Below are positions 1 to 64,000 of a DNA stretch of 64,000 nucleotides, one piece after another. The first letter of the stretch is position 1. Each line of letters begins with the position of its first letter. Position numbers and translations under genes: made by a program. The notes under the pieces are model-generated. The model had not been told where the DNA came from. It ran no database searches and saw nothing but the letters and a program-made list of their open reading frames with translations. Source of the stretch: Nitzschia sp. pyKryTriq1. Lineage: Eukaryota > Bacillariophyta > Bacillariophyceae > Bacillariales > Bacillariaceae. The stretch covers positions 2,687,751-2,751,750 of the forward strand of contig OY101118.1 of the NCBI GenBank assembly GCA_956465555.1. Direction: 5' to 3'.

Positions 1-384
1 ACTAGGTCTCAAGTTTGCGTAGTAAGGTTCGTCATCGCTATCGCTGGTCTCCGTAGCAGTAGAGCTGCTACCGCTTGTCAGGGTCGAAGCCAACATCACT
101 GGTGGGATAGTGTTCCGATTTGATTTTGATCCCAGTTTGTGAGGGGGCGATGTTGGACTACTTGTATCATCGAATGAACAAGGATTGGCGAATGCATCAA
201 CCACCGCAGAAGTAACCGGGACTTCAATACATATTTCTTTGTTGGCGTTGGCGGTCCGAAGGCGACGGTTGCGGGTGTAAACGACCTGTTTCGGCAAAGG
301 ATCGTCCTCACAATCCAGACCTTCAAGGAACTGAATGCATTCCTTCGGGCAGTATGCTGACGCGTCATCCGTTTCTAGCTCCAT
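1..384 (-). CDS. Partial gene of unknown function, runs off the left edge
   Basis: An uninterrupted minus-strand frame enters from the left edge and can start at the ATG at 382-384 (MELETDDASAYCPKECIQFL...). It is acidic and serine/threonine-rich, with a CPKECIQFLEGLDC cysteine cluster near the start and a basic VVYTRNRRLRTAN stretch. The same frame stays open upstream to a TAG at 529-531. That extension includes a hydrophobic run, FIIIFLVCLSPAFG, which looks like a signal peptide or membrane anchor. The TAG sits in a pyrimidine-rich TTTTGCTGCTGTAG context that could be a 3' splice site, so the true 5' exon may lie further upstream. The 3' end is outside the window. I do not recognise the family. 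The open frame is clear; the start is uncertain. Confidence 0.5.
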   Translation of the reverse strand, partial: MELETDDASAYCPKECIQFLEGLDCEDDPLPKQVVYTRNRRLRTANANKEICIEVPVTSAVVDAFANPCSFDDTSSPTSPPHKLGSKSNRNTIPPVMLASTLTSGSSSTATETSDSDDEPYYANLRPS

Positions 385-1048
385 GTCAGCTTTAGAGTAA
401 ACACCTCTGTCTCTATTGCGTCTTGTTTTCTGTCGGCGATGCGATGCTGAGGAGCAAATGGATTTGCCAAAGGCGGGACTGAGGCAGACGAGAAAAATGA
501 TGATGAAACCTCCTGTTGTGGTGAGGTACTACAGCAGCAAAAGTTGATCGACAGAAAAAAAGATTTCCAAGTTCAGTCATCTTGAGTATTGGCAGAGAAA
601 AGTTGGTACTTAGGGAATCCGTTATACATGTCTGTATATTGCAGAAAATCCTAGATATATGCCTCCATTCGTTAGACTTCTCAACAACCAATTTCGCGCC
701 AATTTTGTCGACCATCATCATCATCGACGGATGATCCAACTGGTCGGTACTGTACGGTACTGTACGAACAGGTAACGGTACGAGTATGATGGAGCGTCGT
801 CGTCGAAGACGACGACCTCCTCCTACTACCGGTATGTGTACAGGTACCGGTACTTCTACTTGAAAAAGCAATTAGGCTATTGCTTTCGAACAATTCATAG
901 CACGATGACGAAGAAGGAGGGATCGCTCCATTCACCTTCCGAGTCTTAGAATCCAGAGACGATGGAGACGATGAGACGAGGAGTCCCAACGGTCTGCTGT
1001 GACGAATGTTGATGGCTGAGAAAGATATATTTTTCTGACCCCGAGAAT
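385..1048. other. Intergenic spacer with GTAC-rich island
   Basis: No convincing gene. It may hold the 5' exon of the left-edge gene. At about 748-860 lies an island of overlapping GTAC words (tgtacggtactgtac, gtacaggtaccggtac) like those in many other spacers of this window. The region just before 1049 serves as 5' flank of the carrier gene. Confidence 0.5.
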
Positions 1049-1819
1049 ATGACCGAAACTCCCGCTGAACACAGCAGTGTTGTTGGGTCTGCGGTAGCGG
1101 GTTTCTCATCAACGCTGCTGGGACACCCGCTGGATACGATCAAGACTCACTTACAAACGAACCCTCAGCTACGCTCATCGCACCAGGTCGTCCGTGAGAT
1201 TCATGTCACTGGGCTTTTTCGTGGCATGACGCCGCCACTTTTCAATGCCATTGTGATGAACTCGGTCATGTTTTCTGTATTTGACAAAGTCAACGCTACC
1301 TACGAGAATCCGTTTGTGGCTGGACTTTTGTCAGGCTTTGCCACAGCGATGATCTCAACTCCCACCGACTATTTGAAAATTCAGGCACAGCTAAGTGGAA
1401 GCTCTATTCTCACTATGATGGGCAAAACTCCCTTCTTCCAGATCCCGCTGTATCGCGGTCATCTTGCCAACCTGGCTAAAGAGGGAGTTTTCACGATGAC
1501 CTATTTAGGTTTGTACCACAAGATGGCAGGTTCGGTCGCGCAACCTCAAGATATCACCAGCCTTTTGTCTGTGGCGCTACGAAGTTCCACTACTGGAGCC
1601 ATGGCTTGGGTGATTTCATATCCTATTGACACTATCAAGACGATAGTTCAAAGTGGAGACAGGCGAAGTTACTATTCTATTTACGAGTCAATGTCCGCCT
1701 CACAGTTGTACAAGGGCTGCGGAACCTCTACTTTTCGAGCAATCTTGGTGACTGCGAGCCGAATGGTCGCTTATGAGTGGGTCTTGAGTGTGATGAGGCA
1801 TCGGCAACAATGCAGTTGA
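1049..1819 (+). CDS. Mitochondrial carrier family (SLC25-type) protein
   Basis: A single-exon protein of 256 residues. It has the three-fold repeat of mitochondrial inner-membrane solute carriers, with one PX[D/E]XX[K/R] signature per repeat: HPLDTIKTHLQ (about residues 26-36), TPTDYLKIQAQ (about 104-114) and YPIDTIKTIVQ (about 193-203). Each is followed by the expected matrix-helix and even-helix pattern: GLFRGMTPPLFNAIVMNS, PLYRGHLANLAKEGVFTMTY and QLYKGCGTSTFRAILVTASR. The protein is somewhat shorter than the usual 280-320 residues, mostly in its loops. Family members exchange metabolites across the inner mitochondrial membrane; some act in peroxisomes or plastids. The substrate cannot be read from the sequence alone. 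ATG at 1049 is the first in frame and puts repeat one at the normal position. Confidence 0.9.
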   Translation: MTETPAEHSSVVGSAVAGFSSTLLGHPLDTIKTHLQTNPQLRSSHQVVREIHVTGLFRGMTPPLFNAIVMNSVMFSVFDKVNATYENPFVAGLLSGFATAMISTPTDYLKIQAQLSGSSILTMMGKTPFFQIPLYRGHLANLAKEGVFTMTYLGLYHKMAGSVAQPQDITSLLSVALRSSTTGAMAWVISYPIDTIKTIVQSGDRRSYYSIYESMSASQLYKGCGTSTFRAILVTASRMVAYEWVLSVMRHRQQCS

Positions 1820-2974
1820 TAACAATATATAGTCTATCATCTCTAGGGAGCATATTGGTGGCAGTACACTTGTCTTATTGTAGCTATTGCCTACCCGTAG
1901 CAGCAGCAATGAGCCACCCCCCAGATGCCCCACCAGGCCCGATGAATTGGCTCCTACTGCTCAACTATACTATTATCGTAAAGCACTCTTGAAGAATCAT
2001 TTTGGTGTTCATAAAGCAACACATGGTTCGATTGTCGAGTAAGGACGAGTAAGTAGCTGGTAAAATAGAGATATCATCTACTAACTTCTAGTACTGGTAC
2101 TACCAGGTACTATCATGAACAACGACCACACAACATCATGAGGTGGTGCATCGTGCATCGCGATCAATCGACCGGTACTTGTCTACCTACCCGGTACGCA
2201 GTACGCCGCTGTGGTACTGTACGCTACCGATACGCTACCTACCTACCGCACCGACTACCCCCCCCCCGCCTGTACGCTATGCTACAGTACCTGGTACCGG
2301 TACCGTACCAGGTACCGTACCGGTACGTACCTGTAGTTCTTGCTGACGTCAGCACTTTCTTTCCCCGTGCCGTGCCGTACTTGTAGTACTGTAACTGTGC
2401 CGGCCGTCGTACCAGCGTACAAGGTACCGGTGTACCGATACAAGGAGAGTACCTGTACAGTATGTGCAACGAACTCGGTATCTCGGGTCTCGCGCCTTGA
2501 TTCTGGGCTTCCGGGAAGGCAGGCAACCCGCGCTCTATTGTCCGCCGTAGGTGGAAGTTCTTTTTCCACGACGCGCAGGCATGCATGGCGGGCGGGGGTG
2601 ACTTTGACACGACTTTTTTCCTCGTGTTTTTTCCAACCCTTCCCGCTCTCCTCTCGCGATCGATGACTGCGACGCGACTGACTGCAACAAAACCTTGGTT
2701 GTTTGTTGTTTCCAAGAAAGGTCAAAACAACTTCTGTGCTGTAGCTTCCTCGTTGCAGTCTTGTTGGCCGATTGATCCATTCCATCGAAGTCCTTCCGGG
2801 ACAAGTGCTCTCTGATCTGTGCTTCGTGCCTGTCGCCTCTTTTGCTACATTCCACCATTTCCCTGGCCTCTGGTGTCCTACCTTTCCGACAGACTTGCCG
2901 CCAAAGCTACGATCCAAGATCCATCGAACCCAACAAACAAAGAAGTCGAATCGAATCAAATCAAATCATTCAAC
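1820..2974. other. Intergenic region with a very dense GTACC island
   Basis: No gene seen. From about 2093 to 2460 the sequence is packed with overlapping GGTACC, GTACCGGTAC and CCGTAC words, plus a C-run near 2260. Long reading frames on both strands here translate to Tyr/Arg/Thr/Val-repetitive peptides and are by-products of the repeat. The last 300 bases are the 5' flank of the RBR ligase gene. Confidence 0.6.
2095..2460. repeat. GTACC/GGTAC palindrome island
   Basis: About 365 bp of short self-complementary words based on GTAC (gtaccggtaccgtacc, ggtaccgtaccggtac). It is the densest example in the window. It has no fixed repeat unit, so it is neither a normal microsatellite nor a CRISPR array. 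Strong local hairpin potential is evident. Confidence 0.7.
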
Positions 2975-4743
2975 ATGTCTTCAGATGGAGAATACGAGTA
3001 CGAATATTCGGACGAGGAAGATTACGTCGTAGAAGAAGATGATGATGCCATGGATTGGAATCCCATGAGACCCTCGTCCGACAACCCCAACGCTGCCCCC
3101 ACGATTGCAGGTACGTAGACTGAGTACCAGGAATCACGTAGAAACCCAAGGCGTCGACACTCAATCACATCACTTCATATATTCTTTCTTTCGTTGCTGT
3201 TGTACTTGCTCGTAGGCGCAAAATCTAAATCCGGTATTCGAATGCTCCCCGCCGAGGACCTCGTACCCGAAATGAAGCGACGCCTGAAGGAAGTGACGGA
3301 GATCCTGGACATTCCTCCAGCAGCCGCGGCGGTCTTGTTGCGAGAGCACAACTGGAGCAAAGAAGTCCTGCTGGAAGTATTTTACGCCAACACGGACAAG
3401 CTGCTGAAAAAGTGCGGAGTCTACCACCGATGCCACCCGAAAACAGCGCTCAAGTCCGATGGGATGTGCACTATTTGCTACGATGAGATGGACGAGGGCG
3501 AGGGCAAAAAGTTGGCGATGCCTTGTGGGCACGAATTTTGTATGGACTGTTGGCACGATTTCTGTGCCAACGCGGTGCAGGAAGAAGGACCCTTTTGCGT
3601 CAGAAAGACTTGCCCCCAGGCGGAATGCAAAGAGGTCGTCACCGAACAGGAAGTGGAGGCTGCGGCCCCAGACTTTTTGCAGAAGTTCCAGAACTTCCAG
3701 CTTCGAAATTTTGTAGAATCGAACACTCTGACAAGGTGGTGCCCGGGAAAAGGCTGCGAAAGAGTCGCATGCGCACAGACGGCATCCGCGATGGAACAGG
3801 AGGACAACGTGGCTCATTGCGATGGCTGCGCAACGAGTTTCTGCCTGCTCTGTGGCGAGGAACCACACGCACCTAGCGGCTGCAAGGATCTAGCCAAGTG
3901 GAACGAAAAGTGCCGCAACGAGTCCGAGACGGCGAACTGGATCCTTGCGAACACCAAATCCTGTCCCAAGTGTGTCAGTCGAATAGAGAAGAACCAAGGG
4001 TGCAACCACATGACGTGCGGCAAGTGTCGGCATGGTAAGTCAGAAATACCTAGCACTTTCAAGGTACATTTTCTCTTTGCATTCTCACGAAATATGAATC
4101 TTCTTGATCTGTAAAGAGTTTTGTTGGATCTGCATGGGCGACTGGCATGATCATGGTGCCAACACTGGCGGCTACTATAAATGCAATAAGTACGACCCAA
4201 ACAGCGGAGCCGCCCCGGAAGACCAATCGGATGCGGCTCGTGCCAAGCGGGAACTAGATCGGTATCTTCACTACTACAAGCGCTACCACGCGCATGCGGA
4301 AGCGCAGAAATTCGCTAAAAAGCAACTCAAAGAGACCGAAGGAAGAATGGTGTTGCTGCAAGAATCATCGGACGATGCTAAATGGAGCGATGTCGAGTTC
4401 CTCAAAACTGCGAACGAACAGCTGGTCGAATGCCGACGCGTCCTAAAGTATACCTACGTCTTTGCTTACTACCTTGACCCGAGTTTGTCAATGCAGAAAG
4501 AGCGATTTGAGCACCACCAAGAAATGCTAGAACGCTTCACTGAGAATCTCAGTGAGTTGTCGGAAAAGCCACTCAATGAAATGGATCGGACGGATGTGGT
4601 CAATCAGGTAAGCGACGACAATTGTTTCTTCGGATGACACCCAATCGCTACGCGACTTTTTCTCACATATTGTTCAGACTCGTGTTGTGGATCGATTCAT
4701 GAAAAACATCCTGAGATACGTGGAGGATGGTTTGGACGATTGA
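2975..4743 (+). CDS. RBR E3 ubiquitin ligase, Ariadne type
   Basis: Four exons rebuilt with in-phase GT-AG introns: 2975-3110, 3216-4034, 4117-4607, 4678-4743, giving 503 residues. The start gives an acidic N-terminus (MSSDGEYEYEYSDEEDY), as in Ariadne proteins. RING1 starts at about residue 130 (CTICYDE...MPCGHEFCMDCW). An IBR domain follows (RWCPGKGCERV...CDGCATSFCLLCGEEPH). RING2 starts at about residue 295 (CPKCVSRIEKNQGCNHMTC); the Cys of GCNHM is the expected catalytic thioester residue. Splicing at 4034/4117 restores CRHEFCWICMGDWHDHG, which strongly supports that junction. The C-terminal Ariadne domain is recognisable (CRRVLKYTYVFAYYLDPS). Family knowledge: RBR enzymes take ubiquitin from an E2 onto this Cys before transfer, and Ariadne members often work with neddylated cullins. 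Confidence 0.94.
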
Positions 4744-4986
4744 GACATCACAACCATGAAGCCAAAGAATCAATCAACGCCCGCAGACAAAACGCAAATA
4801 TAATTTCGCGCGATCCCGAGAGTCGACATTCGACAAGCCAATTGGCAGTCTATCGTCGTCGAAGGGCCCTACAGCGACTTCTCAGAGTGCATATAGCCTA
4901 TACTTCCCCCGAATACTCAATATTTTAGAGGTATTCTATGACACAAAAACTATCTCTAGTAGCAATACCATGCACGGCTCTACCCT

Positions 4987-6036
4987 TTAGCTCGTGAGGG
5001 GCGGCACAACTGCGTTTGGGCTATCGTTAGCACCAAACCCAGCTGCCTTCTTCGCCAATGCTAGATCGTTATGTTTCGCGTCTCCGTATACCAAACTGGC
5101 TGTAGAAGAAGAATTTCGAGACAATGTTCCAGGTGACGAAGGCGGTGCCTTGGTTTGTTGCCAAAGCGCCACTTTTTGAAATTGGATCTGAGACGACGTG
5201 TTGGCATCGAGGCGATTCATAGCAGCCGCATCTGGAATGATTGGTTTCTCCACTATGGCTGTCAACGCCTCTTTCATAGCATACAAGGAACAGATTGTGG
5301 AATCCTTGAAAGCAGCATCATTGAAGTTTTGACTGACTTCATCCGCATTCGCCTTTGCCAAAGCTTGCGCCCAGTCGCGAGCCCATGCCGTAGACTGAAT
5401 GTACGACAATCGAATTTTCATAGGGTCTCCAGTATTGAACATTCGGCGTCGAGACTGCTCATCCAAGACGACACGGATGGAGTTTTTGACGTGTGTTTGC
5501 CGGCGCCGTGACTCGTGAAAACTTGAAATTTCCCCAAAGCGATTCCACCATGCGTGGGCTTGCACATTACTCTGTTGTTCTGTCTTGGCCCTCTGATTGA
5601 TGTGTCCAATATTTTCCTGTTCCTCCGCCAGACTACTTTGAGGCAGCTGTCGTTTGGGTGACGCGACATTTTTGTTGGGAGTTATTGGGGGAGGTTTGCT
5701 GTTGTCACTGTTGGAATCGTCCTCTTTGGGGACTACCGGTATCCAGCCATTTCCGTTTCCATTTTCATTATTGAGCATCGCTCTTACCAGCAGACTGGTT
5801 GCCCTGCGAAATGACTCATAGTCACATTTTTGCCACCACATCTGACTTTTCTCTTCCTCAGAGAGATCCCTATGTGATTCAACAGCAAGTACACGGGCAT
5901 ACGGTGAAAATGAGGAGCGACAACTCTTTTTCTTTTTCTCCTTGATCCCGTAAGTTGAAGGCAGAATGGACCTCCGAGGAGACGTTTGACTTGAGGTTTT
6001 CAAAGTCGCAGGGTAGTCCTCCTTCCCCTCCGACAT
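4987..6036 (-). CDS. Unknown-function protein with LSEEEK-WW-DY motif
   Basis: A single-exon protein of 349 residues. Near residue 45 it has a well-defined block: YARVLAVESHRDLSEEEK followed by MWWQKCDYESFR. This pattern of a V-x-x-x-x-H turn, acidic EEK, double Trp and D-Y/F-x-x-F is one I associate with a large family of uncharacterised diatom proteins; no biochemical function is known to me. A second arm repeats related chemistry at about residues 155-200 (AWWNRFGEISSFHESRRRQ). The C-terminal third has amphipathic helices and a low-complexity Ser/Ala tail. There is no signal peptide or membrane segment, so it is probably soluble. It is convergent with the RBR ligase gene (about 240 bp between stops). 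Confidence 0.8.
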   Translation of the reverse strand: MSEGKEDYPATLKTSSQTSPRRSILPSTYGIKEKKKKSCRSSFSPYARVLAVESHRDLSEEEKSQMWWQKCDYESFRRATSLLVRAMLNNENGNGNGWIPVVPKEDDSNSDNSKPPPITPNKNVASPKRQLPQSSLAEEQENIGHINQRAKTEQQSNVQAHAWWNRFGEISSFHESRRRQTHVKNSIRVVLDEQSRRRMFNTGDPMKIRLSYIQSTAWARDWAQALAKANADEVSQNFNDAAFKDSTICSLYAMKEALTAIVEKPIIPDAAAMNRLDANTSSQIQFQKVALWQQTKAPPSSPGTLSRNSSSTASLVYGDAKHNDLALAKKAAGFGANDSPNAVVPPLTS

Positions 6037-6871
6037 TATACACTACTTGTTGCTTGTTGTGCTGGTATTATTCGTACCATTACCGTACGATAGAAATGAT
6101 TTGTGGTCGGTTAGCACGAAACACAGACTCCTAGTCATCGACCCATCCACGCCAGAAAGAGGATGAGGGAAGTCGAAAGACGTGGCCAACAGGATGCAGA
6201 AATTTTGAAAATCGGACGATCATTCATTTTCGTCGTTGTTCGTTCCGTTCGCGGCGGCCTCTTTGTTGTGTGAGCCCCTTCGACCAATCAAAACACACTT
6301 GGTTCGAACACGTCACGGAAGCATGGAACGATAATCCATACTTGTACGTAGCACCGGTACCATGTACCAGGTACCAGGTACGGTACGGTACCGGGTACTG
6401 GTACCAGGTACTGGTACCAGGTACCGCGGTATGCATCTACCGCAACACGAGAAACAAAAGACAGTCGAATCGAATGAATCAACATACGTATCATCATCGC
6501 ATTGGCGCAAGCTAGCAAGTGCCAACAAACCCTCAACTCTCTCGGACACTGTAGACCGATTTTTCGGCCGTTGATCTCGCCCACGATCCTTCCTTCTGGA
6601 TCCTTTCTTGGAGAAAGTCTCCCCACTTCGGGTTGCTAGGTTGCGCCATTGAATGGGTTTGAAAGTTCCTTTTAAAGCTAATTAAACTAGAAATCCGAGG
6701 TTGCGATATCGGTCGTCGACTCGATGATCTTATGAGATCCATCGGTCGTCTCTCTTCGGTATCGGCTCAAATCTTGTGTTCGTTCGACTTCTTGTCTGTC
6801 CTTCGTTCGTTGGGGGTAGCCACGCCATCGCCGCGTACAAGTATGGAAATACTGGTACCTGTACACTACGG
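6037..6871. other. Spacer with GTACC island beside a retroelement
   Basis: No gene seen. A dense GTACC island occupies about 6350-6432. The spacer ends at the left target-site duplication (ACGG, 6868-6871) of the TRIM element, which inserted next to another small GTACC stretch (gtacctgtacactacgg). Confidence 0.55.
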
Positions 6872-7071
6872 TGCACTATGCATGCAGTCAGGAGTCACGT
6901 CTGGCCTTCAGCCGGGATGTGCTCTGAAAAAGGGGGTTGAGGTTCGGTCTCGAACCCACGGCCTCACACTCTGTGCGTTAGCCTTTAGCCATTGTGGCAT
7001 TTGGAGCTCTCTTATTCAGAGGAGTGGGGAATGTCTTAAAGACTGTCTTGTGCCGTGTCCTGTGTATTGCA
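6872..7071 (-). repeat. 200-bp LTR of TRIM copy 1 (3' LTR in minus orientation)
   Basis: Base for base the same as the repeat at 8080-8279. Both differ from the LTRs of the second element at two positions: ggggGttg against ggggAttg, and cccAcgg against cccGcgg. Identity within a copy with differences between copies is what reverse transcription of one template produces. Confidence 0.88.
6927..7007 (-). promoter_or_regulatory. tRNA-like pol III unit inside the LTR
   Basis: On the minus strand the LTR reads TGCCACAATGG at 6999-6989, a near match to a tRNA A box (TGGCNNAGTGG). After 32 nt comes GGTTCGAGACC at 6956-6946, a perfect B box (GGTTCGANNCC). A T5 run follows at 6931-6927, a pol III terminator. 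The spacing fits tRNA genes. The fold is degenerate: the T-stem does not pair perfectly and no anticodon can be named, so this is tRNA-derived rather than a functional tRNA gene. Same-strand agreement with the inferred element orientation supports a role in transcription. Confidence 0.65.
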
Positions 7072-7653
7072 CTCTCCCCCAAGACATTTCTCACTTAGAT
7101 GCCTTGTTTCAGTTGTTAGTTGTTTTTATTGCCAGGCGGGCGTGGTCTTTTGCAGGCGTGCGTGGTCAGAGGGCCGACGCTTCACGTCATAGTAACCATT
7201 ACACACTGCAGTACGAGCCGCGCGCGCTCTTGAATTGTCGGGCTTCGCCTCGAAGTGTGTTTTTTTTCCCGGCCATTCTTGGCGCTTCGGGTCGTGTTGA
7301 AGTTGTGTTTTTATTTGTTAAGGTGCGGTCGTACGCTACTTTATGTTGTTGATATGCCCGTATTCGGTGTGGGCGGGTGGGCGCTGCTCGCTCTTCCACT
7401 TATTGCTTGTTCTTGTGTGTATGTGCCCTTCACTGGGGGCGGTCGGTAGTGGTGGGGAAACTGCGCTCCTCCGAGTTATTATGTGCTGGTTTTTGCGCCT
7501 CAATCTCTGGGCGGGAAGGGTGGGATTTTTCTTTTTCTCCCCCGAGTTTGTAGTGCCCTTCTGCTACTGTGGGCGTGTGTTGCAATTATGCCGTGCGGGT
7601 GATCAGGCCGTCGGTATATTGCGATGATTTTTGTTTATGGTTGTTATTATTAG

Positions 7654-7790
7654 TAGGTTGGTTGGTCGAGAAGCACTGCTACCTCTTGAGGCTTCCGTAC
7701 GGAACTCCTCCCAATGCTTGTTATAGTAGGTTAGTTGGTCGAGAAGCACTGCTACCTCTTGAGGCTTCCATACGGAACTCCTCCCAATGT
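7654..7790. repeat. Tandem duplication inside the TRIM internal region
   Basis: Two adjacent units of about 70 bp (7654-7726 and 7727-7790) share ttggtcgagaagcactgc and the following gaggcttcc-acggaactcctcccaatg, with a few substitutions. The same duplication is present in the second element (about 50194-50330), so it predates their separation. Confidence 0.8.
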
Positions 7791-8079
7791 TTCGCTAGCG
7801 TGTTATTTTATGATTATTGTTTTTAGTGGTTGTTATTTTTACGGCGCTACGGCACACTTCAATGGGGCTTATCTTTTGGACCCGAATTGGGTTGTTTAAT
7901 GGTGGATTGTTGAGTGGCTCTACGGCGCACAGATAGGGCTTATCTAAGCTCTTGTTGTTCTTTTGTCTTCTTGTTATTATTGCCCTTGTCAGGGGCTTTT
8001 TGCTGTTCGGATTAGTCAATTGCGCGAACCTTCGCGTTGGGTTTGTTCGTACGTTGATTTTTGTGCTATGAATTCATAA

Positions 8080-8279
8080 TGCACTATGCATGCAGTCAGG
8101 AGTCACGTCTGGCCTTCAGCCGGGATGTGCTCTGAAAAAGGGGGTTGAGGTTCGGTCTCGAACCCACGGCCTCACACTCTGTGCGTTAGCCTTTAGCCAT
8201 TGTGGCATTTGGAGCTCTCTTATTCAGAGGAGTGGGGAATGTCTTAAAGACTGTCTTGTGCCGTGTCCTGTGTATTGCA
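8080..8279 (-). repeat. 200-bp LTR of TRIM copy 1 (5' LTR in minus orientation)
   Basis: Identical to 6872-7071. The tRNA-like unit occurs at the same offset: A box 8197-8207, B box 8154-8164, T5 at 8135-8139, all on the minus strand. In the inferred orientation this LTR would drive transcription of the element. Confidence 0.88.
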
Positions 8280-8283
8280 ACGG

Positions 8284-9062
8284 TACCTGGTACCGGTACA
8301 GTACTACTCTAGCTACGAGTACATTATTTGTCGCTGATACACGGCTTGTGGATACAGTAGTAGACTATGGGGAACGGCTAGTTCTGGCTGGGGGGACGGC
8401 CAGTAGAGTAGAGTTCCGGGAAGCAACCCAAATATCAATAATCTAGCTCCTGGTGGCAGATTGGGCAAAGTACGATAGTACTAGCTAGATAGCCCCCAAC
8501 GTGGGAATAGAAAATTTCGTGCTCGTCGCTCTCGACCAGCTCTACTCTCTCTTTACTACTAGAGAGTAGCTAGTAGACTAGACTATAGACTAACTACCGG
8601 TAGACATAGAGTGGGTCGTGGTGAGCCTGGATCCATGAGAGTCCCAGCAGTAGCCGGGTCTCGTGGGTGGTGCAGTAGAAGTTCCTCGACGAGTATCATG
8701 TAGCTCCTGCCTGATTTGAGAAGACGAGATTATACTAGAGAGAAGCTAGTAGACTAGACTATAGACTAACTACCGGTAGACATAGAGTGGGTCGTGAGCC
8801 TGGATCCATGAGAGTCCCAGTAGCCGGGTCTCGTGGCTGGTACAGTAGAAGTTCCTCTACGAGTATGTAGCTCCTGATTAGAGAAGAGATTATCATACTT
8901 TAGATATCGAGCGTGATGATATGACTACGTATTGGTGCTATTGTGCTCCATTATTTTCAATGAAAAACACGTCAGTGGTTTGCTCGTACGACGAGCTGAC
9001 CAGCAAGCGTCTCGATCCACCACTGCCACATGCGGCGACTACCAACTCTACTAGTACAACAA
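8284..9062. other. Spacer dominated by an imperfect tandem duplication
   Basis: No gene seen. It holds a short GTACC stretch next to the TRIM (8281-8300), the tandem duplication at 8561-8896, and many CTAGTAG-type words. It ends at the 3' end of the DUF305 gene. Confidence 0.55.
8561..8896. repeat. Imperfect tandem duplication, two units
   Basis: Unit 1 (8561-8736) and unit 2 (8737-8896) share long blocks, including agactagactatagactaa, ggtagacatagagtgggtcg and gagcctggatccatgagagt. Unit 2 has small deletions of repeated words (cgtggtgagc to cgtgagc, cagcagtag to cagtag), suggesting slippage after duplication. No coding frame is conserved between the units. Confidence 0.85.
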
Positions 9063-10626
9063 CTATGCTAGAGCTCCCAACAGCCACAGCAACGTACTGA
9101 TCATCCCAAACATAAACGCCATACCAGAAGTTGCCAGCCCGGCATCAGATCCGCCGCTAGTGGAACTCTGAAGGGCAATCTTCTCGGGTATAGTCTCAAC
9201 ATAAACATTGCAGTTGTCCTGCTCGGGTAAACGCTTGGCGTCCAAGTAGTCATACATCATTTGAATCTGAAGATTCTGGTTGTTCACAATCTCGTACATC
9301 ATGCCTTTCATGGGAAGAGGCTCGAGTGAGTTTTCCAACGAATCCAAAAGATTGGTTATACATGCAGGAGACACCGAATCACTTACTTTCCAAAATGCAG
9401 TCTGGATCTTCATCATCCGAAAGATCGTCACACTTCAGCGTCTTGCCTTTCAGCAACAGTTTCGCCATATTCACAGCATTCTGGTGGTGCGGGATCATTT
9501 GGTGGATGAATAACGCTGCCTCGGACTGCGCTTTGATACCAGTGGTCATTCCACTCATCATATGACAATTCATGGCATCGATGCAGTGAGAGAAGTCGCG
9601 AAGCTCCTGGGGCGCGTCTTCGTCAGTGCAAACAAACTTTGCAGGGCAAAGTGGATTCGGTAGCTCAAAGTCTCCCAGCCCATACGTACCACACTTCTCA
9701 TCAAAAGCCGAAGGAACATCGTACGCATAACCAAGATCGGGCGTATCCAGCTTGTTCAATACTTGTCCATTCTTTGTCAGCTTGATCCGACCACCCATGA
9801 ACTCGTGAATGTGGCAAAAGTAAAAGAGATCAGATTTTACTGTGTCGTCATCGAATCGTAACTTGACAGAAAATATGCCCATTGACGTCCATTCATGCGG
9901 TGATCGGAAGAACAGGGGCTCGTAAACATCTAGTCCGAAATCTTCCTCACCAGTCGTAACATTCTTCACCTCGGGAATGTTGGAATAATGTCCCAAGTAC
10001 TCGTCGTTCAAGAAATACATTGGTGCCGGGCATGACATGTCTTCGATGCAGTCTTGTCGGCCTTTCGAGATACCGGGCTCGACTTCAATCTTCAATTCCT
10101 CGTCTCCATACGGCGAATATGCGAAACCAAGGGCTTTGTTTGTATTCAAATACATGAGTAGAGAGTATTTTTTGCATAGATGACAGCACGGGACAAGAAG
10201 AAAGAGATCAGCAGAGGACAAACGACGAGCAAGTGGTGAAACTTCAACGACTCGATGGGCTTACGGTGATAGTAGTTGGTGCGATCCTTCTGAATGAACG
10301 TGTAGGTTTCTCCAACTTCCATGGCTATGGTTGGATTCAGTTTATCCATGCCGCATTCTTCAATAACATAGTAGCCTGGAAAGAGACATGAGGAATAACG
10401 AATGGGTGTGAGGCATACACCATCCATGATCGTCCCCTCCGACGTGAAATTCCCGAGCTAATAGGCACTGCAGCTTACCCAATTCCCCGGCAAACAAGTT
10501 GATCCGAGCCGTGAAGGTTTTGGTTTCGGATACGCATATCTCGTCATCACCTGCAGCAGCGACGGTGCTTGAAGTAATTCCAGCGATCCAAAGAAGCAAC
10601 TTGAAGCAAATCTGTGATTTCGCCAT
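9063..10626 (-). CDS. Secreted/anchored cupredoxin-like and DUF305 protein
   Basis: Four minus-strand exons with phase-consistent GT-AG introns: 10479-10626, 10265-10375, 9387-10133, 9063-9304, giving 415 residues. The N-terminus (MAKSQICFKLLLWIAGITSS) is a signal peptide. A cupredoxin-like region follows, with YTFIQKDRTNYYHPLGFAY at about 70-90 and CHIHEFMGG at about 193, a Cys/His/Met cluster like a type-1 copper site. A DUF305 domain has its hallmark FIHQMIPHHQNAVNMAKLLL at about 294. Splicing restores the domain's IVNNQNLQIQMMYDYL end. The last ~20 residues (MAFMFGMISTLLWLLGALA) are hydrophobic and end the protein, suggesting a GPI-type or tail anchor. DUF305 proteins are widely linked to metal or oxidative-stress roles, mostly in bacteria. 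A role at the cell surface in copper handling is inference. Confidence 0.85.
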
Positions 10627-11657
10627 TCTGATGCCGCTATTCTTCCTCGTTGATTGATTGATTGATTGATTGATTGATGATTGATGGTCGTTGTTCTTTC
10701 GTTGTAATAATGCGGAGGCGGAGGACGCGAGACGCGAGGAGAGAATGCGTGAAGCGGTGCCAAAAGACCCAAGACGCGTGCCGAAAACACCCAGACAGAG
10801 CGTAAAAATGAGATGATCCGTCCGCGTTCGATGACGAATACCGACCTGCTACATCCAGTACCAGGTGCTGTGTACCGGTACCTGTTATTGTACAGTACCA
10901 GTACTGTCAGATGTACATAGGACCTAAACGTGCAGTACGTACATTCGAGTACGCGCTGTGTACTGGTCTACTGACCTGTAATCATGCATGATGTCTTTGT
11001 GAAGAGTGCCCTTAAGTACATTCATCGATTAAATGAACGGTCATTGGTCATTATTATTATTTCTTTGTGTTTAGAATAAGCATTATTTTCAAATACGTCG
11101 CCGAGGCATAAAAAAGATATTTCTCCCCACCGAATGTATGTGCCGGTATGTCTTCATTACAGTACAGTTTCACCATCAAAGCAAGCAGAAGTCTGACTTT
11201 CTTCTCCGCCTTATTTATTAATTGAAATTATTTATTAGCATCACAAAAATAATCGTGCGTGCATAATTCTCCCTGGATAGAAAGATTTATCGCATTTTCC
11301 TGGTACGACACAACAAAACGGGAAGTAACCAAGGGACAGTGAACCTCAGATATGCCAGAAACCCCGCTATTAGGTGTCGAAGAAATAACAGGAGCTCTTG
11401 CACTGTAAAGGACCGAAGTGCTAAAGTACTTCAAGCAAGGCCAGCAAGATGGTACTTCTACTAGTAGGTCCTAAAAAAAACTTCTCGAAGCGAAGAAGAA
11501 CCATAATCACTCGTCACAAAACAGTGCCACTGCCGCGGCATCAGTTGCAAGTTGGACAGACAGTACCGGTACGATACCATATCATAATAATTCTTCTCAC
11601 CTGTCACCTGCTGCAAAACAATCGCTATCAACCTTTTGAGGAAACAACATTGCGAGA
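10627..11657. other. Intergenic region with tetranucleotide repeat and GTACC island
   Basis: A (TGAT)n tract spans 10651-10680, just upstream of the DUF305 gene start. A GTACC island lies at about 10856-10912. The rest, to the cyclase start at 11658, shows no gene that I can support. Confidence 0.55.
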
Positions 11658-14600
11658 ATGTCATCGAGAAAGTACGAAAGCTCTCAATCTGAATTCGATG
11701 ACCTCAGCACTCAGGGAGAAAATGAGGCCAAGAAGGACCAAGAAAGCCGACACCATGTCGCTCGACTGGCCATGAAGGAAACACAAAATGTTCGAATGTG
11801 GCGAAGGAACGTTTTTCTCATGCTACTTGCAACTGCTACGCTTGTAACAACATTGACCTTCCTGTTTCTCCGAGACGAAGATTCAGAGGACTTTTCTACA
11901 TCGGTAAGTCAAAGTGGCCGCCAAAACAACTTCCGGGCAAGTCAAGATGAAAACTGTCAACTAACTAACATTTTGGAATGATAGTTCGATAAATTTGCGT
12001 CCACCATTCGTGATGCTACAGAATTCAATTTGCTTGGCGTCGTGGAGAGCACAGACGGGCTGAGCGAGGTCCTGACATCAGAAGCTATTAAAACGAATTC
12101 AGAATGGCCCTTCGTGACGCTGAGTAGCTTCGAAGTCTTCGTGCGACACACTCGTGCACAAGCCTCGTCAGAACTGATTGTGGTAGCTCCAATTGTGACG
12201 GCGGAGAATCTAGAGGAGTGGGCAAATTACTCGACACTTAATCAAGCTTGGATCGACGAGTCTTTCGACGCGCATCGGGATGAAATGAGGGACGACTTGA
12301 GTCCGATTCCATCGAAAGTGTATCGCTTTGGTCGTTACAAGGGTCGCACGGTGTTGAAACCAGAAGACGGTGCGGGAGGCTATCCTACGGCGCCATTCTG
12401 GCAGATGTCACCTCCACCGTTCGATACGTCGATTGTTAATTTCAACTCACTATCCACGGAAGTGTATCAAGACATGTACGACGCTGTGCTTCGTAGGCAT
12501 CGTTGGACGATGGGAATGGCTGGTCCGAATACTTTGATTGATTATACCATCGCGCAGGAGCACCATGACGCTTTGCATAGTGAATCGAGCCAGTTGGTTC
12601 AGGAGGAACAGGAGCGGTCCTCAGGCGGCTCGAACTCTACGGAGAACGTGTCAGGCTTTGCAAATGAACACCCCCATACCGCAATGATGTATCCGGTATA
12701 TCGTGAGCTGAATAATCGCGATTCGGATATTGTGGCGATGGTGGTTAATATCTTACCATGGGACAACTACCTGAAGAATGCTCTTCCTCCAGGTGTCAAC
12801 GGGGTATATTGCGTGCTTCGCAACTCCATGGGACAAGCATTCACTTACATCATCAACGGGAATGAGGCTTCCTATCTAGGCGAAGGTGACATGCATGATC
12901 GAAAGTACGACGACATGGAGGTGATCATCGATTTCAATGACTTCTTTGAGATCAACGATGGGGCTGGTGTTGTAGTCAACGACGACTCGGGATCAGCTGG
13001 GGACTATCGATACTGGTTCGCTGTTTACCCATCTGAAGAAATGGAGAGCGTGTACCAATCCAACACTCCCATGACGTTTGCTCTAGTGACATGTTCGGCG
13101 TTTGTGGTGATGACGTTGACCTTCATACTTTATGATTGGTTTGTGATCCGAAAGAACAACAAGATTCTGGAGGCCGCCACGCGTTCCGATGCCATCTTAT
13201 CAGTAAGTGCTGGCGCAGTATTCAACCTTTCTTGCTCTTCATCTTCGTTCGAAACTTCTCCTGAGCTAACTTTTCATTTGTTCCCCCTATTTGCTGGCGC
13301 TGCCACCCACTCCTCTAGTCGCTTTTTCCGCAAGAAATCAAGAATCGGCTTTTGGAAGAAAAGATGGAAGCCGAAAAAGCCAACAAGGCGAACGGATTTA
13401 CTTTTGCTACCGGCGAAGACAATCTCAAGAAGTTTCTCAACGGAGGTGACGACGATGTCGACGATGACATGTTCCAAACCCGACCAATCGCTGAGCTTTT
13501 TCCGGATACCACAGTATTGTTCGCCGACCTGGTGGGTTTCACTGCTTGGTCGAGTACACGAGAGCCTGCGTCCGTGTTTGTGCTTTTGGAGACTCTTTTC
13601 CGCGCCTTCGATAAGATCGCCCGTCGACGAATGGTGTATAAGGTGAGCTTTGTTTAGTCCATTGAGTATTGATACGCCACTGGCTGAGATGTTTCTGACC
13701 CCGCCGCACTACCGTGATTCCCCTGGTGTCATATGCTCCCCCCCCCCCCCTATCACTCCCAGGTTGAGACTATTGGAGACTGCTATTTGGCAATCACTGG
13801 CCTACCCGAACCCCGACCAGACCATGCCGTTGTCATGGTACGCTTTGCGAAGGAGATCTCGAATAAAATGCTAGAGTTGACCGGTAAACTGGAGGAAGCT
13901 TTGGGACCAGATACAGCCACCCTTCAAATCCGAATTGGTAAGTTTTGCCACTATACGGATACCCTGCCGCGTATTAGTGATTTGATCGACGGAGCTTTTT
14001 ATCTTACTTCACGCACGATGTTCTGTCTTTGATCGGACATATATTCAGGCCTTCATAGTGGCCCTGTGACTGCGGGTGTGCTGCGAGGGGAGCGTTCCCG
14101 CTTTCAGCTGTTTGGGGACACCGTCAACACAGCCTCTAGGATGGAATCTACTGGCGAGGCAGGTCGGATTCACATGTCGCAAGAAACAGCTGATTTGTTG
14201 GTAGAAGCAAACAAAGGGCAATGGGTTGAGAAACGCACTGATGTAGTAATTGCAAAAGGAAAGGGGGAGCTCCAGACATACTGGCTTACAATGGCACAAA
14301 GTGGCGGGTACGCTGGATCAGTCGGCAGTTTGGGTGAATCAAGCACGTCTATTGCGATGGCACCCCAGATTTCTGAAGCTCAAATGAACGAGAAAATGCA
14401 GCGGCTGATTCAATGGAACGTCAAGCGGTTTGCAGCTCTCCTGAAAGAGGTTGCAGCAAGAAGGGGAGGGCGGAATAGAGTCGATGTGGAAGACGAAAGC
14501 TCCATCTCTACTGCTGCGACCTCCACGAGTTTTGGACTTCCTTTTGAAGAGGTCAAGGAAGTAATTGACCTCTCCTCCACTAGTGCACCCTCGCAAGGTA

Positions 14601-15786
14601 CCGTGCTGAATATCCAGGATGTAGACCTCGACCCTGAAGTATCGGCCCAGCTGGAGGAGTACATTTCACTCATTGCCAGTATGTATATGAGAAATTCTTT
14701 CCACAAGTAAGTACTTTACTTTTTGGGGTTGCGAAACAGACGACTGCGGACTTTGCCCACAATATAAGAATCCATTCTTACACTAACTCTGCGTCTCTGT
14801 TTCTATTGCTTCCAGTTTTGAGCACGCCTCTCACGTCATCCAGAGCGTACTAAAGTTGATGTCCCGATTTCAGTCGCCACGAAATGATGATGGCACCTCG
14901 GACAAAGAAACTATTGACGTTTACAGTTTTTCGGCCGACCCACTGACTCAATTTGCCTGCGCCTTTTCGGCTCTTATCCGTAAGTGATTTACCGGTACTT
15001 CGTACAAAGCTCGTTCGTCTTTGACAATCGTGTGGTTGTACCTTGAGCCATGATGAATTCCTTTCTTATCACCTCATTTGTTGCTTTGGTTTAAAACTAG
15101 ACGACGTCAACCATCCTGGTGTTCCAAACGCCCGCTTGATGATGGAGGATCCCGAGGTCCGGGATCATTACAAGGGACGTAGTGTGGCAGAACAGCGATC
15201 CTTTGACATTGCATGGGAGCTTCTCCAGGAAGACAAGTTTGTACAGCTTCGGATGGCGATCTACATTAATCGTGCGGAAGAAGTGAAGTTCAGGCAACTT
15301 GTTGTGAATAGTGTGATGAGCACGGACATTTTTGACAAAGATCTGAAGCAGCTGCGTAACGATCGATGGGATCGAGCGTTTGGGAAGAACACGGAGACCG
15401 ATGTGACGCGTGCCATTGACCGCAAAGCTACCATCGTAATTGAGCATTTGATCCAGGCATCGGATGTCGCTCACACGATGCAACATTGGACGGTGTACTG
15501 TAGATGGAACGAGCGGCTGTACGTGGAGATGTACCAAGCCTATTTAGATGGAAGAAGCGACAAAGACCCCACCGATTCGTGGTACGATGGTGAGATTTGG
15601 TTCTTTGACAATTATGTCATCCCCTTGGCGAAGCGACTTAAAGAGTGTGGTGTGTACTTGGGTGTGTCCGGAGACGAATATTTGGACTTTGCGACGAAGA
15701 ATCGCAAGGAATGGGAAAAGAAGGGGCGCACGATCGTTGCCGACATGAAAGATCGGGCGCCCACGACGGAATCTGCTGAGCGCTGA
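11658..15786 (+). CDS. Receptor-type class III nucleotidyl cyclase fused to HD phosphodiesterase
   Basis: Seven exons (11658-11903, 11985-13202, 13319-13642, 13763-13937, 14049-14706, 14816-14979, 15101-15786) give 1156 residues. Two membrane segments (about 51-71 and 444-468) flank an extracellular domain of ~370 residues, as in a sensor. A short linker (AILSSLFPQEIKNRLLEEK) leads to the class III cyclase domain (about 545-725). It has FADLVGFTAWS with metal-binding Asp, KVETIGDCYLAITGLP, and FQLFGDTVNTASRMES with the catalytic Asn/Arg pair. A C-terminal class I PDE domain (about 850-1130) carries FHNFEHASHV and HDVNHPGVPN, the metal-binding HN..H and HD motifs. The protein should make and break a cyclic nucleotide at one membrane site. 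Purine-specificity positions read Glu (V-E-T) and Gln (F-Q-L): partly guanylate-like, not classical for either substrate. Spliced junctions all restore family motifs. Confidence 0.93.
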
Positions 15787-15851
15787 AATTGTCAATGTGC
15801 TGCGAAAGCAAAAGCAACAGAACGGGGTATATTTTTAAAGAGTTAGTGATT

Positions 15852-17102
15852 TCATTTTGGTTCATGCGGTATGCTTTGATAGTATTTTTCATTTCGAGAA
15901 GCGTTGGGGGTGAACCAGCCGAGCATGAGTCGGTTCAGATCCGGTCGGTAGTGGCGACCATCCGACGGGAAAAGCTGATCGGCCGACAAGTACGAAGCTT
16001 CGTAAATATCCAAGAGTGGGATTCCAAGCTCTTTCATCAGTTGTCGTTGTTTGAGGTACAGAGATTTTGATCGAGACGAGCTCATATATCTGACCCGATC
16101 TCTACCAAAAAGAGTTGCCGTAGCCTCACCATCCTCTATCAGGCGCTGCAAATCCACCCAGTGAATGTGGACTGCCATTGGCGATTTCCAGGCCAAAGTA
16201 ACATGAAAGCGATGCCGAATTTCTATCAGGTACTCCCGACATGCTGTAATATGATCCTCGTACTCCATCCCTTGTAAACGATCACTGGCGTCCAAGATAT
16301 CCCATAGACAGCTTCCAAGAACGAGACACACGGATCTCCCTTCCTCGGCATAACGACGCATGCTGCCACCAAAATCTTGCTCCAGGAGATCCAACATGTT
16401 TTGTATCGTCGTGGAGTTTAGTCCGTGGCGTACTTTTTCACCAACCCAAATATTTGGGTGGAAATAGTACTTTCCTTTCTTGTTGGGACGTTGCCTAACG
16501 AACTGATCCATTGTACTATCGCCAAAGGCGAGAATTCGATCAAAAGACCCCAAATCGACCGTACAAGACGGGGGAGAAAAGGGACGGATCGGCGGTCGCT
16601 GTGAGAGGCCTCGGGTAAAACAACGATGTATACACCCTCCACCAGGCCAATCCTTTTTCGTTGGAGGGGGCAACCACCCCAGCCCATTTGTGTATTCAAA
16701 GTATACCGTCAAGACACGTTGTATTGTCGACTGAGATGATTCAGATTTGGATTCTTCCACAGCTGATGGGTGCATCGGCGTGGTGACAAAATCGAGACCA
16801 TATGACCCATCCTCGTGATCCTCCAGAAGTGCCACGGCTTGACAAATCAGCACTTTCCCCGCTTCAACATCATCGCCACCACCGCGAAACTCCTCGTAAC
16901 GAATATAGAACTCGTCCCCACCCCGTGATTTGAGGTTTCCGTTCTGATCCCGACTACGCAAAGTCCACTTCTTTAATGATGATTCTTCGTCCTCGCCAGT
17001 GAGTAATTCAACTTGGCAGGTAGCATTTTCACCACAAAAATTCTCGGTAGAGGCTTCGATGTTGGTTTGAATCTCGGGTTCTGGAACCTCCGGAATCATC
17101 AT
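15852..17102 (-). CDS. PC-esterase/SGNH-like protein
   Basis: A single-exon protein of 416 residues, convergent with the cyclase gene (65 bp between stops). It has two signature motifs of the PC-esterase (trichome-birefringence-like/NXPE) branch of SGNH hydrolases: a GDS block, ILAFGDSTMDQFV (about 187-200), and a C-terminal DxxH block, LFPSDGRHYRPDLNRLML (about 375-392). Between them lie LVLGSCLWDILDASDR and a VHIHWVDLQRLI segment typical of the fold. The N-terminal ~150 residues are acidic and could be a beta-sandwich domain. An in-frame TGA lies 12 codons upstream of ATG 17100-17102, supporting the start unless an upstream exon exists; no signal peptide is seen. Family members acetylate or deacetylate polysaccharides. 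A cell-wall or mucilage role here is inference. Confidence 0.75.
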   Translation of the reverse strand: MMIPEVPEPEIQTNIEASTENFCGENATCQVELLTGEDEESSLKKWTLRSRDQNGNLKSRGGDEFYIRYEEFRGGGDDVEAGKVLICQAVALLEDHEDGSYGLDFVTTPMHPSAVEESKSESSQSTIQRVLTVYFEYTNGLGWLPPPTKKDWPGGGCIHRCFTRGLSQRPPIRPFSPPSCTVDLGSFDRILAFGDSTMDQFVRQRPNKKGKYYFHPNIWVGEKVRHGLNSTTIQNMLDLLEQDFGGSMRRYAEEGRSVCLVLGSCLWDILDASDRLQGMEYEDHITACREYLIEIRHRFHVTLAWKSPMAVHIHWVDLQRLIEDGEATATLFGRDRVRYMSSSRSKSLYLKQRQLMKELGIPLLDIYEASYLSADQLFPSDGRHYRPDLNRLMLGWFTPNASRNEKYYQSIPHEPK

Positions 17103-18478
17103 GGCAGCAGCAGCGGCAACCTCCCTTTTTGCTTGTCAAGCAGGACTATGAATATTCGTAGTCTAGAGAGTAGAGGGTAGGCATTCCCATCGATTCTTCT
17201 TCTTCAAATAATAATCATTCGATCGTCCGCCACATAGTCAAGCGAAGCGTGGGACCAGGTAACAGCAGTCTCAGACAACAAACCGTACCGGTACCGTATA
17301 CGAATATCCACATGAGTGAAATGAAAGGCTGTATGAACCTGTTGGCTGTTGGTGTTATGGTGCTTTACTGGTTTTGCTTTCTGGCTTGTGGCTCTCTCTC
17401 ACCCGCGCGCGGGCGGGGATCTACTCTCACCAACCGCGCTATGGCACTCGCGCCAGAGAAAATTGGGTATGGTTCTCTGACTCGCGCTCACCCCCTTTTT
17501 TTTTGGCTCGACAGCCAGACAGACGGAGACAGAAGGAGTTTCGTCTGGAAGGCGCCCGCCTGAACAGACAGAGCAACGGTGACGTAGAGACTATTTCTGA
17601 TTGGACGAGAAGAAGAGGAAGGAAGTTTGAGTGTGATTGAAGGACCTGCCGACTGAAGAGTGAAGGACGATGAGAACCGAACAAGATCGAGAAGCGATCG
17701 AAATCGGTCGCTCAGTCCTGGCTCACAATTCTGCAATTGATCGCATCATCAACACGCCTCTCAATCGACAGATTAGAAGTAGAGTAAAGCTTTACTTCGT
17801 TTCAACTCTCAAGTTTCAAACATCATCAACTGTAAGTAAAACTCGCAAATTCATATCGTATCGAAAAAGATTCGATCAATTCCAACAACTGCGGTAGAGT
17901 AAAGCTTTCCCGGCCCACCCACCCTGGGCAAGGCGAGCACTCCCCGCGCACCATCGGATTCGAGCGAATCGAACGAATCCGATCGGTCGCACGGGGTTCT
18001 AGCGCTCTGTTATATGCCAAGTACGTGTACCTATGGACTTTGTACTTGAACGACTACTCAGAGAGTGAGAGGCTTCCACGTGTAGATGCGGAGAACAAGG
18101 CGTGAGAGAGGTTGAGTCTGGTAAGAATCCACGATATTCAAGAAAGACTCCCGTCACAACATGTGACATCATGATGACCAATATGACTGCTACTGCCAGC
18201 TACTGTGGACTCACTCACACAACATACTCACACGCCTCTACTACTACCATTCCAGGTCGTACTACTACAGTTCATAGTCCACCTCTCTACTAGTAGAGAG
18301 GAAGTCTCTCCAAGAGTAGATTGTAGACTGCAATCACGTCTTTGGAGAGTGAACAGCTTGTTTCGACTGTGAACTAGTAGGACTGTCTGCGCCGAATGGA
18401 ATGGGTCTATCTCTCTAGAGTGTGTTCTTTATCGTTTGCGTTATTCTAAAAGTAGTAAGAAATCCGAACTGCCGAACG
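17103..18478. other. Spacer holding dispersed repeat copy A
   Basis: No supported gene. Contents are a GTACC stretch near 17285, the dispersed repeat at 17508-18160, and CTAGTAG-rich sequence. The latter includes a perfect 20-bp palindrome centred on ACTAGT at 18282-18301. Confidence 0.55.
17508..18160. repeat. Diverged dispersed repeat, copy A
   Basis: Collinear with 26354-26895 in the same orientation through many shared blocks: ctcgacagcc/agacgga-acagaaggag, gctcacaattctgcaa, gtagagtaaa-gctttccc, cgagcac-tccccg, and gcggagaacaaggcg followed by gagagaggt-gagtctg. There are indels and roughly one substitution per five to ten bases within the blocks. No frame is conserved, so it is a non-coding repeat family or a related pair of transcribed non-coding sequences. 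Confidence 0.75.
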
Positions 18479-19063
18479 CTATCGTGTTTCACGCTTGGAA
18501 ACGATAGCGCCAAGATCTCGATCGGAGGGTACCTGCTGCTCCCAAAGAATGCTCGACCGACCATTACCATACTTGTTCTTCTCTGAAACGGAAATTGGTG
18601 GTGGCATTGTGCACGAAAGACCCTCGATTAAAGTACAGAGCAATGCAGGATCATCGTTGGTAGTAGGCTGAGATTCCATTCTAGTAGTAGCATCTGACGT
18701 CGTATCGGCCTCTTCATCTTGGCTCCAGGCAAGACTCCGCAGCAAGGCATACCGTGATCCTCGGCGCTGTTGGTCTTCTTCTCGGACCTTCTTGATGTGG
18801 TCGTCTCGAGTTTCACAAACAAGTAGATTGTAGGTGTCGCCGTCCTCGTCGTCACTGTCGTAGTACATCGACGGCATGTACAACGAGCTACCTGAATCCA
18901 TCCTTGACATTTCTGTGATGCTGTTTATTGAGCTTTCGAGGCTATCCATTCTGATTGGTGGTAGGTCCATACCGGTATGAAATCGACTGTCGATTTTTCC
19001 CCGCTTGGCCTTGGCTGTGATTTTGAATAATGTGAGACCGGATCTATTCTCTTCGGAATGCAT
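18479..19063 (-). CDS. AWS-motif acidic protein, member A
   Basis: A 194-residue protein starting at the ATG at 19061-19063. No known domain. It is mostly disordered and acidic (YYDSDDEDGDTYNLLVCE), with a central LLRSLAWSQDEEADTTSD and a C-terminal SILWEQQVPSDRDLGAIV. Both motifs recur in order in the neighbouring genes at 20011-20562 and 21628-22428, which marks them as a divergent gene family. The Trp-Ser-acidic motif followed by a Trp-acidic helix near the C-terminus looks like paired short linear binding motifs. Function unknown. Confidence 0.6.
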   Translation of the reverse strand: MHSEENRSGLTLFKITAKAKRGKIDSRFHTGMDLPPIRMDSLESSINSITEMSRMDSGSSLYMPSMYYDSDDEDGDTYNLLVCETRDDHIKKVREEDQQRRGSRYALLRSLAWSQDEEADTTSDATTRMESQPTTNDDPALLCTLIEGLSCTMPPPISVSEKNKYGNGRSSILWEQQVPSDRDLGAIVSKRETR

Positions 19064-20010
19064 CCTCAATCAGCCTGCCGTTCGTCTCGGATTGTGACAG
19101 ATTTTTGGGTGGCGGTTCAACGGTTTGAAGGGACATATTTTAACATGTGCATCGCATCTCACATACACTGCGGTGCGTGCCGATGTTCTTATTGGTTCAC
19201 AAAATTTTGGCCTCGCGCACATCGGTTTGACACTGGCGGCAATTTTTCTTCTTGCGAGGTGCACGCACCGACCGCCCGTGTGGTCGGTGCACGAGGCCGC
19301 TCAAGAAGTCATTATTTTTTATTTTTAGTTTCACGTCAGAAAGGTATCTTTTGGTCGTGCCCAATTTCATGTCGCGGCGCCATGCCATGATGATGAACAC
19401 CCGCAATGACTCCCATTCTGCTAGCTAGAGTGATAGAGAGCTTCCCTGCCGGTAGCAGCTCTTTTTAGAGAGGAGGATCATAGAGTGTCGGCACCGAATA
19501 TAAGTAGTAAACTATCGCAAGAAACTTTCTTCGACGGGGTCAAGGGAGGGAAAGTTGAGTATAGTAGCACATAAGCTTGGCACTGGACGAGGTAGACGGG
19601 CACTTTTGAAATGTTGACGCATTAGCCTAAATGACGTCTAATAACGAATGGTGAAGTGAGTGTTGCACTCATACAGTACTGATAATTGTAACCTCAACCC
19701 GGCACTCCTTCTTAAACTCGCAGCACACTCTGGCTCGAGAGATAATAGCCAGGCACACGCGGCACTCAAAGGCTGATCTAGAAATACCGTACTAACAAGA
19801 TCCTCAGTCATGACGAGACAGCGTACATACGTAGGAGGGACATCATACAAAGTAGAATGAAAATTATGCGTTTTGGCACCTAGTACTATGTGCCAATTGT
19901 GAAAAGTCGTATACAAAGTTTCTTGATCGGGCTGTTCCATGCTTGTTGCTGTCATCTTCAGTTCGACGAGAAGATATTATGGGAAGAATTTTGCCAACTT
20001 TAAAGCCAGT
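19064..20010. other. Spacer between AWS-family members A and B
   Basis: No strong gene. A 105-codon minus-strand frame at 19638-19955 is listed separately with low confidence. Short stretches such as gagcacgcaccg-type GC-rich words near 19255-19300 have no recognised function. Confidence 0.4.
19638..19955 (-). CDS. Possible small hypothetical protein
   Basis: A 105-residue frame starting with ATG at 19953-19955 (MTATSMEQPDQETLYTTFHN...). Composition is protein-like but no motif, signal or family is recognised, and the start context is ordinary. It could be a remnant or chance frame between two real genes. Confidence 0.22.
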   Translation of the reverse strand: MTATSMEQPDQETLYTTFHNWHIVLGAKTHNFHSTLYDVPPTYVRCLVMTEDLVSTVFLDQPLSAACAWLLSLEPECAASLRRSAGLRLQLSVLYECNTHFTIRY

Positions 20011-20562
20011 CTAGTCCATTGACACGACCAATCGTCCATCAAGCTCGACATCACTCACTATCTCGTCCCAGTGTACACGATTGGTAGGTCTATCCCCTTT
20101 TTCATCATTGATTGAATATACAGACGACTCTTCTATACCCGAGCCATCTGAATCCATACTCCAGGCCGTGCATCGACAGAGCTTATAGAATTCAGCATAC
20201 TTGCTTTTCTCCCCGTTTCGGTTGCGTGTCAACCGAAAAACGTCCTTCGAAGAAATTTCAGCGCTGCTCCTGACTGCCTCGTCGTCGTCGCTTTCATCGT
20301 CGAGTGCCATTGGACGCAGGGGGCGCACGATGTCACTCTTGTCAGACTTCTCAGCTCGTCGATTATCGCCCAAATCCCTCGCCCGAATAGCCATTATGTC
20401 CTCTCTTGAGTCGTAATCCGAGCTCACGCCGGTGTTCGAGAAAGCTTCGGTGCTAAAGATAGCATCCGTGTATTGTTTGCAGGTCAAGGCATCCAAGTAG
20501 GAATCACACGCGTTCAAAAGGATGTCACTGAAGATATTCTTGTTATTCTGAGATCCAGCCAT
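20011..20562 (-). CDS. AWS-motif acidic protein, member B
   Basis: A 183-residue protein if translation starts at ATG 20560-20562 (MAGSQNNKNIFSDILLNACD). The frame continues upstream without an ATG. The N-terminal part has Cys-containing helices (DSYLDALTCKQYTD). The middle is acidic (LDDESDDDEAV). Then comes FYKLCRCTAWSMDSDGSG and, near the C-terminus, RVHWDEIVSDVELDG. These match the AWS and W-acidic motifs of the flanking genes in both order and spacing. Function unknown. Evidence for coding is the motif conservation across otherwise very divergent paralogues. Confidence 0.6.
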   Translation of the reverse strand: MAGSQNNKNIFSDILLNACDSYLDALTCKQYTDAIFSTEAFSNTGVSSDYDSREDIMAIRARDLGDNRRAEKSDKSDIVRPLRPMALDDESDDDEAVRSSAEISSKDVFRLTRNRNGEKSKYAEFYKLCRCTAWSMDSDGSGIEESSVYSINDEKGDRPTNRVHWDEIVSDVELDGRLVVSMD

Positions 20563-21627
20563 TGTGATAACAACAACTTCCGATACAGTAGGAAGTTGGC
20601 TTTCGCAGTCCAAAATCTTTTTATGACTTTTTCAGTTTGGTTCTCAAAATTTGTGATTTTAGAATTATTTGGATGGCACGATCTTTTGTGACGGGAAGAA
20701 GATGTTATTTCCCGCCAAAATAGTGCCGTCAAGATTTCAACTTGCTGCAACCGCTTTCTTGCGGTCGTTGAGAAATCGAACAGTTACGGTTCCATTCATA
20801 GCGATCCGAGCCTTTCGAATGCAACGTCTTCCGCTACCAAATACTTAGAAATCAAATGTCGTCTACAAGAATGTGGCATTCACGACTGTAGATGAGTTAA
20901 ACCATAAATGAATTTCTGTTGAGAGGCAGGGCCACCTTTCCTAAAAAAAATTCAAGAATGAGACTAAATTAGTACGGTAGAACTATCTATGCGGAGTAGA
21001 TACTTGTACAGTACCGGTACTGTACAAGTACCGGTACTTGGTACCGGTAAATGTACCGGTAGAGCAGAGTGCGATGTCAACCGACCCAATCCCGTGGTGA
21101 GGGCTCCCCCTTTTTGGTGAAAGGACATCATCCGACATGCAGGCGTACTGTACTGTACTGTACTCTCTAATAGCTAGAGATGATATTATTACCTTCTGGT
21201 AGTTTCTCTCTCTGCTACTTGTAGTAGAGAGTAGAGACAACGAGACTATTCTTGGCAAACAAAGATTAACGGGTAGACTTAAAAACTACGAAAGATTCGT
21301 ACATACGGCTCGCAGAGCTCGTCTATTAGACTCTACAGCAGTAATGGAAGGTAGACCATAGAGAAAACACAAAACGGTAGTAGTCGTCCGTCCTAGTACT
21401 ACTGGAGCGCGGGAGGGGACGGGGTTGCAATACTAGTTGCGGTGCACTCGAAGATGTAAACAAATTAATCGCTATACCTTGTACTGTAGTAGGTTTTGAT
21501 GCACAAGATCTATCTCTATCTCTTTGTAGCAAGAAAAAATGTTCGAGAAAGGGATCCGGAAGAAGCACTTCGTCAACACTACTTGCCCAATATCCTCTTA
21601 CTAATTATCGTAGTGATAAATCATTGT
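20563..21627. other. Spacer with the longest perfect palindrome
   Basis: No gene seen. At 21001-21030 is a 30-bp perfect palindrome centred on accggt, inside a GTACC island (20998-21060). CTAG-type words follow at 21160-21240. The remainder is the 3' flank of AWS member C. Confidence 0.55.
21001..21030. repeat. 30-bp perfect palindrome
   Basis: The 15 bases tacttgtacagtacc are followed immediately by their exact reverse complement. It is the clearest single example of the GTAC island sequence forming an uninterrupted inverted repeat. Confidence 0.9.
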
Positions 21628-22428
21628 TTATTTCTTTTCTCCGATAGCCAGCGTGGCCATTTTCTCAAGATCTTCGGTAGTGAAAACCTTCTCCTCCCAA
21701 AAGATCTCCGATGTGTGTTCGACAGGGTCTGGTGCTCTAAAGATGTCGAGAGAGAACGTACGTGGGTGTTGCAAGATCTTTCTTCTCGGACGACGCAAAC
21801 GATGCTGCCTTTCGGGTGTTCTATGCGGGGTATCCTGATTTGTACATTCATTGCCCAACATCTGGGGGAAGCACAGATGATGGCATATGTCTTCTTTGAT
21901 AGCATCGCTGTCGCAAGATTCATCGTCATCGTCTTCTCCTTCGTCGTCGCTCCACGCCATACTTCTTTGCCAAAAATGGACCTGGCCACTTTCAACAACA
22001 CCGGTCGGGGACAAGTCTTTGCTGCTGTCGCCGTTTTCACGGGCCTTCATTGCCAACGTGCGGAAAGTGATGGGAGAATTCAACTTTCGATCTTCTAGAC
22101 ATGGCAAATCCAGGGGCTCTTGAGATGATGATTCGTCGTCTCCGACAAGTAGTTCAGGCGGTCTGCAATTGTCGTCCGGGCATAGCAGAATTATATCATT
22201 GGTATGTTGTCTACTGTCACGTCTCTCTTGCATACCAACAGCCCGTCGCCAACGGGGTTTTGTACCATCATTCTTGTTCAGTGATGCATTGCCGTTCAGA
22301 TAATCGGGTTCTTTCGTATCCACACTGCTCTTTCGCTTTCGCGTTGATGCTCGCGTTGATTGAGGCGGAGGCGGGCAATGTTTGCCATAGAAGGGATCGC
22401 AGAGACTGTGGTCTGTATATTGATTCAT
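21628..22428 (-). CDS. AWS-motif acidic protein, member C
   Basis: A 266-residue protein starting at ATG 22426-22428. It has a proline/basic N-terminus (CPPPPQSTRASTRKRKS), FWQRSMAWSDDEGEDDDDE in the middle, a basic HRLRRPRRKILQHPR stretch, and C-terminal EIFWEEKVFTTEDLEKMA. The AWS and W-E-x-V motifs match those of members A and B. The arrangement of an acidic stretch after AWS and a basic stretch before the last motif is best developed here, so this may be closest to the ancestral form. No membrane segment or enzyme motif. Function unknown. Confidence 0.65.
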   Translation of the reverse strand: MNQYTDHSLCDPFYGKHCPPPPQSTRASTRKRKSSVDTKEPDYLNGNASLNKNDGTKPRWRRAVGMQERRDSRQHTNDIILLCPDDNCRPPELLVGDDESSSQEPLDLPCLEDRKLNSPITFRTLAMKARENGDSSKDLSPTGVVESGQVHFWQRSMAWSDDEGEDDDDESCDSDAIKEDICHHLCFPQMLGNECTNQDTPHRTPERQHRLRRPRRKILQHPRTFSLDIFRAPDPVEHTSEIFWEEKVFTTEDLEKMATLAIGEKK

Positions 22429-23090
22429 TGTTTCGCAATAAGAATTGATGATATCATCTATGGAGCGCAGCTTACAATGGTCGGTTTGTCAGACTACTTT
22501 TGATGGTAAATAGTAATGCGAAACGGGTCGTCAACCTACTTACTACCCGCACGTTGGTAGTTCGTGGATCTATCATCGGAGAGTCACAATTTGTGAGTAG
22601 AATTTTCACCAGCCCCGGCCGTTCTATTTATATATTTATACAGAGTCGTTTATATCTATTGCTCTACCGATTGTCGTGTGACATGCTTTTATAATAGCCC
22701 AGTCCACACAAGAAGACATTGGAGGCCGTCGTCGTCGGAGTATCACGCGCACAGACAGGCATCTACGAGTACAGTACGAATGTACCGGTATCCTCTACCA
22801 GAGAGAGAGATAATACCGATGTGGCATTTCAATACAGAAAGACAGACAAACAAACATACATACCGTAGTCTATTCGAGGACGTGCTGTACCAGTACCGGT
22901 ACTACTACTCTACTACTAGCTAGAGGTAGAGAGATAGGTAGTAGAGACTACGCTGACGTTTTCGTAGATGGATGATGAATGAATGATGATATTACCCAGT
23001 AGCGATATTCATATAACCGAACGTTGTAACGCTACTCTCTAGCAAATTATATCGATCTATGATGACGAGTTATATGCACACTCGAGGAAC
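22429..23090. other. Spacer with short GTACC and CTAG palindromes
   Basis: No gene seen. GTACC words occur near 22775-22795 and 22885-22905, and CTAG words at 22910-22950. Confidence 0.5.
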
Positions 23091-23825
23091 TCATGCTGCG
23101 GGAGCGTAGTGGTTGCCTCTCAGTATCAGAGAGTTCAAGAAAAATGTGTCCCATGGATTTCCAGAAAGACATGCCGAGTTGCTGGACAGTGCGTCATCAA
23201 GAGTACCCAGATATTTATCACTGTCTTCTTTTTGTCCAAGCTCCTGGTAGATACACGCAAGATTATTTGCGACGGCCATTTGCAGCAGCGTCCAGTCTCT
23301 AGATGGCTGCTCCTGGCTGATTCGGGCTTGCACTTTGCTGAATAGATGGCTTGCCCGCCCTAGAAGTTGGTGCCCCTTTTCGCCTAATCGAGTCCCCATA
23401 ATATTGCATACAAGTGCCAGATTGAACTCAATGGCCCATAGGCATGCACATGGACGCAGACGATCGACCATATGTATTCTGTCCATAGGGATGGAGATTT
23501 TCAATGCTCGAAGGCACAGAAAGGAGGCCACACCTTCATTCAAGCACATGCTATCATCGTCCTTCGAACCCTCACAGGCTTCCGAGGGACAAGATGAGTA
23601 GGTTTCCGTGCAGTCAACCCAGTGATACCGATACATGGAGTTATCACTGCTTCTGCATGAGGGCGTGTGCATCGGCGTGGATGCACTGACCAAACATGCT
23701 GCTTGTGAGAACGTTTCTAAGGCCTCAAGCATATTTCCCGCCTTGAAGTGGTTAACCGCTTGGTTGTTGAGCAGAATGGATTCGTAATTTGCATTCATGG
23801 GGAGACAATTTAATGAAAAAGTCAT
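23091..23825 (-). CDS. TPR-like protein of an unnamed family, paralogue 1
   Basis: A 244-residue single-exon protein. Helical throughout, with a TPR-like N-terminal helix pair (LLNNQAVNHFKAGNMLEALE). Landmarks are YRYHWVDC, an LCLRALKISIP strand, and the block LWAIEFNLALVCNIMGTRLG followed by EKGHQLLGRASHLFSKVQ and DWTLLQMAVANNLACIYQEL. Every landmark is also present in order in the protein at 54097-54867, so the two are paralogues about 31 kb apart. No catalytic residues are evident; TPR-like folds usually bind other proteins. Function unknown. Confidence 0.75.
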   Translation of the reverse strand: MTFSLNCLPMNANYESILLNNQAVNHFKAGNMLEALETFSQAACLVSASTPMHTPSCRSSDNSMYRYHWVDCTETYSSCPSEACEGSKDDDSMCLNEGVASFLCLRALKISIPMDRIHMVDRLRPCACLWAIEFNLALVCNIMGTRLGEKGHQLLGRASHLFSKVQARISQEQPSRDWTLLQMAVANNLACIYQELGQKEDSDKYLGTLDDALSSNSACLSGNPWDTFFLNSLILRGNHYAPAA

Positions 23826-25200
23826 GGTCAGAGGGTAGCTATGCTAATGCGGTGGAAGACAACGGATGTTGGTAAAATAAATAATAATGTGGTGTTGTTC
23901 GTTGGTTTCGAAAAAAATGTGAGGGGATGCCACCAAACCGATTATTGCGCTAATTCGCAATTGGTGGTCGGTGGTGCTTGTACTACCGGTACCTGGTATC
24001 TGGTACCCCTGCTTGTACCATGCAGCAGTTCGGAGTTCGGATTCCACAATTAACGGCGCGTCGTGGTTCGTACATACCCGTACATACATTACCTGTTACA
24101 GCACCGGTACGGCCGAGCGACTGGTTTCGCAACAAGAATAGGGAGAACTTTCAAGAAGCTCTTTCTCGAAATACATTATCGCGCCGCGTGGTCGGTGGTT
24201 ACAAATGCGAATCACGGGCGGGGGCGCGGGCTATTGATTTGTTCATCGCTGTTATTTTGCGAGTAGATGAGTTGTAGAATTTGACTTCTCTTCTCGCGGA
24301 GTTCGGGTTCGTGCGAATCTTATGCCCTTTTGCATCCTATCTGTACGAACCGCTTGTGCATTTCAACACCGCGTCAGAACAGATAGTGCAAGTACGTACG
24401 AACGCAGGCACAACATTGATACCGGTACAGTAGATGCGGTAGAGATGAGATGCAAGATGCAAGCAACACGATAGACTACTACTTGCTTGTATCTGGTGGC
24501 ACATCGGCACCAGTACGGTACCAGTTTTGCTCGTACCGTATAGTGATGATGATGATGACCATGACTAACCCCATTCATACCGGTATGATAGTTTATTCTT
24601 GTGGTCCGACGACTTGATGATATCCCACGAGTATTCAGCCTATTTTGTTGATCGGCGAAAAAGACACATAGATCCCTTCATAGTTACCGAATCGTCCACG
24701 ATTCTGGGTACGGATTGCAGGCTGGGTACGTACCACTTGATGGCGAATGTGCCGACCCATGGACTAGATTGCTACGGTAATCGTCCTCTGGATCCATCCA
24801 TGGTGGATTGTTGTGTTGAGTCAAAACACAGCTGCTGCTGTCGGTATCAATCCTGACTACTGACTGGAACATGGATCCAACATGACTGCTCTGTCTTTCT
24901 CTTGGACTGCTTGGACTCTGCACGACTGAGGGATTCTCTATCTTACACGTGATGGTAGCGGTACCGGTATTACTGTAGCTCTACTAGCTCCCTACCCAGT
25001 AGAGAGAGTACGGTAGACTGGCTCTACTTCTCTGCTTTACGATACTAGTACTAAGCAAACAGAGCAGAAGACAAGCAGGACGCAGGTACTTGTATTCATC
25101 ATGCAAGGCATCGAAAACACCACCAACAAAACACCACCGACAAAAGAGCCTCAACTTCAGATTTCAGATCCCTCACTACAACGCACAGTACACTCTACTA
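23826..25200. other. Long spacer with GTACC islands
   Basis: No supported gene. GTACC words cluster at 23980-24010, 24085-24110, 24510-24540 and 24955-24970, with a short GAT repeat near 24542-24556. Frames on either strand here are short, and none resembles a known family. Confidence 0.5.
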
Positions 25201-26121
25201 TTAGTTCGATTCTCCACCAGTAGATTGCTTCTTTTGAGCTCGTTTCCGTCGTTTCTGACTACTGGACTCCTTCGTGCCACCATTGTTTCCATCGGACAGT
25301 TGCTTTCTCTTACAGCTGAGTGGGTTTGGGCCTTTTGCCTTTTTCATCCTTTGCCTATTAGTAGTGGCTGTCTGTTGGCCAGTATTCTCTGCTTGTGATT
25401 CGACAGCAGCGGACGCCCGTTTTTCTTTGCGTACCAAATCCACCAATGCCTTTTCCGCCTCTGGGAGACTATGTTTCCATTTTTGTTGCTCCATTCCTTT
25501 GGAGCGAGTCTGACTCTGCTTACTCGGGTGCTCCAAAAGAAGGACAGTGTTATTGGCTAATCGCACAATTGGTACATTTCCCATTTGTCGTAGTATGTGC
25601 AATAATTCTTCGTCTTGGCTGGCGACAATATAGGGCGTCTCTTTTTCTCGAATGCGACGCAACAGCTCGTCTTGGGCAGGTGTCGACAACGACGCATGTT
25701 TTGACATCTCTTCCTTGTCCTCGCCTCCCTTTTTGGTATTAGTAGGTTCACCTATCGATTTCAGCACGACACATTCCTTGCGTACCCATGCAAAAGCCTC
25801 CCGAAACGCGTCGGCCTTGATGTGTTTCTTGGCCTGCAATCCTTCCTGAATCTCTTTTAATTCGTCCAACGCTGCTTGTGTAATGCAGTATGTATTTAGA
25901 GACGATGATGTTGGGGAATGTGGCGACGAAGACGACGATGCCACTGGCGTAGGCGTTTGCAGGATTCGATCGAGCCGGGGCTTGACGGGAAGAATCTTTT
26001 GTTGAAAGAGCGCGGCGACAAAGGTGGCGTCCAACAAGATGGAATAGGGTGCCTTGAGCCCAATCGTTCGCCCAAAATACTGAAGCGTCTTTCGAGCTGC
26101 CTTGGTCCGACCGTGTCTCAT
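25201..26121 (-). CDS. UTP23: rRNA-processing protein UTP23
   Basis: A 306-residue single-exon protein. The N-terminus MRHGRTKAARKTLQYFGRTI and LKAPYSILLDATFVAALFQQ match the start of the Fcf1/Utp23 PIN-like domain. YIVASQDEELLHILRQMGNV (about 163-182) and VPIVRLANNTVLLLEHPS are its conserved C-terminal half. The diagnostic tail motif KGPNPLSCKRKQ is at about 265-276, followed by a lysine/arginine-rich nucleolar-type end. A Ser/Pro-rich insertion (about 58-75) and a charged loop (about 125-145) lengthen it relative to yeast (254 residues). Family knowledge: Utp23 acts in the nucleolar small-subunit processome for early 18S rRNA maturation; its PIN site is often inactive. Confidence 0.9.
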   Translation of the reverse strand: MRHGRTKAARKTLQYFGRTIGLKAPYSILLDATFVAALFQQKILPVKPRLDRILQTPTPVASSSSSPHSPTSSSLNTYCITQAALDELKEIQEGLQAKKHIKADAFREAFAWVRKECVVLKSIGEPTNTKKGGEDKEEMSKHASLSTPAQDELLRRIREKETPYIVASQDEELLHILRQMGNVPIVRLANNTVLLLEHPSKQSQTRSKGMEQQKWKHSLPEAEKALVDLVRKEKRASAAVESQAENTGQQTATTNRQRMKKAKGPNPLSCKRKQLSDGNNGGTKESSSQKRRKRAQKKQSTGGESN

Positions 26122-27241
26122 CGTGCTGTTTCTTTTTTAATTTAATATAATTCAACTGTATGTTTGCTTGGTTGGTTGGTGCTTTTTGTGTGTTGTTCTT
26201 CTTTTTCGTTGTCGACATCAGTCGGCGTGCAGTTTTTGGATTTCCATGGTTTTGGGTGGTTGTCGTGAGCCGGTCGGCGGTCGGTCGACAATGTTCGGTC
26301 GAATGAGTCAAGAAAGCCGACGCTAGCCCGTGGGGTGAAAAGCGCAACAATGACTCGACAGCCGGCCAGACGGAGGCAGAAGGAGCTTCTGATGGAAGGC
26401 GCACGCCTGACAGACGGAGTAATGATGACGCCATCAAATGAATCTGATTGGTAGATGGGCGGAAGAAATGGCGCAGGCTGCAGAGATGAGTGAGGACGGC
26501 GAGCAATCGAAAGAGTGATCGCAGGATCATTCGAGATCGATCTGGATCATTCGAGATCGATCTGCAAACGAGCCGAGAGCTCACAATTCTGCAAATCGTC
26601 GCAATTCGAGCATCGAGATCAGTGGAATAGATAGTAGAGTAAAAGCTTTCCCACCCACCCACACCAAGGGTACGGGCGAGCACTTCCCCGATGAGCCAGT
26701 AATTCGAAATTTACTCGAAAATAACGGCAAATCGGGATCACACGCTCTGTCATAGACCAAGTACATAAGGATATACGGACTTGTAGATAGCTTATGGAGA
26801 TGAGGTATTCCACGTGGAGGTGCGGAGAACAAGGCGCGCGTGAGAGAGGTGGAGTCTGCAGGAATCCACGTTATTCCCCAAGACTCCGGTCGCGAAAAAA
26901 GCCTCGTGTGACAACACGACTGAGACTACTGGGACCATGGCGTTGCGGCGTGCGCCGTCATTTGCGACGATACATGTCTCCTGCAGAAGACTACGAGCAT
27001 TTAATACGAGTACCTGCACTAGAATTCGTACCGGTACCCGCCGGTACAACTACAGTACTGTACGAACCGGAACCAGGAACCAGCACAGCCGTCTCGCGTG
27101 TGTGTTGACTCTACTTCAGCTTTCCAAAACCATCTCTCTATTACCTTCTAGTAGAGACACTGTTTTATCACCATCAAGAGTTTATCGCAGAGGCACTGGA
27201 TCTGACGAAGGCTATTAGGCTTTCCCTTTTCCAAAATCACA
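26122..27241. other. Spacer holding dispersed repeat copy B
   Basis: No supported gene. Contents are the dispersed repeat at 26354-26895, a 20-bp direct repeat (gatcattcgagatcgatctg twice at about 26525-26564), and a GTACC stretch at 27027-27065. Confidence 0.55.
26354..26895. repeat. Diverged dispersed repeat, copy B
   Basis: Same-orientation partner of 17508-18160, shorter by about 110 bp because of several deletions. Shared landmarks occur in identical order, from ctcgacagcc near the start to gcggagaacaaggcg near the end. Confidence 0.75.
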
Positions 27242-28551
27242 ATGACGATCGACGAACCGTTTGAATACCTCACCTTCGGAGGAACCTTTGGGCGAACCTT
27301 TTCCCTTTGGTTTGACCGTTTTGACTTTTTCACGTCCATTGCGGGTGTTGTCTTGATTCCCTTTGCGGTGTTGAACATCAGTGTGGGTCTTCTGGCCGCT
27401 ATTTGGATTGTCGAAGAAGAAGAGGTAGGTTTGGATGTTGATTGCGAGACTAGTCGTGCTCTACTTACTTGTTGACTGCCAGGAATATTTGAGAAGGAAT
27501 TCTCTAGCTGGGAGTGAAACGATGCCCCGTCTCTTTTGTTTGCTTTTACCCCCCTCACTCATCACTGACTGTGCCATGTCTTTTGGTTCCGTCCAAACAG
27601 ATACCAGACTTTCACCCGAAGCATATTCCTACGGTCATTTTCATCTTTGGTCTGCAATTTGCCGTCTACACACTGGCGACCATCATTGGCAAGGGTGCGA
27701 TTATATTGGGCGTAGCTCGTATGTACGTGGGTCAGCAGGTCACTCTTATGGAGTGTTTGAGAGACACGTGGGCCAAGAAGATGCCACTCATCTCGGTCTC
27801 GCTGATGCTGGGTTTTATGATGATATGCGGTACTGCGGTCTTGGCGGTCTTTGTTTCGCTCGCGGCGTCCTTTCCGAATCCATTCACAATCTTCTTGGCG
27901 GTCATGGTGGGTCTTATAATTGTGAGTGGTGGGGGCTACACATACGTTGGGCTGGTCTTGGCGAACCCTTCGATCATGATTGAAAACTTTTCAGGACCGG
28001 TTCAAGGGATCAAGCGTAGCTGGGAGCTCGCCTCTGGATCGCGATGCTACCTCTTGTGTACACTATTTTGCCTCTGGTTCTTGAATGATATGGTCAGTCG
28101 ATTGCTTCACAACATCTTTGTGACGGGAGACATTATGGACGTCGTCTTTTCGATTGCCGGCTTGGTGGTCTCGGTGGTTCCGCTCTTGATATATTTCCCC
28201 ATGCACGCCATGTAAGTACGGCACTATTATACCGCCCCACTGATTTGTGCGGTTGTCATTTTGTCTTTTTGTTTTGATTGCTCACTTGTATGTATTCTTC
28301 TTCGTTTATTGACTGACTGACTCATTCTCGATTACAGCTTGGAAACCGTCATGTACTTGAACTTGAGAATTGGTCGCGAATCATTGAATCACCAAGTCTT
28401 GTCGGGCGATTTGATCAACGACGGCACAGCGTCTCGATTCCGATCTGATGATGCTGGAATGTCAGGCGGTTCCGGGAATATGACAGACTACCGCCATGTT
28501 CCGCTCATGGACGAGGAAGATCCCATGGGCGTGGCTACCGAATTGACATAA
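27242..28551 (+). CDS. Multipass membrane protein of unknown function
   Basis: Three exons with phase-consistent introns (27242-27424, 27601-28211, 28338-28551) give 335 residues. There are about six hydrophobic segments: FFTSIAGVVLIPFAVLNISV, TVIFIFGLQFAVYTLATIIG, LISVSLMLGFMMICGTAVLA, IFLAVMVGLIIVSGGGYTYV, a segment near CYLLCTLFCLWFLNDM, and VFSIAGLVVSVVPLLIYF. It starts with an amphipathic cytosolic stretch (GGTFGRTFSLWFDRFDFF) and ends in a soluble tail with Ser/Gly-rich sequence. The pattern FxTSxxxxxLIPFxVL and the IKRSWELASGSR loop resemble uncharacterised eukaryotic algal membrane proteins. No transporter signature is recognised. Confidence 0.8.
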
Positions 28552-28764
28552 TTATTGACTGAATGCTCCTCTAGTAGCTGGCGAAATTCTTTACGTACTT
28601 GTACCGGTAATTTACTACCACCAGTCATGATGTAGTTTGAATGCTTTATTTCAAGATTCTCCACTTTAGCAGTAGACTAGTAGACCATTCTCTCTACTAG
28701 TGATATTAGCTGCTACCAGCTGTACTTGCATAAGAAATTAGGATGAGTTAATTTCTCCATGTGT

Positions 28765-29535
28765 TTACTTGGTTTGAGCGGCGACGGCCCCAATACGTTG
28801 CTTGATTTCTTCCTGGTTTCCCAAGTATCGGCCCGTCAAGGGAGCAATGGCATCAGGGTGTTTGATGGGCTTGAGATCATCGTCTAGCTCGTAAATCAGT
28901 GGAACTCCAGTGGGAATGTTCAATCCAGGAATCTCTTCGGTCGAAATATTGTCCAAATGTTTTACCAAAGCCCGCAAAGTGTTGCCGTGGGCGGCGATAA
29001 TCACCTTCTTTCCACTCTTGATCAAAGGAGCCAATTCGGCATCCCATTCGACCATGAAACGATCTTCTGTCAATTTGAGAGATTCCGTTTTTGGCAAAAG
29101 TTCACGAGGAACATCTGCGTACATGGGATCGTTGCCGGGGTAGTACTCGGAAGATTCTTCCAGCTCGGGAGGTGGAATGTCATAGGATCTTCGCCAGACC
29201 AAGACTTGATCTTTTCCGTGCTTGTCCACAGTCTCTTGCTTGTTCAATCCTTGCAAAGATCCATAATGACGCTCGTTCAATCGCCAGGTGTTCTTGATGG
29301 GAATGTACATGAGATGAAGTTCTTCCAAAATAATCCACAACGTTTTGATGGCACGCTGCAAGGTAGAAGTATAAGCAATATCAAAGGTAAACCCCCCTTC
29401 TTTCAACAGTTTGGCGCCCTGTTCGGCTTCGGCGACTCCCTTGGTACTCAAGGGACAATCGTACCATCCGGTAAAGCGGTTCTCTTCATTCCAGGTCGAT
29501 TCTCCATGACGGACCAAGACCAAAGTATATTTCAT
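28765..29535 (-). CDS. 2,3-bisphosphoglycerate-dependent phosphoglycerate mutase
   Basis: A 256-residue enzyme from ATG 29533-29535 ([20 protein letters not shown]). It has the phosphohistidine motif LVRHGES, the substrate-binding [39 protein letters not shown] and the second catalytic histidine motif [14 protein letters not shown]. Length matches bacterial-type dPGAM (about 250 residues). It interconverts 3- and 2-phosphoglycerate in glycolysis and gluconeogenesis. The frame continues upstream to an ATG at 29691, adding 52 residues rich in Ser/Leu encoded by a GA microsatellite ([14 protein letters not shown]). This could be a targeting presequence but is more likely 5' UTR. Compartment is therefore uncertain. 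Confidence 0.93.
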
Positions 29536-30746
29536 ATCCAAGCATGATGACGACCGGACACTGCAGTAGAGAGCGAGCGAGCGAGAGAGAGAGAGAGAGA
29601 GAGGAAGTGAAAAGTCGGAAAGAAACGACGATGAGTATGCGTCCGTAGGAGCGATGGTTATCGAGGATCTATCGTATTTTGACCGATCCATGATAATAGC
29701 AACTGGTCGGGTCGTTCGCTAAAATGGCGAAGAAATTGCACCTACCCCGTGGCCAAGGATTTTCCCAGAAAGGATGGCGAAGTAAAGGCCGAAACGGCCG
29801 ACAAAAGAGCGACAAATGTTGCTAGGACCTTCATGTTGCTGTCAAGTTTGATGAAATGATTGATTATTATAGAATGAGGTACAAAGCAAGCTGATGTTTG
29901 TAATGAGTATTGACGACGACGAGGACGACGACGACGACGACATCACAAATTGTTCAAGACGACGAACGTCGACAGTCGACAGCAGTCGACACCTGGAGAG
30001 AGCCGATACGTCGTCGAAGGATTTGGCGGTTTTAGTTGGTCGAAGACGTCAAAAGATCGCAATTGGACGCATGGCCCACATAACTGCGCGGTGTGTGTCG
30101 GAACGAGACCTTGGAGTGGTTTGATTGGTGGAGGAGAAAGGAAGCGTTGACGTCATGGCGTCCTAGCATCAACGTAGCGTAGGACAGGCGGGAGGAGCCC
30201 TTCTTGAAAATGATATCATATGCATATCCTATGTGAATTACGGTACATAGTTCCTACCTTTGAACTCTCGTTTTTGGGTGTGGGTGTGGAAGGTTTTGGA
30301 TTACCATGCGCGCTCTTCGGGTTAGTGTATGGGGTGGGTAACTCCTTTTTGGTAATCTACCTATGTAATTTGGGTCATTGACGGTTCTTATCTTTTTAGT
30401 GAGTCGCCGGATAGTGAGCCAGTTATCCGCATGCAGAAAATCATCACTTGTTGTTTTGGCCACCTTGAGGGAAATTTCGCGCACAAGAATCCCTATGCAC
30501 TAGCACGGTAGACTACATATCGATGTGACTCGTGACTTGCGTGAGTAATACATAGAGGAAAGAACAAAAGCCTCCAGTCCATGCGATATGAAGCAGAAAA
30601 AATTCAGGACCAACTCAAAATGCATGGAACTGTCGTAGACTTACTATTCAATTGTCCTGAAAAGACTAGGTCTACGAGTAGAGCCGAAACGAGTTGAGGT
30701 CTTGATATAGAGACCTGAATGATATTCAAGAGACGAAATAGTAATA
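29536..30746. other. Intergenic region with GA and GAC microsatellites
   Basis: A GAGC/GA tract lies at about 29572-29603 and a GAC/GAG repeat at about 29916-29941. Otherwise I see nothing coding up to the LRR gene. Confidence 0.55.
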
Positions 30747-32690
30747 ATGAAAAACAAGAACGAATCAGAGAAAGTTGAGAATGACCGAAAACCGAGTGCT
30801 CGCATCACCGATGGTGGAACTGCAGCGGCCGAGAAGCAAGAGGATGATACAGGTGATGACTCCATGGGTCACAGCATGATGATAAACAAAAAAACGGGCG
30901 CATCACCATCATCACCAAATAATAATGAAATAATGAATGCTTACTGGGACAATCAGTTCCGCAGAGAAAGTCTCGATCGCCGGAAAAACGTCGATCTACC
31001 GTCCGAAGAATTCAAGCTTGCACAGCACCAGCAGAGTGATGAAGAAGAATGGAGTACGAAGGCCTTACAAAAATCTGTGGATGGGCTATGCACTCCTGTA
31101 TCAAAAGAGGCGCCTAGTAGTAGAGCGGTCAGTCTGGCAGTCTGGAGGGAAGCAAAGCATGGGGGAAAACCACCCTTGCACAACGAGACGTCGTTGAGAC
31201 CAGGCGCGTACGCTCTGCCAGGCCCAGGGGTCAATAATGCTGAGAACAACGCGACATATCTTCGAAGAAACAGCTCATCTGGCGAAGTTGTTGCAAGCCT
31301 AGAGGAAACGGAACAGAGCGAGATATCAGAAGATGTGCAGTTTGCGCGTCGGGAGTCAACAGCACAATCCATTGCCAAAGCCGATGTTGTCGACGATGCT
31401 GAACCAATATTTGTTGCTCAAGATGTTCGGCGAGATAATTTCAAGCGAAATATTGCTAAAGGGTTACTGGGATTGTTCGCCTTGATTGCAATTGTTGTGA
31501 TGGTAATCAAGTTGACCAAAGACGATCCGGAAGGCGTAGTATGTCCCGACGATGACGTTTGCTGCCTCCCAGTGGAGGAACAAAATGTGTTCGAACGGTG
31601 CTTTTGCACAAACTCAACAGCAGGCACGTACGGTAAGCTGACAGAGCTGGGCGGTGGGATCTATCATGATCAATTAATTCTATTACAGATGACAAGGTAC
31701 TGGACATATTTTGGTTCAGCAGATTGGGACGTGGAAAGCTGTAATCCACTCAATCAGGGTCTTTTGCACTTCAGCCAAAATGAGGGGTTTGGTCTCAGTC
31801 CAGAGCAACGCCGAAATATACCGGTCGAAATGTACAGCACTTTTCTGTACTTGGTAATAACGTATACCCTCATGAATGGATTTGATTGGGATCGGTCAAA
31901 GGGTTTTCTGAAAAGTCTTGATGTATGCGACTGGGAAGGTGTTGGATGCTTGTTCATCGACGTTGTTCATGAATTTCGACTATCCGATAATGGGCTATCT
32001 GGAGAGCTTGGGCCCAGTATTGGAGAGGCCACCCAGCTTCGAGTGTTGGATTTTTCTTCGAACAATATCTCGGGAACCATTCCACCCGAAATTGCCAATC
32101 TCTCAAATCTAAACGAGTTGCGGCTCGCTGAACTCACGCTGCAGGGGACACTGCCTGAATCATTGGGTACCATGGAGCGGCTGCGTTTTCTATCATTGCA
32201 AAACAACCAGTTGAGTGGGACAATACCTCCCTCCTACTTTGCCATGCCCGAAATTCGAAACTTGGAGATAAGCCTGAACAAATTGACGGGCACTCTTCCT
32301 CCAACTGGTTATGGCGCTGGCCAGCTGGGAGTGCTACGGCTCAACGGCAACAATTTCACCGGTCCAATCCCTTCGGAATTGAGCAATCTATCGAACTTGG
32401 AGCTGTTGAACATCGGTAATAACAAGTTTACTGGGACGATACCAGAGTTTCTAGGAACAATGCCAAGGCTTCAGTTCATCAATTTGTTGGAGAGTGGACT
32501 AACAGGTCGCATACCAGATTCGTTCTGCTGGAACGATCGTAACCCCACCGATTATGTCAGTATTGTGGCGGAATGCGCAACGATAGAGCTGTGCGAGTGC
32601 TGTAGCAACCAGCAATTTACTTTTGCCCCTATCAGGGTGCGGTGTGCTGAAGATATCCCAGCGCAGGCGATGGGATTCATCGAGAACTGA
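30747..32690 (+). CDS. Single-pass transmembrane leucine-rich-repeat protein
   Basis: A 647-residue single-exon protein. The N-terminal ~230 residues are disordered and charged, with no signal peptide. One membrane helix lies at about 238-255 (GLLGLFALIAIVVMVIKL). A Cys-rich juxtamembrane stretch follows (CPDDDVCCLPVEEQNVFERC). Then comes a region with CDWEGVGC resembling plant LRR N-caps, and about seven to eight plant-type LRRs from about 407 (LSGELGPSIGEATQLRVLDF, NNISGTIPPEIANLSNLNEL, NQLSGTIPPSYFAMPEIRNL, NNFTGPIPSELSNLSNLELL). A Cys cap (CATIELCECC) closes it. Type II topology (cytosolic N-terminus, extracellular LRR) is implied. There is no kinase domain. Such proteins are abundant in raphid diatoms; recognition or adhesion roles are inferred. 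Confidence 0.9.
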   Translation: MKNKNESEKVENDRKPSARITDGGTAAAEKQEDDTGDDSMGHSMMINKKTGASPSSPNNNEIMNAYWDNQFRRESLDRRKNVDLPSEEFKLAQHQQSDEEEWSTKALQKSVDGLCTPVSKEAPSSRAVSLAVWREAKHGGKPPLHNETSLRPGAYALPGPGVNNAENNATYLRRNSSSGEVVASLEETEQSEISEDVQFARRESTAQSIAKADVVDDAEPIFVAQDVRRDNFKRNIAKGLLGLFALIAIVVMVIKLTKDDPEGVVCPDDDVCCLPVEEQNVFERCFCTNSTAGTYGKLTELGGGIYHDQLILLQMTRYWTYFGSADWDVESCNPLNQGLLHFSQNEGFGLSPEQRRNIPVEMYSTFLYLVITYTLMNGFDWDRSKGFLKSLDVCDWEGVGCLFIDVVHEFRLSDNGLSGELGPSIGEATQLRVLDFSSNNISGTIPPEIANLSNLNELRLAELTLQGTLPESLGTMERLRFLSLQNNQLSGTIPPSYFAMPEIRNLEISLNKLTGTLPPTGYGAGQLGVLRLNGNNFTGPIPSELSNLSNLELLNIGNNKFTGTIPEFLGTMPRLQFINLLESGLTGRIPDSFCWNDRNPTDYVSIVAECATIELCECCSNQQFTFAPIRVRCAEDIPAQAMGFIEN

Positions 32691-33083
32691 GTTGATGCAT
32701 ACGATTTAGCAGACTTCGGCCGTGCGGATGATGTAGGGTTGTCCGCTTCTGGCGGGTCACGTACATGCATGCATTATGATACGTACGCATAGGAAGCTCC
32801 AACAACATAGCGGAAACTGCCGTTTTCCTTTACTCTGATTACGGTTATGTCTTTTCCAACGTTTTGTAGGCGAGAAGAGCATCGGAACAGTACGACTTTC
32901 CAGTATCTTCTTGGGTGCTCTACTAGAGAGTAGTGTTAAGCAGCATAATGCCTTGTAAGTGCAGCAATGTCTCATTGGGATGATTCTATATCTGGTCTAT
33001 TTCTATGTTTATGTATGCATCTAAAAAATGATGTCAGATGTTGGCATGTGCTTGCATGATCGTCATGGTGAGGATTCTCGTGT
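32691..33083. other. Intergenic, nothing seen
   Basis: A spacer between the LRR gene and a small secreted protein. I see no gene, RNA gene or clear repeat apart from one CTACTAGAGAGTAG word near 32920. Confidence 0.5.
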
Positions 33084-33368
33084 CTATTGGCTCGAGAATC
33101 GATCAAGACTTCTCTGATAGACCAGATCTGTCATTTGTCTTCGATACGCATCAGGATCGAAGCCTCCAACATCATCCTGGATAGAGGATGATACCGGCTC
33201 CATCGTGAGGGTGGGGATGGAAGTCGCCTTAGGGGTCCGGCCTGCCAGGACCCCCCAGAAGCCCTTTTGCCGGATGTTCATGGCGAAGGAGACAAGTGAC
33301 TCGGCCTCTCCCATCATTGACAGAAGCACCAAGGAGAAAAGGGTAATGAAGTGGATACGCGATACCAT
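33084..33368 (-). CDS. Small secreted or plastid-targeted protein, unknown function
   Basis: A 94-residue protein from ATG 33366-33368. The N-terminus MVSRIHFITLFSLVLLSMMG with EAESLVSF is a good signal peptide with cleavage near residues 20-24. The mature part is short: FAMNIRQKGFWGVLAGRTPK, a Pro/Thr/Ser linker, then DVGGFDPDAYRRQMTDLVYQ ending in a charged helix. The frame also has an upstream ATG (33470) that would hide the signal peptide, so I chose the internal one. No family recognised. The gene is plausible because of its signal peptide and compact start. Confidence 0.55.
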   Translation of the reverse strand: MVSRIHFITLFSLVLLSMMGEAESLVSFAMNIRQKGFWGVLAGRTPKATSIPTLTMEPVSSSIQDDVGGFDPDAYRRQMTDLVYQRSLDRFSSQ

Positions 33369-34524
33369 TTTAGTTAGTTTTGTTTCGAATTGTGAAGGAA
33401 AGTGATATTCGTGGGTTTGTGATGTGAGGTAACTTGGCGAGAGATTGTTGGTTCGTGTAAATGAGAACAAGAGTCAAAATAAAAAAATGGCGGATCCATC
33501 ATGATGATGGCCGTGGACGCGGAGTGTCGTCGAACGGTTGGAGAACATGCTGCCAAGAGCAATCGATCATCAATGTGGTATATATGCCTAAGTTTACAAA
33601 TGTACTATGTCCTACAGAGGCTAGCTTGGGCCTTTTCAGCGATGACTTGCGAGCTATCAAAGAGACCTCGTTGTCGTGCTTTTCTCCTATTGGCTCAACT
33701 ATGGTAACACTGACATCTTGCCTCCTCGATCGATTTTTTTGGCCTCGTCGTCATCATGATGCTGTAGTCTATACGTAGCTTGGTTTCTTCTCCTTGTGGA
33801 GTCTCCACTACTAGCTGATAGTAGTAGACGACGACTCACTCGTGGAAACCTAGCTTCCTCTCGTGAAGTGACATCGGGACCCCTCTACTCCTACTACAGA
33901 TGGAGTAGCTCTTTAGAATGGAGTAACGATTATTTGGCATAGCGTTCCACGTACTGCTACCTGCCCTGCGGACTGCTCTCTACTGGTACTACTGGTAGTA
34001 CTGTTCCACTCTTCTGGGATGGCGACTCTCTACTAGTAGCTAGAGACTACTGCATAGAATCTTGCATCTCGACTGCCAAGGTAGTAGTACCTGTAGCTAC
34101 TATACTATATTTTATAGTAGACGGTGCACTTTTAGCTGCTTTACGATATTATTGAGTACCTGGTAGTACTCTCCACTAATTGATAATGTACGTGTACTCC
34201 GCCCCAATCCCGCCTTCGCTACCATCAATAGTATTTCGTATATTGAATATCACGAGAGTACGATGAGTACCAGAGGGGGCCCTGGAAGGACTATTTCTCC
34301 TCTCTATAAGTACTAGAGACTACGCCCGGGTAGAGAGTAGAACACTATCGAGAAAAGTGCTTTTGAAAAGTGCGGGCTGCTCTAAAGCATGGTCTTTGAA
34401 TAGCAACTTCTACTAGTTTTATCCTGTCGATAACTCATACAATAGCACTACACGTACTGCACAAACAAACTCAGCAGCATTCAACATCAGCGAGCAACGC
34501 ACTCTCTTCATTCCCTTCTTTCTT
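33369..34524. other. Spacer rich in CTAGTAG palindromes
   Basis: No supported gene. From about 33800 to 34330 the sequence is dense in ctactagtag, ctactactgg and tagagag words, with few GTACC words. It is an example of the second palindromic vocabulary seen in this genome. Confidence 0.5.
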
Positions 34525-35034
34525 TTAGACCACTCCGAAACGGACCAAACCACCCCACACGATGGAGACAACGGACCCGAGCAGCCAAAACTCGGTCACT
34601 TTTCGTCTCAATTTGAATCCCTCAAGGCGATTTTCGGGCGCCGAAATATATCCCTTGGTGTACCAGTAATTCGCCACCATGTACAATGCTCCACTGGATA
34701 GAATCATTCCATCCATAATGGTATCGGTAACATACGGCAAGTCGCCTCCATAAATGGCAAAGACCCACATGGGGGGAAGCGCCATGAAGGTCCACTCCTT
34801 GACATTTTCGAACATTTTAAACGCACGAAAGGCCGTGTCACACATTTCCTTGTACTTGGGATTATCAGTGGGGGCGTTCCAAGGCTCGTACGGATGAACC
34901 AGCAAGGGTTTACCATTGTCGTCCTTGGCTGCATACCGGGGCTTGACCATTTCGGACATGGCGTGAGCACATCCGAACACCATAAATATCGTCACCGCCG
35001 ACGGGGCAAATAGAGAATAACGAAGGGCTTCCAT
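34525..35034 (-). CDS. Four-helix membrane protein, MAPEG-like
   Basis: A 169-residue protein from ATG 35032-35034 (MEALRYSLFAPSAVTIFMVF). Four hydrophobic segments: about 9-28, 78-95 (WTFMALPPMWVFAIYG), 105-125 and 148-166. After the first loop, AFRAFKMFENVKEWTFMALP matches the pattern of MAPEG proteins (microsomal glutathione transferases, FLAP), where an Arg and an Asn-x-x-Glu pair on helix 2 contact glutathione. Length and helix number also fit. The match is by pattern, not by strong identity, so MAPEG is a moderate call. Expected location is an endomembrane. Confidence 0.6.
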   Translation of the reverse strand: MEALRYSLFAPSAVTIFMVFGCAHAMSEMVKPRYAAKDDNGKPLLVHPYEPWNAPTDNPKYKEMCDTAFRAFKMFENVKEWTFMALPPMWVFAIYGGDLPYVTDTIMDGMILSSGALYMVANYWYTKGYISAPENRLEGFKLRRKVTEFWLLGSVVSIVWGGLVRFGVV

Positions 35035-35698
35035 TTTCACTTCAAGCAAGCTTTTTAGTTAAATAATAATGTATGCAATACTGTATTCCAAGTTTTGCAA
35101 TCGATGAAAGAGCCAAATGTGGAAAAAAATAATGGCAATGACAATGGATCCAAAACCTTCAGGTACCGGTACTTCGCACATGTTGGATCTTGGCTGCTGA
35201 TGGCCGTCCAACGTTACCTCGCAACCAGGATGAGTGATCTCGGCATGGCGCGTTGTTGTGGCGGGGAGCGTCGAAACGGTTCCGGGAAAACACGACCTAT
35301 TGTCCGTATGTCGTACGTTTCGTGACTAAAGAGGAAGGAGTCTTGGAGGGAATTCAAAGGTCAGAACCGCACAAACCTACGACTACTGTACAACCCACCG
35401 CCATAACGGCACGCATGCAGAATGCAGTGCCTCCACTTAACTTGACCATGATACAGCATTGCTCTTGCTGCGAAACCGATTGCCAGCAGCAGCGTGGTGT
35501 CCAGAAACCTTGTTGCTTTCCACCACCCGACCGCAAGTGGCGTCATCCGTCTGAATGAATCTGAGTGCAGAAGCAGCAACAGGACCAAGTCTCGCCTTCT
35601 TTCCTCTAGCTAGGCACTTTTTAACATCCAGCTAGTAGACTACCAGCGAATTTACCCACCACCATCACCACGAACTCAAGGAGCAACCAAAAGATATT
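35035..35698. other. Intergenic, nothing coding seen
   Basis: Divergent spacer between the MAPEG-like gene and the helical protein at 35699. One short GTACC word cluster (35160-35170). No gene that I can support. Confidence 0.5.
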
Positions 35699-38134
35699 AT
35701 GGACGACAAAACCTTCATTCGTCAATATGCTGCCGAAATCGCTCGAACGTTACGAGAGCGAGAGGAATCATCATCGACATCACCAAATAATAATAATAAT
35801 GCACACAACACGACGAGGAGCATGGAGGATTCCATGCGGGAGTTATACCGAGCATTGTGTTTTGATGAGCCTCTCCTGGATGGTATTCCAAATCTGACCA
35901 CTGCTGCCTCAGCATTGTCACGACAATTGACTTCGGCGTCATCTCCCTATGCCCTTTCCAATCGACTGGTCAATGGAATCGTCTATCTGTGTCGTCAACG
36001 GAGCAACCAGACGGGTCAAAAAGCAGCAACAACTTCGAACGACGACAACTCATCATCATTTTCATTGCAGGAGAGGAGCAATGCTGTGAATAATAGTACC
36101 GCTACCCAACCGACCACGGCTTTGGCACTGGCTAAATTGGCGTTTTGTGTGCTTGTTCAAGTGCCGTTGGAATGCTGTGAGCAGATTCAGTCGAAAAATA
36201 TTTTGGCGGTCCAAAATTACATTGGATCTTACAACGGAACAACTACTGATATGCCGACAACGACGGAAAGATCTTCACCAGATAACAACGATGACAATGA
36301 TGACACCAGCAGCAACGCGGAAGCTAAAACGAACAGTGCTCAAATAGACCAAAGGGTGAATCAATTGACGGAAGCCTTGGCAGGGCTTGACTCTGAATCG
36401 GTCTCTTCCAGTCACGGTGATGTACATCATGATAATAATATCATTGAGGATGATAATTCAGCACTGCAAGAAGTCTGGGCGGCCGAGTCAGATGCATCGG
36501 ATTATGATTATGGGGAAGGCGATGTCAACGACACTGCAGCATTTTCACACTTTCCCCAGTCGACTCCTGAGATTGTGGACATGCTGGATCCAATGCTCTT
36601 ATCAAAGCAAAATCCATCCTTGACTATGGACGAGGCCCGAACAGCGATTGGATCGTTGTTGCAACAGGCTAACTACTCGATTTTGGCACCATTATTTCAA
36701 CTTTCTCAAAAACAAGTCGAAACCTACATTTCCCAGCTGACGCAACTGCTGCTTCTCTTGTTGCAGCCCCCTCAATCCATACTCGTTTCAGATGGCGCAG
36801 CAGCAGAGGGAGAAGCGTCGTCGTCGTCGTCGTCGTTGCAAGATGCCATGCTGACACCATTATGGATCTTGCGAGATGCTGCTTTGCATCATCCCTCCCA
36901 CGAACAATCCTTCTATACTTCCTCCTACATGGAAGTCTTGCAAACGTTATTAGCAGTCGATCAAGCCTATCAGTCCGATGCAGCAATTACTCCCAATCGA
37001 AAAACACAAAGTGGTACTTCCTTATGCTCGGCGTCCATTGTGGGACTTTCTGCCTTGTCGTCGTGGTGTTGTTCCGCCCAAATTTTCGTCCCCGCGACCA
37101 CAACTGCCATCTTGGATTCCATGAATGATTTGGCACACGTGATGGAAAGAGCTTCGGAAAGTGGATACAGGGAGAATCTCAAACATTCCATGACGCCCAT
37201 CCTAGAAATTCTCACTGGGATTACCTATCAGGATCGAAAAATAATAAGAAGCCAAGTGGTGGGGAGCAGTACTACCGTTGAAATGATGATTCCCCAAACC
37301 ATGTTGAATTCGGGTTTTTTGCGACAGCTGTTGACCTTGTCATTGGAGGACGTTCAGACCACAACCAACGACGACACTTCACCATCGTCTGGATCACCGC
37401 CGTATCATTTGGATCATGCCCTGTGGGGACTTTGCGTCGTCTATCCAACCGTAGTTGGAAAGTACGTGGCGAGATATCCTGGCTTTTCCAGTATTGTGCG
37501 ACGATATCACCGTAATCCACCGGAAACGACAACTTCTCGCGATTGCGTTCATTCCATTCTATGGAATTGTTTTGCGTTTGTCCATTGCAGCGATGGATCC
37601 CAGCCAGAGGCACCTCGGATTGTGTGGAAGACGAAAGCACCGTCATCTTCATCGCCCAACGGAATACCGACGCCGCAGCAACAAGCGACACCACTCACCA
37701 AGGACGAATGTCGAGAAGTTTGTCAAAAGTCATGGGCACGTCTTATCCAAATGGTTGAATCCTCACTGGTAGTAGCCGAACAGCCATCATCACCCAAGGA
37801 GGCTTTGGACGTGGTTCAAGACTGGGAACGACTCCTCAAGCTGGTTGGTGTTCCCTCGATAGTGGCCACATTTCAATCCTTGCTTTCAGATCACGACACA
37901 CAGTTGGAGGCAATACGTAGGAGTCTTTCGCAGACCGAAGCAGGGACCAAGGATGATTCTTCGATAGAAGATAGTCGAAACAAGAATGAAAAGCTAGACG
38001 ACGAGGACGACGACGACAGGAAAAAGTCAACCATGACACATCAGCAGCTCGTGGCGGCTACGACGAGAAAGGTACTGAAACAATACACCCTTTTCTTTCA
38101 AGGAAATGCCGGAGGTAGCTCTAAAACGGACTAG
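35699..38134 (+). CDS. Large helical protein of unknown function, HEAT/ARM-like
   Basis: An 811-residue single-exon protein. The N-terminus (MDDKTFIRQYAAEIARTLRE) and much of the rest are helical. Long low-complexity insertions lie between: Asn/Ser/Thr-rich at about 22-40, acidic Asp/Asn-rich at about 190-275, Ser-rich at about 370-380 and a C-terminal acidic-basic linker. The helical parts (SLCSASIVGLSALSSWCCSA, LWGLCVVYPTVVGKYVARYP, HSILWNCFAFVHCSDGS) look like an alpha-solenoid of the HEAT or armadillo type. There is no catalytic motif, signal peptide or membrane helix. I do not recognise the family. Confidence 0.75.
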   Translation: MDDKTFIRQYAAEIARTLREREESSSTSPNNNNNAHNTTRSMEDSMRELYRALCFDEPLLDGIPNLTTAASALSRQLTSASSPYALSNRLVNGIVYLCRQRSNQTGQKAATTSNDDNSSSFSLQERSNAVNNSTATQPTTALALAKLAFCVLVQVPLECCEQIQSKNILAVQNYIGSYNGTTTDMPTTTERSSPDNNDDNDDTSSNAEAKTNSAQIDQRVNQLTEALAGLDSESVSSSHGDVHHDNNIIEDDNSALQEVWAAESDASDYDYGEGDVNDTAAFSHFPQSTPEIVDMLDPMLLSKQNPSLTMDEARTAIGSLLQQANYSILAPLFQLSQKQVETYISQLTQLLLLLLQPPQSILVSDGAAAEGEASSSSSSLQDAMLTPLWILRDAALHHPSHEQSFYTSSYMEVLQTLLAVDQAYQSDAAITPNRKTQSGTSLCSASIVGLSALSSWCCSAQIFVPATTTAILDSMNDLAHVMERASESGYRENLKHSMTPILEILTGITYQDRKIIRSQVVGSSTTVEMMIPQTMLNSGFLRQLLTLSLEDVQTTTNDDTSPSSGSPPYHLDHALWGLCVVYPTVVGKYVARYPGFSSIVRRYHRNPPETTTSRDCVHSILWNCFAFVHCSDGSQPEAPRIVWKTKAPSSSSPNGIPTPQQQATPLTKDECREVCQKSWARLIQMVESSLVVAEQPSSPKEALDVVQDWERLLKLVGVPSIVATFQSLLSDHDTQLEAIRRSLSQTEAGTKDDSSIEDSRNKNEKLDDEDDDDRKKSTMTHQQLVAATTRKVLKQYTLFFQGNAGGSSKTD

Positions 38135-38266
38135 ACTGAGGTATAAGAGGGATCTATGATGGTTTATGGGAATCGGTGATAAAAAATTATGGCGTCGCCG
38201 GCCTAGCGATGTTTCCTTCAGGTTTCGACAGCAGCATGAGTGAGGTGCATCGGACCCTTCTTTTAG

Positions 38267-38752
38267 CTAGTGAATTGGAGCAGAAGCATTATTTGGGCTC
38301 ATATCTTTAGGCTTGACACGTTTAGCGACCCAATTGCAACCCTTGGTGATCCCCCTTCCCGTCTTTTGGACGACTTGGTGCTTCTTGTTGATTTTCTTGA
38401 GCCGATCACCGACACACGCGACAGCTTCCCCACCCGCTCTAACCACCTTTCCTCCCTGGCTTTTGCTTGTGACCGCCAAGGCACAGCCCCCAGCCGCAAC
38501 AGCTGCAATAAGAGGACCACCGATGGCCAAGCCTACTAGTCCACCGGCTACAGCCGCACCGCCGAGCTCACGTTTCGTATGAGGATTGACAACGGCATTG
38601 GTGTTGTTGTTTGAATTGGGAGAATTCGGTGACTGTGATTGCTGAATATTATCGCCATAGACGATCTCCGGCTGGGCAGCATACGACGGATTGATTGCCG
38701 GTGGTCGAGTGGAAGTGGATTGTTGGTCTGCTCGAAATGTAACGGACGACAT
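38267..38752 (-). CDS. Glycine-rich hydrophobic-core protein, unknown function
   Basis: A 161-residue protein from ATG 38750-38752. The first ~60 residues are disordered and Asn/Ser/Pro-rich. A Gly/Ala-rich hydrophobic segment at about 64-94 (ELGGAAVAGGLVGLAIGGPL, then IAAVAAGGCALAVTS) could form a glycine-zipper membrane hairpin. A basic helical tail follows (VGDRLKKINKKHQVVQKTGR, then CNWVAKRVKP). The layout resembles glycine-zipper proteins in diatoms and other protists with no known function. It is convergent with the helical protein gene (132 bp). Confidence 0.65.
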   Translation of the reverse strand: MSSVTFRADQQSTSTRPPAINPSYAAQPEIVYGDNIQQSQSPNSPNSNNNTNAVVNPHTKRELGGAAVAGGLVGLAIGGPLIAAVAAGGCALAVTSKSQGGKVVRAGGEAVACVGDRLKKINKKHQVVQKTGRGITKGCNWVAKRVKPKDMSPNNASAPIH

Positions 38753-39341
38753 GGTAAAAGATGTGTACTTGTTGTCTCTTGAAGAATTTTATGCCTTGGC
38801 CTCTCTTCCCTCCATCTTCAATCTTCATACGGTATGAGTATGCTAGGTACCGGTACGGTACCAGTACCAGGTACAGTACCTGGTACCACAGAATAAGCGG
38901 AGATGCATCTGGATCGTGGCCAGTGCCGCGTTCAGCGACGAAGACATCGTCGTCTCACGACCTAATCGACAACCTCGACTACGAACTCCCAAGGGAGCCA
39001 TCGGGAAAATTTGTACCGGTATGGACCTCGAACCAGCTTCGTCTCCTGACCTCTTCGACTCCTCAAATTTCCAAATTTCCCGGGTCGCCAAAATAATATC
39101 CCCGAAATCGGTCTTGGATGCAGATGCCCAGATAATACATAGTGTATGTAAAGTAGAAAAGAAAGATGACCGGGATAGTAGTGCTGGTTCATCTCCTCAA
39201 TCCGCCCTCCTTTGATGATCCAGTTTTCTTTTTTGAGGCATTTCGCATTATCAGAGACAGCTGCAGACAACTGTGGCATGTATCCGTAGAGTCAGTCTGC
39301 AAGGAAAATTGATAACTACTGGAATTCAGATTTTTTTAATC
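38753..39341. other. Spacer with GTACC island
   Basis: A GTACC island occupies about 38846-38888, directly upstream of the glycine-rich gene. The rest, up to the tandem membrane-protein pair, shows no gene. Confidence 0.5.
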
Positions 39342-40308
39342 ATGCCGGTCGCTTCAGAAAACTATTGCACCTACATTATGAAGTACGTTGACGACGAACT
39401 GGACGGCTGATGGCATGAAATAATGACCTACCCTTCCTTCTTCACTGACTGACGCCAAATCTCCACACTTACTTTCACCCACCTTTAGATCCCTCGGCGT
39501 TTGCTTCGCCGTCGGGGGAATCATTTGCTCTTGGACCGCTTCCAGAACCTGCGAATTCATCTCCTTTGTGGATACCGATGGCAACCCTCCTGATCTTGCC
39601 GATGATCCACCATTCGACCGAGCTGTTGCCGGCAGTATTGGAATTTTCCGATACGAAATCACGAATCTTGTGAACGGCGGTGGCTCCACTGGTTGTGTTG
39701 CTTATGATGAACGGTTTGGCGACCAGCAAGGCTATCCATCGCTAGCGACTGCCCAATTCTGTTCTGTTATCGGTCCTTGCTTTGCTGTATTGGGTACCTT
39801 TTTGTCTCTGTTGGAATTATGCGTGTGTAACTTCCCTGGATCGTATATGATCGCCTCTACTTTTCTTCTAGTAGCAACAGGTGTTCAAGCGGGAACTTTT
39901 ACATTGGTTGCCGATCCGGTCTTTTGGTGAGCTACAGCTATCAGCATGCATGCACGACGTTGAGTGCTCACATTGATTGGTATTGCTCACTTTTTTAATG
40001 TTCTTTTTCTCAGTTTTGAAGACGAAGAGTTGAAGTGTTCACAAGAAAAGGGTGTATACCTCAGCGTTGCCGCGACTGTTTTGTTTTTCATTGCTTCGTG
40101 CTTGAATTGTTGTGCTCCGCGAGCGGATCCTTTTTGTTACAACTTTGGACAAGAGCACAAACCAGCGACAAAGAAGGTAGAAAAATCTGGGCAAACAGTC
40201 GTATTACAGCCAGTCATCATTCAAAGTCCAGAAGCAGAATCTACCCCGACCAAGAAGAAAAAGAAGAAAGTGAAAAAGCCGAAGCAAGACGATGATGATG
40301 ACGCGTGA
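39342..40308 (+). CDS. Four-helix membrane protein, tandem paralogue 1
   Basis: Three exons (39342-39382, 39489-39926, 40014-40308) give 257 residues. The tiny first exon encodes MPVASENYCTYIMK. Splicing then gives SLGVCFAVGGIICSWTASRT for helix 1, an extracellular loop with CEFISF, PPFDRAVAGSIGIFRYEI and GCVAYDERFG, and helices 2-3 (FCSVIGPCFAVLGTFLSLLE and IASTFLLVATGVQAGTFTLV). After a Cys-containing loop (DPVFCFEDEELKCSQ) comes helix 4, then a cytosolic basic tail (VVLQPVIIQ then KKKKKKVKKPKQDDDDDA). Exon phases match those of the downstream paralogue exactly. The topology recalls claudin- or tetraspanin-like four-pass proteins, but no sequence link is visible. Function unknown. Confidence 0.8.
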
Positions 40309-40900
40309 TGTTTCTACAAGCAGTAAACAAGTCGCGTGCCGATTGTGCTGTTCCTTGCTTGCGAATACAGATAGACAGTAATGTATGTTTTTTTCATGAG
40401 TGTGTACACTGCATATGTTGCAAGGTTTGTGCTAAAATTGATTTTGTAGACTTCTGTTAATCCTACAGTATAGCTACAGTACCAGAGTAGGCTCCATGTA
40501 CAGTACTCGTCGAACTTGCTTGTACCCGAGTACAAGTAGTTGTACACGACGTACCAGGCTGTTAGTCTACTAGCTACTCTACTACTACTACTACGACTAT
40601 GTAGAGGATTGGTTGGCAAGTCCCCCGCCCTCAGAAGTGTTAAGGCGTTAAACTCGGGGTCAGCTTTGGGGGAGATCCATGGTATAATATCGCCGCCAGA
40701 ATGACTCGGACCCTCACGACCAAAAAATAGCTATCGACAATAGTCGGAAGTCGGAAGCCATTGCCATTCAATCGATTGAACATCGATTGATTGAATAACC
40801 AACGGTTCCTGGATAGCAGGTAGTCCTTTGAATTGATACAGTACATAGTATCGAATATAATTGACAGTCGCCGCAGCGAAATTCCGAAGTAGAGTTGAAT
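40309..40900. other. Intergenic spacer of the tandem pair
   Basis: No gene. A few GTAC and CTACTACTACT words lie at 40460-40600. The last part is the 5' flank of paralogue 2. Confidence 0.5.
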
Positions 40901-42092
40901 ATGGTGGACGATAACGCATGTGGGCTCACCGGCAGGTAATTTTTCGCCTTATAACGCTAACAACAGCGATGATTTTTGTCCTGTTCTTTTGTCGGACTGG
41001 CTATTAGCCGCTGGCCGTTTCTAATAATCTGGACTCTTTTTTCTTGTGTACCGACAGAATGCTGACATTACTCACAGTGACAACAGCCCTCATCCTTAGT
41101 ATTGTAGCATCTTTCAACTGCAATTTCCTGAAATTCGAGAACGATTCCGGGGAATCTTGGGAGGGCTTGGAACCTCCTTTCGATGGCTCAATCGAAGCAC
41201 ATGTGGGTATATTCGGCTATGAAATTATAGATCACATGAATGAAACGATGGTGACGACTGGATGCCAGGCCTACGACGAGAAATTTAGCAGTGGGAACTT
41301 CGAAGCGGTGATAACAGCTCAGTTCTGTGCCGTATTTGCTCCAGTGATTGGAGTAATCGGCCTGATAGTCAGCTGCATGGATACATGTCTCTGCCGGTTT
41401 TTCGGCAGCTTTTTAGTTTCAAGTGCACTTTTTCTGCTTGCTTGCGGTATCCAAGCTGGAACATTCAGTCTTTACGCAGAGCCCGACTTTTGGTACGTAC
41501 GTTGGCACTTGGCACACGGTGCAGTTGGAGAATAGTCAGGCCAATCTTCTAACTCTTTCCAAACGCTGCTGCTATATGGTATAGCTTCAATGGCAATCAA
41601 TATTGCAACGTAGGGATATCGGTGTACATGAGTGGAGCTTCCTCCGCGCTGTTCTTTTGCGGATGCCTCTTTCTGTGTTGCTTCCCTACTCCTGATCCAA
41701 TGTTTGGACCAAAACAATATAAAGGACCACCTGCCCGGGGTACGCAGGAAAACATTGTGATCCAACCAGTTGTTATCGACCAGAGAAGAAATCCCCGTGA
41801 CTACGACTACGAAGAAGAAGAATACGAGGAAAGTTCGGCTGAAGATGAGGATGAGGATGATGAGAGCTATGAAGAGGAAGCACCCCGTCAACCAACCAAG
41901 AAAAATTCAATGGTTAGCAATACAGGAGACAAAATTACCGACGATGATTTCAATTTTGAGAGCCCCACGGAAGGAACGAGTCGAGTTGATTATAAAGAGA
42001 GGACGCTACCGGATGGAACACGGCAAGTCGACGAAATTACATATCATCCTGATGGAACGAAAACTATCAAAACAAAGTCGTACGACAAATAG
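40901..42092 (+). CDS. Four-helix membrane protein, tandem paralogue 2
   Basis: Three exons (40901-40935, 41058-41492, 41585-42092) give 325 residues. The first exon (MVDDNACGLTGR) and the phases 2/2 equal paralogue 1. Shared landmarks are ASFNCNFLKFENDSGE against ASRTCEFISFVDTDGN, PPFDGSIEAHVGIFGYEI, TTGCQAYDEKF, ITAQFCAVFAPVIGV, GIQAGTFSLYAEPDF and CNVGISVYMSG. The C-terminal tail is much longer: ENIVIQPVVI, an acidic YEEEEYEESSAEDEDEDDES stretch, and an end, RTLPDGTRQVDEITYHPDG then TKTIKTKSYDK, that looks like a small beta-hairpin repeat. The membrane core is conserved while the cytosolic tails diverged. Function unknown. Confidence 0.8.
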
Positions 42093-42254
42093 CACATCAT
42101 CCGGTGAAGACAAACTGTCCAGAGGAAGTAATCAAAGAGGCCGTGTCTGATGTTCAAAGCCCACTTTCACGTTAAATGGAAACCTTGGTGTATTGGTGTA
42201 TGAATAATACTGTATTCTATTACTGCGCTACCTTGTTAGTAAGACGGGTGAGCT

Positions 42255-44985
42255 CTATCCAGTGTAGACTCTAGTGAAAGCGACGTTCGTCGCAGCGCAA
42301 ACCGGACAAGTTGGGTTCTTCAACTGATGCAACTGCTCCGCACACTTCTCGCAAAAATAGAAGTGCATGCAAGGCAGGGCGATGTGGCTTCTTTCAGCGG
42401 CGCTGCAAATAATGCAGGGCGAGAGGATCTGGCCAGACCCTGACTTGATTGAAGAGGCAACCGAGTGCTTGGACGACACACAGATACTCTTGTCAACCAC
42501 GGAGTCATCCCCTCGAAGCTTGGTCGGCGCTGATCTTCCTTGCCGTTGGCCTTGTCGGTCAGAGGCAGATTCTTGGTCCAATGATGCGTTTCGATCTTCG
42601 TAGCTGAGATTCAGTTTTCTTTGATTCTCAATTGCTCCTTGGCGCAGCTTTGCAACTCTGTCTTTTTCCCTCTGACTTCGTTCGAAGTCGGCCTGGCGTT
42701 GCTTATAGCGCTCTTCTTCGAGGAAACGCACGGCCATCCTACGGGGCCCAACCCCAACACTTTCCAAGTTGTGAGATTTCGTAGCTGCCAGAGAGTCCGA
42801 GCAATCTGGAAGAGTACTAGTGCCAAGTGTTAGGACACCGTCCTTGTGAAGAGGCGAAAGCGAAAATTCAGCAACTTCTGTGTCCTCGTCACCAGAAATT
42901 CTCATGAACTGTGAAAGTGAAACAATCTCTGGCTGTCGTTTCTTGTGTTCCTTCTTGACATCCTTGGAGGATGCGCTTTTCTTACTGTTGCCCGCGCTAT
43001 TTTCCTTCTTGCTCTTCTTCTTCTTCTCCCCCTTTCTGCCGGACTGGAACCATCCCCACCCTAGTCGACGTCCGGATTTCTCCTTCCCCCGTCGAAACTT
43101 CAACTTCCCATCATCAATTGTAGGGATCGAGCTGTCCATACTCTGATCCATAGCCGATCGAGTGCTATCCATGCATCTATCGTCAAAGCTGTAGTTGTTT
43201 GGTTGAATGCCTGGTCGACCGGCGCGCTGTCTCCGATCCACAGCAGGACTAGACCTCTGACCCTGGGCCGGCTGGCGTCGATCGGCCTGGGCTTCTCGTT
43301 CATTCTTTCGTTGAGTGGCCTTGGCTTGAAGCTTTGCAATGTATTTCTCCTGTCGTTCTTTCTGTCGCTTCCACGCGTCAAAGCCTTCGATAGACGACGA
43401 TGGAAGCGGCTGTACCTTCTCGACCTTGTTCAAATGCCTTTGCAATTCGCTCTCAGTCAACAAAATGACCCCAGGACTATTGAAGACATCACCATGGTCG
43501 TCTCCATCCTCCTCCAAGACACGTTGAGAATCGTTTGATCTACGAGCAAAGCTGATAGAATCCATCGTTTGCTGATATGTTCGGTCGAGGATGTCTCTAC
43601 GAACATCCTTGGGTGTAATTGTTGCCTGGTTGTCCTCATCGTGTTCCCCTTCATGATCGGTCCAAACGTAGTCACCCTCTTCGTCATCTCGAAGTATACC
43701 ATCCCCAACCGGAGGTATAGGAGCCGGCGAATTTGTCGAAAATCCATAGGTGTCGTCATCAAGAGGCTCAACCACGGCAGGAGTCAAGGCAGAAATCACC
43801 GTCAAGCCACAGAGATCACGATCAACGTCAAGCGCTGGCGCTTGAGACGAATCCGTTCCACTCGTCTCACCTCCCGGGGTAATGGGCGATATAGCTAGCA
43901 TCTTACCCGCAGGTTCACGCCCCCGAGGGGAACGTCCCGCTGGGCGACTTGGGAAAAGAGCAAGAGTAGCAGGCGACGACGGCTCCAGGAACTCGATCGG
44001 TGCTGGCACAGTAGGTTGACGCGATATATTTGTCTGGGATGGGGGGCGCGGAAAATTGGGTGAGCCTGTTTGAGCCTCGGATCGGACTTGTAGCGTTGGT
44101 GGAGACGATGATTGGACTTTCGATGTCGGCTGCGCCTTGATTGTTGGCGTTGATTTATCCCGTTTGGAACGACGACCCATTCTTGGTTTAGACAGCGAGG
44201 ACGTAATGAGTTGATCCAGCGAATCCTCATCTCCAACGCTCATCTCGGTCTTGCGCTGTTGGCTGGTAGGCTCGGGACGCTTCTCTGAAGCAGAATGGTC
44301 GAGCAAAGATGGACTTGGCAATTCTCCCTTGGAGTTTGAGCCATTCCTTGGACTAGTGATAGCCACACTCTCTCTCGAAGCAGCGTGCTTGGGAAAAACT
44401 GTATCAGCAGTCATACGTGCGTCCAGGGGAGAAGTTGGCGACAGTTTGTGGAGCGATGATCCCTCTTGATGGTGATTATTGTTCGGTCGAGTAATGTCCC
44501 GGGACTTTGATAGTGTCGATGAGGCCAAATAGGGGGCTTTGTGGTGCTGATCGTCTTGCCATTGTTTGAAAAGCTCCACTCGGCGTACCTGTCGGCGAGG
44601 AGAAACACCCACCGAAGACTGTGTTGTTCCAACCGATGGCGATGATTCGTCGTGTGCTGTAGACGAAGTGCGAATCGAAAAGCCATATGTGTCATCGTCT
44701 CGAATGTCATCTTCGTGCTGCTGCTGCGGTGATGGTGGTGTTCGTCCTCTATGTAGCCAGGAATGAGCCGTTGCCGTCGATACGGAGAAATCATGGTGCC
44801 GAGGGGGGCAAAATTCACTCGTCGAGGACGCCGCAGCCGACTCGGACTCGCCCGCTGAGAAGCCATAAGTATCATCATCCTTTTGCTGCTGCAGTGTCCT
44901 TGTGGATGGCACAATGATTTGTTCCGAAAAAGAGGAAGACTCGCCGCCTCTCTCCAGTGTTCGATTGCTCGATTTCGTACCCGCG

Positions 44986-45018
<33 letters not shown>

Positions 45019-46157
45019 GAATGATGATATACTTGAGGTGAAGCCATGCCATATGAAGGCGAGACTACCCATGAATTCGAGGAGGAAGCCACCGAGGAAG
45101 AGTCCGCCACTGAATCATCCAAGTCCACCAAACGACGTGTTCGAGGTTGTTGTTGTTTCGTATTCGGCAAAGTAGTACTTGTAGTAAGAACATTCGTGGT
45201 GGGCGAATCTTCCTTCTCCTCCTCGGCACCATTGCTACTGGTATTCGCTTCGGTAGTCAAAGTATTTCGAATCATCATCAAAGACGACGACGACGACGAC
45301 GACGACGACGAAGAAGAAGGCGTCGTCTTTGATGGTTGTGGGAGGGCAGTCTGAGTCGTCGTCGTCGTCGTCGTCGTCGTCATCCTTCTCGAGTAGTCTC
45401 GAAAAGCGAAACGAGCCATCTTGGCGGTCGCCGGCAAGATAGAATACGTAGTTGCTTCTTCACACTTGGAAGAACAATCCGAGGACGACGCATCTTTCAG
45501 GGAATCATCGTCGTCATCATCATCATTGTCCGAGGGGAACATAGCGTCCGAACAAGGCTCTGTAGCCGGTGTTTCCTGCGACTGCTTTTGCTCAATCATC
45601 GTTTCGGGAGATGAGGACGACGACAAAGGAGGCTCGATAATACGAGTACTACTACTCGTCCCGGTACGTGCCGAGCTGCTATGCAACGGCGACGGCGGGA
45701 TCCAACATCCTCCCAGCCGAGCATATCGTCTCAGGGCGATTTCGGTTGTGAATTCCGACGGAGAGCGAGAAACACCACCCTCACTACTGTCATCATCATC
45801 ATCATCATCGTCATCGTCATCATCGTGTTCGTAGCTGTTGTTGGAGTTGTTCTTGCGATTCAATAGCCGAGATGGATACCGAACAGTGGCTTTGGACTGT
45901 GTCGTGTACAGACTCATGTCCACGCTGCAGTTGTCATCGAAAAAGTGATGGTGGTGACGGTGTGCTGCGGAAGCAGTCTCGGCTACAGGAGGGGGAAACT
46001 GGCGCAGAGGTTTAGTGTTGGTGCTGGTGTCGTTGCTGTTGCTGTTTCGTGACTTTGCAGAATGACTATTCATCGTAGTACTGACGGGCCGTTCTCTCTT
46101 CTTCGCATTGTTGGAGTGCACTCTACGTCGAGTATTGCTGCCGCGAAAACCAAACAT
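42255..46157 (-). CDS. Giant disordered protein with C-terminal RING finger
   Basis: 1300 residues from ATG 46155-46157 (MFGFRGSNTRRRVHSNNAKK); the open frame extends upstream without an ATG. Nearly all is disordered, with poly-Asp, poly-Ser, poly-Thr and poly-Gln tracts encoded by trinucleotide repeats. A motif DDDTYGFS occurs three times, at widely spaced sites before Ser/Ala/Pro-rich stretches. A coiled-coil with Arg/Glu/Lys lies at about 935-990 and a basic region (KGEKKKKSKKENSAGN) at about 1080. The last ~50 residues form a RING: CIIC...LPCMHFYFCEKC...CPVC (C-x2-C-x9-C-x-H-x3-C-x2-C-x11-C-x2-C), the position and spacing used by IAP/MGRN-type E3 ligases. It probably acts as a ubiquitin ligase with the disordered part as substrate or adaptor scaffold. 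Convergent with paralogue 2 (162 bp). Confidence 0.85.
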
Positions 46158-48160
46158 GGTGTTGACTGAACTCCGAAATGAACTGATTCTTGCTTTGTTG
46201 TTGTTGTTGTTGTTGTTCGTTGTGTGTGTGTCGGAAGGATCGAGATGAACAACAATCAAAGAAGAAGAAGAATGCTCAACTATATTAATATTCCATGCGG
46301 GCAAACTAAAACAATGCCATCAAAGCGAGGATTGGTGTTGTTTTGTGATTTTGTGTTGTGTTGTGTTTTGTCGTCTTTTGTCCACGCACACGGACAATGA
46401 TGGATTGGGAGTGGGTTGTTGTGGTTTCACGAAACGGAACAGTGATCGTAGTATTTACAATAATGCTGACTGTCTGTACCGGTACCAGTCTACTTGAAAC
46501 TGTCAAAACGTTTTCTTGGAGGCAGCGTGGGGTAAAACTGCTGCTCCTCCGCTCTCTCGCGCTTCGCTCGAGTAGTAATAAATAAAGCAAAAAGGTGTGG
46601 AATGCACGCAATTTCGCGAATCCGTGTGGCCGAAAGAAAGGTGAAACTCTAAAAACCGCAACAACACAAACAAAATGGCCCAACCACCACCGTGCGGCAC
46701 TAACTGTGTGCCGCCGTGCGTGTCGTGGTGATGGTGGTGGTGGCTGTCTTGTTGTGCTTGACTTCCTTTTCGAACCGCCTTCCGATCCCGATGAGGGTGG
46801 AAGAGTGCCGGCGTGCGAAGACACATGTTGTCGCTTCCTGTGTTTATGCGGAGACATCCGTTGAGAACTTTCTCCATCATGAATCCCGCTGTCCACTTAT
46901 TTAGAGGAATCGATGAAATGTATAGTATACATACTTGAATATAATGCGGATATGCCCTTCGAGCGCGATCGGCAGGGTTGTCACATTTTCGGATTCAGCA
47001 AAACCATCACGAATGAGAATACAAGTACTGTACCTATGATGATACAGTACCAGGTACTGAAATGTTGGAGGAGGAGGAGGCTGCATACGGTAGTTCTCCG
47101 AGTACTGGTGATGTAGACCTATTTCATAGCAAGAATCAATGACGAGCATCTCGAGATGATGGCACATGATAGCGGTCGCTGGCACGAACGGAAGGAGCCT
47201 TCCTCCTCCCCAATAGTAGAAGGCGGGCAATATTATTCTTTTTTTCTTCGGAAAAGGGTCCTTCATGCTGCATGGCAGCGGGCTCATAATATTGGGGTAC
47301 AGTATTTGAACATGAAGAGGGGGGGGGGGGGGGGGGTATTGCCTGAAGATTAGTACGCACATGTAACTATATCATTCTAGTAGCTAGTAGTGAGGGTTAT
47401 GGCGATTGTTGTAGATTAATCTCTAGGATGATACTGTGATCATCATCAGAATATTATAGTAGTGCACTTTTTCGCTGCTTTAAGATATACTCTAGAGTTT
47501 CGCTAAGGAAGTATTCTCGATAAAATTGACTAGTAGTAGGCTAGTAGCATGAATGAAAAGTTGGGGCAAGCTTGGGTTGGTTCGATGGAAACGATCTTTA
47601 CTAGCAGTCGAGGAGGTGGCCATTATTCGGTCTGCTGGGGTGCACCAAGAACTTGTTTGCGACAGAGCCTTGCTGGAGTATAGTACTCGTAGTCGTACTG
47701 GTGGGTACTACACGCACGCCACTAAATTATTTCTCTGACAACGACTCAAAGGGTGTGCATATTGGTATCTGGCTTGTTGACATCAATACAAGTACAGTAC
47801 TACCGGTAGTGTACGAAGTCTACAGGGTCGGTTCAGTCGAGGGGGTCCAGTTCATCTAGTAGGGGGTCCAGTTCATCTATCCTCCTCCTCTCCCCTCCTG
47901 TTCCATGTTGCCTGCGGGACGAAGAATGACAACTCACCACCCAATCGAAAATACGAATAGGAACAACATCGAGAGGGTCTCAAAAAGCTAGCAAGAAGCT
48001 TCCGACACCCAAGAAATACCTTCTCGGTAAAAGGAATCTCACAGCGGACTATCCCGTTGTACCGCGGTCGCATCGGTACCAGGTAGGTAAACTGCATGTT
48101 CACAAAAATTGACCTTGATTGTCCGCCAATAATTCTCGGAATATTGTGTCTTTCAGGTCA
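46158..48160. other. Long spacer with simple repeats and an 18-G run
   Basis: Just upstream of the RING gene are AAC/TTG and CACA repeats. A run of 18 G lies at 47319-47336. Short GTACC stretches occur at 46476-46490, 47030-47060, 47790-47812 and 48073-48085. Frames here (for example minus 46306-46896) are repeat-driven. I see no gene that I can support. Confidence 0.5.
47319..47336. repeat. Homopolymer run of 18 G
   Basis: Eighteen consecutive G on the plus strand, followed by tattgcctg. It is the longest mononucleotide run in the window and is outside any gene. Confidence 0.9.
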
Positions 48161-48511
48161 TCAAAAGCAACACAGGCAATTCGGGGCTCGAAGACCTCCA
48201 TTGGCAAACGTCATGGAAGCTAGAAAATCAAGTTCTTTCTCCTTTCCTCGCGATGAGGAGCCCAAGGCGCCGGGGCCGTATATGTGTTGCTTCCCGCCCT
48301 TGGGTTCCCATGGAAATAACATATTATTCTCTGCGTTAGTTGGCGGATCCAACTCATCACCGTATTTGTTGTCATTGTCAAGTGTTGCTTGCTTCGCCAG
48401 TCTCCGTCGCAGACCATGCCACGCCCACCCCAAAAGGATGGTGCCAGCAACCGCGGAGGTAGCTACCATCGCTACGTGTGTATCGGCGCGATTTTTCAGT
48501 GCCAACACCAT
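48161..48511 (-). CDS. Possible small single-pass membrane protein
   Basis: A 116-residue frame from ATG 48509-48511 (MVLALKNRADTHVAMVATSA). One hydrophobic stretch (HVAMVATSAVAGTILLGWAW) is followed by basic LRRRLAK and a hydrophilic tail ending in CLCCF, whose cysteines could carry lipid. There is an in-frame stop ten codons upstream. A frame on the opposite strand is less protein-like. No family recognised; coding status is moderate to low. Confidence 0.38.
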   Translation of the reverse strand: MVLALKNRADTHVAMVATSAVAGTILLGWAWHGLRRRLAKQATLDNDNKYGDELDPPTNAENNMLFPWEPKGGKQHIYGPGALGSSSRGKEKELDFLASMTFANGGLRAPNCLCCF

Positions 48512-48971
48512 CGTGACCTCAATTCCCACAGACAGTGCTCATATTGTAGAAGCGACAGATCAACAGTTGACAGGAAATCGTGGCTTTTGATGTCATGCGT
48601 TGACGAGTTCTGGGTTTTGGCATCACCGCCATTCGTTCGTCACAAGTCACTATAAGTCACAATACTGTAACAAGACGAGAGACGAGACGCGACAACAGAG
48701 ATCTCTCCGAGTGAAACCCATCGAAGGCGATATCGCCCTCCCATGGAAGGCCGCGACGGCGTCTTTTGCATATCCAATGGATAAGCGAACATTCAGGATT
48801 CTACATATCCGAATACTTTTTATGATATATCCAATGGTTAGTGTCTGTCGTGTCTGCGGCGTCTGTTTGTTCTTCTCCTCCCTTTTCGTCCTTTTTCCGT
48901 CTGTCATCCCTTTCTTCGGTAGAATGTGACCGATCCGATCACTTCTCATCCGAGCGGGGTAATGCAATAAA
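48512..48971. other. Intergenic, nothing seen
   Basis: A spacer with pyrimidine-rich stretches near 48860-48915. I see no gene, structured RNA or repeat. Confidence 0.4.
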
Positions 48972-49304
48972 ATGCGATCAACAAAATTCATGACGTTTGA
49001 TCTTGCGTCTGGGATGAGCCAGTCATTCCTTACAAATGAGCACACTCAAAACGATAATGATAAGTTGCTGCTGCCACAGATCAAAAGGAACCTTGCTCAA
49101 TATCATGGTGACATAGGCAACGTTCTCATTTGGAAGGAAATCTTGTTAAAGCCGGATACCGGCGCCCGCCATTACGTCCGTGCGTTTCACTTCTTTGATG
49201 AATATGGTCCGTTCTTTGATTGGGCCCAAGTGAGAAGCCAAGATGGGAGTAACCAATATGTACCAGGTAAAGTATTAATTTTGACACTCTGGAATAAAGT
49301 ATAA
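48972..49304 (+). CDS. Fragment resembling the C-terminal domain of a transposon protein
   Basis: A 110-residue frame: LLPQIKRNLAQYHGDIGNVL, ARHYVRAFHFFDEYGPFFDW, then AQVRSQDGSNQYVPGKVL. The pattern of a V-R-A core, G-P-x-F-D-W-A, then DG and Y-V-P-x-K-V-L is one I associate with a domain near the end of large eukaryotic transposon-encoded proteins, where small chromatin-reader-like modules precede the stop. The match is by pattern only. No transposase core is found upstream, so it is likely a remnant. The second TRIM copy inserted 108 bp downstream. Confidence 0.3.
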   Translation: MRSTKFMTFDLASGMSQSFLTNEHTQNDNDKLLLPQIKRNLAQYHGDIGNVLIWKEILLKPDTGARHYVRAFHFFDEYGPFFDWAQVRSQDGSNQYVPGKVLILTLWNKV

Positions 49305-49412
49305 ACCCATTTCAGGATTTTCGGACGTGAAAAAAAGACTCCCGGTTTGTTGTTGTTGTTGTTGTTGTTGTTGTTATCGAAGTCATGGTGGCAATACACT
49401 CGATAAAGGTCT

Positions 49413-49612
49413 TGCACTATGCATGCAGTCAGGAGTCACGTCTGGCCTTCAGCCGGGATGTGCTCTGAAAAAGGGGATTGAGGTTCGGTCTCGAACCCGC
49501 GGCCTCACACTCTGTGCGTTAGCCTTTAGCCATTGTGGCATTTGGAGCTCTCTTATTCAGAGGAGTGGGGAATGTCTTAAAGACTGTCTTGTGCCGTGTC
49601 CTGTGTATTGCA
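49413..49612 (-). repeat. 200-bp LTR of TRIM copy 2 (3' LTR in minus orientation)
   Basis: Identical to 50621-50820. It carries the copy-2 diagnostic bases ggggAttg and cccGcgg. The tRNA-like pol III unit is at 49468-49548 on the minus strand with boxes unchanged; the second diagnostic base lies just outside the B box. Confidence 0.88.
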
Positions 49613-50620
49613 CTCTCCCCCAAGACATTTCTCACTTAGATGCCTTGTTTCAGTTGTTAGTTGTTTTTATTGCCAGGCGGGCGTGGTCTTTTGCAGGCGT
49701 GCGTGGTCAGAGGGCCGACGCTTCACGTCATAGTAACCATTACACACTGCAGTACGAGCCGCGCGCGCTCTTGAATTGTCGGGCTTCGCCTCGAAGTGTG
49801 TTTTTTTCCCGGCCATTCTTGGCGCTTCGGGTCGTGTTGAAGTTGTGTTTTTATTTGTTAAGGTGCGGTCGTACGCTACTTTATGTTGTTGATATGCCCG
49901 TATTCGGTGTGGGCGGGTGGGCGCTGCTCGCTCTTCCACTTATTGCTTGTTCTTGTGTGTATGTGCCCTTCACTGGGGGCGGTCGGTAGTGGTGGGGAAA
50001 CTGCGCTCCTCCGAGTTATTATGTGCTGGTTTTTGCGCCTCAATCTCTGGGCGGGAAGGGTGGGATTTTTCTTTTTCTCCCCCGAGTTTGTAGTGCCCTT
50101 CTGCTACTGTGGGCGTGTGTTGCAATTATGCCGTGCGGGTGATCAGGCCGTCGGTATATTGCGATGATTTTTGTTTATGGTTGTTATTATTAGTAGGTTG
50201 GTTGGTCGAGAAGCACTGCTACCTCTTGAGGCTTCCGTACGGAACTCCTCCCAATGCTTGTTATAGTAGGTTAGTTGGTCGAGAAGCACTGCTACCTCTT
50301 GAGGCTTCCATACGGAACTCCTCCCAATGTTTCGCTAGCGTGTTATTTTATGATTATTGTTTTTAGTGGTTGTTATTTTTACGGCGCTACGGCACACTTC
50401 AATGGGGCTTATCTTTTGGACCCGAATTGGGTTGTTTTAATGGTGGATTGTTGAGTGGCTCTACGGCGCACAGATAGGGCTTATCTAAGCTCTTGTTGTT
50501 CTTTTGTCTTCTTGTTATTATTGCCCTTGTCAGGGGCTTTTTGCTGTTCGGATTAGTCAATTGCGCGAACCTTCGCGTTGGGTTTGTTCGTACGTTGATT
50601 TTTGTGCTATGAATTCATAA

Positions 50621-50820
50621 TGCACTATGCATGCAGTCAGGAGTCACGTCTGGCCTTCAGCCGGGATGTGCTCTGAAAAAGGGGATTGAGGTTCGGTCTC
50701 GAACCCGCGGCCTCACACTCTGTGCGTTAGCCTTTAGCCATTGTGGCATTTGGAGCTCTCTTATTCAGAGGAGTGGGGAATGTCTTAAAGACTGTCTTGT
50801 GCCGTGTCCTGTGTATTGCA
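50621..50820 (-). repeat. 200-bp LTR of TRIM copy 2 (5' LTR in minus orientation)
   Basis: Identical to 49413-49612. The tRNA-like unit is at 50676-50756 on the minus strand, with A box, B box and T5 all intact. Confidence 0.88.
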
Positions 50821-50948
50821 GTCTGCCCGTCATCAGGGAACGATGAATCAAGGTGTGACCGGTGTGACGGGCAGCCAGACGTCTTGTACCAGCTCTACGC
50901 GTCCTACTACTCCGGGCTGGCCAAAGTCGCCAGCCATATGTTGATTGT

Positions 50949-51143
50949 ATAAACCGCTTTGCGCGAGAGCCGGGCCACAAAAATATTTTTCACCTTTTTC
51001 CGCTTTTCAGCGCGCATTTGCACGGTGAAACCAAAACCGCGATTTTCATTTTTGGTTAAAACGCTCAACACGCAAATGCGCGGAGAAAGCGGAAAAAGGT
51101 GAAACATATTTTGGTGGCCCCGCTCTCGCGCAAAGCGGTTTAT
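50949..51143. repeat. Foldback inverted repeat with about 72-bp arms
   Basis: Left arm 50949-51021 begins ataaaccgctttgcgcgag. The right arm 51072-51143 is its near-perfect reverse complement, ending ctcgcgcaaagcggtttat. The two are separated by a 50-bp loop. A few mismatches and one-base gaps occur near the arm centres. It resembles a foldback MITE. Flanking bases (tgt/gga) give no clear target duplication longer than two bases. It sits 168 bp upstream of a Mutator-like transposase gene and 124 bp right of TRIM copy 2. Confidence 0.85.
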
Positions 51144-51310
51144 GGAGAAAGCAAATCCAGAGATTAGAACACTTCTTTTACGAGTACGAACTCCTTGCGG
51201 AACCCATTTCCAACTTCGTACAGCAACGCTTTCACGAATACCGGTATGATACAGATTTTACAGATTACAGATTGCAGATTGTTGCTCTCAACCAAAACGC
51301 TCTTATGTGA

Positions 51311-53461
51311 ATGATGGAGATGGATCTTTCACTGAACTTTGTTGACGAGCCGCAAGAACCAGCAGCAGCAGTAGATAATAATCCTGCTCTAACCACCAAT
51401 GTTGCAGTGGCGGCGGTGGCACCCGAAGGAACCGGCGAGATTGCTGCTGCTGCTGCTGCTGCAACGGCAGTTCCGTTACCCGAATACCCAGCACTGCGGG
51501 TTGGCAACCATGGGCACAGCATGGAAGACATAAAGGTGCAGTGGCTTCGCTACAATCATGGCTGTGACCCAAGGAAAGACGCCATCGCCATGGTGTCTGA
51601 CGCGAAAAAGGGCATCTGGAAAAGCATTTGTGCCTGCGTCAAAGGTGTCAAAACTGTCAAGGACTGGAGCCAGAATGACATTTGCAAAGCTCACGTTTTT
51701 GTATCGAAATCGACCATCAAGTCGCTCGACTTGATCCATACGTGCACCGATGAACACACTGGACGAAAGCGCAACTACAATGCGAGCCAGCTGCACATGG
51801 CATCGCAAGAACTCTTGAAGACGATCCCCACGAGCAACAAACGAAGCAGACGCAGTGAAGCCGCGCAAGAGTACATGGAAGCCGCAGAGAAAGAAGGCTT
51901 TTCGGTGGGGAAAATGCAGGCCTATAAAGTTGTTATTCGACTTTCTCGTCAGCCTATTGAAGCGCAGATTGGTGAATTCTTCCTATTGTCTAGTTTGTTC
52001 AAGGCGTGGAAGCGGGCGGACCCAGATGGGAGCTACACGCTCGAAAAAGCTCCATGTTCGTGGAAACAACAACAGCCTCCCACGGAACAATTCCAGCGAT
52101 ACTATATTGCTCCGTCCACAAGCAAGCACGCGTGGAAAAATTCGCGGGTGCACTTTTTCATGAGTGATGCCAGCAATACTTCAAGTAGTTGGAGTTCCTT
52201 CCAAATGTCGCTCATGATGGCAGTGACTCTGGATGGAAATAACGAGGTCATAGTCTTGGCGCTGGCGCTATGCGATTCAGACAGTGAATTGAACTGGATC
52301 TGGTTCTTGCAAAATCTAATGCGCGATTTCAACAAAGTCAATGTATTTCTGTCGAGCTCGGAACATGTGACTGATGGCAACCACATTCCAAACCTTTTGG
52401 AGCTCATGAACGCAGCACCGAGTCGATGCATCAAAAGTCTGATAGTTTCCCTTGAAAAATCCTTGTCCATCGAATTAACCCCCAAGGAGAAAGAACTGAT
52501 CCGCCAGCTGGCCCACTCCACATCCGCTCAAGAGTATGATCGACAGATTCGTACCATCTCCCAGAACGACCCCGATGTAGCAGTGTATCTTGACAAGCGT
52601 AAGCAGCAGTTCGTGTCTCATTGGCTTTTGCAATCGTCTCAAGACCAACAACCGCAGTCGTTCGCTACAAACAAGCGACAACGATTTGGTGAGATTGGTA
52701 GCAAGGCCAGTGACCTGGTTCACTCACGGGTACAGGATATCATGGATCAACCGGTCGCATCCATGACTACATCGTTGCTGATGAAACTTTCGGAATTGAA
52801 TCTGCAACGAAAGCTTCGGGCTCAGCAAAGGTTGGAAAACGGGCATTTACTCTCCGCTCATGCCCAAGAAGTTTACACCACCATCTTGCAAGAATCGCAG
52901 ACCTGTCAAGTACAAGTCCTTGGTCAGGACGGAAATGTCTGGCGAGCGATTGTGTCGCAGCCAATGCTGCATCAGCAGCCTCAGGACGGGACCAACTCTA
53001 GTTTTGTGGTAACAGTCAACACGGGAACCTTTCAAGTGGAATGTACGTGCCGATACACCGAAGAAATGGGAATTCCTTGCACTCATGGCACCGCGCTGCT
53101 GCGGAATCAGAATTTGATATTAGGTGCCGATGCGCAATGGTTCCACCCTCGCTACCATGTAACGACATTGGTGCAAACGTACGACTGCGATCCACCAGAC
53201 TTCTCTGTCTTTGGAAAGGTCGCGGTGGACGAGTTGATCCCACCCGAGCACAATGCTACCCACAAACCAAAACGTCGAAAAACTAACAGCAGTACCCCCA
53301 CGACGGCAGGTCCGAGTAACCCGCACAAGTGTGCTGCCTGTGGAGAACTGGGCCATCATCCAAAGACGTGCCATCAACCGTCAACGAAATTCCGTTACAA
53401 TCAGTTTGCGGATAAAGCCATGGAATGGGCCAAGGACGCATTGTTGGACTTACAACTCTAG
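51311..53461 (+). CDS. Mutator-like (MULE/FAR1-type) transposase, possibly inactive or domesticated
   Basis: A 716-residue uninterrupted protein. Order: an Ala-rich N-terminus with an AAAAAAA run, a zinc-binding-like segment (WKSICACVKGVKTVKDWS with later HTCTDEH) as in MULE N-terminal domains, then the transposase core at about 275-345 (MMAVTLDGNNEVIVLALALC, then ELNWIWFLQNLM). At about 578 is a SWIM zinc finger, CTCRYTEEMGIPCTHG (CxC...CxH), and at about 672 a zinc knuckle, CAACGELGHHPKTC (CX2CX4HX4C). In active MULEs the core ends with a Ser-Asp motif after the FLQNL helix; here VFLSSSEHVTDG stands in its place, so the second catalytic Asp seems missing. The C-terminal zinc modules are intact. 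Either a dying transposase or a DNA-binding protein of transposon origin. Confidence 0.85.
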   Translation: MMEMDLSLNFVDEPQEPAAAVDNNPALTTNVAVAAVAPEGTGEIAAAAAAATAVPLPEYPALRVGNHGHSMEDIKVQWLRYNHGCDPRKDAIAMVSDAKKGIWKSICACVKGVKTVKDWSQNDICKAHVFVSKSTIKSLDLIHTCTDEHTGRKRNYNASQLHMASQELLKTIPTSNKRSRRSEAAQEYMEAAEKEGFSVGKMQAYKVVIRLSRQPIEAQIGEFFLLSSLFKAWKRADPDGSYTLEKAPCSWKQQQPPTEQFQRYYIAPSTSKHAWKNSRVHFFMSDASNTSSSWSSFQMSLMMAVTLDGNNEVIVLALALCDSDSELNWIWFLQNLMRDFNKVNVFLSSSEHVTDGNHIPNLLELMNAAPSRCIKSLIVSLEKSLSIELTPKEKELIRQLAHSTSAQEYDRQIRTISQNDPDVAVYLDKRKQQFVSHWLLQSSQDQQPQSFATNKRQRFGEIGSKASDLVHSRVQDIMDQPVASMTTSLLMKLSELNLQRKLRAQQRLENGHLLSAHAQEVYTTILQESQTCQVQVLGQDGNVWRAIVSQPMLHQQPQDGTNSSFVVTVNTGTFQVECTCRYTEEMGIPCTHGTALLRNQNLILGADAQWFHPRYHVTTLVQTYDCDPPDFSVFGKVAVDELIPPEHNATHKPKRRKTNSSTPTTAGPSNPHKCAACGELGHHPKTCHQPSTKFRYNQFADKAMEWAKDALLDLQL

Positions 53462-54096
53462 AGTAGGTAGTAAGTACCTCGTAGCTCCTAGTACCATAAA
53501 AGACTTTCATGTAATCTACTCGTATTTACGAGTGCGGTAGCAGACATCAGCCAACATCGATCATCGGAGCACGAAATGCTACTTTTCCTGGAATTGAAAT
53601 GATAAACATGTCAGTGGCAGTCAGCACGTTTGAAAAGAGATGTCGATGTGCTGGTGTGGGGCGGGGCAATTATGCACGATGACGTCTCCTCGTTCGTACC
53701 TGGTTCGGTTCTGTCGGCAGCAGTGTGATTCTTCGAATCTGATTCGGATTTTGACGTTATGTATTGCTTAATGACAAGGTCTGACGTACTTCGATTCATT
53801 TAAAGCAAATATTCGTCTTTATATGCAATGGATTTATTGCATTTAACGAACTCCACTAAACGTTCCCACAATTCTGGTTAAAATACTAAAAAAAGCGTAT
53901 CACTTCGTGTGTTGTGTGATGCGTGCCTGCTTCTCCTATTTCTTCCACCTCACCTCACATTCAACATTCAACAATCAACACCCACACGGCTGAAATATTT
54001 CAAACATTCCAACAAATTCTTTGACATTGACACAATAAAACATTCTAACATCGGCATAAAGAAACGGTATCATTTAGTCAAAGACGAATCTCGACG
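53462..54096. other. Intergenic, nothing seen
   Basis: A spacer after the transposase. No gene and no terminal inverted repeat matching the region before 51311 is obvious. A short A/T-rich stretch precedes the next start. Confidence 0.45.
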
Positions 54097-54867
54097 ATGA
54101 ACAGGTTTGCCATCGAATTGAACAATAAGGCAGTGGAGGAACTTCGAGATGGCAGTCTGTGCAAATCCTTAGAGACGATTTCTCTGGCATGTCGTATAAT
54201 TTCGGAGCAAAGCCACGAGCACACAAACGTGGACCCTGGCAAATACAAGTTCCATTGGACCGATTGCAATCAGCAAGCACTCGACACGCGCTCGGATAGA
54301 GCCAACTCCCCAAACGAGCCATTCCTATATCTCTATTTCCTAATGATATCGGCCCCGGAGGGAAACGATCAGACAAAGAACGACCGATTTTGTCCTTGTG
54401 GGTTTGCCTGGGCAATATGGTACAAGTGAGTGTTATTCCGTTCTCGAAAGAACTCTACCGATTTGGGCAACATTTTCTGACTCCTCACAATGTGCGGTTT
54501 TGCACTTGTTTTGCACTATAGTATGGCTCTAATTTACACAATTGCTGGTCTGGTTACTGGTGAAAAAGGCCACATTTTCCTTCACTGTGCTGGTTCCTAT
54601 CTCGGTCATGTAAAACTCCGGACTGAAGCCCCCGCTGATGCCCAGCAGCCCTCCAAGGATTGGTGCCGACTTCAGATTGCTGTTCTCAACAATCAAGTCT
54701 GCATTTCCAAAGAACTATGTTTACATAGTGAGGCCAAAGGCCAACTTTTTGAGATGAGGCAAAGATTGAGCACCGCCTCCAAGGTGATGGATATGAGCCT
54801 ACTGGAAGAATTTGCATTGAATTTTCAATGTCTACTGAGGACCGGCGATTTAGCTTCGGCGGCTTAG
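54097..54867 (+). CDS. TPR-like protein of an unnamed family, paralogue 2
   Basis: Two exons (54097-54425, 54522-54867) give 224 residues. The junction restores WAIWYNMALIYTIAGL. Landmarks match the protein at 23091-23825 in order: ELNNKAVEELRDGSLCKSLE, YKFHWTDC, FLYLYFLMISAPEG, GFAWAIWYNMALIYTIAGL, GEKGHIFLHCAGSYLGHVK, QPSKDWCRLQIAVLNNQ, and a C-terminal EEFALNFQCLL. The intron is absent from paralogue 1, which may suggest that copy passed through an RNA intermediate or lost the intron. Function unknown; a helical protein-binding fold is likely. Confidence 0.75.
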
Positions 54868-55786
54868 AATCAATCGATTGCCAGGTACTTGAATATTTCT
54901 GCCCATAGCATGCCGGCTTGGAATCGATCGCTACTTGTATATTTCTGCTAGCATAACAGCAGCTGTATAAACACTTTTTGCGGATATGGTAGCATTGTGC
55001 TCAATGATAGTACCTGGTACTATATCCTGTGTTCGAACTGTACCGGTAGTGAAATTTTATTTTATTTTTCGCATCGTCGACGAGCACCACACCACATGGA
55101 CCAGGAGTTCTCTTCTCTGCTATAAACTACTAGAGAGCAGAGGACGAGAGCGAGTAGTCTAAGTAGAAGTTTTTTATCATATGAGAGTGCGAGTCGTCGT
55201 CGTCGTAGGTACGAGTATACTAGCTAGTAGTCGCTTGCATCTTTTGTAGTGATAGTGAAATAGTACCGGTACCGGTGCAGTACCGGTACATGTACAGTAC
55301 CGTGGTACTCATACCGGTGATCGGAGAGGAGGAGGAGGAGGAGCGAGCAGAGCAGACAATGGCGACTCATTCGATTGAATGTTGTTCCTTGTGAAATGAA
55401 TTACAGTCCCTAAGTTTCAAAGGTCGATGATGATGATGATGATTCTTCTTCTTCTTCAGATCTGTTGGTCCACGCGCGCAGCACAACGCCCCTCGCGCGC
55501 GCATCCTCTCCTCGTTGAGATCGTCTGCCACTGTACCGTACGTACTGTACCGTGTACAAGTTCTGTGCGCTGTAGCTTTACAGTACGGTGCGGTACAGCT
55601 ATCGGTACCGTACCACTACCGGCTAGCGCCGCCCGCTGGAGACACACAGCCGAAGGAAGCGTTGTTGGTTGTTGTTGTGACCGCACCGCCGACCGCCATC
55701 ATCTTTCTCGGTGCCTTGTTGTTTATATCCCGTTGCAACAGTCTTTTACTACCTGGATCGACTCTTGCACTGAACCCGAATCAACC
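54868..55786. other. Spacer with strong GTACC islands
   Basis: GTACC islands lie at about 55262-55322 and 55536-55620. A GAT repeat (55427-55443) and a TTC repeat follow. The region forms the 5' flank of the coatomer gene. No gene seen. Confidence 0.55.
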
Positions 55787-58700
55787 ATGGCGGCGCCCAC
55801 AAATAGTATCGAATCATATTGCACCTTCACATTGGCCTCCGATGTCACCGCAGGTGGCTTGCCCTCCGAACAGGACATTGCCAAAGACTTGGAATCGTCG
55901 GATAACAACGTACGTGTCGCGCCGTAGGATTCTCTGTAGAAAATGTAGTCATCCCAGTCGAGACGAAGCCAATGACCCAACCGAAATCATTGCCTAATGT
56001 TGATCGACTGGCTTTCTTGGTGTGATGGAACTCCCTCTCAACACTTTGCTTGCTTCCTTCCTTCCTTGACCATTGTAATGATCATATAGGTCAAGAAGCA
56101 TGCCTTGAAGGCCGCCATCATGGCGATGCTCGGTGGAGAGGCGATGCCTCGAATCTTAATGCAGGTGATCCGTTTTTGCATCAACTCGGACGACAAGCAA
56201 CTCAAGAAACTCTGCATGTTGTACTGGGAAGTGGTGCCCAAGTACCAGCCCCTGACCAGCGAAGAGCTTTTGGCTCAGGCGTCCGGTCAACCAGTCGCCC
56301 GCAAGCTCCTCCCAGAGATGATTTTGGTGTGCAACGCATTGATGAACGATTTGAATCACCCAAATGAATACGTTCGCGGCAGCATGTTGCGATTCCTCTG
56401 CAAAGTCAAGGACGAAGAGATCCTGGGACCCTTGATTCCTTCTATCAAAGCTTGTTTGACTCATAGACACTCCTATGTGCGCAAAAATGCGGCTCTGGCC
56501 GTCTTTCATGCGCATAAGTTGCATGGCGATCATTTGTTGCCCGATGGCCCTGAACTCATGGCGCAATTCATTGCTTCCGAAACAGACATGGCGGCTCGAC
56601 GCAATGCCTTCTTGATGCTCTTTAAGGAAGCCGAGCCGCTCGCCTTTGAGTTTCTGGGACAACACATGCAGGAGGGTATTTCCAAATTCGGTGATGGATT
56701 TAGTCTTCTCGTTTTGGAGCTTACCCGTTTGGTTTGCCGCAAGGATCCCTCACAGAAGTCGCGCTTTGTCCGCGTCCTTTTTTCTCTTTTGGGAAGCAAC
56801 TCCGCAGCTGTCAGCTACGAAGCCGCGTGGACTCTTGTGAGCTTGTCGAGTGCTCCCACAGCTGTCCGAGCGGCCGCTCTTACGTACACCAATCTTTTGA
56901 ATGGGCAGAATGACAACAACATCCAACTCATTGTTCTGGAACGCCTCGAAGGCTTGCAAAAGAATCATCCCAAGATTGTACAAGAGTTACTTATGGATAT
57001 CATGCGTGCTTTATCCAGTCCTAACCCCGATATTTGCCAAAAGGTGCTGGAAATTACCATGGACTGCGTTACGGCTCGCAACGTTCACTCGGTTGTCACC
57101 ACTCTTAAACGTGAGCTGCAAAAGGCACTTGCGGAAGACTCCGAAAAGAGCGTTGCAGTCCGCCATATGCTTGTGGAAGCCATTCAGGAATGCGCCAAGA
57201 AGTTCCCTCAGGTCGCAGAGTCGGTCGTGGGTCTGTTGATGGAACTTCTTACCACGTCGGACCGCACTTCCCTACAGGTCGCTATGTTTGTACGAGCGAT
57301 TGTGCAAGAACACCCTTCTCTCAGAGCTACCCTTGTTCCCAAACTTTTGGACTCCTTGTGCGATATTATTTCGCCCCCTGTCATGTGTGTCGCATTGTGG
57401 ATTTTGGGTGAATACACCACCCCCGAGGACTCCGCGGACACCTTTGATGAAATTGTGAAGGAGGTGGGCGCGACCCCTTTTGTTGTTGCCGAGGACACGA
57501 AGAAATCAGAATCAAGTGAAGGCGAAACGCCCAAGATTGTTACAAAAAATGTTGTCTTGGCCGATGGTACCTACGCGACACAAAGCTCGTATTCATCAGC
57601 CAAGCCCGTCGCGGCAACAGATAAGACTCCTAAGCTTCGAAAGATGATTGTACACCAAGGAGATATCTTCGTGGCGGAGACCTTGGCATCCAGTTTGACC
57701 AAGCTCCTTTTGTTGACACCCACGCCCGATAAGAAGCGGGTGGCCAAGACCGTATTGATCCTTTGTGCCATCACCAAGCTAGCCGAAAGCGGATCTACCC
57801 CTAGTGTGGCCCAACGATCCAGCCTTTCCGATTGCCAAGAACGTTGCTCCATGTGTTGCCGTATCCTTTTGGACCCAAAGACAAGAGAGTTGCTTCAACC
57901 TATTTTGTTGACCGATGGAAAGAAGCAACTTTCCGCGTACTTGAAGAAACTAGCCGAATCTCAACCCAAAAAGAAGAAGGCGGAAGATAATGTTCCCACC
58001 ACTCAGGCGGATGACATGATTCATTTCCGTCAGCTCAAGAGCATGACTGTCAGCGCAGGTGACGTCGTGGATTTGGATGATGGTGCCGATTTGGCCCGGG
58101 CCACTGGATACAACAAATCCAACTCCTTGTGGGACCAAGAATCTTCTCACTGCTATCCTTTGAGTGGTTTTGCGGATCCCGTCTACGCGGAAGCACTGGT
58201 CACTGTGCACGACTATGATATTGTATTGGAGATTTTGGTGATCAATCGTACGCCCAACACACTGGCTGACTTGTCGGTCGAGTTGTCGACCATGGGAGAT
58301 ATGAAGATCGTTGAGCGTCCTCAAGCTCATACGATTGGGCCCTTGGATCAGACTACAATCCGTGCGTCTATCAAGGTGTCGAGCACGGAAACTGGACACA
58401 TCTTTGGAACCATCGTGTACACCGACATGTCGACCCAAGAACAGAAGTTGATTCATTTGAATGACATTCACATGGATATTATGGACTACATTCGACCTGC
58501 CTCCTGCAGTGACGAGCTCTTCCGTGGAATGTGGGCTGAATTCGAATGGGAGAACAAGGTTGCGATTGCTACCAGCATCACCTCTCTTAACGAATTCTTG
58601 GAACACATCGTTACTTCTACCAAGATGAAGTGCTTGACTGACAAACCCATCAAGGGAGACGCCTCCACTTTCTTGGCTGCGAATCTGTATGCCCGAAGGT

Positions 58701-59112
58701 AAGATTTTTTATGTGTTGACTGATGATAGTTCCCGGTATCGTGTTGGATGCCTGGTATGATGACTGCCTTTGTGTCTGTTAATACCGGGAGAAATCATGC
58801 CCGAGGGAGAACGCCGTCAAGGCGTTTCTTTTCCTTTTCGATTCACTTTTACATTTATCAAGAGATGGCTTGGTGACTTTCTTTTGATTGAAGATAATTG
58901 ATACATTCTTTGTGACTCACGCCGCGTGCATTTTTGCCCTTTACAGTGTCTTTGGAGAGGATGCTCTGGTCAACGTGTCGGTTGAAAAGAAAGATGACAA
59001 CGACGGCAAGCTTGCAGGTTATATTCGCATCCGATCAAAAACTCAAGGCATTGCTTTGAGTTTGGGTGATCGTATCACTTCGGTTCAAAGGGGATTGCCC
59101 GAGAAGCAATAA
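55787..59112 (+). CDS. COPB1: Coatomer subunit beta
   Basis: Three exons (55787-55909, 56090-58698, 58947-59112) give 965 residues, close to the 953 of human beta-COP. The N-terminus is [20 protein letters not shown], followed by the adaptin-like HEAT solenoid: [40 protein letters not shown]. The C-terminal appendage is complete: [40 protein letters not shown], then [20 protein letters not shown] across the last junction and [10 protein letters not shown]-type [18 protein letters not shown] at the end. It is a core subunit of COPI, the coat for retrograde Golgi-to-ER and intra-Golgi vesicles. Splice phases are consistent and conserved sequence runs through both junctions. Confidence 0.97.
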
Positions 59113-59255
59113 TTCTACGGTGTTTGGAAATACCATCATCATAAACTCAAATTTACTACTAGAACTCGAATACAAGAGCAGTCGCATCTACTATCACATA
59201 GTATTGAACTTAACTTTGCCCGCTAGCTGTCTGCTACCGGTACTACGAACCGTAT

Positions 59256-60314
59256 TTACAAATGGAACCGACGACGTGTGGTATCCATCTCCTTTCGTTT
59301 GTGGATCCATTCGTATTCGCCGAATTGTGTGTCGAACGTCCCCTCTTGCATCCAGCGAAGCTTTAGAGTGAATCGAGGACCAAGCTCTTGTAGCCGAGCT
59401 TTTACTTTGTCTTTCACCCCCAACGGCTTTTCGGGTTCCGTCTTTTCTTCCACACCTTTCTTCTTGGTCGGCTTTTGCTTCTTTTCTTCAAAAATATACC
59501 GATGATGCCGGACGAAAATATAGTCACGTTGATTGTGAAACGTGGCAACTTGACGACCCTGGAACTCGGCATCATGAGGAAACAAGCTACCCAACAATCG
59601 CCCTACCCGATGACCTAAACGAGTACCAAACCCGTGCAGATTCAGCTCAGGGATGTGCCGCGTCGAGGCACCGTGATTGGGAATGTTCTGGGACGTCACT
59701 ACGTTGGATACTTTAAAGAAAGCAGTAGGTCCAGCGAGCCCGTCCTTCCCTCCCACATGTGAAATTGTCATTCCATTGCAATGCTTGGCATTTTCACCTA
59801 GGACCATCACGTGGGTAAAGTCTCGATTTGCGGCAAATTGGCAAATTTCTTTCAACGAAAACTGCTTTCGCGGATAAAAATGAAGGGCTGGAATCAACCT
59901 TTGCAAATCAGCAATGAAGAAAAAGAGCCTTTGCGAAGGCCGAGGTCTGGTTGTCACCAGTACTTTGGGTGGAGTTTCCGAGTGGAAGTACCGAGCAAAC
60001 TCATCTTCGGCTTCGTCGGCTGTTACTTCTGGATCAAAAAGTACCAGAGTTGGTTCCACTTCTCGAGTGTTGTCAAGTGTTTTCGGAGTAGCTTTCTTAG
60101 CGGCTTCCTCTCCCAGAGCTTCTGCTTCTTTTTCTCGTTGGACTCGGCGATCCTTCTTTTCTTGTCGTTTGCTTTCAAGATATTTTCCGTACATTTCGCT
60201 TCGTTTGAGACGATTCGCAATGTGACCAGGATTTCGCTTAATGGGCGCTGCCTTCTTGGCCGTGTTGATGGGCTTCTTGCCCTTTAACGAGGCATCCGGT
60301 TTCTTTTTCACCAT
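59256..60314 (-). CDS. RPF1: Ribosome production factor 1 (Brix domain)
   Basis: A 352-residue single-exon protein, convergent with the coatomer gene (143 bp). A basic coiled N-terminus (NRLKRSEMYGKYLESKRQEK) leads to TPKTLDNTREVEPTLV and DEAEDEFARYFHSETPPKVL, which mark the RPF1 branch. The Brix domain (about 115-310) includes LVTTRPRPSQRLFFFIADLQ, GLAGPTAFFKVSNVV, LNLHGFGTRLGHRVGRLLGS and GRQVATFHNQRDYIFVRHHR. It ends with the RNA-binding GPRFTLKLRWMQEG and GEYEWIHKRKEMDTTRRRFH. RPF1 is a nucleolar factor for 60S subunit assembly, needed for 27S pre-rRNA processing. Confidence 0.96.
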   Translation of the reverse strand: MVKKKPDASLKGKKPINTAKKAAPIKRNPGHIANRLKRSEMYGKYLESKRQEKKDRRVQREKEAEALGEEAAKKATPKTLDNTREVEPTLVLFDPEVTADEAEDEFARYFHSETPPKVLVTTRPRPSQRLFFFIADLQRLIPALHFYPRKQFSLKEICQFAANRDFTHVMVLGENAKHCNGMTISHVGGKDGLAGPTAFFKVSNVVTSQNIPNHGASTRHIPELNLHGFGTRLGHRVGRLLGSLFPHDAEFQGRQVATFHNQRDYIFVRHHRYIFEEKKQKPTKKKGVEEKTEPEKPLGVKDKVKARLQELGPRFTLKLRWMQEGTFDTQFGEYEWIHKRKEMDTTRRRFHL

Positions 60315-61095
60315 TTTAAATCAGACTTGGAAGTTTTATGCGTCTCCGTGTAACGTTTGCTCGTGAGGGCAAGTTGTTCTGTAGCAATAATCCTTGATGG
60401 ATAGAAATAAATGGGAAAAGAATAAAAGGCAATTCCAATGGGAGCTGTGTCGATTTTTGGATTTTGGTTGGTGAGTGGTGAGCGGTGGTGGGGATGGAAA
60501 CGGGGACAGTAGACAAGTACCGTTACCGTACCGGTACCACAGGTTACAGGGGGTGGCACCGGTACAAGGTACCAGTACCAGTACTGTACCAGTGCGCCCC
60601 CCCCAGCCGCCGAAATTGGCGAGCTGTTGGAGGACAGACGTCCTCTCCCGCCAGAAATGACGACTCGCTCGATCAACGTCAGGCAAACTTCAAGGGCATC
60701 GCTCGGGGATTTGGATTCTTATGACGAAAGAAGAGAGGAGTCGTCCACTGATGCCCACCGCAGAGCGCAACGCGGCCAAATGTGATGTGTAAGAGAAGCT
60801 CCTGTTGCAGCCAGTAGTGCATGTGTGTAGACTGACTGATTTCTACTCTTCGGCGGCTGCTTCTCTCCTCTTGTTGGGATTGGGTGCAAAAGAATGAATG
60901 GTGCGAAACAAGGGGACGCCCAAGATTTCATTTCTACAACGTAAAATAGAAGGGTATGCATGTTCTCGTGTCGGCACTAGAAAGGTTTCGCTAAAGTACA
61001 TCACCTTTAGTCCTACTCACTTGGGCAAGCGGGTGAGCCGTTCTCTATCAATGCGGTCGAGCGTCGGTATACATAGTAGTCAAAAGTAACGGAAT
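60315..61095. other. Spacer with GTACC island
   Basis: A GTACC island lies at about 60517-60592, next to a short C run. The rest has no supported gene. It lies between the RPF1 start and the antenna gene stop. Confidence 0.55.
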
Positions 61096-61886
61096 TTATG
61101 GGGGTCCGTATCCGATCAAGTTGCCAGAGGCGACTTGTTCTGCCAAAGTTTGTCCGGTGACGGCTTCTCCGACCAAAGCTCCCATGATACCCATCATAGC
61201 AGCACGTCCTTGGTTGAGTTCCATATCAAGCTTGTACTTCAATTCATCACCCTCCAAGAAGTTGGGAACGAAGGGGCGTCCGTATCCGGTTCCGTAGTTT
61301 CCAGAGTAGTTGGAAGCAGGCCAGATAGCCAACTCACAAACACCGCAGAAGAAGAAGATTTGGGTGATTCCGGCAAGAGGAACGGAGAAAAGACCCATCA
61401 TACCATCAGGGATGTCCGAGAAGCGGATGCCCATTTCCTTGGAAAGATATCCAGGGAATTCAATTCCGGCGTTGTGGAACAACATACCGACAACGGCAGC
61501 CATGGCAACACGTCCGTGCTTGCGTTCGACGGCCCGTCGGCGCTCGAAGTTAGCATGGAAAGTGGCAAATCCGCTAGCGGGGTCCTTGGCAGGGTCCAAC
61601 CATCCCAAAGGATCATACAAGCCCAAAGGAGCAGTGACACCGAGGGAAGGGTCCAGGGGGTCAATGCGTGCGCTCAAGGCCGAAGAGCTTCCCTGCAAAT
61701 TGAGAGGAAACGGAGAGCGATCGTTAGTGGAAAGAATTCGGTATCGAGCTGCAGATTGCCTCTCAGAAACAAATCACTCGTTGGAATTTCGCCAACAACA
61801 GACGATGATCGACTTACGGAAGAAGTCTTGGCAGGAGCAAAGGCAGCGGCAGAACCGAAAAGGGTAAGGGCGGTAAGAAGCTTCAT
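61096..61886 (-). CDS. Fucoxanthin-chlorophyll a/c-binding protein (LHC superfamily)
   Basis: Two exons (61818-61886, 61096-61692) give 221 residues. Exon 1 encodes MKLLTALTLFGSAAAFAPAK, an ER-type signal followed by the AAAFAP motif, the bipartite presequence that takes proteins into stramenopile complex plastids with cleavage before Phe. The mature protein begins near GLYDPLGWLDPAKDP. Helix 1 carries FERRRAVERKHGRVAMAAVVGML and helix 3 carries ELKYKLDMELNQGRAAMMGIMG (each about 22 residues, shown here by key ends): E-x-x-H/N-x-R pairs bind chlorophyll and brace the helices. Helix 2 is the hydrophobic GITQIFFFCGVCELAIW. Length is standard for Lhcf/Lhcr proteins. It harvests light for photosystems in the thylakoid. 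Subclass not assigned. Confidence 0.95.
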
Positions 61887-62558
61887 CTTGATCGAGACTA
61901 TCCGAAATATGATGTTTGGAGTTAGCAAGCAGCGATGCTTCAACTTCAGTACTCGGCCTCCGTACAAAGAGAGTGACGATGGCCCGGACAAAGATTTGCC
62001 TCAACTGCCGAGCGAGCACACGCAACAATCCTAATCCCCCCGCGGGATGTTTCGCGTGTTGCCGCTTGCCGCCTTCCCGGGAATTTTTCAAGAATGGAAT
62101 GAGGAATTCAAATCGTCGAAAATTCCAAAACAAGAAGAGGGGCATGGCGGCCTGCGCGATTGGAGAACGCGCGCAAGAAATAAGGGCTTCCGATTTTTTT
62201 CTGACACAAAGATCATACCGGTACATACAGTAAGTAAATACTTGTACTACGGTACCAGGTACCAGTACCAGTACCTGGTACAATATCGCGAACTCTTCAC
62301 GATTGGAGGCGGTGTCTTCAAAGGATACGAACCCCCCCATCAACACAGCACGATAGTTGAAAGCAGATGATGATGATGTCGATCAAATCATCCGTGTGTG
62401 TGCCTTTACCGGATCTTCCCTTTGCATGTACTTCCAACGCCCCCCGAAGATGCCGGTCCCTTCAGGTTAGTTCTCACAATTCACCACAATATCAATTTAT
62501 GTTTACCCTTTTCTCTAGTAACAGCAGCATCGTCCGAAATCAGCAAAGCAACAACAAA
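61887..62558. other. Divergent promoter region with GTACC island
   Basis: Shared upstream space of the antenna gene (minus) and the secreted Cys-rich gene (plus). A GTACC island sits at about 62218-62283. No gene seen. Confidence 0.55.
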
Positions 62559-63149
62559 ATGATCAAGACTACTTTTCTCGTGTTCCTCGTTCTTGGGGCT
62601 TCCCTCGCCTCTGAGGATGTTGAGACTGTACGCGAAGTCCCGTTGACCGACCCTCAAGTCGGGCCCTGTACCTCGAACAGTGTCGTGGCTTCTTGGTGTG
62701 ATTCATCGCTCGAGCACCGCGAGTGCATTCTCGACGAAGCGCGGAACATGTACATGTGTCAATGCCCCGGCGACCCTTCTGCCTGTCCAGAGGAATGCAT
62801 TCTTTCGGGGTCGAGCGATTCAGTAGAGCCTGTCAAGACCCATCATAGTATTCTTTGTCATGGTATTCCACAGGATGAGCCCAACTACATATTGAAAACC
62901 GATTCGTCGCTCCCTCTCCATCACTGCGAGAACAATGGTGTTGTGGCTAATTGGTGCAACGAGGCCACATCTGCTGATGTCGACTGCTTGCTATTGACCG
63001 CTTTGGATGAGTACGTGTGTACTTGTCGTACGAATCCAGCCTCCTGCCCCAGTGAGTGCGTTGAAGGTAGCACTCTCGGTCGCAAGACCAAGCACGCAGT
63101 GCGCTGCCGTGGTATCCCCGCGGATAGCCCCAACTACATTATTGAATAG
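62559..63149 (+). CDS. Secreted cysteine-rich protein with two tandem repeats
   Basis: 196 residues from ATG 62559. MIKTTFLVFLVLGASLASED is a textbook signal peptide with cleavage after Ala-Ser. The mature part is two homologous modules. Module 1 (about 37-110) has NSVVASWCDSSLEHRECILD, CQCPGDPSACPEECI and SILCHGIPQDEPNYIL. Module 2 (about 121-196) has NGVVANWCNEATSADVDCLL, CTCRTNPASCPSECV and AVRCRGIPADSPNYII. Each has eight cysteines at matching places and a closing GIP-D-PNYI signature. An even cysteine count points to disulfides in an extracellular domain. An upstream in-frame ATG (62367) would bury the signal peptide and is rejected. I do not recognise the domain. It begins about 670 bp from the divergent antenna gene. 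Confidence 0.8.
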   Translation: MIKTTFLVFLVLGASLASEDVETVREVPLTDPQVGPCTSNSVVASWCDSSLEHRECILDEARNMYMCQCPGDPSACPEECILSGSSDSVEPVKTHHSILCHGIPQDEPNYILKTDSSLPLHHCENNGVVANWCNEATSADVDCLLLTALDEYVCTCRTNPASCPSECVEGSTLGRKTKHAVRCRGIPADSPNYIIE

Positions 63150-63260
63150 ACGCCTCGATACATCCAAAAAGAATAAGGTAGTAGCATAGGATAAATATCG
63201 ATTAGCTATAATTACCGCATTATGAAACATATCACTGACATCTTGCCTGAAAAAGTTTAG

Positions 63261-64000
63261 TTACACGCAAAGCATCTCAGCACGCTCTACTCTTTCGAGT
63301 TCCTTTAGGGCATCCTGGAATCCACGGTGATCTTCGTTGAGTCCGGCTGTCCGATAAATTTCCAGTGCTTTATTCACTGCTGTGGAGGCTTCTTCGAAAT
63401 GACATTTTCGAAGGTGCATGGTACCGATTTGAACGTGGATATCGGCAACGACGGGGTGATTTTCGCCGACGGCCTCTTTCGCGATGGAACAAGCTTCGAG
63501 GAACAATCTGTTCGCTTCGTTGAAATCTCCTCGAGCGACCAAACAGCTGGCTTTGGTTGCCGTAGCCGTGGCAACATCAACATGATTCTCGCTCAGCGAA
63601 TCCTTCCTGATGTGCAATACAGAGTCACAAATATGGATGGCCTTTTTCAAGCTGCCTCGTTGAAGCCGGATTTTGGCAATCTCGTGAAGCGTGGTTGCCT
63701 GAAGGGGATGATCCAACCCAAGGAACTCAATCCTCATATTATAGCAGTCTTCTAATGTGCTGAGTGCTGCAGCTTGGTCTCCTCCTTTAGCCTGGATACA
63801 TCCAACGCAATGTAACGTCTCAGCGACGTTTGGATGCCTCTCGCCATGGATTCGTTTTTGGATCTCAAGGACAGCGCTATACTCTTTGACTGCAGACTCG
63901 AGATCACCCAACCATGCAGCATAGAGATTACCGATTTCTCTCCTGGTTCGAAGCGTCGCTGGGTGGTCATTGCCAAGCAGTTTCTTCTGGATTCCTAGGG
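63261..64000 (-). CDS. Kinesin-light-chain-like TPR protein, partial
   Basis: The frame is open from the right edge down to a stop at 63261, giving at least 246 residues; the N-terminus lies beyond the window. About five 42-residue TPRs are visible, with the KLC-type signature G-x-x-H-P-x-V-A-x-x: LGNDHPATLRTRREIGNLYA, GERHPNVAETLHCVGCIQ, LGLDHPLQATTLHEIAKIRL, ENHVDVATATATKASCLVAR and GENHPVVADIHVQIGTMHLR. These are the TPR_10/TPR_12 repeats common in stramenopiles as protein-interaction scaffolds. No other domain is seen in this part. Confidence 0.85.
   Translation of the reverse strand, partial: LGIQKKLLGNDHPATLRTRREIGNLYAAWLGDLESAVKEYSAVLEIQKRIHGERHPNVAETLHCVGCIQAKGGDQAAALSTLEDCYNMRIEFLGLDHPLQATTLHEIAKIRLQRGSLKKAIHICDSVLHIRKDSLSENHVDVATATATKASCLVARGDFNEANRLFLEACSIAKEAVGENHPVVADIHVQIGTMHLRKCHFEEASTAVNKALEIYRTAGLNEDHRGFQDALKELERVERAEMLCV

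Follow-up and report, generated by a model that had tools for sequence, protein, structure and literature searches.

At positions 6872-8279 of the window, a term used here for the whole stretch of 64,000 nucleotides analysed (G000:C4:2687751-2751750), lies an LTR retroelement of 1,408 bp carried by the minus strand. The two direct repeats which bound it (6872-7071 and 8080-8279) are 200 nt each and 100% identical, both ends of the element are formed by TGCA, and ACGG stands outside each of them, in full agreement with the identical repeats, TG...CA ends and target duplication of the original prediction. The strand was assigned because the purine run GGGGGAGAG precedes the downstream LTR on the minus strand, and the unit of A and B boxes described below shares this strand with the purine tract. 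The features are as follows, the sense of the element being that of the minus strand:

6868..6871, no strand: target-site duplication ACGG, left copy
8280..8283, no strand: target-site duplication ACGG, right copy
8080..8279, minus strand: 5' LTR, 200 nt
6872..7071, minus strand: 3' LTR, identical to the 5' LTR
7072..8079, minus strand: internal region, 1,008 nt, with an A-rich and T-poor sense strand lacking TTTT
8189..8199, minus strand: A-box-like TGGCTAAAGGC in the 5' LTR (LTR positions 81-91)
8154..8164, minus strand: B box GGTTCGAGACC in the 5' LTR (LTR positions 116-126)
8135..8139, minus strand: T5 run in the 5' LTR (LTR positions 141-145), presumed pol III terminator
6981..6991, minus strand: A-box-like site in the 3' LTR
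6946..6956, minus strand: B box in the 3' LTR
6927..6931, minus strand: T5 run in the 3' LTR
8067..8078, minus strand: perfect 12-nt palindrome TATGAATTCATA, one base past the 5' LTR, at the expected primer-binding site
7072..7080, minus strand: purine tract GGGGGAGAG abutting the 3' LTR
7651..7792, minus strand: tandem pair of 69-nt units in the interior, 96% alike
49413..50820, minus strand: second complete copy, with LTRs at 49413-49612 and 50621-50820 and the target duplication GTCT

The purine tract is found before the downstream LTR in all 13 aligned copies and makes a fair polypurine tract. On the minus strand the interior consists of A and T in fractions of 0.369 and 0.148 respectively. 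The claim that this 1,008-bp region holds no retroviral proteins is supported by a Pfam comparison of four of the 15 open reading frames (at least 45 aa) overlapping the element, which gave no match at E<=0.1. The designation of the element as a TRIM agrees with its paired LTRs, target duplication, purine tract and lack of detected coding sequence, but not with its size, as 1,408 bp lies above the limit of <1,000 bp given in PMC10886601.

Some neighbours of the element in the window should also be mentioned. An imperfect tandem repeat with a period of about 173 bp occupies 8557-8893, just downstream of the element. The copy at 49413-50820 is adjoined by an open reading frame (51311-53461, 716 aa) with weak matches to MULE transposase and SWIM zinc finger, below the Pfam cut-offs. 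The protein encoded at 56105-58702 is coatomer beta by the names of its matches, residues 1-400 matching Nitzschia sp. Nitz4 at 89% identity and Nitzschia inconspicua at 86%; from this the host can be placed among the diatoms, near Nitzschia.

Copies in the genome and mode of copying

The genome searched is an assembly of 40.65 Mb in 20 contigs, where at least 24 matches to the 1,400-bp element query and at least 35 to the LTR query were obtained. The 35 LTR matches listed are distributed over 12 complete copies (24 matches) and one further copy with foreign sequence inside and one LTR truncated (two matches), the rest being three full-length solo LTRs, five fragments and a 31-nt scrap on contig C11. 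The search with element and LTR which the original prediction had proposed thus returned at least 12 complete copies with paired LTRs, 1,405-1,437 bp in size. Perfect 4-bp target duplications surround 11 of the 12, with one insertion site entering this count twice via segmental duplication, and the remaining copy matches at three of four bases. Two of the three full-length solo LTRs are likewise enclosed by a perfect 4-bp duplication.

LTR pairs are identical in 10 of the 12 complete copies, in line with the claim that the element is young; the other two pairs differ by one substitution and by a 4-bp deletion. Within pairs, 1 substitution was counted over 2,401 compared sites, and between copies the mean is 2.26 LTR substitutions per about 200 nt (range 0-5; 66 comparisons). 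The two copies of the window are 99.6% identical. Because LTR pairs are identical within copies which differ from one another, and because 4-bp duplications accompany them, it can be said that the family is copied by LTR retrotransposition and has been recently mobile. A tRNA-SINE, that is a single unit without LTRs moved by a LINE, is ruled out by the paired LTRs and the fixed length of the duplications.

No tRNA gene was reported by ARAGORN in 21 loci comprising copies and fragments with 0.5-1.5 kb flanks, and viral contigs probed with one exact 25-nt pattern gave 0 matches. On contig C14 (1175354-1178452, locus L013) two oppositely oriented copies are separated by 263 bp, a stretch that holds a Copia D LTR end, and this locus is a possible insertion hot spot. 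The scrap on C11 (L079, 4873-4999) comes from the 5' end of the LTR and is placed between two copies of a 48-bp repeat. It was considered as the end of a partner element and rejected, since its position within a 48-bp duplication is that of filler DNA, as copied in when a break is repaired.

Pol III-type signals in the LTRs

The B box GGTTCGAGACC fits the B-box consensus at 11/11 positions, the T5 run begins 14 nt after it, and both are situated on the element's own strand. To this extent the tRNA-like unit of the original prediction stands. The A box is weaker: the A-box-like TGGCTAAAGGC begins 35 nt 5' of the B box, against an A-to-B spacing of 42-45 nt in those tRNAs of this genome which have no intron or long variable arm. 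None of the 34 LTR rows departs from the B box or the T5 run; the A box is unchanged in 31 rows, altered in one, and two fragments end short of it. As a sign of selection this conservation was not significant (variable positions 1/27 in the boxes vs 21/173 elsewhere, p=0.17).

It may be supposed that the element is an ordinary non-autonomous pol II LTR element (a TRIM or small LARD) in which the box motifs, a worn SINE or tRNA relic or a product of chance, have no role. We regard this as rather unlikely. It gains weight from the A+B score of the LTR unit, which with position weights derived from the genome is 15.7, below every one of 25 nuclear tRNAs (22.2-34.7), while by the same scoring unrelated sites of the window attain 16.0, above the LTR unit, and 15.4. 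Rfam at E<=10 finds no tRNA in the element or in the LTR alone, and ARAGORN finds none anywhere in the window; on these two results a full tRNA gene in the LTR was rejected. Among 20 tRNAs the best pairwise relative is L032, a tRNA-Arg by its TCT anticodon (own reading); the alignment is colinear over the whole span of the two boxes and needs one gap of 8 nt and two of 1 nt, and its score of 32 is reached by none of 500 mononucleotide shuffles and by 10 of 1,212 background windows of 200 nt, the latter again in favour of the pol II reading. Against a roleless motif speak the invariant B box with its T5 run 14 nt later and the ranking obtained with a profile of 18 nuclear tRNAs, according to which the four LTRs are the best matches in the 64-kb window (ranks 1-4; E 0.15, 0.15, 0.47, 0.47; next 3.5), this match being limited to the surroundings of the B box. 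The LTR was also scanned for TATA[AT], AATAAA and ATTAAA, and none was found apart from AATAAG, which speaks against pol II, though the Copia A LTR is likewise without these three motifs.

No Rfam family matches the LTR at E<=10, the 5S rRNA characteristic of Cassandra included, and the folded structure of the LTR did not stand out (z -1.25; 20 of 200 shuffles equally stable). Taken from its sequence, the LTR unit is plausibly an eroded tRNA-type promoter and no tRNA, and the tRNA origin of the LTR sequence may be called moderately supported.

Apart from the two T5 runs, none of the 12 complete copies has four or more consecutive T on its sense strand. Between the T5 runs the window copy has 1,203 nt free of TTTT, a condition shared by 16 of 1,152 overlapping 1,203-nt windows taken elsewhere (both strands; mean 7.97 TTTT); the sense strand of Copia A has 19 TTTT in 4,542 nt. 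Such a body would suit the passage of pol III, but its scarcity of T might be explanation enough: by our own arithmetic about 0.6 TTTT are predicted at a T fraction of 0.148, so the absence is roughly as expected. The T5 run of the 5' LTR would halt much of pol III, and a full-length RNA would need either read-through or pol II; this awkward position with regard to a pol III genomic RNA is a further point for the pol II reading set out above.

The junction after the 5' LTR and the putative mobilising partner

The TRIM junction reads GTGCA at the LTR end, followed by TTATGAATTCATAGCAC. The 12-nt palindrome in it starts at base 2 after the LTR, and all but one of 13 copies have it intact. Three Copia families of the same genome likewise have a perfect 12-nt palindrome adjoining the 5' LTR, each with its own sequence, CGCTTCGAAGCG in Copia A, TACCGATCGGTA in Copia C and TACTGTACAGTA in Copia D together with its small relative (L088, L071, L111, L112), and the Copia B junction shows no palindrome. 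A palindrome at the 5' LTR junction is therefore present in three of the four Copia families examined and in the TRIM, in all cases with a different sequence; the background rate of such a palindrome beginning within the first two bases is 0.0012 at random sites of the window. The pattern was first noted in the TRIM and Copia A, and families B, C and D then served as tests, of which two of three were positive and the negative one has a tRNA site. Within the Copia families examined it is the position of the palindrome that is kept, the sequence changing by family, and the family devoid of the palindrome is the one with a tRNA site.

The Copia C junction was read in one copy and then counted by pattern, occurring exactly in 5 places; that of Copia D occurs in 6. 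The Copia D LTR end forms nine same-strand pairs, five of which have the palindromic junction at their upstream end (C1, C4, C5, one on C10, C17), and the other four (C9, the other on C10, C14, C15) show no junction match within 3 mismatches and are not readable. Around Copia locus L089 no LTR pair was found, which leaves this family outside the palindrome count. Some Copia D LTR-end pairs are 1.2-1.3 kb apart (C1:466703-468021, C9:2036050-2037363, C14:392672-393879), and these short pairs suggest that the genome has other small LTR elements that are non-autonomous. A second complementary segment of 9 nt was sought 12-41 bp downstream; the TRIM has none at up to 2 mismatches, and the one present in Copia A lies 21-23 nt downstream and includes 2 mismatches.

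With regard to the source of the proteins, it is Copia machinery that we infer to mobilise the TRIM. The readable Copia target duplications are 6 bp long, AGAGTA in family A (L088) and AGCTCA in family B (L073), and because those of the TRIM are 4 bp, Copia A and B are disfavoured as the partner. A comparison of one copy (E1) with 28 reverse transcriptase loci showed no similarity at E<=1. The supply of proteins by a Gypsy-type element is considered unlikely. A duplication of 4 bp is that of animal Helenus elements, tied to Gypsy in PMC10886601, and seven of the 12 integrase-core matches lie away from the RVT_2 places and Copia D pairs; both points speak for a Gypsy supplier. Against this, the genome yields only 7 RVT_1 matches (C19, a contig of 50 kb, accounts for one), none identified as Gypsy, the duplication length of diatom Copia is described as heterogeneous (PMC2806351), and the palindromic junction is common to the TRIM and Copia of this genome.

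To assess priming by a tRNA, 51 tRNAs, each taken in the orientation of its gene, were compared with the first 30 nt after the LTR (22 nt in Copia D); this incomplete set is made up of 50 of the 63 genome tRNA matches and the initiator tRNA-Met. Copia B provides a positive control (loci L070 and L073): its first 14 nt, CGCTTCCTCTGCGC, are the exact complement of an internal stretch of initiator tRNA-Met (L110) on the D-arm side, an indication that a 5' fragment of the tRNA serves as primer. In Copia A, C and D at most 9, 8 and 8 nt match, away from the junction. In the TRIM the longest match to any of the 51 tRNAs, an incomplete set, is 6 nt; it falls exactly at the junction and involves the anticodon loop of initiator tRNA-Met and three other tRNAs. 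It could be argued that the palindrome is not the primer site, and that a part of a tRNA, for instance the anticodon loop of tRNA-Met, primes through such a short match. Anticodon-loop sites are used by fungal Helenus (PMC10886601), and the Copia B site itself complements an internal part of a tRNA. We hold short tRNA priming to be distinctly unlikely, the more so in view of the Copia B site: 6 nt in the TRIM compare with 14 nt in Copia B within the same incomplete set of 51, and the palindromes recur across Copia families with no sequence in common.

Proposed cycle and comparison with known systems

The reading favoured here, with a probability of roughly 60%, is that of a TRIM with a pol III promoter, a non-autonomous LTR retrotransposon which works like Helenus and Cassandra and resides in a Nitzschia-like diatom. 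Pol III would start some 12-20 nt before the A box, close to LTR position 65 (about 8215 in the window), and its main product would be an RNA of about 80 nt ending at the first T5. Occasional read-through would carry the RNA on to the T5 of the downstream LTR, for a length of about 1.29 kb and an R of about 80 nt; alternatively, the RNA may be made by pol II and the pol III unit serve as a side promoter. Copia proteins of this genome would reverse-transcribe and integrate the TRIM RNA in trans. Minus-strand synthesis would begin at the palindrome, in two annealed RNAs or a hairpin, rather than on a tRNA; where two RNAs are annealed at the palindrome, the nicked partner could prime the copying of U5. 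The strongest version of this proposal, a retroelement free of both pol II and a tRNA primer which combines pol III transcription to the far T5 with palindrome self-priming shared with diatom Copia, is speculative and as a whole improbable.

An origin of the family by segmental duplication or as assembly repeats, in place of transposition, can practically be dismissed. The copies at C1:4287218 and C3:3147903 do have common flanks and go back to a single insertion duplicated afterwards, but the other complete copies have different flanks, their own 4-bp duplications (one at 3/4 bases) and paired LTRs; segmental duplication as the source of copies was thus rejected bar this one pair, and the concern of the original prediction about copies lacking paired LTRs or target duplications was not realised. 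Similar tRNA genes are found 11,956 bp from the C1 copy and 11,955 bp from the C3 copy, an indication that the duplicated segment is at least 12 kb long (C1 about 4275262-4288626, C3 about 3135948-3149307).

Cassandra had been named in the original prediction as the only pol III-type precedent, and the diatom element as a new, convergent solution. Neither statement can be maintained. TRIMs with tRNA-derived LTR sequence, called Helenus, have been described from fungi, animals and plants (Kojima 2024, PMC10886601), and the class TRIMp3 is proposed there for Cassandra, Helenus and Ajax. With the diatom element an already described kind is extended, and no new one is founded. No diatom or stramenopile is mentioned in the main text of PMC10886601. 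A literature search for the class TRIMp3 returned no relevant paper besides it, and one combining Helenus, TRIM and tRNA otherwise returned butterfly and mitogenome papers only. Among the matches listed for diatom TRIMs, which include a TE annotation of Tisochrysis (a haptophyte), none is a diatom TRIM paper by its title or the beginning of its abstract. In the passages retrieved from two papers on diatom TEs (Maumus 2009, PMC2806351; PMC8147415 from 2021, on two genomes) neither a tRNA primer site nor a TRIM is discussed.

Helenus elements are 311-1,263 bp long, have a PBS and PPT and reach 621 bp in their longest interior; their duplications are of 4 bp in animals and 5 bp in fungi and plants, and in most of their LTRs the A box has TRGCY and YGG and the B box GGTTC (PMC10886601). 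The diatom element resembles them as a short LTR element with no coding found, A and B boxes in the LTR, a purine tract and no functional tRNA, and shares the 4-bp duplication with the animal members. TGGCT (TRGCY) and GGTTC are present in its LTR, but the A box has AGG instead of YGG. It further differs in its diatom host, in its size (1,408 bp with a 1,008-bp interior vs maxima of 1,263 and 621 bp), in having no tRNA primer site found with the incomplete set of 51 tRNAs, and in its junction palindrome. On its sequence the element would work like TRIMp3; it is not classed as Helenus because comparison with the incomplete set of 51 tRNAs gave no primer site and support for a tRNA origin is no more than moderate. 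With Cassandra, whose RNA runs from LTR to LTR (PMC10886601), it has in common a predicted pol III promoter and terminator inside each LTR. The boxes, however, are of tRNA type and not 5S. If its pol III unit works, pol III-driven LTR parasites are present in a further branch of eukaryotes, the stramenopiles, which would support their repeated origin.

Two other systems show partial likeness. The biv-TRIM of bivalves (PMC6934838) is likewise a TRIM in which no tRNA primer site can be assigned unambiguously, and its interior contains inverted repeats or palindromes; a difference is that polymerase III is never mentioned in the main text on biv-TRIM. The miRNA cassettes of foamy virus LTRs (PMC7693620) are an example of a pol III-directed RNA encoded in an LTR; the foamy virus, in contrast to the diatom TRIM, is a coding retrovirus, and its pol III unit makes miRNA and not the element genome.

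Of wider weight are the junction palindromes, which are the part most worth following. A parallel to them is fungal GalEa (PMC5445492), whose conserved palindromic hairpin site, like the palindrome of the diatom TRIM, stands right after the 5' LTR in place of a tRNA primer site. The GalEa site is 9 bp, palindromic together with the last LTR base, limited to two sequences in 85% of families and accompanied by a second complementary segment, whereas the diatom palindromes are 12 nt and family-specific, and the TRIM shows no second segment. CoDi of diatoms and GalEa belong to one Copia branch (PMC5445492), and therefore a shared tRNA-free start of reverse transcription becomes a testable question; with a tRNA-free start placed beside a sister family, Copia B, that still has a tRNA site, this question is approachable in a cultivable alga.
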